NCBI GenBank assembly: GCA_020850455.1
Contig: JADZEQ010000005.1
Span: forward strand, 656,873-720,872
Direction of reading: 5' to 3'
DNA length: 64,000 nucleotides
From: Sphingomonadaceae bacterium
Lineage (GTDB): Bacteria > Pseudomonadota > Alphaproteobacteria > Sphingomonadales > Sphingomonadaceae
Part shown: in pieces, positions 1 to 64,000 of the stretch
How the letters are laid out: each line of letters begins with the position of its first letter
Position numbering within the stretch: position 1 is the first letter of the stretch
Position numbers and translations under genes: made by a program
The notes under the pieces: generated by a model
Database searches by the model: none
What the model was told of the DNA's origin: nothing
The model's input: only the letters and a program-made list of their open reading frames with translations

Positions 1-489
1 CCGGCCATAGTTGGTTTCATGGCCATAAATGCCCAAAATCACCCCCGCTGGCACGCCGGTGCGTTGGGTGATGGTGGCCAGATGCGCCCGTTCGCGCGCA
101 TATACCGCCTGCCCACCCGCTATGCGTGCGGCATCGACATGGCGGCGGCGATAGGGGGCAAAGGGCGAAATGGGGGCGTTGGGGTTAACCCGCACCTCAT
201 CCTGCTGACCACGGTCGAGCGCCACCACCCGCGCATTATAGCTGAGCCCCGATGTAGCCCGATCAAAAGTGGCACCCGAAACCCCGCGCGCCGCAGCCTT
301 GCCCCGCAGCGATGCGATATAAGCTGAAAAACCGTCCGCCGGTGGCGACACCGGGTTTGATGTTGGTGTCTCCGCCGCCGGGGGCGGATTGGCGACCTGC
401 GCATCGGCCCGATGAAGGGTCAGGCCGCACATCAGAACAGCCGCAACGGCAGCGGCAAAACGGAATCGTTGGGGGGATGGACGCATCAT
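1..489 (-). CDS. Lytic murein transglycosylase, MltB-like (3' end missing)
   Basis: Only the first 163 codons are inside the window; the gene runs off the left edge. The N-terminus is a typical Sec signal peptide (basic MMRPSPQRFRF, then a hydrophobic stretch, probable cut after ADA). The mature part ends in GIYGHETNYGR, matching the catalytic-glutamate motif of family 3 / MltB lytic transglycosylases, with the Glu near residue 158. Such enzymes cleave peptidoglycan glycan strands in the periplasm. Two ATG codons lie in tandem (489 and 486), so the exact start is ambiguous by one codon. The peptidoglycan-binding domain, if present, is outside the window. Confidence 0.8.
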   Translation of the reverse strand, partial: MMRPSPQRFRFAAAVAAVLMCGLTLHRADAQVANPPPAAETPTSNPVSPPADGFSAYIASLRGKAAARGVSGATFDRATSGLSYNARVVALDRGQQDEVRVNPNAPISPFAPYRRRHVDAARIAGGQAVYARERAHLATITQRTGVPAGVILGIYGHETNYGR

Positions 490-620
490 TGGACCAACTG
501 TGCCAGCTTTACCCCGCAACGAAAAGGGGGGCAGCGTCGTTTCGCATCAAACCATGTTCCCACGCCGCAGAAAATCTCTATAGGCGACAAAGCCGCCGTG
601 GCCTGCCGCGTCGGTTATGC

Positions 621-710
621 GGATGGGTGGCCGAGTGGTTTAAGGCAGCGGTCTTGAAAACCGCCGTGGGTTCGCGCCCACCGTGGGTTCGAATCCCACC
701 CCATCCGCCA
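621..710 (+). tRNA. tRNA-Ser (anticodon UGA)
   Basis: Class II tRNA with acceptor GGATGGG pairing to CCCATCC, discriminator G and encoded CCA. The anticodon stem GCGGT/ACCGC encloses loop CTTGAAA with anticodon TGA at 655-657, reading UCA codons. A long variable arm and the TTCGAAT T-loop are visible, all as expected for serine. Confidence 0.95.
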
Positions 711-757
711 CTACCCGCAGCCTTGCGATGCGCATGAGCCTGCGGTTACGTGAATAA

Positions 758-1087
758 TTATCGCCAATGGATGTCTGGATCTGAGCAAACGTCTCGTTGG
801 TATTTTCTCTGAATTTCATCGCAAATGAAATTCGCACCAGCCTCAAAATCCCTTTCCAAGTATGGCGGTTGGCTGGAGTGGAATGATTGAGGATACATTG
901 CCGTCATCATCTCATTGCTAATAATCTCACCTGCTCGCTCCGATTGCTTCGCTTCTCTAATCAACTGCGAATCGCAGGATGAAGTGGTAAGCATCACAAG
1001 CACAAGAATCACGCGCCCAGTCCAAATACTGAATGCAGTGCTAAACCCGCAACAACGAAAATAATTCGACAACGGTTCGTTCGCCAC
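758..1087 (-). CDS. Small putative lipoprotein, unknown function
   Basis: No family recognised. About 109 residues. A basic residue, a hydrophobic run (VILVLVML) and LTTSSC form a plausible lipobox, so the mature protein would begin at that Cys and be lipid-anchored. The start chosen is GTG at 1087, because AAGGA lies eight bases upstream; TTG at 1093 or an internal start nearer the hydrophobic run are possible. The gene is more AT-rich than its neighbours and sits alone between tRNA-Ser and the divergent riboswitch, which suggests acquired DNA. The coding call is only moderately secure. Confidence 0.45.
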   Translation of the reverse strand: MANEPLSNYFRCCGFSTAFSIWTGRVILVLVMLTTSSCDSQLIREAKQSERAGEIISNEMMTAMYPQSFHSSQPPYLERDFEAGANFICDEIQRKYQRDVCSDPDIHWR

Positions 1088-1267
1088 AGTCAATATCCTT
1101 AGTTAGTGATCAAAAAGGCGGCGTGAACCAGTATTGGTTCATGGTCGTCATAATATTCGCCTACGCGTAAGAGCAAGCTTCTCCAACACCTGCTCTGGCC
1201 GGATGCTGGCTCTAGCAACTCCTCCCCCTTGCGACTCATTGGGCAGCAGCCTATGCGCACCGGCTGT

Positions 1268-1441
1268 AACGCATGGTTCCCCCGGCGACGGGGGGGAAGA
1301 GGGAAGCCGGTCAAAATCCGGCGCTGCCCCCGCAACTGTGACCGGCCAGGTTCTGGTCAAATGCCACTGTGGCCCCGCGTGGGGACATGGGAAGGCGACC
1401 AGAACCGCTTATCCGGCGAGCCAGGAGACCTGCCACGCGTT
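1268..1441 (+). promoter_or_regulatory. Cobalamin (AdoCbl) riboswitch
   Basis: The conserved core is unmistakable: GGGAAGCCGG with TCAAAATCCGGC, then GCTGCCCCCGCAACTGTGA, a GCCACTGTG...GGGAAGGC element and GAGCCAGGAGACCTGCC. The ends close a P1 stem, AACGCATGG (1268-1276) against CCACGCGTT (1433-1441, one wobble). It lies 87 bases upstream of the TonB receptor start, so B12 should repress the transport operon. The expression platform must be in 1442-1528, which holds GC-rich complementary stretches and the ribosome site AGAGGA. Nothing else was recognised in 1088-1267. Confidence 0.95.
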
Positions 1442-1528
1442 GCCGTCTATTGGCTCGGGCGGGGTGCACCGGGGCGATCGGGGGAGCTCCTCGTTTGACG
1501 GTAAAGCCGTTGAATAGAGGATATTAAC

Positions 1529-3400
1529 ATGCGTTCCTTACAAATTATCTCCGCCACGGCGCTCGCATTGGCGCTGGCCAGTCCGGCATGTGCCGCCGAC
1601 AATGACTCTGCGGGCGATGCAGATGCCCCTCTGGTCGTCACCGCGACTGGCGAACCAACGTCCGGCGCCGATGTCGGGCAGGCGATCAGCGTTATCACCG
1701 CTCAGGATCTGGAAAATATTCAGGCGGTAACAATTGCCGATGCGCTGCGCACCCTGCCCTCGGTCGCGGTGGCGACGCGCGGCGGGGTCGGCGGGCAAAG
1801 CAGCGTCTTCATTCGCGGTGCCAATAGCTCGCAGACACTGGTGCTAATCGACGGCGTCCGGGTCAATGACCCGTCCGGCCCCAACGGCGCCTTTGATTTT
1901 GGTGCGCTGCTCACCGGCAGTATCGCGCGGGTGGAGGTGCTGCGCGGTGCCAATTCGGTCATCTGGGGCAGTCAGGCAATCGGCGGGGTGGTGGCGATTG
2001 ATACAACGCCGCCGACCGACAGCCTCCAACTCTCTGCGGGGGCGGAATATGGCTATGCCGACAGCGCCCGCGCCTATGCACAGGCGTCGGGGCGCAGCGG
2101 CGCATTGTCGGGCGGTATTGGCGGCAGTTGGTATCGCAGTGACGGCATATCCTCCCTGCGCGGGGGGAATGAGCGCGACGGGTTCGACAACCTGATGCTC
2201 AACGCCCGTCTGCGCGCCGACATTGCGCCCGCCACCTATGTCGAGGGCAATGCGCTGCTGATCGATGGCAAGCTTGCATATGATTCGCCCTTTGGCGTCG
2301 GGGCCAATGCCCTGCCGGTCAGCGACAACCGCCAATGGACCGCGCGAATTGCCGGGGGCACCGCGTTGTTCGGCGGCGCGCTCAGCACCCGCCTCTCCTA
2401 CGCCCGCACCGATATTCGCCGCATCGGCACCGATCCTGTCGTATTTTCCTTTAACAATTTCCGTGTGTTCGGGGTGATAGACCATTTTGAATGGCACAAT
2501 AGCCTGCATGCAGCGCCATGGCTGACGCTGCAATTTGGCGGCGAACATATGCGCACCCGGTCGAGCACCAGCTTTGAGGGGGCACCCGCCGACCGCGCAC
2601 GCGACCGGCAAAGCGGTGGCTTTCTGCTCGCGACCTTGCGGCCAGTGTCGGGGATGACGCTGACAGGCGGGGTGCGGCGCGATGATTATCGCGATTATGG
2701 TGCACGGACCAGCTTTGCCGCCAATTTCGCTTACAGTCCCAATGGCGATGCAACCATTTTGCGCGCCAGCTATGCGGAGGGGTTCCGCACCCCGACATTG
2801 ACTGAGGGGCAGCCGCCGTTCGGCAACCCGGCGCTGCGCCCGGAATCGAGCAAAAGCTATGATATCGGGGTCGAACAAAAGCTGTTGGGGGATGCGCTGC
2901 GCCTTTCCGCCACCTTGTGGCAGCGCAATAGCGCGGATCTGATCGCCTTTTCCTTTACGACATTTCGGTCGGAAAATATTGAGCTGGCCCGTGCGCGCGG
3001 GGTGGAATTGGCGCTGCAGGCTGCACCGACCCCGCGGCTTAACCTTACCGCTAACTATAGCTTTACCGATGCCCGCAACCGGACACCCGGCGCGCAGTTT
3101 GACAAGCAATTGGCGCTGCGCCCGCGTTCGAACCTCGCCCTCATCGCCGACTGGCAAAGCCCGTGGGGGGTGAAATTTGGTGCGACGCTGACGATGGTGG
3201 GCGACAGTTTCGACGATGCCGCCAATAACGTCCGGCTCGATGGCTATAGCCTGCTCAGCCTGCGCGCCAGCATCCCCATCCGCGATAATGTGGAGTTTTT
3301 TGCGCGCTGCGACAATGTCACCGACAGCGATTACAGCGTGGTGTCAGGCTATTCGACTTATGGCCGTAGCGCCTATGCCGGTGTGCGGTGGCGGCTGTAA
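1529..3400 (+). CDS. btuB: TonB-dependent vitamin B12 receptor
   Basis: 623 residues, close to E. coli BtuB (614). A signal peptide ends at PACAA. The N-terminal plug has ITAQDLENIQ and VLIDGVRVNDPSG, and the rest is a 22-strand-type barrel ending YAGVRWRL. The role is energised uptake of cobalamin or corrinoids across the outer membrane. Assignment to B12 rather than a siderophore rests on the cobalamin riboswitch directly upstream and the downstream ABC transporter. AGAGGA is well placed before the ATG. The 3' end overlaps the next gene by 13 bases. Confidence 0.9.
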   Translation: MRSLQIISATALALALASPACAADNDSAGDADAPLVVTATGEPTSGADVGQAISVITAQDLENIQAVTIADALRTLPSVAVATRGGVGGQSSVFIRGANSSQTLVLIDGVRVNDPSGPNGAFDFGALLTGSIARVEVLRGANSVIWGSQAIGGVVAIDTTPPTDSLQLSAGAEYGYADSARAYAQASGRSGALSGGIGGSWYRSDGISSLRGGNERDGFDNLMLNARLRADIAPATYVEGNALLIDGKLAYDSPFGVGANALPVSDNRQWTARIAGGTALFGGALSTRLSYARTDIRRIGTDPVVFSFNNFRVFGVIDHFEWHNSLHAAPWLTLQFGGEHMRTRSSTSFEGAPADRARDRQSGGFLLATLRPVSGMTLTGGVRRDDYRDYGARTSFAANFAYSPNGDATILRASYAEGFRTPTLTEGQPPFGNPALRPESSKSYDIGVEQKLLGDALRLSATLWQRNSADLIAFSFTTFRSENIELARARGVELALQAAPTPRLNLTANYSFTDARNRTPGAQFDKQLALRPRSNLALIADWQSPWGVKFGATLTMVGDSFDDAANNVRLDGYSLLSLRASIPIRDNVEFFARCDNVTDSDYSVVSGYSTYGRSAYAGVRWRL

Positions 3401-4254
3401 ATCGCCTGCTTATCCTAAGCCTCCTCCTCCCGCTCGGTGGGTGTGCGCCCTTGCGCGCACCACCCGCACGGGGGGAGGTGCGGGTGGTCAGCATCGATTA
3501 TTGCGCCGATCAAACGGTGCTCGGCCTAGTTCCATATCGCCAGATTGCCGCCATATCGCGGGAGGCAGACAGCGACCCCGGCTATGCCCGCCCGCGCGCG
3601 CACGGACTCCGCCGCATCCGCCCCGATGCGGAAGCGATATTGGCGCTGCGCCCGACGCTCGTCGTGCGCAGCTATGCCGGGGGAGCACGCTTTGACACGG
3701 TGATGGCGCGCGCCGGGGTGCGGGTCGTCACCCTGCCCTATGCGGCCAGCCTGTCCGATATTGGCCCGTCGATCGGCACAACCGCCACCATGCTCGGGCA
3801 AGAGGCACGCGGGCATGGTCTGCGCGCCGCATGGGATGCGGCTTTGCGCCGCGCCCATGCCCTGCCGCGCCGCAACTTGCGCGCGCTCTATATGACGCCG
3901 GGCGACGTCACCAGCGGGCCCGACAGCCTGATCATGGCGATGGCGGCGGCGGCGGGCCTCAAACCCTATGTAACACGGGCGGGCTGGCACCCGCTGCCGG
4001 TCGAGGCGCTGCAATATCGGGCGCCCGACATCGTGCTGCGGGGATTTTTTGACAGTCCGGCCTACCAACAGGACCGTTGGGCAGCATCGCGCCATGCGGG
4101 GGCAAAGCAGGCACTGCGCCGCGCCATCAGCGTCGATATCCCCGGCTATGCGCTCGCCTGCGGTAATTGGACGGCAACCGACGCACTCAACGCCATGGCC
4201 GATGCCGCGCAGCGCGCAGAGGCTGGGGGCGAGACGGGAAATATGCAGCCATGA
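3388..4254 (+). CDS. btuF: B12 ABC transporter substrate-binding lipoprotein (BtuF-like)
   Basis: 288 residues, helical-backbone metal/cobalamin receptor family (periplasmic binding protein PF01497 type). It has a signal sequence with lipobox LGGC, so it is probably membrane-anchored rather than free. The mature part starts VRVVSIDYCADQ, the usual first strand of the family. It would bind corrinoid delivered by the receptor and pass it to the permease. The start is GTG inside the end of btuB; the stop overlaps the permease start as ATGA. The family also contains siderophore binders, so the ligand is assigned by riboswitch and neighbours. Confidence 0.82.
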   Translation: MAAVNRLLILSLLLPLGGCAPLRAPPARGEVRVVSIDYCADQTVLGLVPYRQIAAISREADSDPGYARPRAHGLRRIRPDAEAILALRPTLVVRSYAGGARFDTVMARAGVRVVTLPYAASLSDIGPSIGTTATMLGQEARGHGLRAAWDAALRRAHALPRRNLRALYMTPGDVTSGPDSLIMAMAAAAGLKPYVTRAGWHPLPVEALQYRAPDIVLRGFFDSPAYQQDRWAASRHAGAKQALRRAISVDIPGYALACGNWTATDALNAMADAAQRAEAGGETGNMQP

Positions 4255-5243
4255 CGTCACGCCAATTCACCCTGTTGCTGATCCTTTGTGCCCTTGGCGC
4301 ATTATTGCTCGCGCTCATGCTCGGCCCGGTAGCGATTGACCCCATGACGGCGGCGCGGGCGCTTGGCGGGGGTGGGGATGATGCGGCGCGCACCATCCTC
4401 ATCGATATACGGCTGCCGCGTGCCATCGCCGCGCTGCTGGCGGGCGGGGCGCTCGGCATTTCGGGCGCGGCGCTGCAAGCATTGCTGCGCAACCCACTCG
4501 CCGAACCGGGTGTCTTGGGGGTCAGCGCCAGCGCCACCACCTGCGCCACGGCGGCGATCTATTTCGGCCTTGCCGCTATCGGCGCATGGGTCGTGCCACT
4601 GGCATCGCTGGTCGGCGCCTTGGCGGCGACGCTCATCCTCTCTGGCGCAGCGATGCGCCTGCGCGGGGTGGCGAGCCTCCTCCTTCTCGGGATCGCGCTT
4701 ACCGCCTTTGCCGGCGCGGTGATGGCGCTGTTCGTCAACCTTGCCCCCAACCCCTTTTCGCTGTCCGACCTAATCAACTGGACAGCGGGTTCGGTTGCCA
4801 ACCGTGATTGGCAGGATTGCGTGGTGAGCGCGCCCTTCATTCTTGGCGGTATCGCCTTGCTAGTGACCCAACGCCGCAACCTATCCCTGCTGTTATTGGG
4901 GGATGAGGCAGCGTTCAGCCACGGACTGGATTTGCGCACCACCCGCCTCACCATCGTTATCGGTACCGGATTGGCGACCGCCGGGTCGGTCGCGCTCGCC
5001 GGGATGATCGGCTTTGTCGGGCTGGTCGCCCCGCATGCGGTGCGCCTATTCCTGCGGAACGATGCCGGGGCGAGCCTGATCCCCGCCGCGATCATGGGCG
5101 GCGTCATGACATTGCTCGCCGATGTGGGCGTGCGGCTCTTTCCATGGGGCAATATGCTCCATCTGGGGACGATCGCCGCCCTGCTCGGCGCGCCGGTTTT
5201 TGTCCTGCTTGTCCTGCGTTGGGGGAATGTGCGCCATGGTTGA
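4251..5243 (+). CDS. btuC: B12 ABC transporter permease (FecCD/BtuC family)
   Basis: 330 residues, highly hydrophobic, with the multi-helix FecCD architecture. Family signatures include GALGISGAALQALLRNPLAEP near residues 65-85 and GMIGFVGLVAPHAVRL near residue 255. It forms the inner-membrane channel with the ATPase encoded next. The ATG at 4251 forms an ATGA overlap with btuF; an upstream in-frame ATG at 4167 would lengthen the protein with a charged, non-family tail and is rejected. The 3' end overlaps btuD by eight bases. Confidence 0.9.
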   Translation: MTSRQFTLLLILCALGALLLALMLGPVAIDPMTAARALGGGGDDAARTILIDIRLPRAIAALLAGGALGISGAALQALLRNPLAEPGVLGVSASATTCATAAIYFGLAAIGAWVVPLASLVGALAATLILSGAAMRLRGVASLLLLGIALTAFAGAVMALFVNLAPNPFSLSDLINWTAGSVANRDWQDCVVSAPFILGGIALLVTQRRNLSLLLLGDEAAFSHGLDLRTTRLTIVIGTGLATAGSVALAGMIGFVGLVAPHAVRLFLRNDAGASLIPAAIMGGVMTLLADVGVRLFPWGNMLHLGTIAALLGAPVFVLLVLRWGNVRHG

Positions 5244-5991
5244 ACTGGTTGCCCACCATCTGCTGGCGGAATCGGCGACGGGCGATCGCACGATTGTCGA
5301 TGTCGATCATCTGGTGATCGGGCGCGGCCTAACCGCGCTGATCGGCCCCAATGGCGCAGGAAAATCCAGCCTGATGCGCATCCTTGCCGGTTTTGACCGT
5401 CCGATTGGCGCGAGCGTGCGGATCGATGGCCAATGCCTCCACCAAATGGATGGGCAAACGCGCGCGCGCCATATCGGCTGGCTGCCGCAAAATCCGCCGA
5501 TGGCATGGCCGCTCCACGTGCGCGACGTGGTGGCAATGGGGCGCTTTGCTTATGGTCGCGGCGATTTGGCGGGCGATGAAGCAATTGATGCCGTCATGGC
5601 CGAATGCGGTATCACCCACCTCACCCACCGCACGATGCCAACATTGTCGGGTGGGGAGGAACGGCGCGTTCACCTCGCCCGCACGCTGGTGGGTCATGCA
5701 CCGCTGCTGCTGCTCGATGAACCGGTGGCGGCACTCGACCCGGCGCAGATGCTCCACATTTTGGGGCGTTTGCGCGCCCGAGCCGATGCGGGGGCGAGCA
5801 TTTGCATCATCCTCCACGACGTGCAATTGGCGGCGCGCTTTGCCAACCGGGTTGTCGGGATGAAGATGGGCCGCATCTTGTTTGACCAGCCCATCGACCG
5901 CGCAATTGCCAGCCAAAATCTTGCGGCTCTCTATGATATAGAGGCGCGGACAATCGATATTGCGGGGCGCAAAATCCCCTATTTCGGCTGA
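5236..5991 (+). CDS. btuD: B12 ABC transporter ATP-binding protein
   Basis: 251 residues. Walker A GPNGAGKSS, signature LSGGEERRVHLARTL, Walker B LLLLDEPVAALDP and a switch His in ILHDV are all present, so the ATPase should be active. It powers the BtuC-type permease. The start at 5236 (ATGGTTGAACTG) overlaps the permease stop. Its last 13 bases overlap the convergent DUF1467 gene, so no separate terminator is visible between the two transcription units. Confidence 0.9.
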   Translation: MVELVAHHLLAESATGDRTIVDVDHLVIGRGLTALIGPNGAGKSSLMRILAGFDRPIGASVRIDGQCLHQMDGQTRARHIGWLPQNPPMAWPLHVRDVVAMGRFAYGRGDLAGDEAIDAVMAECGITHLTHRTMPTLSGGEERRVHLARTLVGHAPLLLLDEPVAALDPAQMLHILGRLRARADAGASICIILHDVQLAARFANRVVGMKMGRILFDQPIDRAIASQNLAALYDIEARTIDIAGRKIPYFG

Positions 5992-6245
5992 TAATTGTGC
6001 ATTAGGTCAATATTTTCGCGTGTGATCCAGCCATATATATAGTTGGCGTAAAATAGGCCAAAGACCACAGCGGCGAGCAGGCTGACCTGCCCGATGATGC
6101 GCCATGGGCGAAATTGGCTGGGGGCACCCCGGTCGTGCCCCGGTTCGGCGACATCATCCGCTCGCCGACCGTGAAAGGGCAGGACAAAAAACAGACAGGC
6201 GAACCAGAATAGAAAATAGATGGCAAGCGACGATGTCCACAACAT
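5979..6245 (-). CDS. DUF1467 family membrane protein
   Basis: 88 residues with two transmembrane segments (about 7-24 and 53-72) joined by a basic loop (RRADDVAEPGHDRG). Length, WRIIGQV and the N-terminal LAIYFLFWFACLFFVLP fit the small DUF1467 family common in alphaproteobacteria. Function unknown. It is the last gene of the long minus-strand run starting at nuoA, 15 bases after rnj. The same position beside RNase J is, as far as I recall, common in related genomes. Confidence 0.75.
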   Translation of the reverse strand: MLWTSSLAIYFLFWFACLFFVLPFHGRRADDVAEPGHDRGAPSQFRPWRIIGQVSLLAAVVFGLFYANYIYGWITRENIDLMHNYQPK

Positions 6246-6260
6246 GAGCGGCTATCCTAT

Positions 6261-7883
6261 CTAGCTATCGAGCAATAGCACATCGACCAGCGGCTTTTTC
6301 CCCGTCCATTGCGTCGCAACCCGCCGCACGGCGAGGCGGATGGCTTCGCGGCGCTTTTCCTCCCCATCCTTGCTATTGGCAGCGGCATTGGCGGCTGCCG
6401 TTTCCGCCTCTTGCCCAAAGCGGTCCATATCGTCCGGGTCGACGGGCAAACCGCGCTGCACAACGCGCGCGCTGCGCCCTGCAACCGCCACGGCGACATG
6501 GCCGCTCTGCGACAGTCGCCGTCTTTCGGTCATCGCCGCACCATCAGCTGCAACGATCATATCGCCGTCGAGCACCAACCGTCCCGACACGACGGTTTCC
6601 AATATCCGCGCGGGGCCGGGCAGCAGGCGAACGACCTGCCCGTTTTTTTGCACCAGCGCCTCTGCCACACCAACGCTTTTGGCAAAGCGCGCCTGTTCCA
6701 TCATATGGCGCATTTCCCCATGCACCGGGATCAGCGTCTTTGCACCCGTCCACCGGTAAAGGGCGGCAAGTTCGGGTTTGCCGGGATGCCCCGAAACATG
6801 GATATGCGCCTGCTTTTCGGTGATGGTTTCGATGCCGCGTTCGGCAAGCAGGTTCATAATCCGCCCGATGGCAATTTCGTTGCCGGGGATTTGTTTGGAC
6901 GAATAAATGACCCTGTCCCCCGCTTCGAGCGCCAGCGGGTGGTTCCCCTCCGCAATGCGGGCGAGCGCGGCGCGCGGTTCGCCCTGCCCGCCGGTCGCAA
7001 CAATCATCAGCTTGTTGCGCGGCAGGCGCATCGCGGCGTCCCAATCGATGATTTCGGGCAGATTGCGCAGATATCCGTTGGCGCGTGCCACCTCTATAAT
7101 CCGGTCGAAACTACGCCCGGCAACGCACAACTGCCGCCCGGTCGCCCGCGCCACATCGCCCAATGTTTCGAGCCGCGCGGCGTTGGAGGCAAAGGTGGTG
7201 ACGAGCACGCGGCCGCGCGCTTCCCCCACCACCTGCATCAGCCCGTCACGCACGCTCCCCTCACTGCCCGACGCGCTGGCATTGAAAACATTCGTTGAAT
7301 CGCAGACGATGGCATCAACACCGCCCGCGCACAGCGCACGCACCCGGACCTCCGCATCGGGTTGGCCCAATTTGCTATCATCGTCGAGCTTCCAGTCGCC
7401 GGTGTGGAATACCCGGCCATAGGGGGTTTCGATCAGCGCCGCGCACATATCGGGAATGGAGTGGGCCAATTGCACCAGCTTGATGCCAAAGGGGCCGAGC
7501 GTGAATTGCGCGTCCATGTCCACCACATGGACTTTGACCGTTTCGGCCAATTCCTCCTCGGCCAATTTGCGCGCCACCAAGGCGGCGGTAAAGCTGTTGG
7601 CATAAAGCGGCACACCCAGATCGGCGGCGAGGTAAGCGACCGCGCCGATATGATCCTCATGCCCATGGGTCAGCAAAATGCCGACCAGTGCGTCCTTGCG
7701 CTCCTCGATAAACGCAGTGTCGGGCATGATGATGTCGATGCCCGGGTAATCGGCATTGCCGAAACTCACCCCCAGATCGACCATTAGCCATTTACCCTCA
7801 CACCCATAGAGGTTGAGGTTCATGCCAATTTCGCCCGACCCACCGAGCGCGAGGAACAGGACTTCCTTACCCGGCTTGGTCAC
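6261..7883 (-). CDS. rnj: Ribonuclease J
   Basis: 540 residues, metallo-beta-lactamase/beta-CASP RNase of the RNase J group (usual length about 550). Metal motif LTHGHEDHIGA lies near residues 72-82, followed by the beta-CASP insert (ATGGQGEPRAAL, SSKQIPGNE, HVSGHPGKPEL) and a C-terminal domain. It degrades and matures RNA by 5'-exonuclease and endonuclease action in the cytoplasm. Its start (7883) overlaps the stop of the upstream FkbM reading frame by four bases, so disruption of that gene could affect coupling. Confidence 0.92.
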   Translation of the reverse strand: MTKPGKEVLFLALGGSGEIGMNLNLYGCEGKWLMVDLGVSFGNADYPGIDIIMPDTAFIEERKDALVGILLTHGHEDHIGAVAYLAADLGVPLYANSFTAALVARKLAEEELAETVKVHVVDMDAQFTLGPFGIKLVQLAHSIPDMCAALIETPYGRVFHTGDWKLDDDSKLGQPDAEVRVRALCAGGVDAIVCDSTNVFNASASGSEGSVRDGLMQVVGEARGRVLVTTFASNAARLETLGDVARATGRQLCVAGRSFDRIIEVARANGYLRNLPEIIDWDAAMRLPRNKLMIVATGGQGEPRAALARIAEGNHPLALEAGDRVIYSSKQIPGNEIAIGRIMNLLAERGIETITEKQAHIHVSGHPGKPELAALYRWTGAKTLIPVHGEMRHMMEQARFAKSVGVAEALVQKNGQVVRLLPGPARILETVVSGRLVLDGDMIVAADGAAMTERRRLSQSGHVAVAVAGRSARVVQRGLPVDPDDMDRFGQEAETAAANAAANSKDGEEKRREAIRLAVRRVATQWTGKKPLVDVLLLDS

Positions 7884-8606
7884 GCCCTAACTTTCAATAA
7901 ACTATCTATCAATGTTGCATTTTCCTTATGGATGAAAAAATAATTACAATTTTCATTTCTGTCATATTTGTCGACGCTAATCATTCTTCTATTTCTTATA
8001 GCAAATAGAAGATAACCAATATCCAATAAAGTTTCGTATAATTCAGCAGGGCCGTTCCATAATTCAACAAGTATACTTGGCTTGCATCGAACTATGGTTT
8101 GCATTCCGCCCTCAATAACGGACATTTCATGCCCCTCAACATCAATTTTAATGAAATCAACACGCCCCAATTCATAGTCATCGAGTCGCCTAACCGAAAT
8201 CTGTAGTTCAAGATATTTCTCTCCCCCCCCCGCGAGGAGCCTCTATGGACCCCAAACCGGTTACACCAGCGCCATTGCCCATAATCGGCATGCGCAAGGT
8301 GGCCGTGCCAACATGGTTGCTGAGCGCGGTGGATTCCACTTGCACCTGCGGTAACGAACGCGCCAAACGTCTCGCCAAATCTTGATTGGGTTCAAATGCA
8401 ATAACCTTGCATCCGGCGCGCAAAAATCGGTGCGTATATGGGCCCCAGTTCGCACCAATGTCCAATGCCACATCGCCCTTTCGCACTAAATGGGGCACCC
8501 AGCGCAATTCCGGTTCACCCGGTCGCAAAGCCGCCCCCAGTCTCGGAAAATGGGTGGCGCATCGGGCTCCCAAACTGTTCAACTTGCTCAAGAGCCAGTG
8601 CTTCAT
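7880..8606 (-). pseudogene. FkbM family methyltransferase, frameshifted in a G9 tract
   Basis: Two reading frames together make one FkbM-type SAM methyltransferase. The 5' frame (8606 to 8208) holds the SAM site VALDIGANWGPYTHRF and VIAFEPN, then stops after GGGREIS. The 3' frame resumes with KYLELQISVRRLDDYELG and the family hallmark FIKIDVEGHEMSVIEGG. The break is at nine consecutive G (minus strand, about 8223-8231); eight G would restore one frame of about 241 residues. GC falls from about 58% upstream of the tract to about 36% downstream. Such enzymes often methylate surface sugars. It may be a pseudogene, a phase-variable gene or a base-calling error. Confidence 0.8.
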
Positions 8607-9385
8607 GAGCTTTGACCCGCATTTTGATAAAGGAGGGCAATCCCCCGCAGTGTCAGATCGGGGTCTATATGGTCAAACAAATGGCTATGCTCCTGAAAAA
8701 CATGGGCGAGGCCGCCGGTCGCGATGACCTTTGCCGGGCGGCCGATTTCGGCCTTCATTCGGGCAATCAGCCCTTCCAGCATTGCGACATAGCCCCAATA
8801 AATGCCGATCTGCATCTGGCTTTCGGTGGTCGTGCCGATCACGCTGGCATCGGGCGGGGTTTCTACCGCAATACGCGGCAGCTTGGCAGCCGCCGCCACC
8901 AATGCTTCGAGGCTGAGGTTGACGCCCGGCGCAATCAACCCGCCCTTATAGGCGCCGCGATAATCAATATGGTCGAGCGTGGTCGCCGTTCCGAAGCTGA
9001 TCATCACCAGATCACCGGGGATGGCGGCATGCGCGGCAATCGCATTGACCGCACGGTCTGCCCCCACCGACTGCGGTTCCTTAACGTCGAGCGCGATGCC
9101 CCAAGTCAGCGGGGCGCGCCCGGCGACCATTGCCTCCACCCCGAAATATTTGTCGGCCAGTAATTGGATATTGTGGAGCGCGCGTGGAACGACGGTCGAT
9201 ACCACCACCGCATCAACGACATCGCGGGCATAACCTTCCAGCGCCATCAATTGGGTCAGCCAGACGGCATATTGGTCTGCGGTGCGGCGCGGGTCGGTCG
9301 CAATCCGCCAACGGGTGCGGATTTCCGTCCCCTCAACCAACGCGAATTTGACATTGGTGTTGCCGACATCAACCGCGAGCAGCAT
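8603..9385 (-). CDS. coaX: Type III pantothenate kinase
   Basis: 260 residues, normal for CoaX. The N-terminal phosphate-binding motif [28 protein letters not shown] and [12 protein letters not shown] are the family signatures. It phosphorylates pantothenate, the first step of coenzyme A synthesis, in the cytoplasm. It lies 15 bases downstream of birA and its stop overlaps the FkbM start by four bases. The birA-coaX-rnj order is a usual neighbourhood in this group, with the FkbM frame as the unusual insertion. Confidence 0.93.
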
Positions 9386-9400
9386 GGCCCACCCCCTCCA

Positions 9401-10150
9401 TCATGGTATCACGCCGACTTCGCCCGCGTGGATTATGCGTAACTGTCCATCGTCGAGCCGGATGCGCAGCGCGCCATCCTGCTCTAGGCCGTCAAACCGC
9501 CCCGTCAATCCGGCTTGCGGCGCATCATCCTGTGGCGCGCGCAAGTATAGGCTGGTGCCAATTGGGTGCGCGCGGTGCAACCAGCGCGACAATATCGCAT
9601 CGGGCCATTCCCCCCCCCGCCAACCGCATAATGCATCGGCAAATTTGGTGGCAAGAATTTGGGCAAAATCATCCCGCGCGATGTCATGGCCGAATGCGCT
9701 GAGCGCGACAGCATCGCGCCCCGCCAATTGCGGCGCAAAGCTGAGGTTGACCCCGATGCCGATGACAATCGCATCGCCCTGCCCCTCCAGCAAAACCCCG
9801 GCCAGCTTGGCCTTGTGCCACAATAGGTCGTTCGGCCATTTCAGCATCAGCCCCGGTGCATCGCCGGCAAAATGGGTCACCGCATCGTGGAGCGCAACGC
9901 CCGCCAACAGCGACAGGCTTGCCGCGGGCGGGTCACCCGCGCGGCGGGCCACCATTGTCGATCCCATGAAATTGCCAGAGCCGCCTGCCGCGCCATCGTC
10001 CCACTGGCGGCCAAGCCGCCCGCGCCCAGCACTCTGCCGGTCGGTGATGCGCCAATAACCCTCCCCCGGTGCGCGGTGGTCGGCGATAAGCTGCAGAATA
10101 TCGGCGTTGGTCGAACCGGTTTCGCGGATAAAATCCAGATATATGCTCAG
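9401..10150 (-). CDS. birA: Biotin-[acetyl-CoA-carboxylase] ligase, probable CTG start
   Basis: Biotin protein ligase catalytic domain: ETGSTNADIL near residue 9, GRGRLGRQW near residue 40, KWPNDLLW and GIGVNL later. There is no N-terminal helix-turn-helix, so it is the monofunctional form without repressor function. It attaches biotin to acetyl-CoA carboxylase carrier protein. No ATG, GTG or TTG precedes ETGSTN in frame close enough; CTG at 10150 gives the right N-terminus and overlaps the nuoN stop as CTGA. The first ATG in frame (9976) would delete the biotin/ATP site. The start codon is therefore inferred. Length 249 residues. Confidence 0.82.
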   Translation of the reverse strand: MSIYLDFIRETGSTNADILQLIADHRAPGEGYWRITDRQSAGRGRLGRQWDDGAAGGSGNFMGSTMVARRAGDPPAASLSLLAGVALHDAVTHFAGDAPGLMLKWPNDLLWHKAKLAGVLLEGQGDAIVIGIGVNLSFAPQLAGRDAVALSAFGHDIARDDFAQILATKFADALCGWRGGEWPDAILSRWLHRAHPIGTSLYLRAPQDDAPQAGLTGRFDGLEQDGALRIRLDDGQLRIIHAGEVGVIP

Positions 10151-11583
10151 AGCAGCGCACTCGCCGCATGGTGGGTCGCATGGGCCAATGGGCCGACCAG
10201 CACAAAGCCAAATATGCTGACATAGGCTGCCGCCAGCCCCATGACGCCGCGTTCCATCCAGCCGCCCGAAACGGGGAATTCCACCCCCGACGGCGGGTCA
10301 AACAACATCACCTTGATGACGCGCAGATAATAAAATGCGCCGATGACAGAAGCGATAGCCCCGACCACCGCCAAGGGGATGAGGCCGACGCCGATCGCCG
10401 CGCTGAACACCAATAATTTAGGCCAAAAACCGAACAATGGCGGTATCCCGGCGAGGGAGAACATGAAGATCGCCAGCGCCAGCGCCAGCGCCGGGCGTTG
10501 CCGCCACAGCCCGCCGAGCGCGGCAATATCCTCCACCATTTCGCCGTCGGCCTTGCGCATTTGCAACACCGCCAAAAAGCTGCCGAGCGTCATGACGACA
10601 TATACCAGCAAATAGCTCAAAACAGCGGCAATCCCCGCCGCGCTGCCCGACGCCAGCCCCATCAGCATAAAGCCGACATTGGCAATCGAACTATAGGCGA
10701 GCAGCCGTTTGATATTGCGCTGGCCAATCGCGCCAAACGCCCCCCAAAGCATCGATGCCATCGACAAAAAGGCGATGATCTGCTGCCAATCGGCCATCGC
10801 GCCGCCAAAGGCTTCGATGCACACGCGCACCAACAGTGCGACTGATGCGACCTTGGGCGCGCTGGCAAAAAAGGCGGTCACCGGGGTCGGCGCGCCTTCA
10901 TATACATCGGGGGTCCACATATGGAACGGCACCGCCGACACTTTGAAGCCAAGGCCGGTCAGGACAAAGATGACGCCCACCAACACACCAAGCTTGCCTG
11001 CGCCTGCAAAGCCGAGCGCGATACCGCTGAAATTGGTCGAGCCGGTAAAGCCATAAATCAGCGACATGCCGAACAGCAAAATCCCCGACGCCAGCGCGCC
11101 GAGGACGAAATATTTCAGCCCCGCCTCCGCCGCGCGACTGTCATTGCGGCTCATGCTGGCGAGCACATAGGCGGCAAGGCTGTTGAGTTCCAAACCGACA
11201 TAAAGCGTCATCAGGTCATGCGCACTGACCATGATCGACATGCCGAGTGCGGCAAAGAGGATGAGGATGGGATATTCCGAACGATAGCCCTCCCGCGCGA
11301 AAAAGCGCGGCGCGAGGAGGAGGGAGATGATCGCCGCGCCATAGATTAAAATCTTGGCGAAATTGGCAAAGGCATCGATGCGAATGCTGCCGGAAAATAT
11401 CGGCCCCGCCGCAACATGGCCCTGCAACAATAGGCCGAGCGCCAACGCCAGCACCATCGCGGCGAACGCATTGGTCAGTTCGGCCACCCGATCACCGGCA
11501 AAGGCGGCGACCATCAACAGGATCAACCCGCCAATCGTCAGCGTCAATTCGGGTAAAATAAGCAGGATTTCTGCGCTGTTCAT
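10147..11583 (-). CDS. nuoN: NADH-quinone oxidoreductase subunit N
   Basis: 478 residues, a multi-helix antiporter-like (Mrp-type) proton-pumping subunit of complex I. Family motifs include the first helix ILLILPELTLTIGGLILL, LYVGLELNSLAAYVLA, and the lysine-bearing helix FKVSAVPFHMWTPDVYEGAPTP. It is the distal gene of nuoA-N. The ATG overlaps the nuoM stop by one base, and the stop overlaps birA. Length and sequence look fully normal. Confidence 0.95.
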   Translation of the reverse strand: MNSAEILLILPELTLTIGGLILLMVAAFAGDRVAELTNAFAAMVLALALGLLLQGHVAAGPIFSGSIRIDAFANFAKILIYGAAIISLLLAPRFFAREGYRSEYPILILFAALGMSIMVSAHDLMTLYVGLELNSLAAYVLASMSRNDSRAAEAGLKYFVLGALASGILLFGMSLIYGFTGSTNFSGIALGFAGAGKLGVLVGVIFVLTGLGFKVSAVPFHMWTPDVYEGAPTPVTAFFASAPKVASVALLVRVCIEAFGGAMADWQQIIAFLSMASMLWGAFGAIGQRNIKRLLAYSSIANVGFMLMGLASGSAAGIAAVLSYLLVYVVMTLGSFLAVLQMRKADGEMVEDIAALGGLWRQRPALALALAIFMFSLAGIPPLFGFWPKLLVFSAAIGVGLIPLAVVGAIASVIGAFYYLRVIKVMLFDPPSGVEFPVSGGWMERGVMGLAAAYVSIFGFVLVGPLAHATHHAASALL

Positions 11584-13124
11584 CAGTGCGCACTCCCCGG
11601 CGCTGCTTCATGGGATGATGGTGTCGGGCGGCTCGACGCGGCACGGTAATGCGCGTCGCCTGCCGGTTTGGCGTTCGCCATCCGTGCGGCAATCGCCGTC
11701 GCATCGCGGCGCATCGGCGCCAGAAAGGGTTCGGGGTAGACGCCCATCCACAGCACCACCGCCGCAATCGGGGTGAGCAACAACCATTCGCGCAGCGACA
11801 GGTCGCGCATCGACAATGTATCCTCACCCGCCGCGCTGCCAAAGGCGATGCGCCGATAGAGCCAGAGCATATAGCCCGCGCCCAGGATAATCCCGGTCGC
11901 GCAGAGGAAGGCCACCCAGGAGGAGGCTTCGTAAATGCCAATCAGGCTCAAAAACTCACCGACAAAGCCGCTGGTTGCGGGGAGGCCGATCGACGCCATG
12001 GTGAAAAAGAGGAAGAGCAAGGCATAGCCCGGCATATTGTTGGAAAGCCCGCCATAGCGTGCGATTTCGCGGGTATGCAGCCGGTCATAAATGACCCCGA
12101 CGCATAAAAAGAGCGCGCCCGACACCAGACCATGGCTCAGCATGACGATCAGCGCGCCCTCTATCCCCTGCTGGTTGAACGCAAAAAGGCCCGCCGTCAC
12201 AATCGCCATATGCGCGACGGATGAATAAGCGATCAGCTTTTTCATATCGCTTTGCACCAGCGCGACGAGGCTGGTGTAAATCACCGCCACCGCCGACAGG
12301 GCAAAAATCAGCCACATGAAATCGGCCGACGCGTCGGGGAACATCGGGATGGAAAAGCGCAAAAAGCCGTAACCGCCCATTTTGAGCAGGACGCCCGCCA
12401 GAATGACCGAACCGGCGGTCGGTGCCTGCACGTGCGCGTCGGGCAACCATGTGTGGACCGGCCACATCGGCATTTTGACCGCAAAGCTCGCAAAAAAGGC
12501 CAGCCACAGCCAGCGCTGCGCCGCGACCGGGAAATCGCTGTGCATCAAGGTCGGTATATCAGCGGTGCCTGCGGCATAGATCATCCAGATCATTGCGACC
12601 AGCATCAGCACCGAACCGAGCAGCGTATAGAGGAAGAATTTATAGCTGGCGTAAATGCGGTTCGCCCCGCCCCATATCCCGATGATCAGATACATGGGGA
12701 TCAGGCCAGCTTCGAAGAAAATATAAAATAGGATAAGGTCTTGCGCCGCGAAGACGCCGATCATCAGCGCCTCCATGAACAAGAAGCTCGCCATATAAAG
12801 GCCGACGCGTTCGGTGATGCTATTCCAACTCGCCCCGATGCAGATCGGCATCAAAAATACCGACAGCATGATCAGCATCAGCGAAATGCCATCAATCCCC
12901 ATCGCCCAATAAAATTGGCCGACAATCGGTGCGCGCTCGACAAATTGCCATACCGGCCCCGCAACATCGAAACGCGCCCACATCACGCAGCCCAGCGCAA
13001 AGGTAGCGAGCGTCGTCACCAGCGCGGTCCAGCGCGCCGCGCGGTCCCCCAGAAACAGACAGGCGAGCGCCCCCAGCGCCGGCAGCGCGATCAGCGTCGA
13101 AAGCATCGGAAAATTGCCCAACAT
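11583..13124 (-). CDS. nuoM: NADH-quinone oxidoreductase subunit M
   Basis: 513 residues, antiporter-like membrane subunit. [21 protein letters not shown] carries the conserved membrane glutamate, [20 protein letters not shown] the pumping-helix lysine region, and [13 protein letters not shown] follows. The start chosen is ATG at 13124, in a TGATG overlap with the nuoL stop; a longer in-frame start at 13148 would add eight residues inside nuoL and is less likely. The C-terminus has an Ala/Ser/Pro-rich tail of about 35 residues, common in this subunit. Confidence 0.94.
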
Positions 13125-15169
13125 CAGCGCACCACCGCCATCAGCCAAGTCACCAGCGCGGCAAGGCCGATTAGCATGACAAAGGCATAGCTATAAAGAA
13201 AACCGGACTGGATTTTGACCGCAACGCCACTGGTTCCGGCGACCGCGCGGGCCGCACCATCTGGGCCGAAACGGTCGATGATAGCTTCATCGCCGCCCTT
13301 CCAGAATATCCGGCCCAAGGCCTGCGCCGGGCGGACGAAAATGGCATCATATAATTCGTCAAAATACCATTTGCGAAAGACGAAATTATGCAGCCCGGAC
13401 ATGTTGGCGACAAAGCGCGCCGGGGCGTCGGGGTGGCGGATATAATTGCGCCACGCGATCAGCAGGCCGATGATCATCGCGCTCGCCGGCATCAGTTTCG
13501 CCCACAGCGGGATTTCGTGCATCGCGTGCATCAGATGCGCGTCAAAGGCGATGCTGCCAGCCCAGAAATGCGCCCCTTCCTCTGCGCCGACAAAGGCATG
13601 GTGAAAGAAATAGCCCGCCAGCACCGCACCCGTGGTCAGCAATGCCAATGGAACGAGCATGGAAAGCGGGCTTTCATGCGGGTGATAGCCCGCCGTGCCG
13701 TCGTCATGGCCATGCTGGTCACCATGCGCATGCGCCGCCGCATGATCGTGGCCGTGGTCTTGGCCGTGGTCGTGCACCGCATGCTGGATATGTTCGCTTG
13801 TCCCCCAGCGCGGCTTGCCAAAAAAGGTCAGGAACATCAGGCGCCAGCTATAGAAACTGGTCAAAAGCGCGACGAAACAGCCGACCCAGAAAACCAATTG
13901 CCCATTGGGGCCGCTGGCAAAGGCGCTTTCCAAAATCGCATCCTTGGAGAAGAAGCCGGCAAAGCCAAAGCTGGTCAGCGGAATACCGACCCCGGTGATC
14001 GCCAAGGTTCCAGCCATCATCGTCCAATAGGTGAAGGGGATATGTTTCCGCAGCGCGCCATAATGGCGCATATCCTGTTCATGGTGCATCGCATGAATGA
14101 CGCTGCCCGCCCCCAAGAATAGCAATGCCTTGAAGAAAGCGTGGGTGAATAAATGGAACATCGCCGCGCCATAGGCACCAACCCCGGCGGCAAAGAACAT
14201 ATAGCCCAATTGCGAACAGGTCGAATAAGCGATGACCCGCTTTATATCATGCTGGCAGGTGCCGACCGTCCCGGCAAAGAAGCAGGTCGCAGCGCCAATG
14301 AAGGTGACAAAGCCCAATGCAACCGGGGCCGCTTCAAACATGGGCGACAGGCGGCAGAGCATGAAAACCCCCGCCGTCACCATCGTCGCGGCGTGGATCA
14401 ATGCCGAAACCGGGGTCGGCCCCTCCATCGCGTCAGGCAACCATGTGTGGAGGCCCAGCTGTGCCGATTTGCCCATCGCACCGATGAACAGCAGCAGGCA
14501 CAAAATGGTCAGCGTATCGAACCGCATCGACAAAAAGCTGATGTGTGAACCGGCGACCGCCGGGGCGGCGGCCAAAACTTCGGGGATGGACACCGTCCGA
14601 AAGACGAGGAAGGTGCCAAAAATCCCTAGCATAAAGCCAAGGTCACCCACACGGTTGACGACAAAGGCCTTTATTGCTGCCGCATTGGCCGACGGCTTAT
14701 GATACCAGAAACCGATCAGCAGATAGGACGCCAGCCCCACCCCTTCCCAGCCAAAAAACATCTGCACCAAATTGTCGGCAGTCACCAGCATCAGCATGGC
14801 AAAGGTAAAGAGCGACAAATAAGCGAAAAAGCGCGGCTGGCTGGGGTCTTCGGCCATATAGCCCCAGCTATAAAGGTGGACGAGCGCAGACACGCTGGTC
14901 ACCACCACCAACATCACGGCGGTCAGCGTATCGACGCGCAATGCCCAGTCAAAGACCAGATCGCCCGATGACAACCAATGGAGCACTGGGGTCACGCCCG
15001 CTGTGCCATGGCCGGTCAAAAAGCTGATGAAAATCGGCCAGCTCAACGCGCAAGCAGCAAAAAGCGCGCCCGTCGTCACCAATTTGGCGGCAAAATTGCC
15101 GATGAAACGTCCGCCCAGCCCCGCGACAATTGCGGCAAGCAAGGGCAGAAAGACAATATAGCTAATCAT
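13124..15169 (-). CDS. nuoL: NADH-quinone oxidoreductase subunit L
   Basis: 681 residues, the largest antiporter-like subunit with the long lateral helix at the C-terminus. Signatures are [38 protein letters not shown] and [17 protein letters not shown]. Unusually, residues about 458-499 (coordinates about 13673-13796) form a His/Asp-rich hydrophilic loop with repeated DHGHDH and HAHG elements, between the [10 protein letters not shown] segment and the next helix. It follows nuoK by seven bases and overlaps nuoM by one. Confidence 0.95.
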
Positions 15170-15176
15170 CGGCGCG

Positions 15177-15482
15177 TCAGCCCTTCATCTGGTTGGCGTC
15201 ATCGACCGCGATGGTGCCGCGCCCACGGAAGTAAATCACCAAAATGGCGAGCCCGATTGCTGCTTCACCCGCCGCAACCGTCAATACGAACATCGCAAAA
15301 ACCTGCCCCGCCAGATCGCCCAAAAAGGCCGAAAATGCGACAAGGTTGATGTTGACCGCGAGCAGGATCAGCTCAACCGCCATCAGGATGATGATGATAT
15401 TTTTGCGGTTGATGAAAATGCCGAGCACGCCGAGCACGAACAAGATCGTGCTGACCGTCAGATAATGGGCAAGCCCGATCAT
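15177..15482 (-). CDS. nuoK: NADH-quinone oxidoreductase subunit K
   Basis: 101 residues, three transmembrane helices, MrpC-like. The middle helix [17 protein letters not shown] carries the conserved membrane glutamate (about residue 35) and a second acidic residue lies in [13 protein letters not shown], both tied to proton movement. The ATG overlaps the nuoJ stop by four bases. Standard length. Confidence 0.95.
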
Positions 15483-16090
15483 AATTCCACCCCCTGCCCT
15501 ATCGGCTGGTTGACAAGGCGCACCGCATCCTTGGGGCGGCGAGCATTTTGTGCTGCAACATTCTGCCGCCGCACTCCGCCACGCGGCCGGTTGGTGAGGA
15601 CGATGGCCCCGATCATCGCAACGAGCAGGATGATGCCCGCGGCTTCAAACAGGAAAATATAGCGGGAATAGAGCAGCTCACCCACCTGCTGAATATTGCT
15701 CGACGCGCTATGGACAGGCGCAATCCGCCCGGCCAATTGCACCCCGCCCGCCCGCCATGAGCCAAGCGCAAAGAGCATTTCGGCGGCGAGTACCACCGCC
15801 AGCAACGCACCGAACGGCAGATAGCGGACAAAACCGCTGCGCAGCGCGGCGAAATCAATGTCGAGCATCATCACGACGAACAAGAACAGCACCGCGACCG
15901 CACCGACATAGACGATGACCAGCAGCATCGCGATAAACTCGGCACCGAGCAGCAGCATCAGCCCGGCGGCGTTGAAAAAGGCGAGGATGAGCCACAGCAC
16001 GCTATGCACCGGGTTGCGCGCCAAAATAGTCAGCGCGCCCGAAGCGATCAGGATGGTGGCGAACAGGTAAAAGGCGATGATCTGCATCAT
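15479..16090 (-). CDS. nuoJ: NADH-quinone oxidoreductase subunit J
   Basis: 203 residues, five-helix membrane subunit. The family core [19 protein letters not shown] and [29 protein letters not shown] is present, including the third-helix region that undergoes pi-bulge rearrangement in complex I. The C-terminal 35 residues ([19 protein letters not shown]) are cytoplasmic and basic. It is separated from nuoI by 12 bases and overlaps nuoK by four. Confidence 0.95.
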
Positions 16091-16102
16091 ATCGGCCGCG
16101 CC

Positions 16103-16588
16103 CTATCGATAGGGCGCATCGGCGGCAATATTTGCCGCGATCGCGCGTTCCCATTTGTCCCCGTTGGCGAGCAATTTGGCCTTGTCATAAAGCAATTCCT
16201 CCCGCGTTTCGGTGGCAAATTCGAAGTTTGGGCCTTCGACAATCGCATCGACCGGGCAGGCTTCCTGACAAAAACCGCAATAGATGCATTTGGTCATGTC
16301 GATGTCGTAACGCGTCGTGCGGCGCGAACCATCTTCGCGCGGCTCCGCCTCTATGGTGATCGCTTGCGCCGGGCAGATTGCTTCGCACAATTTGCACGCG
16401 ATGCAGCGTTCTTCGCCATTGGGGTAACGACGCAGCGCATGTTCACCGCGAAAACGCGGGGAAAGCGGGTTTTTCTCGAAAGGATAGTTGATCGTCGCCT
16501 TGACCTTGAAGAAATATTTCAAGGTCAGCGCGTGGGCGACGATAAATTCCCACAAAGTCCAGCTTTTGATGAACTGTCCGACACTCAT
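16103..16588 (-). CDS. nuoI: NADH-quinone oxidoreductase subunit I
   Basis: 161 residues, ferredoxin-like subunit bearing clusters N6a and N6b. Two [4Fe-4S] motifs are visible, [12 protein letters not shown] (about residue 60) and [12 protein letters not shown] (about residue 99). It relays electrons from NuoG to NuoB at the base of the peripheral arm. The start overlaps the nuoH stop by four bases. All eight ligand cysteines are intact. Confidence 0.96.
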
Positions 16589-17631
16589 GCCCCATACCTC
16601 GTCAGCATCAGAAAGCCCGACACCAAAAACACCCAGAACAGCGACAGTGGCAGAAAAATCTTCCAGCCCAGCCGCATCAATTGGTCATAACGATAGCGCG
16701 GCACCGTCGCCTTCACCCAACTGAAGACAAAGAAAAAGAACAGGATTTTGGCAAAGAACCAGATCATCCCCGGCACGGCATAGAGCGGCGCCCAGTCGAT
16801 CGGCGGCAACCAACCGCCCCAGAAGAGCACGGCGTTGAGCGCACACATCAAAATGACATTGGCATATTCGCCGAGCCAAAAGAGCGCGAAGCTCATCGAA
16901 CTATATTCGGTCTGATAGCCCGCGACCAACTCGCTCTCCGCTTCGGTAAGGTCAAAGGGCGTGCGCGCGGTTTCGGCCATCGCCGAAATCAGGAACACGA
17001 CCGCCATGGGAAGCAGCATCGGGTTGAAGCCAAAGCCGTTGATAAAGCCCAGCACATGCCCCTTTTGCGCCAGAACGATAGTCGACAGGTTGAAACTGTC
17101 GGCCATCAGCACGACCGAAATCAGCACAAAGCCAATCGATACTTCATAGCTGATCATCTGTGCGGCGGCACGTAATGCGCTGAAAAATGGATATTTACTG
17201 TTGGATGACCAGCCCGATATCACCACCCCATAAACGCCGAGCGACGATATGGCGAGAATATAGAGCAGCCCGACATTGATGTCGGCGAGCACCTGCTGCG
17301 ACCCGAAGGGGATGACCGCCCAGGCCATTTGCGCGACGGTAAAGGTGATGATCGGCGCGATCAGGAACAAAATCTTGTTCGCGCTCGACGGGATGATCGT
17401 TTCTTGCAGAAAGACTTTCAGACCATCGGCAAAGCTTTGCAGCAAGCCAAAGGGGCCAACGACATTGGGGCCCCGGCGCAGCGCCATCGCCGCCCAGATT
17501 TTGCGGTCGGCGTAAATGATCATCGCCACCGCCAGCATCAGCGGCAGCGCAATCATCAGGATGAGGATGAGCGTGGCGACAAGCCAACCCAATTCCACCC
17601 CCAAAAAGGTCGATTGGAACCAAGCGGTCAT
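16585..17631 (-). CDS. nuoH: NADH-quinone oxidoreductase subunit H
   Basis: 348 residues, eight-helix subunit forming most of the quinone tunnel. Signatures: [33 protein letters not shown] near the N-terminus and [25 protein letters not shown] in the middle. ATG at 17631 overlaps the nuoG stop (ATGA); an in-frame start at 17781 would add 50 residues of nuoG shadow and is rejected. Normal length. Confidence 0.95.
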
Positions 17632-19655
17632 TCGGCGGCCTCCGCAAAAATCTGGCCGTGCAATAATTCGGCCGAACAACGCTGCATCGTCGCGCTGGCG
17701 CGGGCGATGGCGTTGGTCAGGTAAAAATCCTTGATCGGATAGCGGATGTCGCCCTTGGGCTTGGCGTCGAGCTTGGGCCAATCCTTGGCATTTTGCGGCC
17801 AGCCATAATCGGCCCGCGCATCGACATCGCCCAGTGCCGGGACAGCGGCAATCATCGCCGCGCGGCAGCCGTCAAAGCTGTCAAAGCCGACATGGACGCC
17901 CAGCACATCGGCAAGCGCGCGCAGGATCGACCAATCTTCGCGCGCATCGCCCGGCGGGAAAACCGCCCGTTCGCTGCGCTGCACCCGCCCTTCGGTATTG
18001 ACATAGGTGCCGGGCTTTTCGCTCCACGCCGCGGCGGGCAGGATGATGTCGGCACCATGCGCGCCCTTGTCGCCATGGTGGCCGATGTAGATTTTGAGGC
18101 TATCGGCAAAGGCTGAAAAATCCACCTCATCCGCACCGAGGAATAGGACCGCCTTGGGCTTGGCGGCGATGATGTCGGCGATGCCGCCCGGCTGTGCATA
18201 GCCCAGCATCAACCCGCCCATCCGGCTTGCCGCCATATGGACGACGCCAAAACCGTTCCACCCGTCGCGGACGACATTGGCAGCCTTGGCGATGGCAAGC
18301 GCCGCGCCATGTAGCCCCGGCACGGCGAGCGCGCCGCCGCCGACGAGGATCAACGGCCGCGCCGCTCCGGCCAGTGCATCGCTGACATGCTTGGGCAATT
18401 TGCTGGCAATCGCGGCATCCGCCCCCAGCCATTCGACCTTATAGGTCAAATCCACCTCTGGCCCGATGGCAAAGGCTTTCGCCCCGCGCTTCCACACCGC
18501 CTTGCGCACGCGCGTGTTGATCAGCGGTGCTTCCCAGCGCAAATTGCTGCCGATGATCAGGATGACATCGGCATCCTCCACCGCGGCAATCCCGCTGTTG
18601 AGGTTGACCATCGCCAAATTGGACACGTCATAGGCAAGGCCGGTCTGCCGCCCCTCCAGCATCGTGCTGCCCATCGCCTGCACCAAAGCCTTGGCCGCAA
18701 ACATGGTTTCGCAATCGACCATGTCCCCCGCGATGGCGGCAATCGATGCGCCGGCATCGACAGCCCTGATTGCGTCAAAGGCTTCGGCCCAGCCTGCCGC
18801 CACCAACTTGCCGTCACGGCGCAGCCATGGCTGGTCGAGCCGCCGCACCATCAGCCCGTCGATATGGTGGCGCGCTTTGTCATGCGCCCATTCTTCGTTC
18901 ACATCATCATGGACACGCGGCAGGACGCGCAGTACCTGCCGCCCGCGCGCATCGACGCGAATATTGCTGCCCACTGCATCGGTGACGTCGATGCCGTGCG
19001 TCTTGGTCAATTCCCAAGGCCGCGCTTCAAAGGCATAGGGGCGGCTGGTCAGCGCGCCAACCGGGCAAAGGTCAACAACATTGCCCGACAATTCGCTTTG
19101 CACCGCTTGTTCGAGGTAGGATGTGATCTGCATATCCTCCCCCCGGTAAAGCGCGCCAATCTCATCGGTTCCGGCCACCTCTTCGGCAAAGCGGATGCAG
19201 CGGGTGCAATGGATGCACCGGGTCATCACCGTCTTGATGATCGGCCCCATATATTTTTCGGTTACCGCGCGCTTGTTTTCGAGCGTCCGGCTATGCCCCT
19301 TGCCATAAGCGACCGATTGGTCCTGCAAATCGCATTCGCCGCCCTGATCGCAAATCGGGCAGTCGAGTGGATGGTTGATGAGCAGAAACTCCATCACCCC
19401 TTCGCGCGCCTTTTTGACCATCTGGCTGTCGGTGCGGATGGTCTGCCCTTCGGCGGCGGGCAGCGCACAACTGGCCTGCGGCTTGGGTGGGCCGGGCGAC
19501 ACTTCGACCAAGCACATGCGGCAATTGCCGGCAATCGACAGGCGTTCATGGTAACAAAAGCGCGGGATTTCCTTGCCCGCAGCCTCACAAGCCTGCAGCA
19601 CGGTCGCGCCTGTGGGCACCTCTACCTCAATTCCATCGACGGTTAATTTGGGCAT
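17628..19655 (-). CDS. nuoG: NADH-quinone oxidoreductase subunit G
   Basis: 675 residues, the largest iron-sulfur subunit. The N-terminus holds a [2Fe-2S] site ([15 protein letters not shown]), the His-Cys cluster region ([14 protein letters not shown]) and [10 protein letters not shown], followed by a molybdopterin-oxidoreductase-like domain that is catalytically vestigial in complex I. It carries electrons along the peripheral arm. The start abuts nuoF with a one-base overlap. Typical of the alphaproteobacterial form (about 690 residues). Confidence 0.96.
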
Positions 19656-20950
19656 TATTCCGCCGCCTCCCGCATCGCAGCGCCACGTTCGGCGATCCGC
19701 CGCTCCAACTCGGGGCGGAAATGGCGCAGCAGCCCCTGAATCGGCCAGGCCGCTGCATCACCCAGCGCGCAAATCGTATGACCTTCGACCTGTTTGGTCA
19801 CTTCCCACAATGTGTCGATTTCATGCACTTCGGCATCACCGGTGCGCAGCCGTTCCATCACCCGCCACATCCAGCCGGTGCCTTCGCGGCACGGGGTGCA
19901 TTGGCCGCAGCTTTCATGCTTGTAGAAATAGGATATGCGGCTGATCGCCCGGACGATGTCGGTCGATTTGTCCATGACGATGACCGCGGCAGTGCCCAGC
20001 CCCGAACCCACTGCCTTTAGCCCGTCGAAATCCATCGGCGCGTCGATAATATCCTTGGCCGGAACCAAGGGAACCGATGAACCGCCCGGAATAACGGCGA
20101 GCAAATTGTCCCAGCCGCCGCGCACCCCGCCGCAATGTTTTTCAATCAGTTCGCGAAAGCTGATCCCCATCGCGTCTTCGACGACGCAGGGCCGTTCGAC
20201 ATGGCCGGAAATCTGGAATAATTTCGTCCCTTCATTCCCCTTGCGGCCAATGCCCGCGAACCACGCCGCGCCGCGCCGCAAAATCGTCGGCACCACCGCG
20301 ATGCTTTCGACATTATTGACCGTTGTCGGGCAGCCATAAAGCCCCGCACCAGCCGGAAATGGGGGTTTGAGGCGCGGCTGGCCCTTTTTCCCTTCCAGAC
20401 TTTCGATCATCGCGGTTTCTTCGCCGCAGATATAGGCCCCTGCCCCGCGATGGACAAAGACGTCGAAATCATATCCTGATTTGGCGGCATTCTTGCCGAC
20501 GAGGCCCGCAGCATATGCCTCCGCCACTGCGGCTTCGAGCCGTTCGGCTTCACGAATATATTCGCCGCGAATATAGATATAGGCGGCGCGCGCGCGCATC
20601 GCATAGCCCGCGATCAGCGCCCCTTCGATCAATTTATGCGGGTCGTGGCGGATGATTTCGCGGTCCTTGCACGACCCCGGTTCGCTTTCGTCGGCATTGA
20701 TGACGAGGAAGCTTGGCCGGTCGGCACGCGGTTCTTTGGGCATGAAGCTCCATTTAAGCCCGGTCGGAAAGCCCGCCCCGCCGCGCCCGCGCAGCCCCGA
20801 TGCCTTGATCTCTTCGATAATCGCGTCCTGCCCCTTGGCCATCAACGCCTTGGTCTTGTCCCAATCGCCGCGTTTTTGCGCGGCCTTGAGCGACCAGTCC
20901 TGATAGCCATAGACGTTGGTGAAGATGCGATCCTTATCGGCGAGGCTCAT
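19655..20950 (-). CDS. nuoF: NADH-quinone oxidoreductase subunit F
   Basis: 431 residues, the NADH- and FMN-binding subunit. [13 protein letters not shown] (NADH site, about residue 60), [13 protein letters not shown] (FMN) and the N3 [4Fe-4S] ligands [15 protein letters not shown] plus HTICALGD are intact. Two ATGs occur two codons apart (20956, 20950); the second is preferred because it makes an ATGA overlap with the nuoE stop. Confidence 0.96.
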
Positions 20951-21618
20951 TTCCATTCCCCCCGATAATCATGGTTGCCATCGACCATTTTGTGGAGCGT
21001 CGTCGGCCCACCAAGCGGCTCAACACTGTGGCGGCCCGGTTCCTGCGTGCCGGTCTTGGGGGCGTCGCCCGCCGCCAGCGCGTCCAAGATCGCGGTCATC
21101 CGATCAAAGTCGAGGTCTTCATAATTATCATCGTTGATCTGCACCATCGGGGCGGATGCGCAATTGCCCATGCATTCGACTTCGGTCAGGGTGAACAGCC
21201 CATCGGGCGTCGTCTTACCCTTGACCATCCCCTTGTTGGTGCAGGCGGTCATCACATCGTCCGACCCGCGCAGCATGCACGGCGTCGTCCCGCACACCTG
21301 CACATGGTAACGGCCGACCGGCACCAGATTATACATCATGTAGAAACTGGCGACTTCGGCGACCCGGATTACCGGCATGCCAAGGTAGGCCGCGACATAT
21401 TCGATGACTGGCAGCGGCAACCACCCCTGCGTCTGCGTTTCGGCCCCGACCTGCCGCTGCGCAAGGTCGAGCAAGGCCATCACCGCCGATTGCTGCCGCC
21501 CGGCGGGATAGCGCGCAATATAGGCATCAGCACGCGCGATATTTTCCTTGGTAAAGGAAAATTGGCCCCAGCGCGCGCGCAATTCGGGGCTGTCGGGTTC
21601 AAAATGTCGATTAGCCAT
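20947..21618 (-). CDS. nuoE: NADH-quinone oxidoreductase subunit E
   Basis: 223 residues, thioredoxin-like [2Fe-2S] subunit (cluster N1a). Ligand motifs [11 protein letters not shown] and [10 protein letters not shown] are present. The C-terminal extension of about 50 residues ([20 protein letters not shown]) is typical of alphaproteobacterial NuoE and mitochondrial 24-kDa relatives. The start chosen is MANRHF at 21618; an upstream in-frame ATG at 21654 would enter the intergenic sequence. Follows nuoD by 45 bases. Confidence 0.95.
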
Positions 21619-21663
21619 GACCTGCCCCCTTAGCGGCGGCAAAGCGGCGCACATTGATGCGGC

Positions 21664-22908
21664 TCAACGGTCGCACTCCCCAAAAACAATATCCATCGCG
21701 CCCAAAATGGCGGTCGCGTCGGCGAGCATGTGCCCCTTGCACAGGAAATCCATCGCCTGCAGGTGCGAAAAAGCGGTCGGGCGGATTTTGCAGCGATAGG
21801 GTTTGTTGCTGCCATCGCTGACCAGATAGACGCCAAATTCCCCCTTGGGGCTTTCGGTGGCGACATAGACTTCACCGGCGGGGACGTGGAACCCCTCCGT
21901 ATATAATTTGAAGTGATGGATCAGTGCTTCCATCGACATTTTCATTTCGCCGCGCTTGGGCGGCACGACCTTGCGGTCAAGGCTGGCAACCGGCCCTTCG
22001 GGCATGTCGTTGAGGCATTGTTTAATGATGCGCGCGGATTGATATACTTCCTCCACCCGCACCATGAAACGGTCGTAACAATCACCGCGCGTGCCGACCG
22101 GCACGTCGAAATCGACCCGGTCATAGGCGTCATAGGGCTGGCTCTTGCGCAAATCCCACGCAATGCCGCTGCCACGGATCATCGGCCCGGAAAAACCCCA
22201 TGCCAGCGCATCCGCCTTGGACACCGTTGCAATATCGACATTGCGCTGTTTGAAAATGCGGTTGTCGATGACCAGGCTCATCGCATCGCCGAATAATTTG
22301 GGCAGACGCGTTTCGCACCATTCGCCAATATCGGTCAGCAATTTCAACGGCACATCCTGATGCACCCCGCCGGGGCGGAACCAGGCGCTGTGCATCCGCG
22401 CGCCGCTCGCCCGTTCGAAAAAGTTCAGGCAATCTTCGCGCAGTTCAAACACCCACAAATTGGGGGTCATCGCACCGACGTCCATCACATGGCTGCCGAT
22501 GTTGAGCATATGGTTGCAGATGCGGGTCAGTTCGGCGAACAGCACGCGCAGATATTGCGCGCGCAACGGCACCTCCAAATCCAGCAGCTTTTCGACCGCC
22601 AGCACATAGCTATGTTCCATGCCGAGCGGCGAGCAATAATCGAGCCGGTCGAAATAGGGCAAAGCCTGCAAATAGGTCTTATATTCGATCAGTTTTTCGG
22701 TGCCGCGATGGAGCAGGCCGACATGCGGGTCGACCCGTTCGATAATCTCCCCATCCAATTCCATCACCATGCGCAGCACGCCGTGCGCGGCGGGGTGCTG
22801 CGGCCCGAAATTGATCGTGTAATTGCCGATCGTCTTGTCGCCCGCGCTGTTCGCGCTGTCCGGCGTCAATTCGGCATAGCCGGTTGGGATGTCATAGGTT
22901 TCGGCCAT
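21664..22908 (-). CDS. nuoD: NADH-quinone oxidoreductase subunit D
   Basis: 414 residues, the 49-kDa subunit related to NiFe hydrogenase large subunits, lining the quinone site. [21 protein letters not shown] near residue 33 contains the quinone-binding His; [12 protein letters not shown] and the C-terminal DIVFGECDR are also typical. The start at 22908 follows nuoC by three bases. No anomalies. Confidence 0.96.
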
Positions 22909-22911
22909 AAC

Positions 22912-23667
22912 CTATCCCTTCGTCTTCTTGGGCGCGGACTTGGTCGCGGTCGATTTCCTGGTCGCCTTGGGTGCAGCCTTGGGTGCCTTGGGCGCTTTGG
23001 CTGGTTTCTCAGGCGCAGCTGGTGGCGGAGGCGGTGGAGGCGGCGGCGGGGGCGCAGCATCGGCCTTTTCATCGCCGGGCAGCACATATTGCGCCCCTTC
23101 CCACGGGCTCATGAAGTCAAAGCTGCGGAAATCCTGTGCCAGCGCTACCGGTTCATACACCACGCGCTTCTCCGCTTCCGAATAACGGAGTTCGACATAG
23201 CCGGTCAGCGGGAAATCCTTGCGCAGCGGGTGCCCGGCAAAGCCATAGTCGGTTAAAATTCGCCGCAAATCGCCATGGCCATCGAAAATCACGCCATAAA
23301 GGTCGAAAACCTCGCGCTCCAGCCACCCGGCGCTCGGATAGACGCTGCGCACACTCGGCACCGAATGATCGGCATCGGTGGTGACATGGACAGTCAGCCG
23401 GTGGTTCGCGGTGACCGACAGCAGGCAATAGGCGACATCAAAACGCTCCGCCCGGTCGGGATAATCGGCCCCGGCAATTTCCATCAACTGCTGATAGGCA
23501 AAATCATCGCGCAATATGGTCAGCACATCGGCGATGCTGGCGCGCGCCACACGCAGATGCAGTTCGTCATGCGCTTCGCAAACCTCGATCAGCGCCTTGT
23601 CGAGCGCCTTGGTGATGCGCGCGGCCAAGCCATCGGGGTGGCGGATCAACGGGGCATTATGGGCCAT
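22912..23667 (-). CDS. nuoC: NADH-quinone oxidoreductase subunit C with Pro/Lys-rich tail
   Basis: 251 residues, 30-kDa subunit. The core domain ends with the signature [20 protein letters not shown] and [17 protein letters not shown]. After residue about 205 comes a low-complexity tail: ten consecutive prolines, then Ala/Lys/Pro repeats ([17 protein letters not shown]) ending KKTKG, resembling a histone-H1-like tail. Longer NuoC proteins exist in alphaproteobacteria, but this composition is notable. ATG at 23667 overlaps the nuoB stop by one base; the longer frame to 23751 is a shadow. Confidence 0.94.
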
Positions 23668-24242
23668 TATCGTTCCACCGTGCTGGTGCGGCGGATTTTG
23701 CGCTGCAATTGCATCACGCCATATAGCAATGCCTCTGCAGTCGGCGGGCAACCGGGCACATAAATATCCACCGGGACGATGCGGTCACAGCCGCGCACGA
23801 CGCTATAGCTATAATGATAATAGCCGCCGCCATTGGCGCAGCTGCCCATCGAAATCACATATTTGGGTTCCGACATCTGGTCATAGACGCGGCGCAGCGC
23901 CGGGGCCATTTTGTTGCACAAAGTGCCCGCGACAATCATTACGTCCGACTGGCGGGGCGAAGCACGCGGCGCGACGCCAAAGCGTTCCATGTCATATCGC
24001 GGCATATTGACGTGGATCATCTCCACCGCGCAACAGGCAAGACCAAAGGTCATCCACCACAGCGAACCAGTGCGCGCCCAGTTAAACAAATCCTCGGTCG
24101 TGGTGACGAGGAAGCCTTTATCATCCACCTCCGCGCTCAACGCCGCGAAATATGCAGCGTCGGGCAGCGTCCCGGCGGCGGGCACCGCAGCCCCTTCGGG
24201 CAGGATCAGCGATGGGGCGGTGGCGGCGGGCAAATTGCTCAT
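23667..24242 (-). CDS. nuoB: NADH-quinone oxidoreductase subunit B
   Basis: 191 residues, carries terminal cluster N2 that reduces quinone. The ligands are visible in [10 protein letters not shown] (tandem cysteines), MGSCANGGG and PGCPPT. The N-terminal 25 residues are an Ala/Pro-rich leader seen in related species. The start at 24242 gives an ATGA overlap with nuoA; in-frame codons further upstream lie inside nuoA. Confidence 0.96.
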
Positions 24243-24625
24243 TCCCAATCCAACGCTCCCTTTTTCCATGCATAGACCAGCCCCAGCGCCAGTTCGACGA
24301 GGAAGACCATCATGGTGAACCAACCCACCCAGCCAATTTCCTTGAGGCTGACCGCCCAGGGAAAGAGGAAGGCCGCTTCGAGATCAAAGATGATGAACAA
24401 TATGGCGACGAGGTAAAAGCGCACGTCAAACTGGCCACGGCTATCCTCAAAAGCGGGAAAGCCGCATTCATATTCGCTCAATTTCTCGGCATCGGGCTTA
24501 TGCGCCCCGGTCAGCCGCGCCACCCCCATCGGCAAAAAGACGAACAGCGACGACAGCGCTACCGCGACCAAGAGAAAGAGGAGGATGGGAGCATATTGCG
24601 AAAGGTCAACCACGAAAAAACTCAT
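24239..24625 (-). CDS. nuoA: NADH-quinone oxidoreductase subunit A
   Basis: 128 residues, three transmembrane helices; [33 protein letters not shown] is the hallmark loop and second helix of NuoA, including the conserved cysteine. It is the first gene of the 14-gene complex I operon, transcribed leftwards through nuoN into birA, coaX and rnj. The leader upstream contains a small GGGGG/CCCCC inverted repeat 9-21 bases before the ATG. Confidence 0.95.
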
Positions 24626-24634
24626 CGCTTTTGT

Positions 24635-24647
24635 GGGGGATTCCCCC
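24635..24647 (-). promoter_or_regulatory. Small inverted repeat in the nuoA leader
   Basis: On the minus strand the leader reads GGGGGAATCCCCC, a five-pair stem with a three-base loop ending nine bases before the nuoA ATG. No other good Shine-Dalgarno sequence is visible, so the G run might be both ribosome site and stem. The remaining gap 24648-24776 must hold the nuo promoter, but no confident -35/-10 pair was identified. Confidence 0.3.
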
Positions 24648-24776
24648 TTATTGGACGCGGCTAATAGGCCCGCTCACCTGCAAGGGCAAGGCATGAAAGC
24701 CGCTATTTTCCGCCTATCTTTGCGACTCATTCGCAACGATGCGCGCATGACGCTAGGGCAGCCCGACTGCTGCCGT

Positions 24777-25595
24777 TCAGGCGTTGCGCAATGCGCCCGC
24801 CACCAATTTGTGCAGCTTGCTGTGCAGCGCATCATTGGCGGCGAGAATCTCCTGCCGCTCAATCGCGCGTTCGCCGCCGCGAAAGTCGGAAACAAAGCCG
24901 CCCGCTTCCTTGACGATCAGCATGCCCGCCGCGACGTCCCACGGTTCCAGCCCGCTTTCCCAAAAGCCGTCATAGCGTCCCGCCGCCACCCATGCGAGGT
25001 CGAGGCTGGCCGCACCAAAACGGCGAATGCCCGCAACTTCGGGTGCCAGCGCGCCGAATATGCGCGACCATTGGCCAAAATCGCCGTGCCCCAGATAGGG
25101 GATGCCGGTGGCAATCAGCGCATCGGCAAGGTCGCGCCGCGCCGAAACGCGCAGCCGCTGGTCTTGCCGCCACGCGCCGCGCCCACGTTCGGCCCACCAG
25201 CTTTCGTCGGTCACCGGCTGATAGACGAGCGCCGCGACAATATCACCCCAACTGCCGTCGGGGCGCGGTTCCTGCACCGCGATGGAAATGGCGAAATGCG
25301 GAATGGCGTGGAGGAAGTTGGACGTGCCGTCGAGCGGGTCGACCACCCAGCGCGGCTTACCCGGCGCGCCCTCTATCGCGCCGCCTTCCTCCATCAAAAA
25401 GCCCCAGTCGGGCCGCGCGCGCTGCAAATCTTCGAGCAGGCTTGCCTCTGCCGTCTTGTCGGCGCGGCTGACGAAATCTGCCGGACCTTTGCGGCTGACC
25501 TGCAGATGCTCCACCTCACCAAAGTCGCGGCGCAGCTTGCTCCCCGCTTTGCGCGCGGCGCGCTCCATAACGGTAATGACGCCCGATTGGGCCAT
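24777..25595 (-). CDS. suhB: Inositol monophosphatase family protein
   Basis: 272 residues, lithium-sensitive phosphatase fold. Metal motifs EEGG (near residue 70), DPLDGTSNFLHAIPHF (near residue 87) and EPWDVAAGMLIVKEAGG (near residue 205) are intact. It hydrolyses inositol or related sugar phosphates; SuhB homologues also act in rRNA transcription in enterobacteria, which cannot be judged here. It follows efp by 17 bases on the same strand and is probably cotranscribed. Substrate uncertain. Confidence 0.88.
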   Translation of the reverse strand: MAQSGVITVMERAARKAGSKLRRDFGEVEHLQVSRKGPADFVSRADKTAEASLLEDLQRARPDWGFLMEEGGAIEGAPGKPRWVVDPLDGTSNFLHAIPHFAISIAVQEPRPDGSWGDIVAALVYQPVTDESWWAERGRGAWRQDQRLRVSARRDLADALIATGIPYLGHGDFGQWSRIFGALAPEVAGIRRFGAASLDLAWVAAGRYDGFWESGLEPWDVAAGMLIVKEAGGFVSDFRGGERAIERQEILAANDALHSKLHKLVAGALRNA

Positions 25596-25612
25596 GATTT
25601 TATTCCTTAAAC

Positions 25613-26176
25613 TCAGTCGGCGCGTTTGACATATTCGCGGTCGTACACATGGACGACGATCCGCGTGCCGCTGGTGATGTGCGGCGGCACCATGACGCGC
25701 ACCCCATTGTCGAGCACCGCCGGCTTGTAGGAGGAGGAGGCGGTTTGCCCCTTTACCACCGCATCGGCTTCGACAATCGTCGCTTCGACATGTTCGGGCA
25801 ATTCAACCGAAATTGGCCGCTCTTCCCATAGTTCGAGCACGACATCCATGCCGTCGGTCAGGAAATCGCCCGCTTCGCCGACGATATCCTTTTTGATAGT
25901 GATTTGTTCGTAGCTATCCTTGTCCATGAAGACGAGGTCATCGCCCTCTGCATAAAGATATTGGAAATCCTTGGTGTCGAGCCGAACGCGCTCGACCGTG
26001 TCGGCGCTGCGGAAACGCACATTGGTTTTGCGCCCGTCGATCAGATTCTTCATCTCGACCTGCATGAAGGCCCCGCCCTTGCCGGGCTGGGTGTGCTGGA
26101 TTTTGGCGACCTTCCAGATCCCACCCTCATATTCAAGGATGTTGCCGGGGCGAATATCGACACCGCTGATTTTCAT
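25613..26176 (-). CDS. efp: Translation elongation factor P
   Basis: 187 residues, three beta-barrel domains as in all EF-P. The N-terminal KOW-like domain has the loop TQPGKGGAF, whose lysine corresponds to the modified residue (Lys34 in E. coli); no modification genes (epmA, epmB) are in the window. It relieves ribosome stalling at polyproline, which is relevant because NuoC here encodes ten consecutive prolines. ATG at 26176 is preceded by AGGTTCCCCTC on the coding strand; longer in-frame starts are not family-like. Confidence 0.96.
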
Positions 26177-26390
26177 ATGAGGGGAACCTCCACCATGCAG
26201 ACAGGGAAAAAGAGCCGGTACGCGCCGTTCGGCGCTGCACAATCGGCTGGCCGCCTAGACGCCCCGGGCCGATTTGGCAAGCATTTGCCCCAACGCCGGA
26301 TGAACGAAGGCACCACGCCCGGTTCAGCCATGCTGCCCTATGTCGCCATCATCCTATACAAGATGCGCAAATGACGTTAGGTAATGGCCC

Positions 26391-26534
26391 ATGACGACCA
26401 AGGAAAAGCCACAGGAAACGCCGACCCCGCCCGCAGCGGGATTGTTCGGCGCGACGGTGCCGCCCAAGTTTAAGCGCGAAATATCGCCATTGGCGACCAA
26501 ATCGGCCAACGACGCGGCGCGCGCCAAGCGCTGA
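26391..26534 (+). CDS. Small basic hypothetical protein (47 aa)
   Basis: Unrecognised. ATG at 26391 opens 47 codons ending TGA at 26534. The product is Pro/Thr-rich at the N-terminus (EKPQETPTPP), has a central LFGATVPPKFKREISPLATK and a basic end (ARAKR), with no signal peptide or membrane segment. It is the only rightward gene between the divergent efp (213 bases away) and the convergent thiE (11 bases). Codon composition matches the host, with G/C in most third positions. Small size makes the call tentative. Confidence 0.5.
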   Translation: MTTKEKPQETPTPPAAGLFGATVPPKFKREISPLATKSANDAARAKR

Positions 26535-26545
26535 ACCGCCGCCGT

Positions 26546-27232
26546 TCAGACCTGCATTGCCCGGTGGAGCGCGGCAACCGCCGCGGCGGCCCCTGCCGGG
26601 TCATTCCACACGCCGCCTGATACCGCCAGAAAATCTGCCCCGGCCTGCACCAAGGGTGCGCAATTTTGCGCATTAATCCCGCCGATGGCGACACAGGGGA
26701 TGTCGCTGAGCGCGCTCCACCAACTGAGCAATGTCCCATCGGCCTGATGTTCGACATCTTTGGTCGTCGTGGGGAAAAAGGCACCAAAGGCGACATAATC
26801 GGCCCCAGCCTCCCCCGCCTCCATCGCCAGATGGCGGCTGGCATGACAGGTCACGCCAATCTGCGCCTCTGGCCCCAACAGGCGGCGCGCCTCCCGCGGG
26901 TCACCATCCCCCTGCCCCAGATGGACGCCGTCCGCCCCCAATCTTTTGGCGAGCGCCATATCGTCATTGATGATGAAGGCGACATCGGCCGCCGCACATA
27001 TCGCCTGCAATGGTTCGGCCAGCCGCGCAGCCCTATGTTGGTCGACCCCCTTTAGCCGAAATTGAAAGGCAGCGACCGGCGCCGCACCCAAAGCCGCGCG
27101 CAAATGGTCGGCAAAATCACCTTCCACATCGGGCGGGGAGATGAGGTATATTTGGCACGGGTTCGTTGACCCGCCGGGGCGCACCCGGGCGGCAAATTGC
27201 GGGTCGAGCGCCAGCGGGTCAGTGTCATCCAT
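26546..27232 (-). CDS. thiE: Thiamine phosphate synthase
   Basis: 228 residues, TIM-barrel. Motifs QFRLKG, IINDDMALAKRLGADGVHLGQGD and the C-terminal phosphate site VAIGGINAQNCAPLVQAGADFLAVSGGVW match ThiE. It joins hydroxymethylpyrimidine diphosphate to thiazole phosphate. It overlaps the fba stop by one base (TGATG), so it is the tail gene of the tkt-gap-pgk-fba cluster. That is a sensible link, since transketolase needs thiamine diphosphate, though the link is an inference. Confidence 0.88.
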   Translation of the reverse strand: MDDTDPLALDPQFAARVRPGGSTNPCQIYLISPPDVEGDFADHLRAALGAAPVAAFQFRLKGVDQHRAARLAEPLQAICAAADVAFIINDDMALAKRLGADGVHLGQGDGDPREARRLLGPEAQIGVTCHASRHLAMEAGEAGADYVAFGAFFPTTTKDVEHQADGTLLSWWSALSDIPCVAIGGINAQNCAPLVQAGADFLAVSGGVWNDPAGAAAAVAALHRAMQV

Positions 27233-28131
27233 CAGCCAGCAATCTTTTGGGTCGATCCACGATAAATATCGTCAATCGCGCTGCCGAGCGATGCATCAAA
27301 GGCTGCATCATCCATTTGCGCGCGCAAATCTTCGAGCAACGCGCGGGAGAAGCTGGCAATAATCCCCCGGTTTTTCGCCAGTTCGGCGCAGGCTTCGGGC
27401 CGGTTATACCCGCCCGACAGGGCAACGACCCGCAGCACCTTTGGGTGATCGACCAGCGCGTCGAACGTCCCCGGCACCACCGGCAGCGACAGTTTGAGCA
27501 TCACCTCACTACCCTCCGGCATCGCGTCCAATTCGCGCAAAATGGCATCACGCATCAGCACGTCACATTCGGCGCGGCTCGCGCTCTTGATATTCACTTC
27601 GGGTTCCAAAATCGGCATCAGCCCGGCGGCCAGCACTTCTTTCCCGACGGCAAATTGCTGGGCGACAATCGCGTTGATCCCATCGGCATTGGCGTGGTTG
27701 ATGACCGAACGTTCCTTGGTCCCAAAAACGCCGAGCGCCTTGGCCCGGCTGAGCAGCGCGGCAAGGTCGGGCATCGGCTTCATCATCTGAACGCCGTTCA
27801 CCTCTTCCTCCAGCCCCTTGTCGATCTTGATAAAGGGGACAATTCCCTTGGCGTTCAGCGCGGCGGGAACCGACACACCACCGACGTCGCCGTCCATCGT
27901 CCGCTCAAACAGGATCGCGCCGACCACCTTGTCCCCCGAAAAGGCATCCGACGCGATGATGCGGCTGCGCATCTGGTGGATCAGGGCGAACATCCCGGCC
28001 TCATCGCTCCACGCATCGGCTTCGATGCCATAGCCCTTGAGCGCCTTGGGGGTGGAGCCACCCGATTGGTCGAGCGCGGCGATAAAGCCATCACCCTTGG
28101 CCATAATATTGCGCATGCCGACATCCACCAT
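27232..28131 (-). CDS. fba: Fructose-bisphosphate aldolase, class I
   Basis: 299 residues, Schiff-base aldolase of the bacterial class I type (about 296 residues in Staphylococcus). GFIAALDQSGGSTPKALKGYG near the N-terminus, IEPEVNI-like ILEPEVNIKSASR and LKLSLP with the probable catalytic lysine are visible. It cleaves fructose 1,6-bisphosphate to triose phosphates, independent of divalent metal. Of the ATGs at 28140 and 28131, the second has AAAGGA eight bases upstream. Follows pgk by 31 bases. Confidence 0.88.
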   Translation of the reverse strand: MVDVGMRNIMAKGDGFIAALDQSGGSTPKALKGYGIEADAWSDEAGMFALIHQMRSRIIASDAFSGDKVVGAILFERTMDGDVGGVSVPAALNAKGIVPFIKIDKGLEEEVNGVQMMKPMPDLAALLSRAKALGVFGTKERSVINHANADGINAIVAQQFAVGKEVLAAGLMPILEPEVNIKSASRAECDVLMRDAILRELDAMPEGSEVMLKLSLPVVPGTFDALVDHPKVLRVVALSGGYNRPEACAELAKNRGIIASFSRALLEDLRAQMDDAAFDASLGSAIDDIYRGSTQKIAG

Positions 28132-28162
28132 CTTGATCATCCTTTGAAAAATAAAATTGTCA

Positions 28163-29371
28163 TTATCGCTTGGCGCGTTCCAACGCCACAACGCCGGGCA
28201 GTTCACGCCCCTCCATCCACTCCAGAAAGGCACCGCCCGCTGTCGAAACAAAGCTGAAATCGCCCGCAACGCCCGCATGGTGCAGCGCGGCGACCGTATC
28301 CCCGCCGCCCGCGACCGACACCAGCGACCCTTCGCGCGTCAACGCGGCGGCGGTGCGCGCCAAGGCAACCGTCGCTGCATCAAAGGGCGGAGTTTCAAAC
28401 GCGCCGAGCGGTCCATTCCAGACGAGCGTCGCACAATTTTTGATGACGTCGCCCAGCATTTCGACGCTGGCAGGCGCGATGTCCAAAATCATCTCCTCCG
28501 CCGCGATTTCGTGGACATTGCAACTGCGCAAACTCGGTGGGTTGGGCGCAAATTCGCGCGACACCATGACGTCATAGGGCAGATGGATGGTGCAATTGGC
28601 CGCCTCTGCCGCCGCAAAGATGGATTCGACCGTCGCCAGATAATCATGCTCACACAGGCTTTTACCAACGTCGACCCCACGCGCGGCAAGGAAAGTATTG
28701 GCCATCCCGCCACCGATGATCAGATGATCGACCCGGCCCGACAAATGCACCAATACGTCGATCTTGCTCGACACTTTCGCCCCGCCGACCACCGCCGCCA
28801 CCGGATGCTTCGGGTTGCCCAAGGCCGCATCGAGCGCACGCAATTCTGCCTCCATCGACCGACCGGCAAAGGCGGGGAGGATATGGGCCAACCCCTCCGT
28901 CGTCACATGCGCGCGGTGCGCTGCAGAAAATGCGTCATTGACATAAAAATCGCCCCATGCCGCCCAAGCGCGTGCCAAGGCGGGGTCATTCGCCTCCTCC
29001 CCCGCAGCAAAACGGCTGTTTTCGGCGATGACGATGCTGCCGGGCGACAGGGCGCTCAGTGCATCGCGGCTTGGTTCGGCCATGAAGCCGACCGGGCGGC
29101 CGAGCAGCGCTGCCAAGGGCGCGGCGATGGGGACGAGCGACATGGCGGGGTCCGCCTTACCCTTTGGCCGGCCAAAATGGGCAAGGATCAGCGTTATGCA
29201 CCCCATGTCGGACAGCGCGGCGAGCGTCGGCACGGCGGCGCGCAGGCGCGTATCATCGCTGACCGCCCCATCGGCCATCGGCACGTTCAAATCTTCACGC
29301 ACCAGCGCAATTTTACCGCGCACATCGCCGAGAACGGCGGTCAAATCATCGATGGTGTAAAAGCCTGTCAT
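28163..29371 (-). CDS. pgk: Phosphoglycerate kinase
   Basis: 402 residues, two-domain kinase of normal length. LVREDLNVPM (substrate-binding), HFGRPKGK, GGAKVSSKIDVL, NGPLGAFE and the nucleotide loop GGGDTVAAL are present. It interconverts 1,3-bisphosphoglycerate and 3-phosphoglycerate with ATP synthesis. Its start overlaps the MOSC gene stop by four bases, in a tkt-gap-MOSC-pgk-fba-thiE series serving glycolysis, gluconeogenesis and the pentose phosphate route. Confidence 0.95.
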   Translation of the reverse strand: MTGFYTIDDLTAVLGDVRGKIALVREDLNVPMADGAVSDDTRLRAAVPTLAALSDMGCITLILAHFGRPKGKADPAMSLVPIAAPLAALLGRPVGFMAEPSRDALSALSPGSIVIAENSRFAAGEEANDPALARAWAAWGDFYVNDAFSAAHRAHVTTEGLAHILPAFAGRSMEAELRALDAALGNPKHPVAAVVGGAKVSSKIDVLVHLSGRVDHLIIGGGMANTFLAARGVDVGKSLCEHDYLATVESIFAAAEAANCTIHLPYDVMVSREFAPNPPSLRSCNVHEIAAEEMILDIAPASVEMLGDVIKNCATLVWNGPLGAFETPPFDAATVALARTAAALTREGSLVSVAGGGDTVAALHHAGVAGDFSFVSTAGGAFLEWMEGRELPGVVALERAKR

Positions 29372-29823
29372 GTCAAAATCCTGATGCTATCGCCGACGCG
29401 CACTTCCCCCTCCGCCACGACAAAGGCGCAAAGCCCGCCGCGCCAATCGGGGGTCAGGGCGGCTTGCAGGCCGGGCGCAATCGCCTCCATCCGCTGGCAA
29501 GGGTCGGTTTCAATCGTCGTTTCCAAAATAACATCATCGCCGATGGCGATGCGCACCCCGGCGCGTTGCGGCAAATCCAAATCGGCGACCAGCAAATTGG
29601 CGCGCCGTTCCTGCCATGGAATATCCAGCCCCAATTCGGCCATGGCGGCGGCCCAATCCCCCGCTTCGATCAGGCTGACCTGCCGTTTATAGGGCGCGCC
29701 CTTTAACCCGCCGCGAAAATCCCCCTCCACCCCGCCAGCAAAGCTGATGCGGGCGCGGTCGATCACCTCCATCGCCGCCTTTGGGGCGGCGCGGCGCGCG
29801 ATGGCGGCGATACGACCGGACAT
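29368..29823 (-). CDS. MOSC domain-containing protein
   Basis: 151 residues, stand-alone MOSC (molybdenum cofactor sulfurase C-terminal-like) domain. ISFAGGVEGDFRG, RRANLLV, GVRIAIGDDVILE and a Cys in TDPCQRMEAI fit the family, where that Cys is the presumed sulfur or metal carrier. The precise role in bacteria is unknown, usually linked to metal-sulfur transfer. The start is ATG at 29823; GTG at 29829 is also in frame. It sits between gap and pgk with a four-base overlap into pgk, an unusual guest in a glycolytic operon. Confidence 0.8.
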   Translation of the reverse strand: MSGRIAAIARRAAPKAAMEVIDRARISFAGGVEGDFRGGLKGAPYKRQVSLIEAGDWAAAMAELGLDIPWQERRANLLVADLDLPQRAGVRIAIGDDVILETTIETDPCQRMEAIAPGLQAALTPDWRGGLCAFVVAEGEVRVGDSIRILT

Positions 29824-29844
29824 AATCACGGCTGACGGCGACGC

Positions 29845-30852
29845 TTAGATCAGGCCGCCGATCACGCCAGCAGTGTCGACCATGCGGTTCGAAAAACCCC
29901 ATTCATTGTCATACCAGCTGACCACGCGAACCAATTTGCCGTCGATCACTGCGGTTTCAAGGCTGTCGATCGTCGAACTGGCCGGGCAGTGGTTGAGGTC
30001 AATCGACACCAATGGCTCGTCGGTAAAGGCCAAAATCCCCTTAAGCGCCCCTTCGGATGCAGCTTTGAGCAACGCATTCACTTCGTCACGGCTGGTTTCG
30101 CGCGCCGGGGTGAAGGTCAGGTCAACCAAGCTGACATTGGGCGTCGGCACGCGGATGGCGGAGCCGTCGAGCTTGCCCTTGAGTTCAGGCAACACTTCGC
30201 CGACCGCACGCGCCGCACCCGTCGTCGTCGGGATCATCGACATGCCCGCCGCACGCGCCCGGCGCATATCCCCATGAATTTGATCGAGAATCTTTTGATC
30301 ATTGGTGTAAGCGTGGACGGTGGTCATCAGCCCGCGTTCAATCCCAATCGCATCGTTCAACACCTTGGCGAGCGGGGCGAGGCAGTTGGTCGTGCAACTG
30401 GCGTTGGAGACGATGAGGTCATCGCCGGTCAGGCTGTCGTGGTTGACGCCATAAACAACCGTCTTGTCGACCCCTTTGGCCGGGGCCGAAATCAGCACCC
30501 GCTTGGCCCCGGCGGTCAAATGCGCACCCGCGCTGTCGCGGTCGGCAAAAAAGCCGGTGCATTCGAGAGCGATGTCAACGCCATTCGCCTCGTGCGGCAA
30601 TTTCGCCGGGTCACGTTCGGCGGTGACGTGGATGCGCCGCCCGTTGATGATGATGTCATTGCCGTCGGCATGGACATCGCCGGGGAATGGCCCGTGGACG
30701 CTGTCGCGCTTGAACAACATGGCGTTGGATTTGGCGTCGGCCAGATCGTTAATCGCAACCAGTTCGAGATCATGGTCGCTGCGTTCCAAAATGGCCCGCG
30801 CCACCAGACGACCGATACGGCCAAAACCATTGATTGCAACCTTCGTCGCCAT
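29845..30852 (-). CDS. gap: Glyceraldehyde-3-phosphate dehydrogenase, type I
   Basis: 335 residues. The NAD-binding start [17 protein letters not shown] and the active-site segment [13 protein letters not shown] are intact, the first Cys of the latter being the catalytic nucleophile. [14 protein letters not shown] near the C-terminus is also typical. It oxidises glyceraldehyde 3-phosphate to 1,3-bisphosphoglycerate. It lies 14 bases downstream of tkt on the same strand. Confidence 0.96.
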
Positions 30853-30866
30853 GTCAAATACTCCTT

Positions 30867-32831
30867 TTAAGCCGTTAATTTAGCGATAATTTGTGGAACA
30901 ATAGCATCCGCGGTAAATCCGAAATGCGCGAAAAGATCCCTGGCCGGGGCAGACGCCCCGAAACTGTCGATCCCGATGATGAGGCCATCGCGCCCGACAT
31001 GCCGCTCCCAGCCCAAAGTCACCCCCGCCTCTATCGCGACGAGGAGAACATTATCGGGCAAAATATCGGCGCGATAGGCAGCGTCCTGCTCCGCAAATAA
31101 TTCCCAGCACGGCATGGAAACCACGTCGGCACCAATCCCCTGCCCTTCCAGCGCCGCCGCCACATCGACCGCGAGCGCGACCTCGCTCCCCGTCGCGATC
31201 AGCACCACCTGCCGCTTCGCAGTCGCGGCGCGCAGACGATAGCCGCCCTTTGCGCTGCCGCCGCCATTATTTTCGGCGAGCGAGGGCAAATTCTGGCGGC
31301 TCAGCGCCAGAACGCTCGGCCCGTCGGTGCGCGCCAGCGCCAGCCCCCATGCCTCTGCCGTTTCGACCGCATCGCACGGGCGAAAGACGTGAAGGTTGGG
31401 GATGGCGCGCAGGCTCATCACATGTTCGACCGGCTGGTGGGTCGGCCCGTCTTCGCCGAGACCAATGCTGTCATGGGTCAGGACATAGACGACGCGCTGC
31501 TGCTGCAACGCCGACAGGCGGATGGCGTTGCGACAATAATCGCTGAAAATCAAAAAGGTGCCGCCATAAGGGATAATCCCGCCGTGCAGCGCCATGCCGT
31601 TCATCGCGGCGGCCATGCCAAATTCGCGGATGCCGTAATAAATATAGCGCCCGCCATAATTTTCGGCGGTCAGCGGCATCGTCGCCTTGGTTTTGGTATT
31701 GTTGGAACCGGTCAAATCCGCCGAACCGCCGACCAGCGCCGGCACCGCAGCGGTCAGCGCCTCCAGCGCCATTTCGCTTGCCTTGCGGGTGGCGACATTG
31801 GGCTTTTCCGCGCGGATTTTATCGAGATAGCCAGCTAGTCCGATATCAGTCGGCAAATCCCCCGTCATCCGCGCGGTAAAGGCATCGCGTACCGGGCTTG
31901 CCGCCAAACGCGCCTGCCAATCGGCATAGTCGGCGGCGCTGCGCTGCCCGGCGGTCGTCCAATCCGCCGCAATATCCGCCGGAATTTCAAATGGCGCGGC
32001 GTTCCAACCCAGTTCGGCGCGCGCTGCGGCCACTTCATCCTTACCCAATGCCGCGCCATGGGTTGCCGACGTGCCTTGTTTATTGGGCGCGCCCTTACCA
32101 ATGATGGTGCGGCAGGCGATGAGCGAAGGGCGCGGGTCAGCCAAGGCTTCGTCAATCGCCCGCACGATATCCGCGCCATCATGCCCGTCGCAGGCGCACA
32201 CATGCCAGCCGGTCGCCCGGTAACGCGCCGCCACATCCTCACTCGTCGACAAATCGGTCGCCCCGTCGATGGTGATGCGATTGTCATCCCACAGGACATT
32301 GAGCCGCCCGAGCCGCAAATGTCCCGCCAAACCAATGGCTTCGTGGTTGATCCCTTCCATCAGACAGCCATCGCCCGCGACCACCCATGTGCGGTGATTG
32401 ATCAAATCATCGCCAAATTCGGCGTTCAAATGCCGTTCGGCCATCGCCATGCCGACCGCCATCGCCAACCCCTGCCCCAAGGGGCCGGTCGTGCATTCAA
32501 CGCCGTCAAGTTCGATATTTTCCGGGTGGCCAGCGCATGGGCTGTGCATCTGGCGAAAATTGGCGATGTCCGCCATCGTCGGGCGCGCATAGCCGCTGAG
32601 GTGGAGCAAGGCATAAGCGAGCATCGAACCATGCCCCGCCGACAGGACGAAACGGTCGCGGTCGGGCCAGCGTGGGTCCGCAGGATTATGCTTTAGGTAG
32701 CTCGAATATAGGATGGTCGCGACATCGGCCATGCCCATCGGCATCCCCGGGTGGCCGCTGTTCGCCGCCTCGACCGCATCCATCGCCAAAGCCCGAATGG
32801 CATTGGCCATTTGCTGCGTATCGCTGTGCAT
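30867..32831 (-). CDS. tkt: Transketolase
   Basis: 654 residues, normal for bacterial transketolase. [21 protein letters not shown] near the N-terminus, the thiamine diphosphate motif [13 protein letters not shown] and the pyrimidine-domain [15 protein letters not shown] are present. It transfers two-carbon units between sugar phosphates. The start at ATG 32831 (MHSDTQQM) is used because residues encoded upstream do not match the family. It heads the operon; the 159 bases up to the divergent small gene at 32991 must hold both promoters. Confidence 0.94.
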
Positions 32832-32990
32832 GCACACCCCCGGTTGGATATCGAAAATTAGCGGTTGAAACGCGAGCGATTCGCGTGGCCGTGCCTTGGG
32901 GCGGGGGCGCGCCGGGGTCAAGGCTTTGCGCCCATTTGGTGGCGATTTGCGGCTGATTGCGTTGCACGGCAGGCACGCTATATCTTGGTT

Positions 32991-33176
32991 ATGGAAGAAA
33001 GCTCTGGCTTTAGGCGATTGCGCGCCGCGCTCGATGCGTTGGAGGGTGAGGTTGCGGCCACCGAAACGCGCCTTTCCGGCCCCGACAGCCTGACCGAACG
33101 CCACAAAAATCTGCGCCGCGCGGTCGGTTCGGTCATCGATGATATCGATCGCTTGCTGGAACAGCCGCATGGCTGA
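32991..33176 (+). CDS. Small coiled-coil protein upstream of ZapA
   Basis: 61 residues, charged and probably helical (LRAALDALEGEVAATETRLS ... LRRAVGSVIDDIDRLL), with heptad-like spacing and no signal peptide. Homologous short proteins precede zapA in many alphaproteobacteria, but no function is established to my knowledge. ATG at 32991 follows a TATCTTGGTT stretch; in-frame starts further upstream give a low-complexity extension. It overlaps zapA by eight bases, so the two are likely coupled and may cooperate at the division ring (inference). Confidence 0.7.
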   Translation: MEESSGFRRLRAALDALEGEVAATETRLSGPDSLTERHKNLRRAVGSVIDDIDRLLEQPHG

Positions 33177-33474
33177 GGTAACGTTGCATATCGGCGGGCA
33201 TGATTATCGGCTAGCCTGCGCCGATGGCGAAGAAGCGGCATTGCAGGCGCTAGGCGGCATGGTGGAGCGGGAGGTGCAGGCGGCGCGCGCGCTCGGCGGC
33301 CTCAATGAATCGCGGCAATTGCTGTTCGCTGCCCTGTTTCTGGCGGACAAGCTGGCCAATGGTGGTGCCGTAACCGTGCCGAGCAACGGTGATGATGCCG
33401 CGTTGGATGCGCTGGCCGTGCGGGTGGAGGCGCTAACCACGCGCCTCACCCATATTCGGCAGAATCTGGGCTAG
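33169..33474 (+). CDS. zapA: Cell division protein ZapA
   Basis: 101 residues. AEVTLHIGGHDYRLACADGEEAALQALGGMVE is the typical ZapA N-terminal domain, followed by a helix with LLFAALFLADKL and a C-terminal coiled coil. It promotes FtsZ protofilament bundling at mid-cell. The context zapA, 6S-like RNA, cyclo-ligase is a conserved arrangement in proteobacteria and supports the call. Confidence 0.88.
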   Translation: MAEVTLHIGGHDYRLACADGEEAALQALGGMVEREVQAARALGGLNESRQLLFAALFLADKLANGGAVTVPSNGDDAALDALAVRVEALTTRLTHIRQNLG

Positions 33475-33484
33475 AAGCTACAAT

Positions 33485-33615
33485 CAGGGCTTGAGGGTCG
33501 CTGCCCCCAACCCTATCTTGCGCGCGACGGGTACTGCATGGTGCGCGCTATGCGAAAATCCCTGAGGCGATAAACACATCCATGGGGGCTGTCCCTGCCC
33601 GGGCCCTGGCCCGAC
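33485..33615 (+). ncRNA. ssrS: Probable 6S RNA
   Basis: No gene covers 33475-33697, exactly where 6S RNA sits between zapA and the cyclo-ligase in many proteobacteria. A closing stem can be drawn: AGGG (33494-33497) with CCCT (33593-33596) and GCCCCC (33503-33508) with GGGGGC (33584-33589), plus an internal GCGCGC/GCGCGC pair (33520-33525 with 33543-33548). CGGGCC/GGCCCG follows at about 33600, and a CTGACG/CGTCAG hairpin at 33631-33649. 6S RNA binds housekeeping RNA polymerase. Boundaries are approximate, and identification rests on position plus fold. Confidence 0.55.
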
Positions 33616-33697
33616 GTATATGGTTCCCACCTGACGTTACTGGCGTCAGAGGATATTTCCAAAGGCAAACGGCCAATGCGGTCCCGTCACCCCGAAC

Positions 33698-34255
33698 ATG
33701 GCCATGGTTAAACAGGATGCGAGGGCGCGACTGCGTGCCGAAATGCGTGCCCAGCGCGCCACGAATAATGGCATTTTTTCTTTTCAAAAGAAAATCTTGG
33801 ATAGCTTATCTAAGATTATATCGCAACATATGATTATCGCCAGCTATGTGCCGATATGCGGCGAAGCCGACCCGGCGCAGGCGGTCGCGCTGGCGCGCGC
33901 TTTGGGCAAGGCCATCGCCCTCCCCCGCACCGATCCGGCGACAAAAACGATCCATTTCCATCACCACGCCGTGGCAGGCGCATTGGAAAGCGGCGCTTAT
34001 GGCATATCACAGCCGCTCCCCAGCGCGCAGCGCACCACCCCAGACCTGTTATTGGTTCCGCTCCTCGCCTTTGACCGGCGGGGCAACCGGCTGGGGCAAG
34101 GCGGCGGCTATTATGACCGTGCACTTGCCGCGCTGCCCGATGCTGTCAGTGTCGGCATTGGCTGGGATTGGCAGGAAATTACCGATGTGCCCGTCGAACC
34201 GTGGGACAGACGGCTGGACTTTATCGCCACACCCACCCAATGGCTGACAGCATGA
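33698..34255 (+). CDS. 5-formyltetrahydrofolate cyclo-ligase
   Basis: 185 residues. The ATP/substrate motif RLGQGGGYYDRAL (about residue 130), LVPLLAFDRRGNRLG and an N-terminal KQDARARLRAEMR helix are diagnostic. It converts 5-formyl-THF to 5,10-methenyl-THF with ATP. It lies directly after the 6S-like RNA; ATG at 33698 is used, with ATGGTT six bases later also possible. The stop overlaps the DUF2842 start (ATGA). Confidence 0.9.
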   Translation: MAMVKQDARARLRAEMRAQRATNNGIFSFQKKILDSLSKIISQHMIIASYVPICGEADPAQAVALARALGKAIALPRTDPATKTIHFHHHAVAGALESGAYGISQPLPSAQRTTPDLLLVPLLAFDRRGNRLGQGGGYYDRALAALPDAVSVGIGWDWQEITDVPVEPWDRRLDFIATPTQWLTA

Positions 34256-34491
34256 CGTCACCCTACCCCGTCCCGCCCGAACCAAGCTGGCGCAAACCGG
34301 CTGGCATATTGCTGATATTATCGCTGATCGCGCTGTGGTTGTTTCTGGTCACCAGTGCGGTCGAATGGTTGGGGCAAAGATTTGGCGGCCTGCCGGGTTG
34401 GGCGGAACTGACCATCTATGTCATCGCCGGGATCGTCTGGATATTCCCGATGCGTCCGCTGCTGATCTGGATGGAGGGGGCACCCAAATAA
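34252..34491 (+). CDS. DUF2842 family membrane protein
   Basis: 79 residues, two transmembrane helices (about 19-41 and 51-70) with the family's PSWRKPAGILLIL start and WIFPMRPLLIWME end. Small alphaproteobacterial family of unknown function. It is translationally coupled to the cyclo-ligase through an ATGA overlap; a longer in-frame start at 34168 is a shadow. Confidence 0.78.
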   Translation: MTSPYPVPPEPSWRKPAGILLILSLIALWLFLVTSAVEWLGQRFGGLPGWAELTIYVIAGIVWIFPMRPLLIWMEGAPK

Positions 34492-34501
34492 TCGCCCAAA
34501 T

Positions 34502-34518
34502 GGCGGCGCAAAGCCGCC
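34502..34518 (+). terminator. Possible stem-loop terminator after DUF2842
   Basis: GGCGGC (34502-34507) and GCCGCC (34513-34518) form a six-pair stem with a GCAAA loop, 11 bases after the DUF2842 stop, followed by a second GCGCAC/GTGCGC element. There is no U tract, so termination is uncertain. It separates this unit from the convergent tRNA-Asp. Confidence 0.35.
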
Positions 34519-34558
34519 GCGCGCACGGGGTGCGCCATTTGCCAAAAATATGGAGAAA

Positions 34559-34635
<77 letters not shown>

Positions 34636-34696
34636 GTGGTGTGGAGGCGCGCAACTATTGCCTTCGCGTCCCCAAGTCAACAGCCCCCCGACAATA

Positions 34697-35851
34697 TTAT
34701 GTGGCGGATCGCTCACTCTGATAAAGCGCGCGGGCAATCGCCTGAATTACCACCAAAATGGGTACCGCGAGGAAAGCGCCGGGCGCACCCCAGACCCACC
34801 CCCAAAAACTGAGCGAGATGAGAATGAGCAAGGGGTTGATGGTCAACCGCCGCCCCAAAATCAGCGGGGTGACAAAATTTGCCTCTATCGTGTGCAGCGT
34901 AATCTGGATCGCGGCGGGGAGCAGCGCCAGCCCGATAGAATCAAACGACATCAAGCCGCCGAGCGCCAGCAGCATGGCTGCAACCACCGGCCCCAAATAG
35001 GGGATGAAGTTGCAGATGGCGACGATACCACCCCACATCAAAGGCGAAGGCATGCCAATCAGCCACAGCAGGCCCGCCACCGCCAGCCCCAGCCCCAGAT
35101 TTATCGCGATGATCGTGCCCATATAGGCGCTCGTCGCCTCCACCACCGCGCGAATCGTCCGCGACGTCGCAATGGCACCATCAAAATCCTGGCTGGTACC
35201 AATGGCGACACGCCGCATTTTCGACCAACCGGCGAGGAAGAAATAAACGAACAAGGTGGCAAACATCGTCTGCACGGCAGCGGCGGGCGCGCTTTCCGAT
35301 ATAAAAGCCCAAACGCTGCTCGGCGTATCGACCGCAATCGCTTGGGCGCGCGCCGCCGTATTGCTGGCAAAAACCTGCAATGCATCATCGACGAAGCGTT
35401 GCAGCGCGGCAAATGCGTCGATCAGCGGGGCCAGATTTTCACGGATCTGCGGCAAACGCTCAGGCAGGCGAATGAACCAGTCACTTGCCGGAATGACGAT
35501 GAGGGCGAGCGCCCCGTTAATCAGCAGAATAAAGCCCAATACGCACAATAAAGCTGCCAGCGGGGATGGGATGGCGCGCCTTTCCATCCATTCGAGCGCC
35601 GGGACGAGCGCGGTGGCAATGACAATCGCCGCCGTCAGCGGCAGGAAAAACTCCGCGCCGGCCTGCAAGGCAAAGGGGGAGGCAACGGCAATCCCCGCTA
35701 CCAGCACATAGGCGATCAGGCGCAGCGGCTCCGCACCAAATACCGGACGGCGGGGCGGGGCGGCAGGTGCGGGTGGGGCAGCATGCGGCGCGCCATCCCC
35801 CCGCATGACGTCATCCGACCGGCCTTGTGGTGATTTCCCCTGCCCTTCCAT
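34697..35851 (-). CDS. AI-2E family transporter (PerM-like permease)
   Basis: 384 residues from ATG 35851. Multi-helix UPF0118/AI-2E exporter-like protein: an N-terminal pair of helices (LRLIAYVLVAGIAVASPFAL, FFLPLTAAIVIATALVPAL), a periplasmic or cytoplasmic helical region, then NLGLGLAVAGLLWLIG, FIPYLGPVVAAMLLALGG and PLILGRRLTINPLLILIS, the usual end motifs. The substrate is unknown; the AI-2 name is historical. The extra 19 residues from 35908 are not family-like. It is divergent from the exported-protein operon, 137 bases apart. Confidence 0.82.
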   Translation of the reverse strand: MEGQGKSPQGRSDDVMRGDGAPHAAPPAPAAPPRRPVFGAEPLRLIAYVLVAGIAVASPFALQAGAEFFLPLTAAIVIATALVPALEWMERRAIPSPLAALLCVLGFILLINGALALIVIPASDWFIRLPERLPQIRENLAPLIDAFAALQRFVDDALQVFASNTAARAQAIAVDTPSSVWAFISESAPAAAVQTMFATLFVYFFLAGWSKMRRVAIGTSQDFDGAIATSRTIRAVVEATSAYMGTIIAINLGLGLAVAGLLWLIGMPSPLMWGGIVAICNFIPYLGPVVAAMLLALGGLMSFDSIGLALLPAAIQITLHTIEANFVTPLILGRRLTINPLLILISLSFWGWVWGAPGAFLAVPILVVIQAIARALYQSERSAT

Positions 35852-35958
35852 CGGTGCAGCATGCCACCCTTCTACCCCGACGCCAAGGTGCAAGCAGGCG
35901 AAGCCCATCGCGCATCAAATGCGGTTTAACGAAATATTTGCCCATTTTTGCGAAATCC

Positions 35959-35981
35959 GTCCCGACCAGTTTGTTCGGGAC
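35959..35981 (+). promoter_or_regulatory. Hairpin covering the ribosome site of the exported-protein operon
   Basis: GTCCCGA (35959-35965) and TCGGGAC (35975-35981) form a perfect seven-pair stem with a nine-base loop. The only Shine-Dalgarno-like sequence, GGGA at 35977-35980, lies in the 3' arm eight bases before the ATG at 35989. Folding would therefore hide the ribosome site, a simple route to translational control or a protein operator. The role is inferred. Confidence 0.45.
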
Positions 35982-35988
35982 CAACATT

Positions 35989-36984
35989 ATGACGTCATTT
36001 TCGGGTTCATTTGCTGCACGCCACGCCTTGTTGGCGACCAGCGCGATATTCATTTTCTCTGCCCTGCCCACCATTGCCCATGCAGCGGGAACGCGCGCTG
36101 GCACGGTGATTTCCAACACCGCCAGCGCGACTTTCGACAATGGGGGTGGTTCGACCACGGTCAATTCGAATACCAACACGCTGACCGTTGATGAATTGAT
36201 CGAAATCGACGTTGACTGGTCGGACAGTGCCGATGTGGTGACGACCCCGGGAGCCACCAGCCAGCCGCTCAAATTTCAGGTGACCAACAACGGTAACGGC
36301 GTTGAAACCTATGGCTTGGCCACCGTTTCGACGATTGGCGGCGACAATTATGACCCCAGCGTGACGCAAATCGTCATCGATGATGGCGATGGCGTTTATG
36401 AACCGGGGCAAGACACCATCTATGTACCGGGCAGCAATGATCCGGTGCTGAACCCCGACCAAAGCATCACCGTCTTTGTCCTGTCGACGACGCCGGGTGG
36501 CTTGGCCGACGGCGATCGCGGCGGCGTGCAGCTGACCGCCACCTCCAAGACCGGCACCGGCGCACCGGGCACCAGCTTTGCGGGTGCCGGTGAAGGCGGC
36601 GGCAATGCCGTCCTCGGCACCTCTGGCGGCGATGATTCGGACAATGGATTTTACATTGTGTCGTCGGCCAACGTGTCGATCGCCAAGAGTGCGACTGTGC
36701 TCGACCCCTTTGGCGGAACCGGCGTCGTTCCGGGTTCGACCATCACCTACACATTGGTCGCAACGACCACCGGTTCGGGCAATCTGCCCAATTTGGTGAT
36801 CAGCGATGCCGTCCCGACCGGCACGACCTATGTCCCCGGTTCGATCACATTGGGCGGCACCGCGCAAAGCGATGCCAATGATGCCGACGCTGGCCGGTTC
36901 GGCAGCGGCACCGTCACCGTCAACCTCGGCACCGTTGCCGGGGGACAGACACGCACCATCACCTTCAAAGCCACGGTTAATTGA
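35989..36984 (+). CDS. Exported DUF11-like repeat protein (first of operon)
   Basis: 331 residues, no named family beyond a DUF11/conserved-repeat-like C-terminus. A signal peptide ends at about residue 31 (IAHA|AGT). The mature N-terminus has ISNTASATF ... VNSNTNTL (41-64), a motif shared with two later genes. The middle contains a possible calcium loop DDGDGVYEPGQD and long Gly/Ser/Thr stretches. The last 90 residues (VVPGSTITYTL ... ISDAVPTGTTYVPGSI ... TRTITFKATVN) form the DUF11-like domain. It is paralogous along its length to the protein at 37550-38608. A structural surface or secreted role is inferred. Confidence 0.75.
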   Translation: MTSFSGSFAARHALLATSAIFIFSALPTIAHAAGTRAGTVISNTASATFDNGGGSTTVNSNTNTLTVDELIEIDVDWSDSADVVTTPGATSQPLKFQVTNNGNGVETYGLATVSTIGGDNYDPSVTQIVIDDGDGVYEPGQDTIYVPGSNDPVLNPDQSITVFVLSTTPGGLADGDRGGVQLTATSKTGTGAPGTSFAGAGEGGGNAVLGTSGGDDSDNGFYIVSSANVSIAKSATVLDPFGGTGVVPGSTITYTLVATTTGSGNLPNLVISDAVPTGTTYVPGSITLGGTAQSDANDADAGRFGSGTVTVNLGTVAGGQTRTITFKATVN

Positions 36985-36995
36985 GGATTTTGGCC

Positions 36996-37478
36996 ATGAA
37001 ACGCATGATTTCATTCGCTTTCGCGCTCAGCCTCGCCAGCGCATTGCCCGGCGTCGCACAGGCCCAAAGCGCCAATGCGGTCGCCATCGACAGCAATGTG
37101 ATGGTCGAACGCACGACCACCGATGCCGCCGGACGCAGCCAAACGATGCTGGAGGAACCGCGCGTCGTGGTGCCGGGCGACAAGCTCGTCTTCGTTCTTA
37201 ACTATCGCAACAATGGCGTGCGCGCGGCGAGCGACTTTGTCGTTACCAACCCGCTGCCGCAGGCGGTCGCCTTTGACGGCACCAGCGACGCCGACGCCAG
37301 CGTTTCGGTCGATGGTGGGCGTAGCTGGGGCCAACTTGCCACGCTTTCCATTCGCAATGCCGACGGCACCAGCCGCCCCGCCCGGGCGGAGGATGTCACG
37401 CATATCCGCTGGGCCTTCCAGCAACCCATCCCGGCTGGGCGTGCCGGTCGACTGATGTTCCGTGGCGTCGTTCGGTAA
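36996..37478 (+). CDS. Small exported DUF11-like protein
   Basis: 160 residues from ATG 36996, 11 bases after the previous stop. Signal peptide MKRMISFAFALSLASALPGVAQA, then essentially one DUF11-like domain: VVVPGDKLVFVLNYRNNGVRAASDFVVTNPLPQAVAFD, followed by WGQLATLSIRNADG and a closing GRLMFRGVV strand. It lacks the SNTA motif of its neighbours. The PGD...Y.N.G...D..P pattern matches the C-terminal domains of the two flanking proteins and residues 370-480 of the giant protein, so it may be a chaperone-like or minor structural component (inference). Confidence 0.72.
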   Translation: MKRMISFAFALSLASALPGVAQAQSANAVAIDSNVMVERTTTDAAGRSQTMLEEPRVVVPGDKLVFVLNYRNNGVRAASDFVVTNPLPQAVAFDGTSDADASVSVDGGRSWGQLATLSIRNADGTSRPARAEDVTHIRWAFQQPIPAGRAGRLMFRGVVR

Positions 37479-37549
37479 AATTCACGCGGAAATTCAAGAC
37501 TCTGTCAGACCTTTCGGGTGGCAGGACCAGACCCTAGAAGGAGCATGAA

Positions 37550-38608
37550 GTGACGATTAAAAAACTGCACATGGGATCGTGCGGTATCGTCGCGCTGGCA
37601 GTGGCTAGCGCGACGCCGGCGCTTGCTGGCGGGACCACCGCAGGCAGTTCGATCACCAACACCGCGTCGATTAGCTATAGCGTCGGCGGGGTTTCGCAAC
37701 CATCGGTCAATTCGAACACCGACAGCTTTGTCGTTGACCGCAAGGTGAACCTGACCGTCGCCGAAGTCGGCAGCGCGACGGTGGTTGTTGCCCCCGGCCA
37801 AAGCGGAGCCTATACGACTTTCACCCTGCAAAATACGTCGAACGCGGTGCTCGATTTTGCACTGGCAGCCAGCCAGACGGCGGGCGGCACCGCTGCGCAT
37901 GGCGGCACCGATAATTTCGATGTCACAGGCGTTACCATCTATCGCGATACCAATGGTAACAGCACCTATGACGCGGGCACCGACACCGCCGTTACCTACA
38001 TCGATGAACTGGGTATTGATGCGACCGTCACCCTGTTTGCCGTCGCCAATGTGCCGTCGGGCTTGTCGACGGGCGATGTTGCCAACATTCGTCTGACCGC
38101 AACGGGCCGTGAAGGCGGCACTGCCGGGTCGATGGGCGCAGCGCTGGTGCAAACGGCGGGTGCCAATACGGCGGCGATGGATACGGTCTTTGCCGATGCG
38201 GCGGGCGTTGCCGATGCCGCGCGCGATGCAGCGCATAGCGATGATGATGATTATACCGTCGCCACCGCCGCGCTGACCGTCACCAAGTCGAGCAGCATTG
38301 TCTCTGACCCGGTGAATAACGTCACCAACCCCAAGGCGATCCCCGGCGCGGTCATCAGCTACTGCATCCAGATCGCCAACGCATCGGGTGGTGCGGCCGC
38401 GACCTCGGTCAGCGTCAGCGACGTTGTGCCGTCGGACATGACCTATGTTACTGGTTCGATCCGCCTCAACGGGACGGTGACCGGCAGCACCTGTAACGCC
38501 GACGGCGTTGCGGGGGGCAGCTACTCCTCCGGCACCGTGTCGGGGACGATTGCAACCATCGCTGCTGGCGACACGCGCACTCTGGTGTTCCAGGCTACCA
38601 TTAATTGA
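37550..38608 (+). CDS. Exported DUF11-like repeat protein (paralogue of first gene)
   Basis: 352 residues. GTG at 37550 is chosen because AAGGAG lies seven bases upstream and no in-frame ATG gives a signal peptide. The signal peptide ends at PALA|GGT (about residue 26). The mature start has SITNTASISY ... VNSNTDSF (34-60). A calcium-loop-like DTNGNSTYDAGTD occurs mid-protein, DSDDDD-type acidic residues near 230, and a C-terminal DUF11-like domain AIPGAVISYCIQ ... VSDVVPSDMTYVTGSIRLNG ... TRTLVFQATIN. Same order of parts as the first gene. Function unknown. Confidence 0.75.
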   Translation: MTIKKLHMGSCGIVALAVASATPALAGGTTAGSSITNTASISYSVGGVSQPSVNSNTDSFVVDRKVNLTVAEVGSATVVVAPGQSGAYTTFTLQNTSNAVLDFALAASQTAGGTAAHGGTDNFDVTGVTIYRDTNGNSTYDAGTDTAVTYIDELGIDATVTLFAVANVPSGLSTGDVANIRLTATGREGGTAGSMGAALVQTAGANTAAMDTVFADAAGVADAARDAAHSDDDDYTVATAALTVTKSSSIVSDPVNNVTNPKAIPGAVISYCIQIANASGGAAATSVSVSDVVPSDMTYVTGSIRLNGTVTGSTCNADGVAGGSYSSGTVSGTIATIAAGDTRTLVFQATIN

Positions 38609-38614
38609 CGATTT

Positions 38615-38663
38615 GGGGCGGCTGAAGGGCGCGTTCGATAGTGGACGCACCCCCAGCCGCCCC
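38615..38663 (+). terminator. Strong stem-loop between the third and fourth operon genes
   Basis: GGGGCGGCTG (38615-38624) and CAGCCGCCCC (38654-38663) are perfect ten-base complements with a further GCGT/ACGC pair inside, followed by TTTC. It lies six bases after the stop of the exported protein and 22 before the giant gene. It may act as a partial terminator or RNA-processing/stability element that lowers expression of the giant protein relative to its small partners. Confidence 0.55.
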
Positions 38664-38685
38664 TTTCGGCATTTAGAAATTAACC

Positions 38686-41600
38686 ATGAAAATCAATTGG
38701 CTAAAATTGCTGATTGGCGCGACCGCCGGGGGTGCAGCATCGCTGTTGCCCGCGATTGGCCACGCGCGGGAAATCAGCAATACGGCCGAGGCGTCTTGGG
38801 GCAATGCCGGTGCAGTGCGCACCGTCCGCTCCAACACGGTGCTGCTGGAGGTGGAAACACCGACCCCGCCGATTGACGCCAAAATCTATGCTATTCAGCC
38901 ACCCGGCACGCCGGGGATCGGCAGCTTTATCGATTCGAGCGGCTGCGGCACCGGCGGCCAGGGCGTGTTCGGCACCGGTTCGGGCGGTGCATCGCCGGGC
39001 GGCGGCGCGGTTTCGCTCAACCCATCCAACCAATTTACCGCCGGTCAGCCGGTGGCGTTCGGCATATCCTCCGCCGCCGACAATCTCAGCCCGACGGTGC
39101 GCGATACGCTGGCGGTCACTATCCGCACCGCCAATGGCGATGAAGAATCGCTGATTCTGCGCGAAGATTCGGTGAATAGCGGCTTTTTCGTCGGTTACCT
39201 CGCGACGATAAAGATTCCCCCCCCGCTGGTGCAGCATGATTGCCGCCTGTCGGTGTCCCCCGGCGGGTCGATTGCGGTCAATTTGTTCCGAAATGGGACA
39301 GGAACGCCGATGGCCACCGCGCAGGTGAGCTTTTTGGTCGATCCCTTTGGCATTGTTTTTGACAGCGGCGATGGCACGCCTGTTTCGGGCGTGCGCGTGA
39401 CGCTGATTAACGCCGACACCGGCCTTCCGGCGGCAGTTTTCGGCGATGATGGGGTGTCGTCATACCCCAGTAGCATGGTGACCGGCTCTAGCGTCACCGA
39501 TTCGGGCGGAACGGTGTATAATTTCCCAACCGGGGATTATCGCTTTCCATTTGTTGCGCCCGGCAATTATAGGCTGCGCGTTGAGCCCAATGATCCCTAT
39601 CATTGGCCGTCGACCGCCACCCCTGCCGAGCTGGCGCCGTTCCGGCGACCCGACAATGGCCAGCCTTATTCGATTGCCGATGCAAGCTATGGCGCGGTTT
39701 TCCGCCTGATGACCCCTGCCCCGGTGCGGATCGATATTCCCATCGACCGCCCCACAGAAGCGCTGATTTTGACCAAAACGGCGAGCGCGGCAGAGGCTTT
39801 GCCCGGCGGGGTGCTGCAATATCACATCCGGCTGCGCAATGGCGATGCGCGGCGAAGTACCGGCACCATCACATTGCGCGACGATTTGCCGCGCGCGCTG
39901 CGTTTGCGGCGCGACAGCGTGCGTTTGAACGGCGCGTCGATTGCCGCGATGGTCGCGGCGGACGGGCGCAGCTTCACCCTGAACCTGCCGGGGCTAGCCC
40001 CGGCGGCAGAGGCTTTGATCACCTACCTCGCCGAAGTGCGGCCTGATGCGGCACCGGGCGATGCGCTCAACATCGCCAGTGCGCGCGATTCGCGCGGCAC
40101 CATATCCAACACGTCCGACGCTAATGTACGGATTAGGCGGGATATTTTGGGCGAGCGTATGACAATCGTCGGCCGTGTCACCGGTGGTGGCTGCGCGGCC
40201 AATCCTGCCGAAGCCCCCGGCTTGGCGGGCGTGCGCGTGCTGATGGAGGATGGGCGATTTGCCGTCACCGACAGCGACGGGCGTTACCATTTCGAAGGGG
40301 TGCAACCGGGCACCCATGTCGTCCAGATTGACCCATCCACCCTGCCCGCGGGCCAAGTCGCGGTCGATTGCGCGCGCAATGTCGAAAGCGCGGGCAACCC
40401 GATTTCCCGCTTTGCCGAGGGGCGCGGGGGCCAGTTAATCCGCGCCGATTTCCGTGCGGCACCCGTCACATCGGCCGAAGTGCCCGCCGATGCGCCGATG
40501 CCGAGCGTGCCGGCAATCGCCGCCCCGCCCCGGCCTGAAGTCGCCAGCGATGTCCATGCCGCAGGCGGCGATATCGACTTTTTTGCCGGGCGCAGTGCCG
40601 GAATTTCGTGGGTTTTCCCCGACGAACATCATAATCCACGCACCCCGGCGATCCGCATCGCCATCCAGCATTTGCCGGGCCAGAGCGTTCAGTTGACGCT
40701 GAATGGCAATCCGGTTGACCCGCTGAACTATGACGGGGCGAGCGCATCGCCCGACGGCAGTTTCCGCATCAGCGTGTGGCGCGGCGTGGCGCTGCGCGAT
40801 GGCGATAATTTGTTCGTCGCGCGCGTGCGCAATGCAGATGGCAGCGAAGCCGCCCAGATCGAACGTCATGTTGCGCTGTCGGGCGGGGCGATGCGCGCCA
40901 CCATCATCCCCGAACGCAGCCTGTTGATTGCCGATGGTCTGCACCGCCCCATTGTCGCGGTGCGGCTGACCGACCGTTATGGCCGCCCGGTGCGCCAAGG
41001 GGTGGTCGGTGATTTTTCGGTCGATGCCCCGCATCGCGCGGCGGTGGAGGCGGATGCCGAACAGGAACGGCAATTATCCGGCCTTGAAAGCCGCCCGACG
41101 ACATGGCGCGTCGCGGGGGATGATGGCGTTGCCTATATCGAATTGCAGCCGACATCGACGTCGGGGACCGCCCGGCTCAACTTCACCTTCCGTAACGATC
41201 AGGTGACGCGCGCGCAGACGCTCGACGTCTGGCTCAACCCGGGGGATCGCCCATGGACCATCGTTGGTTTTGCGGCGGGCACCTTGGGCTACAACACGCT
41301 CGACGCGCATATGGAAAGCGTGGCGGAGGATCTGCCCGGCGACAATGTTGATGGGCGCATCGCGCTTTATGCCAAGGGCCGGATTCTTGGCCAATGGCTG
41401 ATGACGCTCGCCTATGACAGCGACCGGGAACGCGACGATAGCCGCTTTGGCGGGGTGATTGATCCGCGCGCTTATTACACCATCTTTGCCGACCGCAGCG
41501 ACAATGGCTTTGACGCGGCGAGCGTGCGCAACCTGTATGTCCGCCTTGAACGGCCGCAATTCCACGCGCTGTTCGGGGATTTTGAAACCGGGCTCAACGA

Positions 41601-43812
41601 CACGCAACTGGCGCGGTACCAGCGCGCGCTGAACGGTGGGCGCGCCGAATATAATGATGGCAATCTGGCGCTGACCGCCTTTGTCGCCGACACCCCCTAT
41701 CGCCACAGCCGCGAAGAGTTTCAAGGCAATGGCCTGTCTGGCCCCTATCAATTGCGCGCCCGCGACATTTTGGCCAATTCCGAACGGGTGACGATAGAGG
41801 TGCGGGACCGGTTGCGCAGCGACATCATCCTGTCGAGTGAGGTGCTGACCCGCCACATCGATTATGACATTGATTATTTCGCCGGCACCATCCGCTTTCG
41901 CCAGCCGATCCTCAGCCGCGATAATGACATGAACCCGCGCTTCATCGTCACCGATTATGAGGTGGACGGGGTGGGCAGCCGCGTGCTCAACGCGGGTGGC
42001 CGCGCGGCATGGACCAATGATGCAGGTTCGGTGCGCATCGGCGCGACCTTCATCCATGATGAAACCGACAGCGTCACCAACAATCTCGGCGGGGTCGATG
42101 TGCGGCTGCGTCCCAATGACAATACCGAAATCCGCGCCGAATATGCGATCAGCAATGATGATCGCCCCGGCACCGGCACGCCGCACGGTTGGTTGGTCGA
42201 GGTGGAGCATCATAGCGCCGACATCGACCTGCTCGCCTACGCCCGCGAACGGCAATCGGGCTTTGGGGTTGGCCAATTATCGGCATCGGGCGACAGCAGC
42301 CGCCGGGTCGGCTTTGATGCCACATGGCGCTTTGCCCGCGACATGTCGCTGCTCGCCTCCGCCTGGCAGGAAGATTATATGTTGACCGGCGCGCGCCGCC
42401 GTGCGGGCCGCCTGCTCGGCGAATGGCGCTCGCTCGACACCAGCCTGCGTGTCGGCATCACCCATGCTGATGATCGTTTGTCGGACGGCAGCCGCAACGA
42501 CAGCAATATCCTGCAACTCGGTGCGTCGCAGCGGCTGTTCGGTCAAAAGCTCGAATTGTCGGCGCAGAGCGAATTTGCCTTGAGCGGCGATGATGCGAGC
42601 ATCGATTTCCCGGCCCGCCACAGCCTGTCGGCGCGCATCAATCTGATCGACGGGGTGGCGCTGATCGGCAGCTATGAGCTGGCCGATGGGTCGAGCATCA
42701 AGACGCGCACGGGCCGCATCGGCTTTGACGTGACACCGTGGGCGGGTGGGCGCATCAACCTTTCCGGCGCGTCGCAGAATCTCGGCGAATATGGGCCGCG
42801 CAGCTTTGCCGCTTATGGCCTGTCGCAATCGCTGCAATTGTCCGACAAGATTTCGGTCGATGTCAGCATCGATGGCCAGCGCACGCTGGGCGGGGTGCGC
42901 TTTATCGACATTATGAACCCCGCGCACCCGATTGCCTCTGGCGGCCTGCTCGACGGCATGGGGACGATTGTTGAAGATTTCCTCGCCATATCGACCGGCG
43001 CGACGTTCCGCACCGATGATTGGTCGGTGGCGCTGCGCGGTGAATGGCGCGACGGCGAAGTGACCGACCGGCGCGGGGTGACGCTGGGCGCCATCCGCCG
43101 GATAAGGGATGGTGTGGCGCTCGGCGGGCTGGGCAGCTGGACCCGCGCGATCAGCGAAACCGGGGTAGCGAGCGAAACCGCGCAGGGCGAACTCAGCTTT
43201 GCCTATCGCCCCGCCGACAGCCGTTGGGCGCTGCTCAACAAGCTCGAATTTGCTTATGACGAGGTGACGGGCGCGGTGTTGGGCGCACCGGGGCCGATTG
43301 GCGGGCCGGTGCTCAACGTGTCGGGCGATGTCCGTTCGCGCCGGGTAATGAACAGCCTTGCAATCAATTACAGCCCGCTCGGCAATGATGGTGAGGGGGC
43401 GCGGGCGCAATTGATGGGCGGTGGTGCGCGCTGGCACGAACAGGGCGAATATGCGCTGTTCTGGGGCGTGCGCTATGCCAGCGAACGCTATGGGCCGGAT
43501 GATGTTGCCGGTTGGTCGACCGTCATCGGCGGCGATGCCCGCTTTGATGTCAGCCGGCATGTCGCCATCGGCCTGTCGGGCAATTTCCGCATCGGTACCG
43601 ATGCGCGCGCGCGCAGCTGGTCGGCTGGCCCGCAAATTGTGCTGAGCCCGATGCAGGACGCCAACCTCATCATCGGCTATAATTTCAATGGCTATCGCGA
43701 CCGCGATTTCGAAGATGCACGCTATAGCCGCGAAGGTGCCTATGTCACCTTCCGCCTGAAATTTGACCAAACCAGCCTCAGCCGCCTGTTTGGTGGGGAC
43801 GGCGGCAATTAA
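38686..43812 (+). CDS. Giant exported DUF11/Ig-like protein with probable outer-membrane barrel
   Basis: 1708 residues. Signal peptide to about residue 27 (IGHA|RE), then the operon motif EISNTAEASW ... VRSNTVLL (29-53). Further along: a SdrD-B-like fold (about 222-300, VSGVRVTLINADTG ... GNYRLRVEP), a DUF11-like domain (about 358-480, ALPGGVLQYHIRLRNG ... RDDLP ... SVRLNG), and a second carboxypeptidase-regulatory-like fold (493-562, GLAGVRVLMEDG ... DSDGRYHFEGVQPGTHVV). Invasin/Ig-like domains span about 650-850. From about 855 there are roughly 850 residues of alternating amphipathic strands ending GAYVTFRLKFDQ, like an outer-membrane barrel. Codon use matches the host. Likely platform or anchor of the operon; function not established. 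Confidence 0.78.
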   Translation: MKINWLKLLIGATAGGAASLLPAIGHAREISNTAEASWGNAGAVRTVRSNTVLLEVETPTPPIDAKIYAIQPPGTPGIGSFIDSSGCGTGGQGVFGTGSGGASPGGGAVSLNPSNQFTAGQPVAFGISSAADNLSPTVRDTLAVTIRTANGDEESLILREDSVNSGFFVGYLATIKIPPPLVQHDCRLSVSPGGSIAVNLFRNGTGTPMATAQVSFLVDPFGIVFDSGDGTPVSGVRVTLINADTGLPAAVFGDDGVSSYPSSMVTGSSVTDSGGTVYNFPTGDYRFPFVAPGNYRLRVEPNDPYHWPSTATPAELAPFRRPDNGQPYSIADASYGAVFRLMTPAPVRIDIPIDRPTEALILTKTASAAEALPGGVLQYHIRLRNGDARRSTGTITLRDDLPRALRLRRDSVRLNGASIAAMVAADGRSFTLNLPGLAPAAEALITYLAEVRPDAAPGDALNIASARDSRGTISNTSDANVRIRRDILGERMTIVGRVTGGGCAANPAEAPGLAGVRVLMEDGRFAVTDSDGRYHFEGVQPGTHVVQIDPSTLPAGQVAVDCARNVESAGNPISRFAEGRGGQLIRADFRAAPVTSAEVPADAPMPSVPAIAAPPRPEVASDVHAAGGDIDFFAGRSAGISWVFPDEHHNPRTPAIRIAIQHLPGQSVQLTLNGNPVDPLNYDGASASPDGSFRISVWRGVALRDGDNLFVARVRNADGSEAAQIERHVALSGGAMRATIIPERSLLIADGLHRPIVAVRLTDRYGRPVRQGVVGDFSVDAPHRAAVEADAEQERQLSGLESRPTTWRVAGDDGVAYIELQPTSTSGTARLNFTFRNDQVTRAQTLDVWLNPGDRPWTIVGFAAGTLGYNTLDAHMESVAEDLPGDNVDGRIALYAKGRILGQWLMTLAYDSDRERDDSRFGGVIDPRAYYTIFADRSDNGFDAASVRNLYVRLERPQFHALFGDFETGLNDTQLARYQRALNGGRAEYNDGNLALTAFVADTPYRHSREEFQGNGLSGPYQLRARDILANSERVTIEVRDRLRSDIILSSEVLTRHIDYDIDYFAGTIRFRQPILSRDNDMNPRFIVTDYEVDGVGSRVLNAGGRAAWTNDAGSVRIGATFIHDETDSVTNNLGGVDVRLRPNDNTEIRAEYAISNDDRPGTGTPHGWLVEVEHHSADIDLLAYARERQSGFGVGQLSASGDSSRRVGFDATWRFARDMSLLASAWQEDYMLTGARRRAGRLLGEWRSLDTSLRVGITHADDRLSDGSRNDSNILQLGASQRLFGQKLELSAQSEFALSGDDASIDFPARHSLSARINLIDGVALIGSYELADGSSIKTRTGRIGFDVTPWAGGRINLSGASQNLGEYGPRSFAAYGLSQSLQLSDKISVDVSIDGQRTLGGVRFIDIMNPAHPIASGGLLDGMGTIVEDFLAISTGATFRTDDWSVALRGEWRDGEVTDRRGVTLGAIRRIRDGVALGGLGSWTRAISETGVASETAQGELSFAYRPADSRWALLNKLEFAYDEVTGAVLGAPGPIGGPVLNVSGDVRSRRVMNSLAINYSPLGNDGEGARAQLMGGGARWHEQGEYALFWGVRYASERYGPDDVAGWSTVIGGDARFDVSRHVAIGLSGNFRIGTDARARSWSAGPQIVLSPMQDANLIIGYNFNGYRDRDFEDARYSREGAYVTFRLKFDQTSLSRLFGGDGGN

Positions 43813-43936
43813 ACGCCGTCGCGGCGATCGCGCCGCGCCAAATTTCACGCCGCGTCGTCCAGCGCTTGACCGCAAGGCCGCATTTGCTAGGTTTTTGCGC
43901 CTATATTTCTGTCCCTTATCGATAAGGAATTGACCG

Positions 43937-44425
43937 ATGCGTCCCATCCTCACCGCCTGTTTACCGATGTTGTTGCTGGCGGCTTGCAACCAACCCGCCG
44001 AACAAAGCGTCGGGGCGGAGGGTGCAGGGCAAACATCGGCTCCAGCCACCGCCAACGCGGATGATTGGGCGGCGCTCAACCAAATGGTCGGGCAATATCC
44101 GGCAGAAAGCGGGCTGTTTGACCATAGCCCGATTGCCGCCCCCCTCGCCGCCTTATTGGGCGATAAGCTGGCGGTGCTCAAAACCAACAGCGCAACCGTC
44201 GCGCCGCTCCAGCGCGCGGGCAATATATTATATACGTCGGGCAACAAGGCGCATGCAGGGGGCAGCGACGCATTCTACCTGTTGGTCGACCCGAGCGCGC
44301 ATAAGATCGAAGTCGGTCTGTGGGAAGCGGGGCGGCTCAGCGTCTATAAAAGCCCCGGCGCCAATATCACCAAACCAACCGATATTCAGACCATGGTTTC
44401 CAATATGGCCAATGTGGCGGACTGA
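43937..44425 (+). CDS. Putative lipoprotein downstream of the giant gene
   Basis: 162 residues, unrecognised. Lipobox LLAAC (Cys about 18) follows a short hydrophobic signal, so the mature protein is lipid-anchored. It then has an Ala/Gly/Thr-rich linker and a globular region ([23 protein letters not shown] ... [21 protein letters not shown]). ATAAGGA precedes the ATG. The 124-base gap after the giant gene contains TTGACC at 43865-43870, a possible -35, so it may have its own promoter. It is convergent with the E2 gene. Any link to the preceding operon is uncertain. Confidence 0.65.
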
Positions 44426-44452
44426 GGCGGGGAAAATATCCCCGCCGATCGC

Positions 44453-45733
44453 TTAATTGGCGAATAGCAGAACCGGCGTTTCGACCAGTTTCTTGAGCGC
44501 CTGAACAAAGCTTGCCGCGTCCCAGCCATCGACCACCCGATGGTCGCAGCTGATCGAAAAATTCATCAGCTTGGCGCGGCGCACCCGGTCACTATGCCCG
44601 TCAACGAACACCGGGCGCTCGACAATACGGTTGGGGCCGAGGATGGCGACTTCGGGCCGGTTGATGACCGGGGTTGTCGCCACCCCGCCAAGCGGGCCGA
44701 GCGAGGTGACAGTAATCGTCGAGCCCGACAATTCCTCCGACTTGGCTTTGCCGGTGCGCGCAGCCTCTGCCAAGCGGCTGATTTCACGCGCCAATTGCCA
44801 GACATTCTTGCTCTGCGCGTCGCGGATGACCGGCACCATCAACCCGGCATCGGTCTGGGTCGCCATCCCCAAATGCACCGCGCCATGGCGCGTCACCACC
44901 CCTGCTGCATCGTCAAAGCGCGCGTTGAGCATCGGGAATTGCGGCAGCGTGCGGCATATGGCGAGGATGAGGAAGGGGAGCATGGTGAGCTTGGGATTGT
45001 CGCCGCGATTGGCGTTCAAATCGGCGCGCATCGCCTCCAGCGCGGTAACCTCCATCTCCTCCACATAGGTGAAATGGGGGATGTTGCGCTTGGCGGCGGC
45101 CATATTGTCGGCAATGCGGCGGCGCAGGCCGATGACCTTTACCGCTTCATCGGCGCGGGCCACTCCGCCGGTCGCAAAGCCCCCTGCCCCATTATAGCGC
45201 AAATAGGCGTCGAGGTCGGCGTGGCGCACCCGCCCATCCTCCGACGGTTGCACCGCACCAAGCGCAATGCCCAAATCCTCTGCGCGCGCACGCACGGCGG
45301 GCGATGCCAAAATCCGCGCATGGACGGCGGGCGCACTATCCACCGGCGCGGGTGGCGGCGGGGCGACAGGTTCGGGGGCTGGCGGCGGTGTTTCAGCCGC
45401 AATTTCCAACTTTTCTTCTATTTCAACCACTTGGTTGACGTTTTCAGCGGGCGAAACGGATATGTCTTGGGCTATTTCAGGGGCATCGTCCCCCTCCACC
45501 TCCACCTCGATCAGCATCGATCCGATGGCGATGACATCGCCCACTTCACCCGCAATCTTGCGGACCACGCCGCTGACCGGCGATTCCATTTCGACCGTCG
45601 CCTTATCGGTCATCATATCGGCGACCGGCTGATCCTCAGTAATCACATCCCCAACCGCGACGTGCAGCGCGACAATCTCCGCCTCGGCAATGCCTTCGCC
45701 AATATCGGGCAAACGAAAGGTAAAGAGCGCCAT
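44453..45733 (-). CDS. bkdB: 2-oxoacid dehydrogenase E2 (branched-chain type) dihydrolipoamide acyltransferase
   Basis: 426 residues. A lipoyl domain (1-75) has the lipoylated lysine in MTDKATVEMES. A Pro/Glu linker follows, then a peripheral-subunit-binding domain (about 140-175, ILASPAVRARAEDLGI) and the catalytic domain with SISCDHRVVDGWDAASFV, whose HxxxDG motif is the active site. It is the core of the complex converting branched-chain 2-oxoacids to acyl-CoA. Branched-chain assignment rests on separate E1 alpha and beta genes upstream. No E3 gene lies in the window. Confidence 0.88.
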   Translation of the reverse strand: MALFTFRLPDIGEGIAEAEIVALHVAVGDVITEDQPVADMMTDKATVEMESPVSGVVRKIAGEVGDVIAIGSMLIEVEVEGDDAPEIAQDISVSPAENVNQVVEIEEKLEIAAETPPPAPEPVAPPPPAPVDSAPAVHARILASPAVRARAEDLGIALGAVQPSEDGRVRHADLDAYLRYNGAGGFATGGVARADEAVKVIGLRRRIADNMAAAKRNIPHFTYVEEMEVTALEAMRADLNANRGDNPKLTMLPFLILAICRTLPQFPMLNARFDDAAGVVTRHGAVHLGMATQTDAGLMVPVIRDAQSKNVWQLAREISRLAEAARTGKAKSEELSGSTITVTSLGPLGGVATTPVINRPEVAILGPNRIVERPVFVDGHSDRVRRAKLMNFSISCDHRVVDGWDAASFVQALKKLVETPVLLFAN

Positions 45734-45737
45734 CGCC

Positions 45738-46763
45738 TCAATCCTTCAATATATTTTCGAGCGCGGTGGCAATACGCACCGGCCCCGGGAAATAGGCCCA
45801 TTCCAGACTATGCGGATAGGGTGTGTCGAAACCGGTCACGCGCGCAATCGGCGCTTCGAGGTGGTAGAAACAGCGTTCCTGCACCTGCGCGGACAATTCT
45901 GCGCCAAAGCCCGACGTCCGCGTTGCCTCATGAATTATCATGCAACGGCCGGTCTTTTTGACCGACGCCTCAATCGTATCGAGGTCGAGCGGGACCAATG
46001 TGCGCAGGTCGATGATTTCCGCATCCACCCCGCAATCTGCCACCACCGTCTTGGCCACATGAACCATCGTGCCATAGGTGAGGATGGTCAGCGCCTCTCC
46101 CGCCCGCACCACATTGGCCTTGCCCAATTCTATACGATAATATCCCTCAGGCACCGCACTTTCGGGATGTTTCGACCATGGTTCGACCGGGCGGTCATAA
46201 TGGCCGGAAAATGGCCCGTTGTAGATGCGCTTGGGTTCGAAAAACAGCACTGGATCATTGTCTTCAATCGCGGCGATCAACAACCCTTTGGCATCATATG
46301 GCGATGACGGAATGATTGTTTTCATCCCCGACACATGGGTGAACATTGCCTCGGGCGACTGGCTATGCGTTTGCCCACCGAAAATGCCGCCACCAAAGGG
46401 GGAACGCACGGTCATGGGCGCGATGAAATCACCCGCAGACCGGTAACGCAGGCGCGCCGCCTCACTCACCAGTTGGTCGAGCGCGGGATATATATAATCG
46501 GCGAACTGGATTTCGGGTACCGGGCGCAATCCATATGCCCCCATGCCCACGGCTACGCCAATAATCCCGCATTCGGTGATCGGCGTATCAAAAACCCGCG
46601 TCTTGCCATGCTTTTTTTGCAGGCCCGCCGTGGCGCGAAACACCCCCCCGAAATAGCCGACATCTTCGCCCATCACGACAACATCCTTGTCGCGATCCAG
46701 CATGATCGACAGCGCATCGTTGATCGCTTCGATCATATTCATCGTCTTGGTCGTCGTTTCCAT
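45738..46763 (-). CDS. bkdA2: 2-oxoisovalerate dehydrogenase E1 beta subunit
   Basis: 341 residues. NMIEAINDALSIMLDRDKDVVVMGEDVGYFGGVFRAT, FADYIYPALDQLVSEAARLRYRS and FGGGIFGGQTHSQSPEAMFTHV are typical of branched-chain E1 beta. With the alpha subunit it forms the thiamine diphosphate-dependent decarboxylase. The ATG directly follows the E1 alpha stop with no spacer, and the E2 gene starts four bases after its stop, so the three are one transcript. Confidence 0.9.
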   Translation of the reverse strand: METTTKTMNMIEAINDALSIMLDRDKDVVVMGEDVGYFGGVFRATAGLQKKHGKTRVFDTPITECGIIGVAVGMGAYGLRPVPEIQFADYIYPALDQLVSEAARLRYRSAGDFIAPMTVRSPFGGGIFGGQTHSQSPEAMFTHVSGMKTIIPSSPYDAKGLLIAAIEDNDPVLFFEPKRIYNGPFSGHYDRPVEPWSKHPESAVPEGYYRIELGKANVVRAGEALTILTYGTMVHVAKTVVADCGVDAEIIDLRTLVPLDLDTIEASVKKTGRCMIIHEATRTSGFGAELSAQVQERCFYHLEAPIARVTGFDTPYPHSLEWAYFPGPVRIATALENILKD

Positions 46764-48059
46764 TCAATTCGGCTCCCATTCCGGGCCAAATTTTCGGCGT
46801 TGTTCCGCTATCATCTGGTCGCGCTGTTCCGCCAGATGGCCGGGCATATTCTCGAAAACATCTTCAAACATCGAATTAAAAGGCTGGTGCATGCCATGCC
46901 CCAATATGCCGTTCCGTTCGGCCGCCTTTTGCGTATCCTTGACCAATCTGTCCAATTCGCCGCGCAGCGCATCGCGCGCCGCATCGTCCCAATCGCCCTG
47001 CAGCTTCAAATGAGTATGCAGGCGTTCAACCGGGTCGCCCAATGGCCATGCCGCATATTCTTCGCGCGCACGATAACCGCTGGGGTCATCCGATGTGCTG
47101 TGCCCCTCTGCACGATAAGTGAAATGCTCGATCAGCGTCGGGCCACCGTTGGTACGTGCGCGATCCGCCGCCCATTGGGTTGCGGCATATACAGCCAGCG
47201 CGTCATTGCCATCGACGCGCAGGCCGGCAACGCCATAGCCGATCGCCCGCGCGGCAAAGGTGGTGCGTTCACCGCCGGCAAAGCCCGAAAAACTCGAAAT
47301 TGCCCATTGGTTGTTGACGACGTTAAAAATGACCGGCGCATTGTAAACAGCGGCAAAGGTCAGCGCGCTGTGGAAATCGCCCTCAGCCGTCGACCCTTCG
47401 CCGCACCAGACCGCCGAAATGCGATTATCCCCCTTGGAGGCCGACGCCATCGCCCAGCCGACCGCCTGCGGATATTGGGTTGCCAAATTGCCCGAAATGG
47501 AAAAAAACCCATGGTCTTTTGCCGAATACATGATCGGCAATTGGCGCCCCTTCAACGGGTCGGCCCGGTTCGAATAAATCTGATTCATCATGTCGATCAG
47601 CGGATAATCCCGCGCGATCAAAATGCCTTGCTGGCGATAGCTGGGAAAACACATATCGTCGCGGCCCAATGCCATGGTGGCAGCGATTGAAACCGCCTCT
47701 TCCCCCGTCGACTTCATGTAGAAACTGGTCTTGCCCTGTCGCTGGGCACGGAACATGCGGTCGTCAAAGGCGCGCACGAGCATCATGTAACGCAGCATGG
47801 CATGCAGCCGTTCGCGCGACAAATTGGGGTTCCAGCCGCCGTGCGCCTGCCCATCCAAATCAAGCACGCGCACAAGGCCATAGGCATGGCCATGTATATC
47901 GGCTGGTGCGACATGCACATCGGGGCGCGGCAAGCGGCCGACCGCGTCTATATCAACATTGGAAAAGTCAGCTGTATCGCCTGGGCGAAAGCGCGGTTCA
48001 GGCACATGCAGCCGCAACGGCGGCAAATTATTGCGGCCTTGATCGGGCAAATCCACCAT
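46764..48059 (-). CDS. bkdA1: 2-oxoisovalerate dehydrogenase E1 alpha subunit
   Basis: 431 residues. The thiamine diphosphate motif is GEGSTAEGDFHSALTFAAVYNAPVIFNVVNNQW. FYMKSTGEEAVSIAATMAL, YRQQGILIARDYPL and HFTYRAEGHSTSDDPSGYR (phosphorylation-loop region of the family) support branched-chain specificity. ATG at 48059 with GGAGAGCGAGAG upstream is chosen over a TTG at 48086. The leader (48060-48143) is markedly AT-rich and holds TATAAT on the minus strand at 48121-48116 and the palindrome AAGCGCTT at 48127-48134. Confidence 0.9.
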   Translation of the reverse strand: MVDLPDQGRNNLPPLRLHVPEPRFRPGDTADFSNVDIDAVGRLPRPDVHVAPADIHGHAYGLVRVLDLDGQAHGGWNPNLSRERLHAMLRYMMLVRAFDDRMFRAQRQGKTSFYMKSTGEEAVSIAATMALGRDDMCFPSYRQQGILIARDYPLIDMMNQIYSNRADPLKGRQLPIMYSAKDHGFFSISGNLATQYPQAVGWAMASASKGDNRISAVWCGEGSTAEGDFHSALTFAAVYNAPVIFNVVNNQWAISSFSGFAGGERTTFAARAIGYGVAGLRVDGNDALAVYAATQWAADRARTNGGPTLIEHFTYRAEGHSTSDDPSGYRAREEYAAWPLGDPVERLHTHLKLQGDWDDAARDALRGELDRLVKDTQKAAERNGILGHGMHQPFNSMFEDVFENMPGHLAEQRDQMIAEQRRKFGPEWEPN

Positions 48060-48143
48060 CTCTCTCGCTCTCCGCCACCCGGGCAAGTTGTCAAATATTA
48101 TTACGTTATCATGTTATTATATTTCAAAGCGCTTGGCAATCCA

Positions 48144-49094
48144 TCAAACCGCCACCGGCGCGGCGATATGTGCTTGCGGCGCATAATTTTCGACCGAAAT
48201 ATCTTCAAAAACATAGTCTGAAATCGAAGCGGCCCTCCGCAATCTTAGTCGCGGGTCGCCACCCGGCACGCGTGCCAATTGCTCTGCCACCAGAATATCG
48301 TGATTTTGGTATAAATGGACATCGCCGCCGCTCCACACCAATTTCCCGGCCTGCAAATCACATTGTTGTGCCAGCATATTGGTGAGCAAGGCTGCGGCAA
48401 AAAGGTTGAATGGCAAGCCCAGTGCCACGTCGCAACTGCGCTGAAACAACAAGCAACTCAACCCGCCCGCACTGTCGACATGAAATTGATAGGTCATATG
48501 GCAAGGCGGCAGCGCCATGGCATCCAGTTCCGCCACATTCCAGCCGGTAAAAATGTGACGGCGGGATGCCGGATTGTCACGCAGCGATGACACTAGCGCA
48601 GCAATTTGATCGATTCCGGATGGATCGCGCCGGTATAAATTATCGCCGACGGCATCATATTTGGGCCAGTGCCGCCATTGCGCGCCATAAACGGGACCCA
48701 AATCACCCCACTGCTCGGCGAAATCATCATCGGCCAATATACGCGCTTCAAAATCGTCGCGCGAGACATCTGTCCCCGTCGCGCGCCGATATTTGTCGAG
48801 CGGCCAATCCGTCCAGATGTGCACGCCGTCAGCGACCAGCGGGCGAATGTTGCGACTACCGCTCAAAAACCACAGCAATTCGCGCGCCGCGGCCTTCCAA
48901 TAGACGCGTTTGGTCGTCAGCAAAGGCAAGCGCCCGCCGCGCAAATCAAAGCTGAGCGATTCGCCGAACAGGCTACGCGTGCCGACCCCTGTCCGGTCGA
49001 TACGCGCGTCGCCATCCGTCCAAATACGGCGCATCAGATCCAGATATTGCCATTCATAATGCGGGGCTGCACCCGCTACATTTCCCTGCCACAT
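48144..49094 (-). CDS. thyA: Thymidylate synthase
   Basis: 316 residues, the longer ThyA form. DRTGVGTRSLFGESLSFDLR near the N-terminus binds dUMP; the catalytic Cys is in LPPCHMTYQFHV; RSCDVALGLPFNLFAAALL and HLYQNH are also diagnostic. It makes dTMP from dUMP with methylene-THF. ATG at 49094 (MWQGNV) is used; in-frame codons upstream give a hydrophobic stretch unrelated to the family. It follows the same strand as the bkd genes but is transcribed towards their AT-rich leader. Confidence 0.94.
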   Translation of the reverse strand: MWQGNVAGAAPHYEWQYLDLMRRIWTDGDARIDRTGVGTRSLFGESLSFDLRGGRLPLLTTKRVYWKAAARELLWFLSGSRNIRPLVADGVHIWTDWPLDKYRRATGTDVSRDDFEARILADDDFAEQWGDLGPVYGAQWRHWPKYDAVGDNLYRRDPSGIDQIAALVSSLRDNPASRRHIFTGWNVAELDAMALPPCHMTYQFHVDSAGGLSCLLFQRSCDVALGLPFNLFAAALLTNMLAQQCDLQAGKLVWSGGDVHLYQNHDILVAEQLARVPGGDPRLRLRRAASISDYVFEDISVENYAPQAHIAAPVAV

Positions 49095-49220
49095 GGGTGC
49101 AGCATAGAGCGCCCGTTCCAAAAGCAAAGGGGGGCTGAATAGCAAGGCGGCACCGCAAATCCATCCAATCTGGTGCAAAATACTCTTGGCCGACCGCACC
49201 CTTGTGCGCATCACCACGCC

Positions 49221-49700
49221 ATGCGAGCCAGACAATGGATGGATGCCGCGATGGACGAATTATTCGCCCTGCATTTTGATGCTTGCGACGGCGAAATTTT
49301 TTTGGCCGCATCCACCAATATTTTTGGCTGTTTGACCGGCTTTGCTGAAGTTTGCGGCACCGCAAGTGCCGTACACGGCACGCTACGCGCGGTTCGGCGC
49401 GCGCTGCAATCTGGTGACGCGCAATATCTATGGGTCGCGCACAACCACCCGGACAATTCCGTGGCCATATCCAACAGCGACTATGTGCTGACCGAACGCA
49501 TCGCAACGCTCGCCCGACTGCTTGCTGTGCAATTTGTCGACCATCGCCTCTTCGTTGCCACCCGTTTTCACAGCATCTGCCATGGCGAGCCTGTCCTGCC
49601 GCATTTCCCGCTTGCCATGGCGCAATGCGCTTCCTATAGCGCCGCCCTGCCTCATGCCGGGGTGCCAGAAATGGCTTACGGCGTTTCGGTCGGGGAGTAG
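49221..49700 (+). CDS. RadC-like JAB/JAMM domain protein
   Basis: 159 residues from ATG 49221 (ATGs at 49239 and 49251 are alternatives). The core VAHNHPDNSVAISNSD matches the JAMM zinc motif HxH-x7-SxxD as in RadC (HNHPSG...SxxD), and ERIATLARLLAVQFVDHRLFVA corresponds to the following RadC helix and strand. The N-terminal helix-hairpin-helix part of full RadC (about 220 residues) is missing. The reading frame continues to a TAG at 49698-49700, ten bases inside tRNA-Pro, so the C-terminal 50 residues may be a replaced tail. Function unknown. Confidence 0.72.
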   Translation: MRARQWMDAAMDELFALHFDACDGEIFLAASTNIFGCLTGFAEVCGTASAVHGTLRAVRRALQSGDAQYLWVAHNHPDNSVAISNSDYVLTERIATLARLLAVQFVDHRLFVATRFHSICHGEPVLPHFPLAMAQCASYSAALPHAGVPEMAYGVSVGE

Positions 49701-49767
49701 CTCAGCCTGGTAGAGCACTGTCTTCGGGAGGCAGGGGCCGGAGGTTCGAATCCTCTCTCCCCGACCA
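49691..49767 (+). tRNA. tRNA-Pro (anticodon CGG)
   Basis: 77 bases with CCA. Acceptor CGGGGAG/CTCCCCG, D arm GCTCAGCCTGGTAGAGC, anticodon stem CTGTC/GGCAG with loop TTCGGGA giving CGG, T arm GGAGG-TTCGAAT-CCTCT, discriminator A. Its first ten bases are also the end of the preceding JAB-domain gene. Confidence 0.95.
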
Positions 49768-49880
49768 TATTTCTTCACCCGGTTAGCCGGTGCTGCTTCT
49801 TTACTTGACCGCCGAAGTTTTTCGCGCGAACCGCGCAACCGCCAGCATTAACTTTCTTGGTGGCTTGGCGGGGGGCACAG

Positions 49881-50882
49881 ATGCAACATCCATTCACAGT
49901 CATGGTTTCGGGCGGCGCGGGCTATATTGGTAGCCACGCGGTTTTGGCGTTGCGCGATGCTGGCTGGAAAGTCGTGGTCGTCGATAATTTGGTTACCGGC
50001 TTTGATTGGGCTGTTCCTGCCGATGTGCCATTGGTGGTTACGAACATTGCGGATCAAGCGGTCATCGCAGCGACTATTCGCGAATATGGGGTTGGTGCGG
50101 TGATGCATTTTGCCGGTTCGGTAGTCGTACCGGAATCGGTCGAAAATCCGCTGAAATATTATCGCAATAATACGGCCGCCACGGCAGCCCTGCTCGAAGC
50201 CACGGTAGCGGGCGGGGTGCGCCATTTCATATTTTCCTCCACCGCGGCAACCTATGGCATACCAAAGGTCATCCCGGTGGCGGAGGATTCGCCGCAACAG
50301 CCGATCAACCCCTATGGCATGTCCAAATTGATGACAGAGGCGATGTTGCGCGACGTCGCCGCCGCCCATCCGGTTAACTTTTGCGCGCTGCGCTACTTCA
50401 ATGTCGCAGGGGCAGACCCGCAAGGCCGCAGCGGCCAGTCAACCGCCGGGGCAACGCACCTCATCAAAGTCGCGGTCGAGGCCGCCACCGGCAAACGCGA
50501 CCATGTCGCCATTTTCGGCACAGATTTTGACACGCCCGACGGCACCGGGGTGCGCGACTATATCCATGTCAGCGACCTTGCCGCCGCACATGTGCTGGCG
50601 TTGGGGGCGCTGATGGCAAACCCGCAGCAATCGCATTTTATGAATTGCGGCTATGGCCGTGGCTATTCGGTAACCGAAGTATGTGATGCCGTCGATCGCG
50701 TCACCAATTTGGAAATCAAGCGCATTGCCGCGCCGCGCCGCGCTGGCGACCCCGATGCTTTGGTTGCGGATAATGGGCGTATCCGCGCCACCTTGCCATG
50801 GCAGCCGCAATATGACGACCTGGATCTTATTGTCCGCGACGCGCTGGCGTGGGAGCGCAAATTGGCAGAAATGGGCAGGTAG
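49881..50882 (+). CDS. galE: UDP-glucose 4-epimerase
   Basis: 333 residues, short-chain dehydrogenase fold. The NAD site is GGAGYIGSHAVLAL, the catalytic triad is in FIFSSTAATYG and NPYGMSKL (YxxxK), and RYFNVAGADPQGR and GTGVRDYIHVSDLAAAH are GalE hallmarks. It interconverts UDP-glucose and UDP-galactose for surface polysaccharides. ATG at 49881 precedes MQHPFTVMVSGG; starts further upstream add non-family residues. Confidence 0.93.
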   Translation: MQHPFTVMVSGGAGYIGSHAVLALRDAGWKVVVVDNLVTGFDWAVPADVPLVVTNIADQAVIAATIREYGVGAVMHFAGSVVVPESVENPLKYYRNNTAATAALLEATVAGGVRHFIFSSTAATYGIPKVIPVAEDSPQQPINPYGMSKLMTEAMLRDVAAAHPVNFCALRYFNVAGADPQGRSGQSTAGATHLIKVAVEAATGKRDHVAIFGTDFDTPDGTGVRDYIHVSDLAAAHVLALGALMANPQQSHFMNCGYGRGYSVTEVCDAVDRVTNLEIKRIAAPRRAGDPDALVADNGRIRATLPWQPQYDDLDLIVRDALAWERKLAEMGR

Positions 50883-50899
50883 CGCGGGCGGAGAAAATT

Positions 50900-50989
50900 T
50901 GGCGGAGAGGGTGGGATTCGAACCCACGATACAGTTGCCCGTATGCCGCATTTCGAGTGCGGTGCTTTCGACCTCTCAGCCACCTCTCC
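50900..50989 (-). tRNA. tRNA-Ser (anticodon CGA)
   Basis: Minus strand, 90 bases with CCA, class II. Acceptor GGAGAGG pairs CCTCTCC, anticodon stem CCGCA/TGCGG holds CGA, a long variable arm is present, and the T-loop is TTCGAAT. Reads UCG. It lies 17 bases beyond the galE stop on the opposite strand. Confidence 0.95.
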
Positions 50990-51095
50990 GCAGCACAGAC
51001 GTTCGCAATTTGGCGCGAAGGACTGTTGGTCGGGGGCGGCCATTAACGAAAGCCGTCCGGCTTGCCAAGCGCCTAATCGCCACTACATAGCGGCG

Positions 51096-51482
51096 ATGGA
51101 AAAAAACATGGCAGATTCAACCGACGACAAGATGATGAACAACCCCGCGCTGCCCTTGGTTGCAGAGGCACGCTTTGGCTTGGGCGATGTTGTGCGCCAC
51201 CGCCTGTTCGATTTTCGCGGGGTGATTTTTGATATCGACCCCATCTTTGCCAACAGCGAAGAATGGTATGAGGCAATCCCGGCGGAAATTCGCCCGGCCA
51301 AGGACCAGCCCTTTTACCACCTGTTCGCAGTCAATGACGACAGCAGCTATATCGCCTATGTCAGCCAGCAAAATCTGGTGTCGGATCGCGCGGGCGGCCC
51401 GGTCAACCACCCCTCTATCCCCGACCTCTTCCATGATTTTGACAGCGGGCGCTATGCTTTGCGCGCGCGGCACCGTAATTAG
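51096..51482 (+). CDS. hspQ: Heat shock protein HspQ
   Basis: 128 residues (family about 105 plus an N-terminal extension). EARFGLGDVVRHRLFDFRGVIFDIDP, EWYEAIPAE, QPFYHLFA and AYVSQQNLV match HspQ, formerly the hemimethylated-DNA-binding YccV domain. In enterobacteria it is a Lon specificity factor. ATGs at 51096 and 51108 are both possible. The stop overlaps the convergent ABC permease by four bases. Confidence 0.85.
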   Translation: MEKNMADSTDDKMMNNPALPLVAEARFGLGDVVRHRLFDFRGVIFDIDPIFANSEEWYEAIPAEIRPAKDQPFYHLFAVNDDSSYIAYVSQQNLVSDRAGGPVNHPSIPDLFHDFDSGRYALRARHRN

Positions 51483-52342
51483 GGTTTAAGCTTCCACCCC
51501 GACCGCAAAAGCAGATAACAAGCCAGCCCCAGCAGCAGGTTGAAACCCAGCAATATCGCGATGCCGCTGCTGATGACTATGTCGGCACTGCCAATGAAGC
51601 CATAACGGAACCCCGAAATCGCATAGTGAAACGGGTTCGCCTGCATCACCGTGGCGAATGCCGGGTTCAACCGATCAATCGTATAAAAAGTCCCCGACAA
51701 CAGCGACAGGGGCAGGACGACAAAATTGGTAATTGCGGCAGCATGGTCAAACTTCTCTGCCCAGATCGACGTCAATAACCCCATAAAGCCGAGCATGGCC
51801 GCCGCGAGCACACCAAACACCAACACTGCCCAGAAATGCGCAATGCCCAAATGCACATCGGGCCACACCAGCATCACCGCAAAAATGGCACCGCCAACCA
51901 GTAAGGCGCGTGTGACCGCGGCCCCCACCAGCGCCAGCAATAGCTCCAGTTCGGACAATGGCGGCATCAGATAATCGACGATCGTTCCCTGCAATTTTCC
52001 AACCAGCACCGAAAAGCTGCTATTGGCAAAACTGTTGGTCATCATCGCCATGGCAATCAGACCGGGGGCAAGAAATGTTGCCAAATTAACCCCCAATATC
52101 TGAAAATCGCCGCGGCCCAAGGCGACGGTAAAAATGATCAGATAGAGCAAGGTGGTCATCGCCGGAGCCCAGATCGTCTGCAGCTGCACCTTGATAAAAC
52201 GGCGCACCTCCTTCATATAGAGGGCAGACATCCCAGCCCAATTCACCCTGCCGATGGTCGGCCGCGATGCAAAGGCGGCTTGCATTTGCATTGTTTCGGG
52301 GGATTGGCTGGGTGATGTATTTTTTTGGGGCTGGTCGGGCAT
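51479..52342 (-). CDS. ABC-2 type transporter permease
   Basis: 287 residues from ATG 52342. After a soluble N-terminus with WAGMSALYMKEVRRFIKVQLQTIWAPAMTTLLYLIIF, six hydrophobic segments follow the ABC-2 pattern, including LLSGTFYTIDRLNP and ANPFHYAISGFRYGFIG. Drug, polysaccharide or lipid export are typical roles. No ATPase gene is adjacent, so its partner is elsewhere. It diverges from gcrA with 81 bases between starts. Confidence 0.85.
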   Translation of the reverse strand: MPDQPQKNTSPSQSPETMQMQAAFASRPTIGRVNWAGMSALYMKEVRRFIKVQLQTIWAPAMTTLLYLIIFTVALGRGDFQILGVNLATFLAPGLIAMAMMTNSFANSSFSVLVGKLQGTIVDYLMPPLSELELLLALVGAAVTRALLVGGAIFAVMLVWPDVHLGIAHFWAVLVFGVLAAAMLGFMGLLTSIWAEKFDHAAAITNFVVLPLSLLSGTFYTIDRLNPAFATVMQANPFHYAISGFRYGFIGSADIVISSGIAILLGFNLLLGLACYLLLRSGWKLKP

Positions 52343-52423
52343 CAATAGTTCGCCTATCGGCTTCGCCGGATGAACGCAAGCGGCGCTCAATATAGCCGCG
52401 TGAAGAAAGGCTCAACGCCAACA

Positions 52424-53158
52424 ATGTCTTGGACCGACGAACGCATTGATACGCTGCGCACCCTTTGGGAAAAGGGGCTGACGGCCAGCCAGATTGCTGA
52501 ATCCTTGGGCGGCGTCAGCCGTAACGCCGTAATTGGTAAGGCGCATCGATTGGGGCTGAAGGCCCGTCCCAGCCCGGTCAAGGCAGCCGAAGACGGTGCG
52601 GCGGCTCGCCCCGCGAAAACGGTGGCAAAACCCGTTGTTGCGCGACCGCCCGTTGCCAAGCCGGCGGCGCCCAGACCGGCGCCCACCGTCGAACGCACAC
52701 CCGTGCGCGCCGCACCCGAACGCCCATCCACCGCGAATCGCGCTGCCACAGCCCCCAGCCCGGCACCACAGGCCGCCCCCGAAGCGTCCGCACCCGCTGC
52801 TGCGCAGCCAAAGGATGATGCGCCACGCATGGTGTCCATCGGCCCGGGCGGCTTCATCCGCCAGGGGCCGGGCGACCAGCAGGCCCCGATTCCGCCCGCG
52901 CCGCCGCGCCGCCGCGTGCCCGCCAAACCAAGCCCCGAAATTGCCGACAAAACCAGCCTGCTTGATTTGAATGAACGCATTTGCCGCTGGCCGATGGGCC
53001 ATCCGGGCGAAGCGGATTTTCATTTTTGCGGTGCCGCGGTTAACCCCGGCTTCCCCTATTGCGTGGAACATTGCGGACGCGCTTTTCAGGCGCAAATGCC
53101 GCGCGGCACCCGGCGTCCGCCCCCGCCGCCACCCTTTGGCGGCCCACGCGTACGCTGA
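52424..53158 (+). CDS. gcrA: GcrA cell cycle regulator
   Basis: 244 residues. The N-terminal helix-turn-helix SWTDERIDTLRTLWEKGLTASQIAESLGGVSRNAVIGKAHRLGL is the GcrA DNA-binding domain. The C-terminus has the conserved CRWPMGHPGEADFHFCG and YCVEHC, the sigma-70-binding region. GcrA acts with housekeeping RNA polymerase at CcrM-methylated promoters in alphaproteobacteria. The Ala/Pro-rich linker (about 50-185) is longer than in Caulobacter GcrA (about 170 residues in total). No GANTC site was found in the intergenic region. Confidence 0.94.
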   Translation: MSWTDERIDTLRTLWEKGLTASQIAESLGGVSRNAVIGKAHRLGLKARPSPVKAAEDGAAARPAKTVAKPVVARPPVAKPAAPRPAPTVERTPVRAAPERPSTANRAATAPSPAPQAAPEASAPAAAQPKDDAPRMVSIGPGGFIRQGPGDQQAPIPPAPPRRRVPAKPSPEIADKTSLLDLNERICRWPMGHPGEADFHFCGAAVNPGFPYCVEHCGRAFQAQMPRGTRRPPPPPPFGGPRVR

Positions 53159-53170
53159 CCGCAACCGGCG

Positions 53171-53575
53171 TTGGCATATAGCCACCCATTTGCCGAACTA
53201 ATCGGCCTGACGTTGGACGTTTCGGGGGATGTTTCTGGCGATATTTCTGGTGGTGGCGTGACGGCGCATCTCACCATCGATCCATCGCGTCACCACAACC
53301 CCAATGGGGTGGCGCATGGTGCGGTGGCCTATGCCATGGTGGATACGGCAATTGGCAGCGCCATCATGCGCCAATTGCCCGACGGCATGGGCTGCGCGAC
53401 CTTGTCGATCACCATCAACTACCTCGCGCCCATCCGCACTGGCGCCATATCATGCACGGCGAAAGTGACGCATTTGGGGCGGCGTTTTGCCAATGGCAGC
53501 GCCGACGTATTTGTCGACGGCGCGCTGGTCGCCAACGCCAACGGCAATTTCGCGCTGTTCGAACCCAAGCCCTGA
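53171..53575 (+). CDS. PaaI family hotdog thioesterase
   Basis: 134 residues. HHNPNGVAHGAVAYAMVDTAIGSA is the hotdog central helix with its conserved HG, and ATLSITINYLAPIRTGAISCTAKVTHLGRRFANG is the following sheet. It probably hydrolyses a small acyl-CoA; the substrate is unknown. The start is TTG at 53171, with no clear ribosome site, 12 bases after gcrA. A small in-frame VSGD/VSGD/ISG repeat occurs at residues 17-27. Confidence 0.8.
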   Translation: MAYSHPFAELIGLTLDVSGDVSGDISGGGVTAHLTIDPSRHHNPNGVAHGAVAYAMVDTAIGSAIMRQLPDGMGCATLSITINYLAPIRTGAISCTAKVTHLGRRFANGSADVFVDGALVANANGNFALFEPKP

Positions 53576-53625
53576 GCCAATATGCCGCTTGCATCGTGGA
53601 CTCACGCACCGCTAAGGCACGGGGC

Positions 53626-55605
53626 ATGAGTGACGATCTGTTTGATGCCCTGCCCAAGGGTGGGCAAAATTACGATGCTTCGGACATTGAGGTGCTGGAG
53701 GGGCTGGAACCGGTACGCCGCCGCCCCGGCATGTATGTTGGCGGCACCGATGATCGCGCGCTCCACCACCTCGCCGCCGAAGTGCTCGACAATAGTATGG
53801 ACGAAGCGGTGGCGGGCCATGCCACGCGTATCGAGGTGGTGTTGGATGTTGGAAACCGCCTGACCATCACCGACAATGGGCGCGGCATTCCGGTGGACCC
53901 GCACCCGAAATTTCCCGGCAAATCGGCACTCGAGGTGATTTTGACGACGCTCCATTCCGGCGGCAAGTTTGAAGGCAAGGCCTATGCTACTTCAGGCGGG
54001 TTGCACGGCGTCGGGGTCAGCGTGGTCAACGCGCTGTCGGTCGAAACACAGGTGGAGGTTGCACGCGCGCGCCAATTATTCCGCCAGTGCTTCGCGCAAG
54101 GCAAGGCGCTGGGGCCGGTCGAATCCTTGGGGCCAACCCCCAATCGGCGCGGAACAAGCGTCAGCTTCATTCCCGACCCACAGATTTTCGGCGACCATGC
54201 ACGTTTTAAACCGCAGCGACTATATCGGCTGGCACGATCCAAAGCCTATTTATTCGCTGGGGTGGAAATCCGCTGGAAATGCGCGGCAGAACTGATTGGC
54301 GATGACACACCGGCAGAGGCGGTTTTTCAATTCCCCGGTGGGTTGGCTGATCATTTGCGCGAACAAATCGGCACGCGCGAATGCGCGACGGCAGAGGCGT
54401 TCACCGGTGCACAAAGCTTTGGCGACGACCAAGGGCGCGTCGAGTGGGCCGTGGCTTGGCCCTTGTGGTCCGACGGCAGCTATAGCTGGTATTGCAACAC
54501 CATCCCCACCCCCGACGGCGGCACGCATGAAGCCGGGCTACGTGCGGCATTGACCAAAGGATTGCGCGCCTTTGGCGAATTGGTCGGGCAGCGCAAGGCC
54601 AAGGATTTGACAGCAGATGATGTGTTGAACGGCTGCGAATCCATGCTCTCCCTTTTCATTCGCGATCCCCAATTTCAAAGCCAAACCAAGGACCGGTTGA
54701 CCAGTCCCGAAGCAACACGCCTCGTCGAAGCGGCGATACGCGACCATTTCGACCACTGGCTGTCGGGCAATGTAGAACGCGGGCGTGCGCTGCTCGGCCT
54801 TGTGCTGGAGAGGATGGACGAACGGCTCAAACGTCGCGCGGAGCGTGAAGTTAAACGCAAAACCGCGACCAGCGCGCGCAAATTGCGCCTGCCCGGAAAG
54901 CTGACCGACTGCGCCAATGACGGGCCAGAAGGGACTGAATTATTCATCGTTGAAGGGGACAGCGCGGGCGGCAGCGCCAAGCAAGCGCGCGACCGCAAAA
55001 CGCAGGCGATATTGCCCATTCGCGGTAAAATATTGAACGTCGCATCGGCCAGCGCCGACAAAATTCGCGCTAACAGTGAAATTGCTGACCTTGCGTTGGC
55101 ATTGGGTTGCGGCATGCGCAAGGAATGCGATGCGGACCGGCTGCGCTATGAACGTATCGTCATCATGACCGATGCCGACGTGGATGGCGCGCACATCGCC
55201 ACCTTGCTGATGACCTTCTTCTTCCAGGAGATGCCCGACATCGTTCGGCGCGGGCATGTCTATTTGGCACAGCCGCCGCTCTATCGGCTGACCGCAGGCA
55301 AGGACAGCGCCTATGCGCGTGATGAACAGCAGCGCGTCGAGTTGGAATCGGGCCGATTCAAGGGCAAAAAGGTTGATGTTTCGCGCTTTAAGGGTCTGGG
55401 GGAAATGATGCCGGCCCAGTTACGCGAAACGACGATGGCGCCCGAAAGCCGATCTTTACTGCGCGTCACCCTGCCCCAGGAATATGAAGAACGCACCAGC
55501 GTCAAGGATCTGGTCGATCGGTTGATGGGTAAAAACCCCGAACATCGATTTCAGTTCATTCAAGCCAATGCCGCTACCATCGATGATGCGGTAATCGACG
55601 CCTGA
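53626..55605 (+). CDS. parE: DNA topoisomerase IV subunit B
   Basis: 659 residues. The GHKL ATPase motifs EVLDNSMDEAVAGH, DNGRGIPVD and GGLHGVGVSVVNAL are present. The TOPRIM domain has FIVEGDSAGGSAKQARDRKTQAILPIRGKILNV and IMTDADVDGAHIATLL. Decatenates replicated chromosomes with ParC. It is ParE rather than GyrB by length and the absence of the GyrB C-terminal insert. ATG at 53626 is preceded by GGGG; longer starts run through the thioesterase gene. Confidence 0.93.
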   Translation: MSDDLFDALPKGGQNYDASDIEVLEGLEPVRRRPGMYVGGTDDRALHHLAAEVLDNSMDEAVAGHATRIEVVLDVGNRLTITDNGRGIPVDPHPKFPGKSALEVILTTLHSGGKFEGKAYATSGGLHGVGVSVVNALSVETQVEVARARQLFRQCFAQGKALGPVESLGPTPNRRGTSVSFIPDPQIFGDHARFKPQRLYRLARSKAYLFAGVEIRWKCAAELIGDDTPAEAVFQFPGGLADHLREQIGTRECATAEAFTGAQSFGDDQGRVEWAVAWPLWSDGSYSWYCNTIPTPDGGTHEAGLRAALTKGLRAFGELVGQRKAKDLTADDVLNGCESMLSLFIRDPQFQSQTKDRLTSPEATRLVEAAIRDHFDHWLSGNVERGRALLGLVLERMDERLKRRAEREVKRKTATSARKLRLPGKLTDCANDGPEGTELFIVEGDSAGGSAKQARDRKTQAILPIRGKILNVASASADKIRANSEIADLALALGCGMRKECDADRLRYERIVIMTDADVDGAHIATLLMTFFFQEMPDIVRRGHVYLAQPPLYRLTAGKDSAYARDEQQRVELESGRFKGKKVDVSRFKGLGEMMPAQLRETTMAPESRSLLRVTLPQEYEERTSVKDLVDRLMGKNPEHRFQFIQANAATIDDAVIDA

Positions 55606-55612
55606 TTTGACC

Positions 55613-55939
55613 TTATCTGATTTGATTGACCAATTGGTTGGCCAGTCGTTCATTTTCCTCACGCGCAATACCGGGGATTAGGATCGCATCGACCAACACC
55701 CAAATGACCAGCACAATCCAGCCTGTGAGCAACGGAATCCACCCCAGCAGACCCAGCAACAATTGTGCAATCGCGCTGCCATTGCGCCCCAAATAGAAAC
55801 GGTGGACACCCAGACCGCCGAGAAAAAACCACAGCAAATAGGATAAGCCAACCGATTTGGAATTGGCCTGATAAATCATGTTGGCGCGCGACTGCGCCCG
55901 GGTTGAAACCAGCCTGTCCATCCGGTCAAGATCACGCAT
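55613..55939 (-). CDS. TM2 domain-containing protein
   Basis: 108 residues. The TM2 signature SYLLWFFLGGLGVHRFYLGRNGSAIAQLLLG spans two helices with the DRF-like HRFYLG turn, and a third hydrophobic segment follows (WIVLVIWVLVDAILIPG). Function unknown in bacteria. ATG at 55939 lies two bases after the LysR-type gene stop, so it ends that operon; convergent with parE seven bases away. Confidence 0.8.
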   Translation of the reverse strand: MRDLDRMDRLVSTRAQSRANMIYQANSKSVGLSYLLWFFLGGLGVHRFYLGRNGSAIAQLLLGLLGWIPLLTGWIVLVIWVLVDAILIPGIAREENERLANQLVNQIR

Positions 55940-55941
55940 GC

Positions 55942-56742
55942 TTAACCCTCCATCAGCGTGGCCACCAATGCCCTGACCTTCTTCTGCCGCCATTGTGGGG
56001 TCGGCGCAAGCAGCCAGCACGATGCTTGCGCGCCAACCGCCCGGTCGATCACCCGAACCCGCCCCGCTGCGATGTCACTCGCCGCCAATATTTCGGGTAT
56101 CTTGGCCTGCCCCAGCCCCGTAATTACCGCATCGAGCGCCAATCCCGCATCCGCGACATGCAATATGGCGCGATCATCCGCATTGCCCGCGCCCTCGCCC
56201 GTCCAGATGATATGGAGGTCGCCGTCACCCGCAAGTGGCGCGATATGCACCATCGTGCCATCGTCGAGCGCCGCGCCCTCCAAATCTCCCGGATCATTTG
56301 CCCAGCGCAACGCTAGGTCCAGATTTGCCTCCGTAAAGTCGAGTATATTGTCGGCGGCAATCAGCCGAAATTGCAATTCGGGGTCAGCAGCGCTCAAACC
56401 CGCCAAGCGCGGCATCAACCAACGCTGCGTCAAATCGCGCGGTGCGGCAATGGTCAGCGACTTGGATGATTGCCCAGCGCGCATCAGCGTCACCGATTCT
56501 TCAAACTTCAGAAAACCGCTGCGTAGCGCATCCAGCCCCGCCTCTGCCTCGGCGGTCAGTTCCAGCCCTTTGGGCGTCCGGCGGAACAGAACAACACCCA
56601 GCACATCCTCCAGCGCGCGCACCTGCTGGCCCACCGCAGCCGGTGTGACCGCCAGTTCATCCGCCGCGCGGGTGAAATTAAGGTGACGCGCCGCAGCATC
56701 AAAAACGCGCAGGGCGTTGAGCGGCAAATGGGTGCGCTTCAT
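55942..56742 (-). CDS. LysR family transcriptional regulator
   Basis: 266 residues. The winged helix-turn-helix NALRVFDAAARHLNFTRAADELAVTPAAVGQQVRALEDVLG lies at residues 8-50, and the rest is a LysR substrate-binding domain (GcvA-like), somewhat shorter than the usual 290-300. The effector is unknown. It is cotranscribed with apaG (four-base overlap) rather than divergent from a target, so the targets are not evident here. Confidence 0.87.
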   Translation of the reverse strand: MKRTHLPLNALRVFDAAARHLNFTRAADELAVTPAAVGQQVRALEDVLGVVLFRRTPKGLELTAEAEAGLDALRSGFLKFEESVTLMRAGQSSKSLTIAAPRDLTQRWLMPRLAGLSAADPELQFRLIAADNILDFTEANLDLALRWANDPGDLEGAALDDGTMVHIAPLAGDGDLHIIWTGEGAGNADDRAILHVADAGLALDAVITGLGQAKIPEILAASDIAAGRVRVIDRAVGAQASCWLLAPTPQWRQKKVRALVATLMEG

Positions 56743-57140
56743 TGGCTAACCGTCGGTACCGTCAACGGAAACCGCGGGATGGCGACGCGAAACCGCTGCG
56801 ATGCACCGTCCAGCATAACAAAATGGCCCTTCATATGGCCGCTGGGCGTCGCCAAGGGGCAGGCCGAAACATAATCATACGCACCGCCGGGCTCGATCAT
56901 CGGTTGCTCGCCGATCACCCCCTCACCCTCCACGATATGGAGCGCACCGCCGCCATCGGTAATCTCCCAATGACGCGAACGCAGTTGCACCACATCATCG
57001 CGGTGATTTTCGATACGGATGTGATAGGCCCAATACCAGCGCCCCTGTGTCGCCTGTGATTGTTCGGGCAAAAAGCTGACAGCTACGCGCACACAGACAC
57101 CTGCGGTCGTTTGTGCATGTGGATAGAGCGCGCCGATCAT
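56739..57140 (-). CDS. apaG: ApaG domain protein
   Basis: 133 residues, fibronectin-III-like ApaG fold. YHIRIENHRDDVVQLRSRHWEITDGGG, GVIGEQPMIEPGGAYDYVSACPLATPSGHMKGHF are the family signatures. It has been linked to Co/Mg resistance and Ap4A levels, without a firm mechanism. Follows metZ by 15 bases on the same strand. Confidence 0.9.
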   Translation of the reverse strand: MIGALYPHAQTTAGVCVRVAVSFLPEQSQATQGRWYWAYHIRIENHRDDVVQLRSRHWEITDGGGALHIVEGEGVIGEQPMIEPGGAYDYVSACPLATPSGHMKGHFVMLDGASQRFRVAIPRFPLTVPTVSQ

Positions 57141-57155
57141 CCGGGCAACCTGCGC

Positions 57156-58364
57156 CTAAAGCCCAATCCGCGTCAATGCCTGATCGAGGTCGGCGATAAT
57201 ATCCTCGACATCCTCCAGCCCCACATTAAAGCGCAACATCCCTTCGCTTATGCCCATTTCGGCGCGCCCCACCTCACCCACGCCATGGTGGGTAGTGGTG
57301 GCAGGGTGCGTCAGTAGCGAACGGGAATCGCCAATATTATTGGAGATATCGATTAATTGCAGGCCATTGAGCAGCGCGTGCGCCTGTTCGCGCCCACCCG
57401 CCACTTCAAAGGCAAAAATCGGTCCGCAAGCATCCATCTGCGCCATGGCGAGACCATGTTGCGGGTGGCTGGGGAGGCCGGGGTGCAGCATACGCTCCAC
57501 CCGTGCTTCGAGAAACTTGCCCACCGCGAGCGCATTTTCCGATTGACGGTGAATGCGCAAATCCAATGTTTCCAGCCCTTTCAGCACCACCCACGCACTG
57601 AATGGTGACAAATTGGGCCCGGTGTTGCGCTGAAAGGGCAGCAGATATTCGTTCAAAAAATCATCGGAACAGCAAACCGCCCCCGCGAGCACGCGGCCCT
57701 GCCCGTCCATCATCTTGGTCGCGCTATAGGCCACGACATCGGCGCCAAATTCCAGCGGGCGCTGCAACACATTGGTTGCAAAGGCATTGTCCACAACGCT
57801 GGTAATGCCATGCGCACGCGCGAGGCCGCAAACATGGACCATGTCGACGATATCCATCGTCGGGTTGGCTGGCGTTTCAAAAAAGAAGACTTTGGTATTG
57901 GGGCGAATGGCCGCCTCCCATGCGGCATTGTCGCGCGAATCAACAATGGTCGCTTCAATTCCAAAGCGCGGGAAAAGATTATCGGTCAGCCAGCGGCACG
58001 AACCAAAGGCGGCGCGCGCGGCCACCACATGGTCACCCTGCGACAATTGGCAGAGCAGCGCCGTCGTCATCGCCGCCATGCCGCTCGCCTGTGCACGGCA
58101 CGCCTCCGCCCCTTCCATCATGGCGATACGTTCTTCGAGCATTTCGACGGTCGGATTTTGCAGCCGCGAATATGTCATACCGTCGGCGTCACCATTGAAA
58201 CGCGCGGCGGCCACACCTGCATCGTCATAGCTATAGCCCGACGTCAGGAACAACGCCTCACTTGTCTCACCATGCGCACTGCGCCATGTACCCGACCGCA
58301 CCGCACGCGTGCGTGGTTTCCAGCTTTTGGTGATTTCGCGATTACGCCCGCTGTCCCGTTTCAT
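57156..58364 (-). CDS. metZ: O-succinylhomoserine sulfhydrylase
   Basis: 402 residues, Cys/Met metabolism PLP enzyme. TYSRLQNPTVEMLEERIA, the PLP lysine in YSATKMMDGQGRVLAG, and NTGPNLSPFSAWVVLKGLETL fit MetZ. It forms homocysteine from O-succinylhomoserine and sulfide; an acyl preference for acetyl versus succinyl cannot be fixed by eye. ATG at 58364 overlaps the dehydratase stop (ATGA), preferred over upstream ATGs at 58373 and 58391. Confidence 0.87.
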   Translation of the reverse strand: MKRDSGRNREITKSWKPRTRAVRSGTWRSAHGETSEALFLTSGYSYDDAGVAAARFNGDADGMTYSRLQNPTVEMLEERIAMMEGAEACRAQASGMAAMTTALLCQLSQGDHVVAARAAFGSCRWLTDNLFPRFGIEATIVDSRDNAAWEAAIRPNTKVFFFETPANPTMDIVDMVHVCGLARAHGITSVVDNAFATNVLQRPLEFGADVVAYSATKMMDGQGRVLAGAVCCSDDFLNEYLLPFQRNTGPNLSPFSAWVVLKGLETLDLRIHRQSENALAVGKFLEARVERMLHPGLPSHPQHGLAMAQMDACGPIFAFEVAGGREQAHALLNGLQLIDISNNIGDSRSLLTHPATTTHHGVGEVGRAEMGISEGMLRFNVGLEDVEDIIADLDQALTRIGL

Positions 58365-59368
58365 ATTTCCCATCCATGCGTAATTTGCCACGGCGCGACG
58401 ATTGGCGTCTGCCCCGACAAAACCTCTGCCGCCTGACTCATGTCGAGGTTGCCACCCGACAATATTACCGCGACCTTCTTGCCGCGCATCGCTTCGCCTT
58501 CCTGAATGAGCGCGGCGAGCGCCACCGCCCCCGCCCCTTCGGCGAGGTTGTGTGTATCCTGCCAGAATATGCGAATGGCATTGGCAACTTCGTCATCGGT
58601 GACGGCGACAAAATGGTCGGCGCGCGGACCATAATAATCGAGCGCGGCCTGCACCGGCGTACACACCGCCACACCATCGGCAAAGCTATGCGCGCTGTCG
58701 TTACCGATCAGCCGGCCCGCCTCAAAGCTCTGCTTGGCGGCATCGACATGCGCGGAGACAACGCCGATAATCTTGGCCTTGGCACCCAAAGCTTCCTTGG
58801 CGGCGATGGTGCCGCACAATCCCGAACCGCAGCCAACCGGCACATAAACGGCGTCCAAATCAGGCACCGCATCGAACAGTTCGAGACCATAGCTCGCGAC
58901 ACCGCGCACCAGTTCATCATGGTAACCCGGCACCATATGCAGGCCATATTGCTGTGCCCGCGTCATAGCCTCTGCCTTGGCGGTGTCGAAATCATCGCCA
59001 TGTTCAATCAGTTCGGCACCAAATGCGCGCATGGCTGCATTTTTTTCCTTGGCATTGCCGTTGGGCACCAAGATGGTTGCGGTTAACCCCGCTGCCCGCG
59101 CGGCGCGGACTTGTGCCTGCCCATGGTTGCCGCGCGTCGCGGTGATGATGCCGGTGACATCGGGTTGGGTGCGGCGCAACCAGTCGATGTAGGTGATGGC
59201 CCCGCGCACCTTGAACGCGCCGGTCGGGCTATGGTTTTCATGCTTCACCCAAACACTGCAACCCAGCCGCTCCGCGAGCAGCGGCCACGCTGTCTGCGGC
59301 GTCGGCGGCACTTGTTCGCGCACCAACGCCGCCGCCGCGCGCAGCGATTCCAGCGTAAAGTCGGTCAT
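58361..59368 (-). CDS. Threonine/serine dehydratase
   Basis: 335 residues, fold-type II PLP enzyme. ENHSPTGAFKVRGA carries the Schiff-base lysine, and PVGCGSGLCGTIAAK is the phosphate-binding glycine loop. There is no ACT regulatory domain, so it is a short, probably unregulated dehydratase; ectoine-utilisation and racemase relatives share this form. It overlaps leuB upstream and metZ downstream by four bases each, in an amino-acid operon. Confidence 0.83.
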   Translation of the reverse strand: MTDFTLESLRAAAALVREQVPPTPQTAWPLLAERLGCSVWVKHENHSPTGAFKVRGAITYIDWLRRTQPDVTGIITATRGNHGQAQVRAARAAGLTATILVPNGNAKEKNAAMRAFGAELIEHGDDFDTAKAEAMTRAQQYGLHMVPGYHDELVRGVASYGLELFDAVPDLDAVYVPVGCGSGLCGTIAAKEALGAKAKIIGVVSAHVDAAKQSFEAGRLIGNDSAHSFADGVAVCTPVQAALDYYGPRADHFVAVTDDEVANAIRIFWQDTHNLAEGAGAVALAALIQEGEAMRGKKVAVILSGGNLDMSQAAEVLSGQTPIVAPWQITHGWEI

Positions 59369-60423
59369 GCCATCTCCACTTCCAGTGCGCGCAGAACCGC
59401 GTCACCCATTTGCACGCTTGTATCTTGCCCACCAAGGTCGGCGCTACGCGCGCCGCTGTCGAGCGCGCGATACACCGCCCGCTCAATCGTTGCAGCCTGC
59501 GCCTCCAAGCCAAAGCTGTGGCGCAGCATCATCGCTGCCGACAATATGGTTGCCAGCGGGTTGGCGCGCCCCTGCCCCGCAATGTCTGGCGCACTGCCAT
59601 GGATGGGTTCATATAGGCCCTTGCCGCTGCCGTTCAGCGCCGCCGACGCCAGCAGCCCGATTGATCCGACGCACATGCTCGCCTGATCGGATAAAATGTC
59701 ACCGAATAAATTGCCGGTGACGACCACGTCAAAATGCCCCGGGGCGCGCACCATCTGCATCGCCGCATTATCGACATACATATGGTCGAGCGTGACGTCG
59801 GGATATTCGCGCGCCACCTCCAGCATCACGTCGCGCCACAATTGCGATGTTTCAAGGACATTGGCCTTATCGACCGATGTTACCGCACCACGCCGCCCGC
59901 GCGCGGCGGTAAAGGCGACATGCGCGATGCGCCGCACCTCATCCTCCGCATAGGACATGATGTCATAGCCCTGCCGCAAACCTTCGGGCGTCTGCCGGCG
60001 ACCCTTTTCGCCGAAATAGACATCGCCGTTGAGTTCGCGCACAATCAACATGTCGATGCTGCGCGCAATGTCGGGTTTGAGTGCGCTCGCATCAATCAGC
60101 GCCGGAATCGCGCGCACTGGCCGTAAATTGGCGAATAATTGCAATTCGCGGCGCAACCCCAAAATCGCCTGTTCGGGCCGTAAATGGCGGTCGAGCTGGT
60201 CGCAGGCAAAATCGCCCACCGCACCGAATAATATGGCATCGCAGGCATGCGCCACCTCGATCGTCGCATCGGGCAACGGGTGGCCGGTGGCGCGCCACGC
60301 GGCACCGCCGACCAGCCCTTCCATCCACTGCACGTCGGGCAAGTCTATGGCATGGAGGACGCGCAGCGCCTCTGCACATGTTTCGGGGCCGATACCGTCG
60401 CCGGGGAAAACCGCTATCTTCAT
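59365..60423 (-). CDS. leuB: 3-isopropylmalate dehydrogenase
   Basis: 352 residues. PGDGIGPE at the N-terminus, YVDNAAMQMVRAPGHFDVVVTGNLFGDILSDQASM and YEPIHGSAPDIAGQGRANPLATILSAAMML are the isopropylmalate dehydrogenase motifs. It makes 2-oxoisocaproate for leucine. It is the first gene of the leuB-dehydratase-metZ-apaG-LysR-TM2 run. The rest of the leucine pathway is outside the window. Confidence 0.93.
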   Translation of the reverse strand: MKIAVFPGDGIGPETCAEALRVLHAIDLPDVQWMEGLVGGAAWRATGHPLPDATIEVAHACDAILFGAVGDFACDQLDRHLRPEQAILGLRRELQLFANLRPVRAIPALIDASALKPDIARSIDMLIVRELNGDVYFGEKGRRQTPEGLRQGYDIMSYAEDEVRRIAHVAFTAARGRRGAVTSVDKANVLETSQLWRDVMLEVAREYPDVTLDHMYVDNAAMQMVRAPGHFDVVVTGNLFGDILSDQASMCVGSIGLLASAALNGSGKGLYEPIHGSAPDIAGQGRANPLATILSAAMMLRHSFGLEAQAATIERAVYRALDSGARSADLGGQDTSVQMGDAVLRALEVEMA

Positions 60424-60452
60424 CGCCGGTGCGACTAGGGCATCCGGACGTT

Positions 60453-61049
60453 TCAGGCAATGGCGCGGCGCAGCCTTTCAACCAATCTTTCGCGCAATGC
60501 TGCCATTTCATCACCACGAAAACCCGAAACTATGTGATCGTTCAGCGCGTTTCGGTTGCGATCCATCGCCGCCATCAGATCATGCGTCGGCGATATCTCC
60601 GCACCATAGCCCAGCCGTTCCAGCAACAACACTTCATAGCGGATGACCGCGATGGCCCAGCGACGGGCCACGCCACCCACATCAATGGCGGTCAATACCG
60701 CATCCAACGCATCATAAATTTCGCTATATTTCTGCCCTTCTGGCAGACCCATTCCCGTCAAACTCGTCACCCATTCGAGCGCGGCTGCGGGTAAGGGTTC
60801 GTGCATCAGCGGCGCACGACTTACCTGCAATTCGACGGTCAGCGCCGCCAATTGTTCAACCGTTCGACTGCGAAACTGCGCTGCAACCACGTTACCGGGC
60901 AGCAATATCGGCCGCATCCGCTTGGAACGCCCGCCCTGCACATAGCCAGCTTGCAGACCCGCCTCACGCGTCAATAAGCGCGCAATAACCCCATGCTCAC
61001 CATGTGCGCGCAGCGTGCAGACGATGGCGTTGGCGCGCAGTTCAGCCAT
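60453..61049 (-). CDS. recO: DNA repair protein RecO
   Basis: 198 residues, a little shorter than E. coli RecO (242). It has an OB-fold N-terminus (NAIVCTLRAHGEHGVIARLLTREAGLQAGYVQGGRSKRMR) and a helical C-terminal domain. It loads RecA with RecF/RecR. ATG at 61049 (MAELRA) overlaps the uvrC stop by eight bases; another ATG at 61061 is possible. No strong ribosome site, so translation is probably coupled to uvrC. Confidence 0.85.
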   Translation of the reverse strand: MAELRANAIVCTLRAHGEHGVIARLLTREAGLQAGYVQGGRSKRMRPILLPGNVVAAQFRSRTVEQLAALTVELQVSRAPLMHEPLPAAALEWVTSLTGMGLPEGQKYSEIYDALDAVLTAIDVGGVARRWAIAVIRYEVLLLERLGYGAEISPTHDLMAAMDRNRNALNDHIVSGFRGDEMAALRERLVERLRRAIA

Positions 61050-62958
61050 GATAATAGTCATAGATTTGCTGCGCGACCGCTGCGGAAACACCGCGCACGC
61101 GCTGCAAATCCTCTACACTCGCATTGCGTACAGCGCGCGCGGTGCCGAAATGCAGCAATAGCGCGCGTTTGCGGGTCGGGCCGATGCCCGGTATGGCATC
61201 AAGCGGAGAGGTGACGAGCGCCTTCGCACGTTTCTGCCGATGCGCGCCAATCGCAAAGCGGTGCGCCTCATCGCGCAGCCGCTGAATGTGAAACAATGCC
61301 GCATGGCCGGGCGGCAAGGAAAATTCGCGCCCATCCGCCATATGGAAATGTTCGCGCCCGGCGTTGCGATCTGGCCCCTTGGAAACACCGACGATATGCA
61401 AATCATCCACGCCCAGTTCGGCCAAAACACCGCACACCGCCGACATTTGGCCGCGACCACCATCGACCAGCACCAGATCGGGCCAATTGCCTGAATCCCG
61501 ATCAGGGTCCTCATCCAGCGCGCGCGCGAAGCGGCGGCTGAACACCTCCCGCATCATGGCGAAATCATCGCCAGCCACCGTATCGCCGCGCTTGATATTC
61601 CATTTGCGATAGGCCGATTTCTGAAACCCGTCCGGCCCCGCGACAACCATCGCGCCAACCATATTGCTGCCCGAAATATGGCTGTTATCATATATTTCGA
61701 TGCGCTGTGGCGGTTCAGCCATGTCAAATAAATCGGCAATTTCGCGCAATATTTTGCTGCTGGTGGAGCTTTCGGCAAGCCGCCGTTCCAAGGCCTCATG
61801 CGCATTGCGCGCCGATTGTTGCAGCATCCGCAGCCGTTCCCCCCGCTGGGGCACCGCCAATTCCACCTTGCGCCCGGCCTGGGTGGACAATGCCTCGCGC
61901 AGCAAATCCGCATCATCCGCCATTTCGTCGATCAAAATCATGCGCGGCGGCAAATTATCGGTGTAAAATTGCGCCAGAAAAGCGGTGTAAATCTCCGCCG
62001 CGCTGCTGTCCGCACTATGGGCGGGGAAAAAACTGCGGTGTCCCCAATTTTGCCCGCCACGAATGAAGAAACCGGCGATGGCAACCGTCGCGCCGCGCCG
62101 CGCCAGCGCAAAAATATCGGCATCGATCACGCCTGCCGCATGCACCGCCTGACTGCCCTGAATGAAGGTTAGCGCTTTCAGCCGGTCGCGTAACCGCGCC
62201 GCCAATTCATAATCCAGCCCTTCGGCCGCATCATTCATCGCGGCGGCCAGTTTATTCTGTGTTTCCGCTGATTTACCGGCCAAAAATGCGCGCGCATCGG
62301 CAACCAGTTCGGCATAATCCTCTGCCGTCACCCGACCAACGCACGGCGCGCTGCACCTTTTGATTTGGTGGAGCAGGCAGGGGCGCGAACGATTGGCGAA
62401 ATAGCTGTCGCTGCACGATCGCAGCAGGAACAGCTTTTGCAATGCATTCAATGTCTGATTGACCGACCCGGCGCTGGCAAAGGGTCCGAAATATTGCCCC
62501 TTGGCCTTGCGTGCGCCGCGATGTTTGGTGAGGCGCGGAAAATCATGGTCGGTGCGCAATAATATACAGGGGAAGCTTTTATCGTCGCGCAGCAGCACAT
62601 TATAGGGCGGACGGAAACGTTTTATCAGTTGCGCCTCGAGCAGCAACGCCTCCGCCTCGCTACCCGTGGTGACAATCTCCATCGACCGGGTTTGCGCCAC
62701 CATCCGTTGCAGTCGCTGCGGCAAACGTGCGGTTTGGGTATAGTTGATTACCCGCTGGCGCAGCGCGCGGGCCTTGCCCACATATAATACATCGCCGCGT
62801 CCATCGACCATGCGATAGACGCCGGGTGTCGCACGCATATGGCTTATCGCTGCTCGGATCGCGGCTACACCTGCTGCCAAATCGGGCTGATCGCCGCCGC
62901 GTACGCTGTATGTCGCGCGTTCTTCGTTAAAGCGGTCGGGGGAAAATGGGTCGCCCAT
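61042..62958 (-). CDS. uvrC: UvrABC system protein C
   Basis: 638 residues. Order of parts: GIY-YIG nuclease (PGVYRMVDGRGDVLYVGKA, about residues 44-62), UVR segment (AAEGLDYELAARLRDRLKAL), RNase H-like nuclease (IYDNSHISGSNMVGAMV, DLVLVDGGRGQMSAV) and C-terminal helix-hairpin-helix (DAIPGIGPTRKRALLLHFG). It makes both incisions in nucleotide excision repair. ATG at 62958 with GGGGGAT immediately upstream is preferred over 63006. Confidence 0.94.
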   Translation of the reverse strand: MGDPFSPDRFNEERATYSVRGGDQPDLAAGVAAIRAAISHMRATPGVYRMVDGRGDVLYVGKARALRQRVINYTQTARLPQRLQRMVAQTRSMEIVTTGSEAEALLLEAQLIKRFRPPYNVLLRDDKSFPCILLRTDHDFPRLTKHRGARKAKGQYFGPFASAGSVNQTLNALQKLFLLRSCSDSYFANRSRPCLLHQIKRCSAPCVGRVTAEDYAELVADARAFLAGKSAETQNKLAAAMNDAAEGLDYELAARLRDRLKALTFIQGSQAVHAAGVIDADIFALARRGATVAIAGFFIRGGQNWGHRSFFPAHSADSSAAEIYTAFLAQFYTDNLPPRMILIDEMADDADLLREALSTQAGRKVELAVPQRGERLRMLQQSARNAHEALERRLAESSTSSKILREIADLFDMAEPPQRIEIYDNSHISGSNMVGAMVVAGPDGFQKSAYRKWNIKRGDTVAGDDFAMMREVFSRRFARALDEDPDRDSGNWPDLVLVDGGRGQMSAVCGVLAELGVDDLHIVGVSKGPDRNAGREHFHMADGREFSLPPGHAALFHIQRLRDEAHRFAIGAHRQKRAKALVTSPLDAIPGIGPTRKRALLLHFGTARAVRNASVEDLQRVRGVSAAVAQQIYDYYHG

Positions 62959-63024
62959 ATCCCCCAAATAGAAAGAGGCGGGCAAATTGCCCACCCCTTC
63001 ATTCATCAGCTTGGATGTTTGTGC

Positions 63025-63588
63025 CTAGAGGGCGTTTAGCTCGTCAATCGCCCGATCGACCACCGGCGTGTCTGCCTTGGCATCATGCTTGGCTGCAAGC
63101 AACGCTTGCGCCGCGCCGACGGCTGCATTGGCGGCGCGTTCGCGCACCTCCGCAATCGCGCTGCGTTCGGCAGCGGCAATCCGATCCTCCGCCATGCGTT
63201 GACGACGCGCGATCAGCGTTTCGGCATCCGATTTTGCCTTGGTGATGAGGCGGCTCGCCTCCTCCTCCGCACGGGCATGCATCGCCTTTGCTTCGCTATC
63301 GAGATTGGCAAGACGCTTTGCATATTCGAGTTTAAGCGCTTCGGCTTCCTGCCGCAGGCCCGACGCCTCATCCAATTGCTGGCGGATGGCGGCAATCTGC
63401 CCGTCGAGCATTTTGCCAACCGCTGCCGGAACCTTTTTCCACAGCAAAATGGCGACAAAGATCGTCATCGACAGCGAGACCCAGAATACCGGGCCAAGAC
63501 CCCATATTTCCGGCTGCGGCGCATGGTGCGCCGCGCCCGCTGCCCCGGCGTGCGCCGCTTCGGCCAATAGGAAATGCAGATTAGCCAT
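63025..63588 (-). CDS. atpF: ATP synthase F0 subunit b
   Basis: 187 residues. One N-terminal transmembrane segment (PVFWVSLSMTIFVAILLWKK), then a long charged Ala/Glu/Arg helix forming the peripheral stalk. Two related stalk genes in tandem (b and b') are usual in alphaproteobacteria. Its ATG overlaps the b' stop by eight bases. The rest of the F0 genes should lie just beyond the right edge. Confidence 0.9.
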   Translation of the reverse strand: MANLHFLLAEAAHAGAAGAAHHAPQPEIWGLGPVFWVSLSMTIFVAILLWKKVPAAVGKMLDGQIAAIRQQLDEASGLRQEAEALKLEYAKRLANLDSEAKAMHARAEEEASRLITKAKSDAETLIARRQRMAEDRIAAAERSAIAEVRERAANAAVGAAQALLAAKHDAKADTPVVDRAIDELNAL

Positions 63589-64000
63589 GGTTGAGTGCCA
63601 CCTTTACTGCGCCACTGGCATCGCTTGCGGAGATCTTAGCGCTCGACAAGCGGGCGACGAGCGCGCTGGCGCTATCGCTCGCAACCTCCTCGACCTCCGC
63701 CAATGCCTGCGAACGGGCGGCAGCAATTGCGGCCTCTGCTGCTGCCATTTTCTCTGCAATCGCAGCGTCGGCCTTGGCAACCAGCTTAGCGGTATCAGCC
63801 GCTGCTTTGTCCTTGGCCTTGCCAATCAGCCCCTGCGCATCGCCGCGTGCGCGGTTGGTGCCGGTGCGATATTCTTCTTCGAGGCTATCCGCCGCATCCC
63901 GCGCAGCCTTAGCCGACGCCAGATCATCGGCGATCTTGCGGTCGCGTGCATCGACCGTCGCTTCCACCCGCGGCAACATATAGAGGCCGATAATGAAAAA
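63581..64000 (-). CDS. ATP synthase F0 subunit b' (5' end missing)
   Basis: The last 139 residues are visible and the gene enters from the right edge. The first visible residues FFIIGLYMLPRVEATVDARDRKIADDL are the end of the membrane helix and start of the stalk. The rest is Ala-rich coiled helix (AKAARDAADSLEEEYRTG). It pairs with subunit b to form the peripheral stalk. Upstream F0 genes c and a are expected outside the window. Confidence 0.88.
   Translation of the reverse strand, partial: FFIIGLYMLPRVEATVDARDRKIADDLASAKAARDAADSLEEEYRTGTNRARGDAQGLIGKAKDKAAADTAKLVAKADAAIAEKMAAAEAAIAAARSQALAEVEEVASDSASALVARLSSAKISASDASGAVKVALNHG

What the first reader, a model, noticed from the sequence alone, without database searches (positions are those of the whole stretch)
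35989..43812. Four-gene exported-protein operon that may define an undescribed envelope system
Four consecutive rightward genes encode proteins with signal peptides and DUF11-like domains: 331, 160 and 352 residues, and a 1708-residue protein with a barrel-like C-terminus. The first and third are paralogues. No enzyme, secretion ATPase, chaperone or usher of known type is present. A plausible reading is small exported structural subunits plus one outer-membrane platform or anchor. Seen: signal peptides, shared modules, gene order. Known: DUF11 is a common module of bacterial surface proteins. Inferred: joint assembly.
Basis: partly seen in the sequence, partly recalled or inferred. Interest (0 to 1): 0.75.

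Follow-up and report, generated by a model that had tools for sequence, protein, structure and literature searches.

The report
Candidate split-domain surface fibre operon
Four neighbouring bacterial genes, kept together across many species, look like a kit for a protein fibre whose small parts may click head-to-tail by each completing the next one's unfinished domain, with a very large outer-membrane barrel protein as the likely base.

Summary
The four genes are real and form a conserved set. In 297 genomes of the window's order, all 75 with near full-length D carry subunit C, against 2 of 222 others; B lies 1.1-1.5 kb upstream at 77 of 78 D loci. Similar clusters occur in Lysobacteraceae and Moraxellaceae. 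A strong RNA hairpin separates C from D at 63 of 70 junctions.

My reading: the last DUF11 domain of A, B and C stops before its final beta-hairpin, and A, C and D, but not B, begin with a segment resembling that hairpin (single matches are weak). This predicts donor-strand assembly: tip B, repeated A/C, base D. The Lys, Asp and Asn of the DUF11 ('CLIPPER', PMC12617251) isopeptide bond are near-invariant but split between acceptor and donor, so joints may be covalent without sortase. D is predicted to end in a barrel of about 34 or more strands. A-D show no usher, chaperone or sortase family. Assembly, covalency and export through D are inferred. B also persists alone at 27 D-less loci, which the model does not explain.

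The parts
35989..36984 (+). gene A: 331-aa exported subunit = donor hairpin + complete Ig-like domain (72-225) + incomplete DUF11 domain (226-331)
36085..36198 (+). A residues 33-70: mature N-terminal donor hairpin (AGTxAGTxIxNTA...), with Asn43 at 36115-36117 (68 of 68)
36664..36981 (+). A residues 226-331: acceptor DUF11 lacking its last hairpin; Lys233 at 36685-36687 and Asp273 at 36805-36807, each 68 of 68
36996..37478 (+). gene B: 160-aa exported single truncated DUF11 domain, acceptor only, no donor hairpin seen; Lys and Asp replaced mostly by Arg39 and Asn85
37550..38608 (+). gene C: 352-aa paralogue of A, same plan; Asn37 37658-37660 (77 of 79), Lys246 38285-38287 and Asp291 38420-38422 (79 of 79 each)
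38609..38668 (+). C|D intercistronic RNA hairpin (main 10-bp arms 38615-38624 / 38654-38663), -41.6 kcal/mol, z -5.9
   Evidence: covariation in relatives
38686..43812 (+). gene D: 1708-aa predicted outer-membrane protein; N-terminal donor hairpin, CarboxypepD_reg, complete DUF11, SdrD_B-like, Ig-like domains, very large C-terminal barrel
38767..38856 (+). D residues 28-57: mature N-terminal donor hairpin, Asn32 at 38779-38781 (96 of 96 rows with a residue)
39748..40161 (+). D residues 355-492: complete DUF11 domain (Lys364, Asp399, Asn462), internal reference for an uncut domain
41248..43809 (+). D residues ~855-1708: predicted beta-barrel, about 34 or more long strands (first ~130 residues low confidence)

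Best explanation
The operon encodes a surface fibre and its outer-membrane base. A and C are exported subunits made of an N-terminal donor beta-hairpin, one complete Ig-like domain and one DUF11 (CLIPPER) domain that lacks its last hairpin. The donor hairpin of one subunit completes the acceptor domain of the next, giving a head-to-tail chain that imitates an uninterrupted DUF11-repeat protein. B (and, in some relatives, large proteins encoded after D, here called E) has an acceptor but no donor and would be the distal tip. D has a donor and no open acceptor; its N-terminal hairpin would occupy the acceptor of the last subunit and anchor the chain, with D's very large barrel as exit pore or anchor. 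The split Lys/Asp + Asn triad would let A-A, A-C and D-subunit joints become covalent isopeptide links without sortase, like a natural split-domain tag/catcher pair. The C|D RNA hairpin would keep the subunits in excess over D. SHOWN, at sequence level: conserved operon, complementary truncated and donor ends, conserved split triad, conserved hairpin. INFERRED: assembly, isopeptide formation, polarity, passage through D, and the purpose of the RNA hairpin.
For: Linkage. Truncation: D's complete DUF11 profile (138 columns) aligns with the C-terminal domains of A, B and C only over columns 5-97, 15-97 and 12-96, ending one or two residues before their last residue (probability 96.3, 95.9, 96.7). 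NCBIfam TIGR04226 likewise stops at 105 of 123 at the C-termini of A and C. Donor: a profile of 14 DUF11 tails from other proteins hits, at E<=1, only N-termini of A (6 of 71), C (15 of 111) and D (2 of 143), and 0 of 110 B and 0 of 4155 others. Spacing: Asn follows the domain end by 11 residues in 97 of 97 D-internal domains, and an A-x-A site that would make Asn mature residue 11 exists in 67 of 68 A and 60 of 77 C. Triad: Lys and Asp 68/68 each in A, 79/79 each in C; Asn 68/68 A, 77/79 C, 96/96 D N-terminus. All 13 E proteins that I printed end like A-C (by eye), with several different N-terminal types. Crystal structure 9IFR shows a Lys-Asp-Asn bond in DUF11 (PMC12617251, passages). Archaeal threads are a precedent for donor-strand joints plus proposed inter-subunit isopeptide bonds (PMC9715654, passages).
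Against: The donor matches are short and individually weak: most family members do not reach E<=1, and the window's own scores were not printed. hhalign of D's tail with the A N-terminus ranks first but with probability only 1.5, with the D N-terminus 0.5, and with C it does not find the N-terminus at all. In the 21 DUF11 tails from other proteins the Asn is at position 11 in 9, elsewhere (1 to 12) in the rest, partly because domain ends were extrapolated; alternative A-x-A sites exist in A and C; in window D the Asn would be mature residue 5. B persists alone at the same chromosomal place at 27 D-less loci, and 27 of 28 such genomes have no A/C relative, so B has another role. B is missing at L052 and L092 and beside D in G158. 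No periplasmic chaperone is encoded to protect an open acceptor. I could not read coordinates of the A model, so whether its hairpin closes on itself is unknown. The barrel model is of middling confidence (pTM 0.56). TIGR04226 reaches only 5 of 42 A and 6 of 49 C.
Confidence: 0.58

Rival explanations
1. A, B and C are separate periplasmic or surface Ig-like proteins that dock side by side on D as accessory domains (a static adhesin or S-layer-like coat). D is an anchor linking outer membrane and peptidoglycan; there is no head-to-tail polymer.
For: DUF11 is a common stalk module (PMC12617251). Some gammaproteobacterial D relatives carry an OmpA-family domain. Foldseek lists Deinococcus SlpA/SDBC, an outer-membrane S-layer complex, near the top.
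Against: It does not account for the complementary cut: acceptors without a last hairpin in A, B, C and E, and a hairpin-like segment at the N-termini of A, C and D. It does not predict Asn conservation in the donor and Lys/Asp conservation in the acceptor.
Confidence: 0.22
2. The hairpin and the truncated domain of A and C pair within the same molecule (a circularly permuted, closed subunit), possibly with an internal isopeptide bond.
For: AF2 gives the A hairpin high confidence within the monomer (mean pLDDT 92-93 over residues 41-70). Self-complementation is a known outcome in predictions of donor-strand subunits (PMC9715654, passage).
Against: D has a donor hairpin but its own DUF11 is complete, and B and E have open acceptors but no donor seen, so these have no partner within their chain.
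Confidence: 0.12
3. D is an autotransporter-like protein that exports its own N-terminal passenger; A, B and C are unrelated cargo or stalk proteins that merely share DUF11.
For: N-terminal Ig/DUF11 modules followed by a C-terminal barrel. Ig-like families of invasin-type adhesins are hit weakly in relatives of D: Big_1 in 20 and Invasin_D3 in 16 of 40.
Against: Near-perfect co-occurrence and order. OmpA domain between N-terminal half and barrel in L098, L100 and L109 suggests a periplasmic N-terminal half. In L159-L161 the N-half homologue is a separate upstream gene.
Confidence: 0.06

Closest known systems
Chaperone-usher pili (FimA/FimH/FimI with FimD)
   Different: No sequence relation to ushers, no PapD-like family among A-D, donor a hairpin and not one strand, possible covalent joint, barrel C-terminal and far larger; Foldseek TM-scores to FimD only 0.16-0.26.
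Archaeal threads (Saci_0406/Saci_0405; PMC9715654, passages read)
   Same: Donor-strand chain with proposed inter-subunit isopeptide bonds and a separate putative cap protein.
   Different: Archaeal, no outer membrane or barrel; the proposed bond uses the N-terminal amine and not a Lys side chain; homology not tested.
CLIPPER/DUF11 fibrillar adhesins (9IFR; PMC12617251, abstract text and passages read)
   Same: Same domain family and Lys-Asp-Asn triad.
   Different: There the bond is within one chain; here the triad is split between two.
Type 9 translocon SprA and LptD (very large single-chain barrels; size ranking recalled)
   Same: Very large single-chain outer-membrane barrels; both appear in the Foldseek list.
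   Different: No sequence match to them in the PDB sequence searches; no T9SS family among A-D.
D-like barrel proteins of Erythrobacter and gammaproteobacteria ('OmpA family' / 'MotB' names)
   Same: Homologous barrel block; in three of four such loci fetched (L159-L161, not seen in L162) the upstream gene encodes the D N-half homologue.
   Different: Split genes or OmpA-containing; no A, B or C family hit beside them at those four loci; also uncharacterised as far as names show.

Membership tests
Chaperone-usher pili | Usher of family PF00577 | tested here: not met
   No PF00577 hit in D, 0 matches in own genome, hhalign probability <1 against 20 ushers
Chaperone-usher pili | PapD-like chaperone encoded with the subunits | tested here: not met
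   A-D give no PapD family; the rest of the genome was not searched for PapD
Chaperone-usher pili | Usher barrel with plug fold | tested here: inconclusive
Chaperone-usher pili | Incomplete Ig domain plus N-terminal donor in subunits | tested here: inconclusive
   Truncation clear, donor resemblance statistically enriched but weak per protein; not shown structurally
Type V pili (Bacteroidales) | Lipobox cysteine at the subunit N-terminus | tested here: not met
   A, B and C have A-x-A sites and no Cys at +1 (by eye)
Sortase-assembled pili | C-terminal LPXTG-type sorting signal | tested here: not met
   A, B and C end on the last remaining DUF11 strand
CLIPPER/DUF11 isopeptide domain | Lys, Asp, Asn triad | tested here: inconclusive
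   Lys and Asp invariant in the acceptor domains of A and C; the Asn is not in that domain but in the N-terminal hairpin
CLIPPER/DUF11 isopeptide domain | Isopeptide bond formed | not testable with these tools
   Needs a structure or mass spectrometry
Autotransporter (type V secretion) | Known translocator domain family | tested here: not met
   No such Pfam/NCBIfam hit in D; among 40 relatives only generic barrel families are hit weakly (OMP_b-brl in 9, MtrB_PioB in 4, BBP2 in 1)

The most novel reading that the evidence does not exclude
A new class of Gram-negative surface fibre: subunits are natural 'split' isopeptide domains that polymerise by hairpin donation and lock covalently without sortase, exported and anchored by a giant one-chain outer-membrane barrel that carries the terminator hairpin at its own N-terminus. 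It would be conserved in many Sphingomonadales and in some Lysobacteraceae and Moraxellaceae.
Probability: 0.4. Interest if true: 0.92.

Novelty: new variant of a known kind. Interest (0 to 1): 0.76.

Why it matters
If true it adds a fibre class that needs neither a known usher, a lipoprotein route nor a sortase, in environmental bacteria. It gives a natural counterpart of engineered split isopeptide tag/catcher pairs, assigns a role to a domain long called 'of unknown function', and makes the question of how such fibres cross the outer membrane testable in harmless strains.

Tried and rejected
Known-family explanations: Pfam, NCBIfam and PDB sequence searches of A-D gave no secretion, receptor or autotransporter family. 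One PDB row for D's profile is a glycoside hydrolase at E 0.0023 over 58 columns, taken as a stray Ig-like match; B's profile gives eight rows of E 0.029 to 0.69, among them a grappling-hook protein and sialidases, not followed. D as usher homologue: no sequence support. Structural searches: VIA ranks FimD first, but Foldseek puts an axoneme protein first and SlpA, FimD, LptD and SprA close together with low TM-scores; I claim only 'large outer-membrane barrel'. The A model's best rows are adaptor, integrin and macroglobulin Ig-like domains, uninformative for the joint; I saw no pilus protein among the 50 rows shown.

Simple intrinsic terminator for the C|D hairpin: only 19 of 71 rows have a U-tract, the window none. 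Background: 6 of 24 other same-strand junctions reach z<-2 and 1 of 24 E<-30 (only even-numbered loci of L031-L094 with 20 kb or more were used). Promoter scan uninformative. Repeated loss leaving lone B: the B tree cannot decide (lone B as one group 38/37).

Literature: nine searches listed no paper on this operon or on split DUF11 assembly; of searches with many hits (e.g. 1,234, 701) I saw only the top listing. PMC12282271 (passages) concerns DUF1194 and is not relevant; PMC11952670 (passages) has DUF11 in a spore-appendage anchor, unrelated joint. The library holds open PMC papers only.
Full report
THE GENES. A (331 aa), B (160), C (352) and D (1708) are consecutive rightward ORFs at the stated coordinates. 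Pfam sees DUF11 at the C-termini of A and C, sub-threshold DUF11 in B, and CarboxypepD_reg plus sub-threshold DUF11 and SdrD_B in the N-terminal half of D; nothing in the last 1,100 residues of D. In relatives that part gives weak hits to Ig-like Big_1 (20 of 40) and Invasin_D3 (16 of 40) and to generic barrel families (OMP_b-brl 9, MtrB_PioB 4). A and C are paralogues; B resembles the A C-terminus only.

CONSERVATION. B lies 1.1-1.5 kb upstream on the same strand at 77 of 78 (the miss is G158). C-family matches (E<=1e-15) occur in 77 genomes: all 75 with D and two more, G107 (which has a D fragment) and G171 (Fisher P 7e-69, not corrected for relatedness). Among the 80 loci kept by the scan of species genomes (86 found) the gene orders are ABCD 58, ABC 5, BCD 4, D alone 4, ACD 2, ABCCD 2, none 2, ABCDC 1, CBCD 1, BC 1; several incomplete ones run off a contig end. 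They include Luteimonas and other Lysobacteraceae (B-C-D, no A), Moraxellaceae bins (A-B-C-D), a gammaproteobacterial bin (A-B-C-D) and a Burkholderiales bin (B-C, contig end). A phylum-wide sample had the D barrel profile in 48 of 397 genomes, many only as partial matches.

PLACE IN THE CHROMOSOME. Relatives of both the 5-formyltetrahydrofolate cyclo-ligase and the BCKDH E2 gene (names recalled, not from a family search) flank the operon at 40 of 64 loci longer than 15 kb; 11 of 64, the gammaproteobacterial ones among them, have none of the flank genes. In the order sample B occurs in 115 genomes, 40 of them without near full-length D. I fetched B loci from 28 of those 40, my own choice: in 27 a lone B lies beside at least one of the same flank genes, in one (G171) B follows A. 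27 of these 28 genomes have no A/C relative (the exception is G171). The tree of 107 B proteins puts lone B into three supported clades and cannot tell one origin from several. B is thus linked to the system but has a life of its own. Seven further B paralogues at other places were fetched.

RNA HAIRPIN. The C|D gap folds far better than shuffles: 63 of 70 distinct junctions have z<-2 (median -3.68), against 6 of 68 after A, 3 of 67 after B and 12 of 71 after D (window z -5.9), and 6 of 24 background junctions. In 15 related sequences 10 of 16 pairs change on both sides, above all 500 shuffles and all slid versions. A U-tract follows in only 19 of 71. The simplest use is to lower D relative to C by attenuation or by stabilising the upstream mRNA; this is inferred.

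THE CUT DOMAIN. D contains one complete DUF11 (residues 355-492). Its profile aligns with the C-terminal domains of A, B and C and stops, in all three, one or two residues before their last residue, leaving about 40 columns without a counterpart. The missing part is the last beta-hairpin, which carries the isopeptide Asn. The mature N-termini of A, C and D look like that hairpin. A profile made from 14 DUF11 tails of other proteins (from 21 found; L159 repeats in a shifted register and a duplicate were dropped) was run against 4,590 N-terminal segments of mechanical ORFs: at E<=1 it hits 6 of 71 A, 15 of 111 C and 2 of 143 D, and 0 of 110 B and 0 of 4155 others; at E<=5, 18 A, 24 C, 6 D, 0 B and 2 others (several loci are represented more than once, and the window's own scores were not printed). 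The profile-profile check is weak: D's tail finds the A N-terminus first (probability 1.5) and the D N-terminus first (0.5), but not that of C. The Asn follows the domain end by 11 residues in 97 of 97 D-internal domains and in 9 of the 21 other tails; a cleavage site that would make it mature residue 11 exists in 67 of 68 A and 60 of 77 C, though alternative A-x-A sites exist. In window D it would be mature residue 5.

THE TRIAD. PMC12617251 (abstract text and passages read) solved a DUF11 domain with a Lys-Asp-Asn isopeptide bond. Here Lys and Asp are invariant in the acceptors (A 68/68 each, C 79/79 each) and Asn near-invariant in the donors (A 68/68, C 77/79, D 96/96; gap rows left out). 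D's complete domain has Lys in 92 of 96, Asp and Asn in 97 of 97. B has Arg (54) or Lys (8 of 73) and Asn (71 of 73) in place of Lys and Asp, so a B joint would mostly not be covalent. TIGR04226, an isopeptide fimbrial model, matches 5 of 42 A, 6 of 49 C and 0 of 41 B at E<=0.001, below its cut-off in the window proteins.

TIPS AND BASES. At eleven relative loci one or two large proteins follow D. The 13 that I printed all end like A-C, judged by eye, with several N-terminal types; the 11 C-terminal regions printed keep the Asp. They look like tip adhesins. In three of four distant D-like loci fetched (L159-L161; not seen in L162) the homologue of D's N-half is in a separate gene just upstream of the barrel gene, so D looks like a fusion of two partners. 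In L098, L100 and L109 (not L095) an OmpA domain lies between D's N-half and barrel (5 of 40 rows of A1). I infer that D's N-half, with its donor hairpin, faces the periplasm and would capture the last subunit, as terminator subunits do in chaperone-usher pili.

VERDICT. A conserved, apparently undescribed envelope system is well supported. That it builds a donor-strand fibre is more likely than not (0.58), covalent joints about even, export through D about even. No paper listed in nine searches of an open library describes it.

Noticed in passing
window 34562-34635 (-): A tRNA gene lies upstream of the operon; not tested as an integration site.
   Followed up: no
L152-L156, L163-L165, L167-L175, L177-L186: Lone B genes at the operon's chromosomal place in genomes without near full-length D (27 loci); the role of lone B is unknown.
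   Followed up: partly
G000:C5:61322-62698 (L111, L115): Another DUF11-repeat protein (open frame 655 aa) in the window's own genome, with a strong DUF11 hit (112 bits).
   Followed up: no
L055 7689-9895, L066 2860-5078: C is duplicated in tandem (order A-B-C-C-D) in two loci.
   Followed up: no
L061, L091, L103: D appears broken into two ORFs in these three records (frameshift, assembly error or decay); left as is.
   Followed up: no
L103: Record titled 'Bordetella parapertussis' is a metagenome bin whose B lies among Moraxellaceae and other gammaproteobacterial bins in the B tree; the label may be wrong.
   Followed up: no
L234 2001-5204: One viral-collection contig encodes a D relative (42% identity); perhaps a bacterial fragment, not examined.
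   Followed up: no
L095-L103 downstream of D; L065, L087: Large proteins with truncated DUF11 ends and differing N-termini follow D; candidate tip adhesins with unknown ligands.
   Followed up: partly
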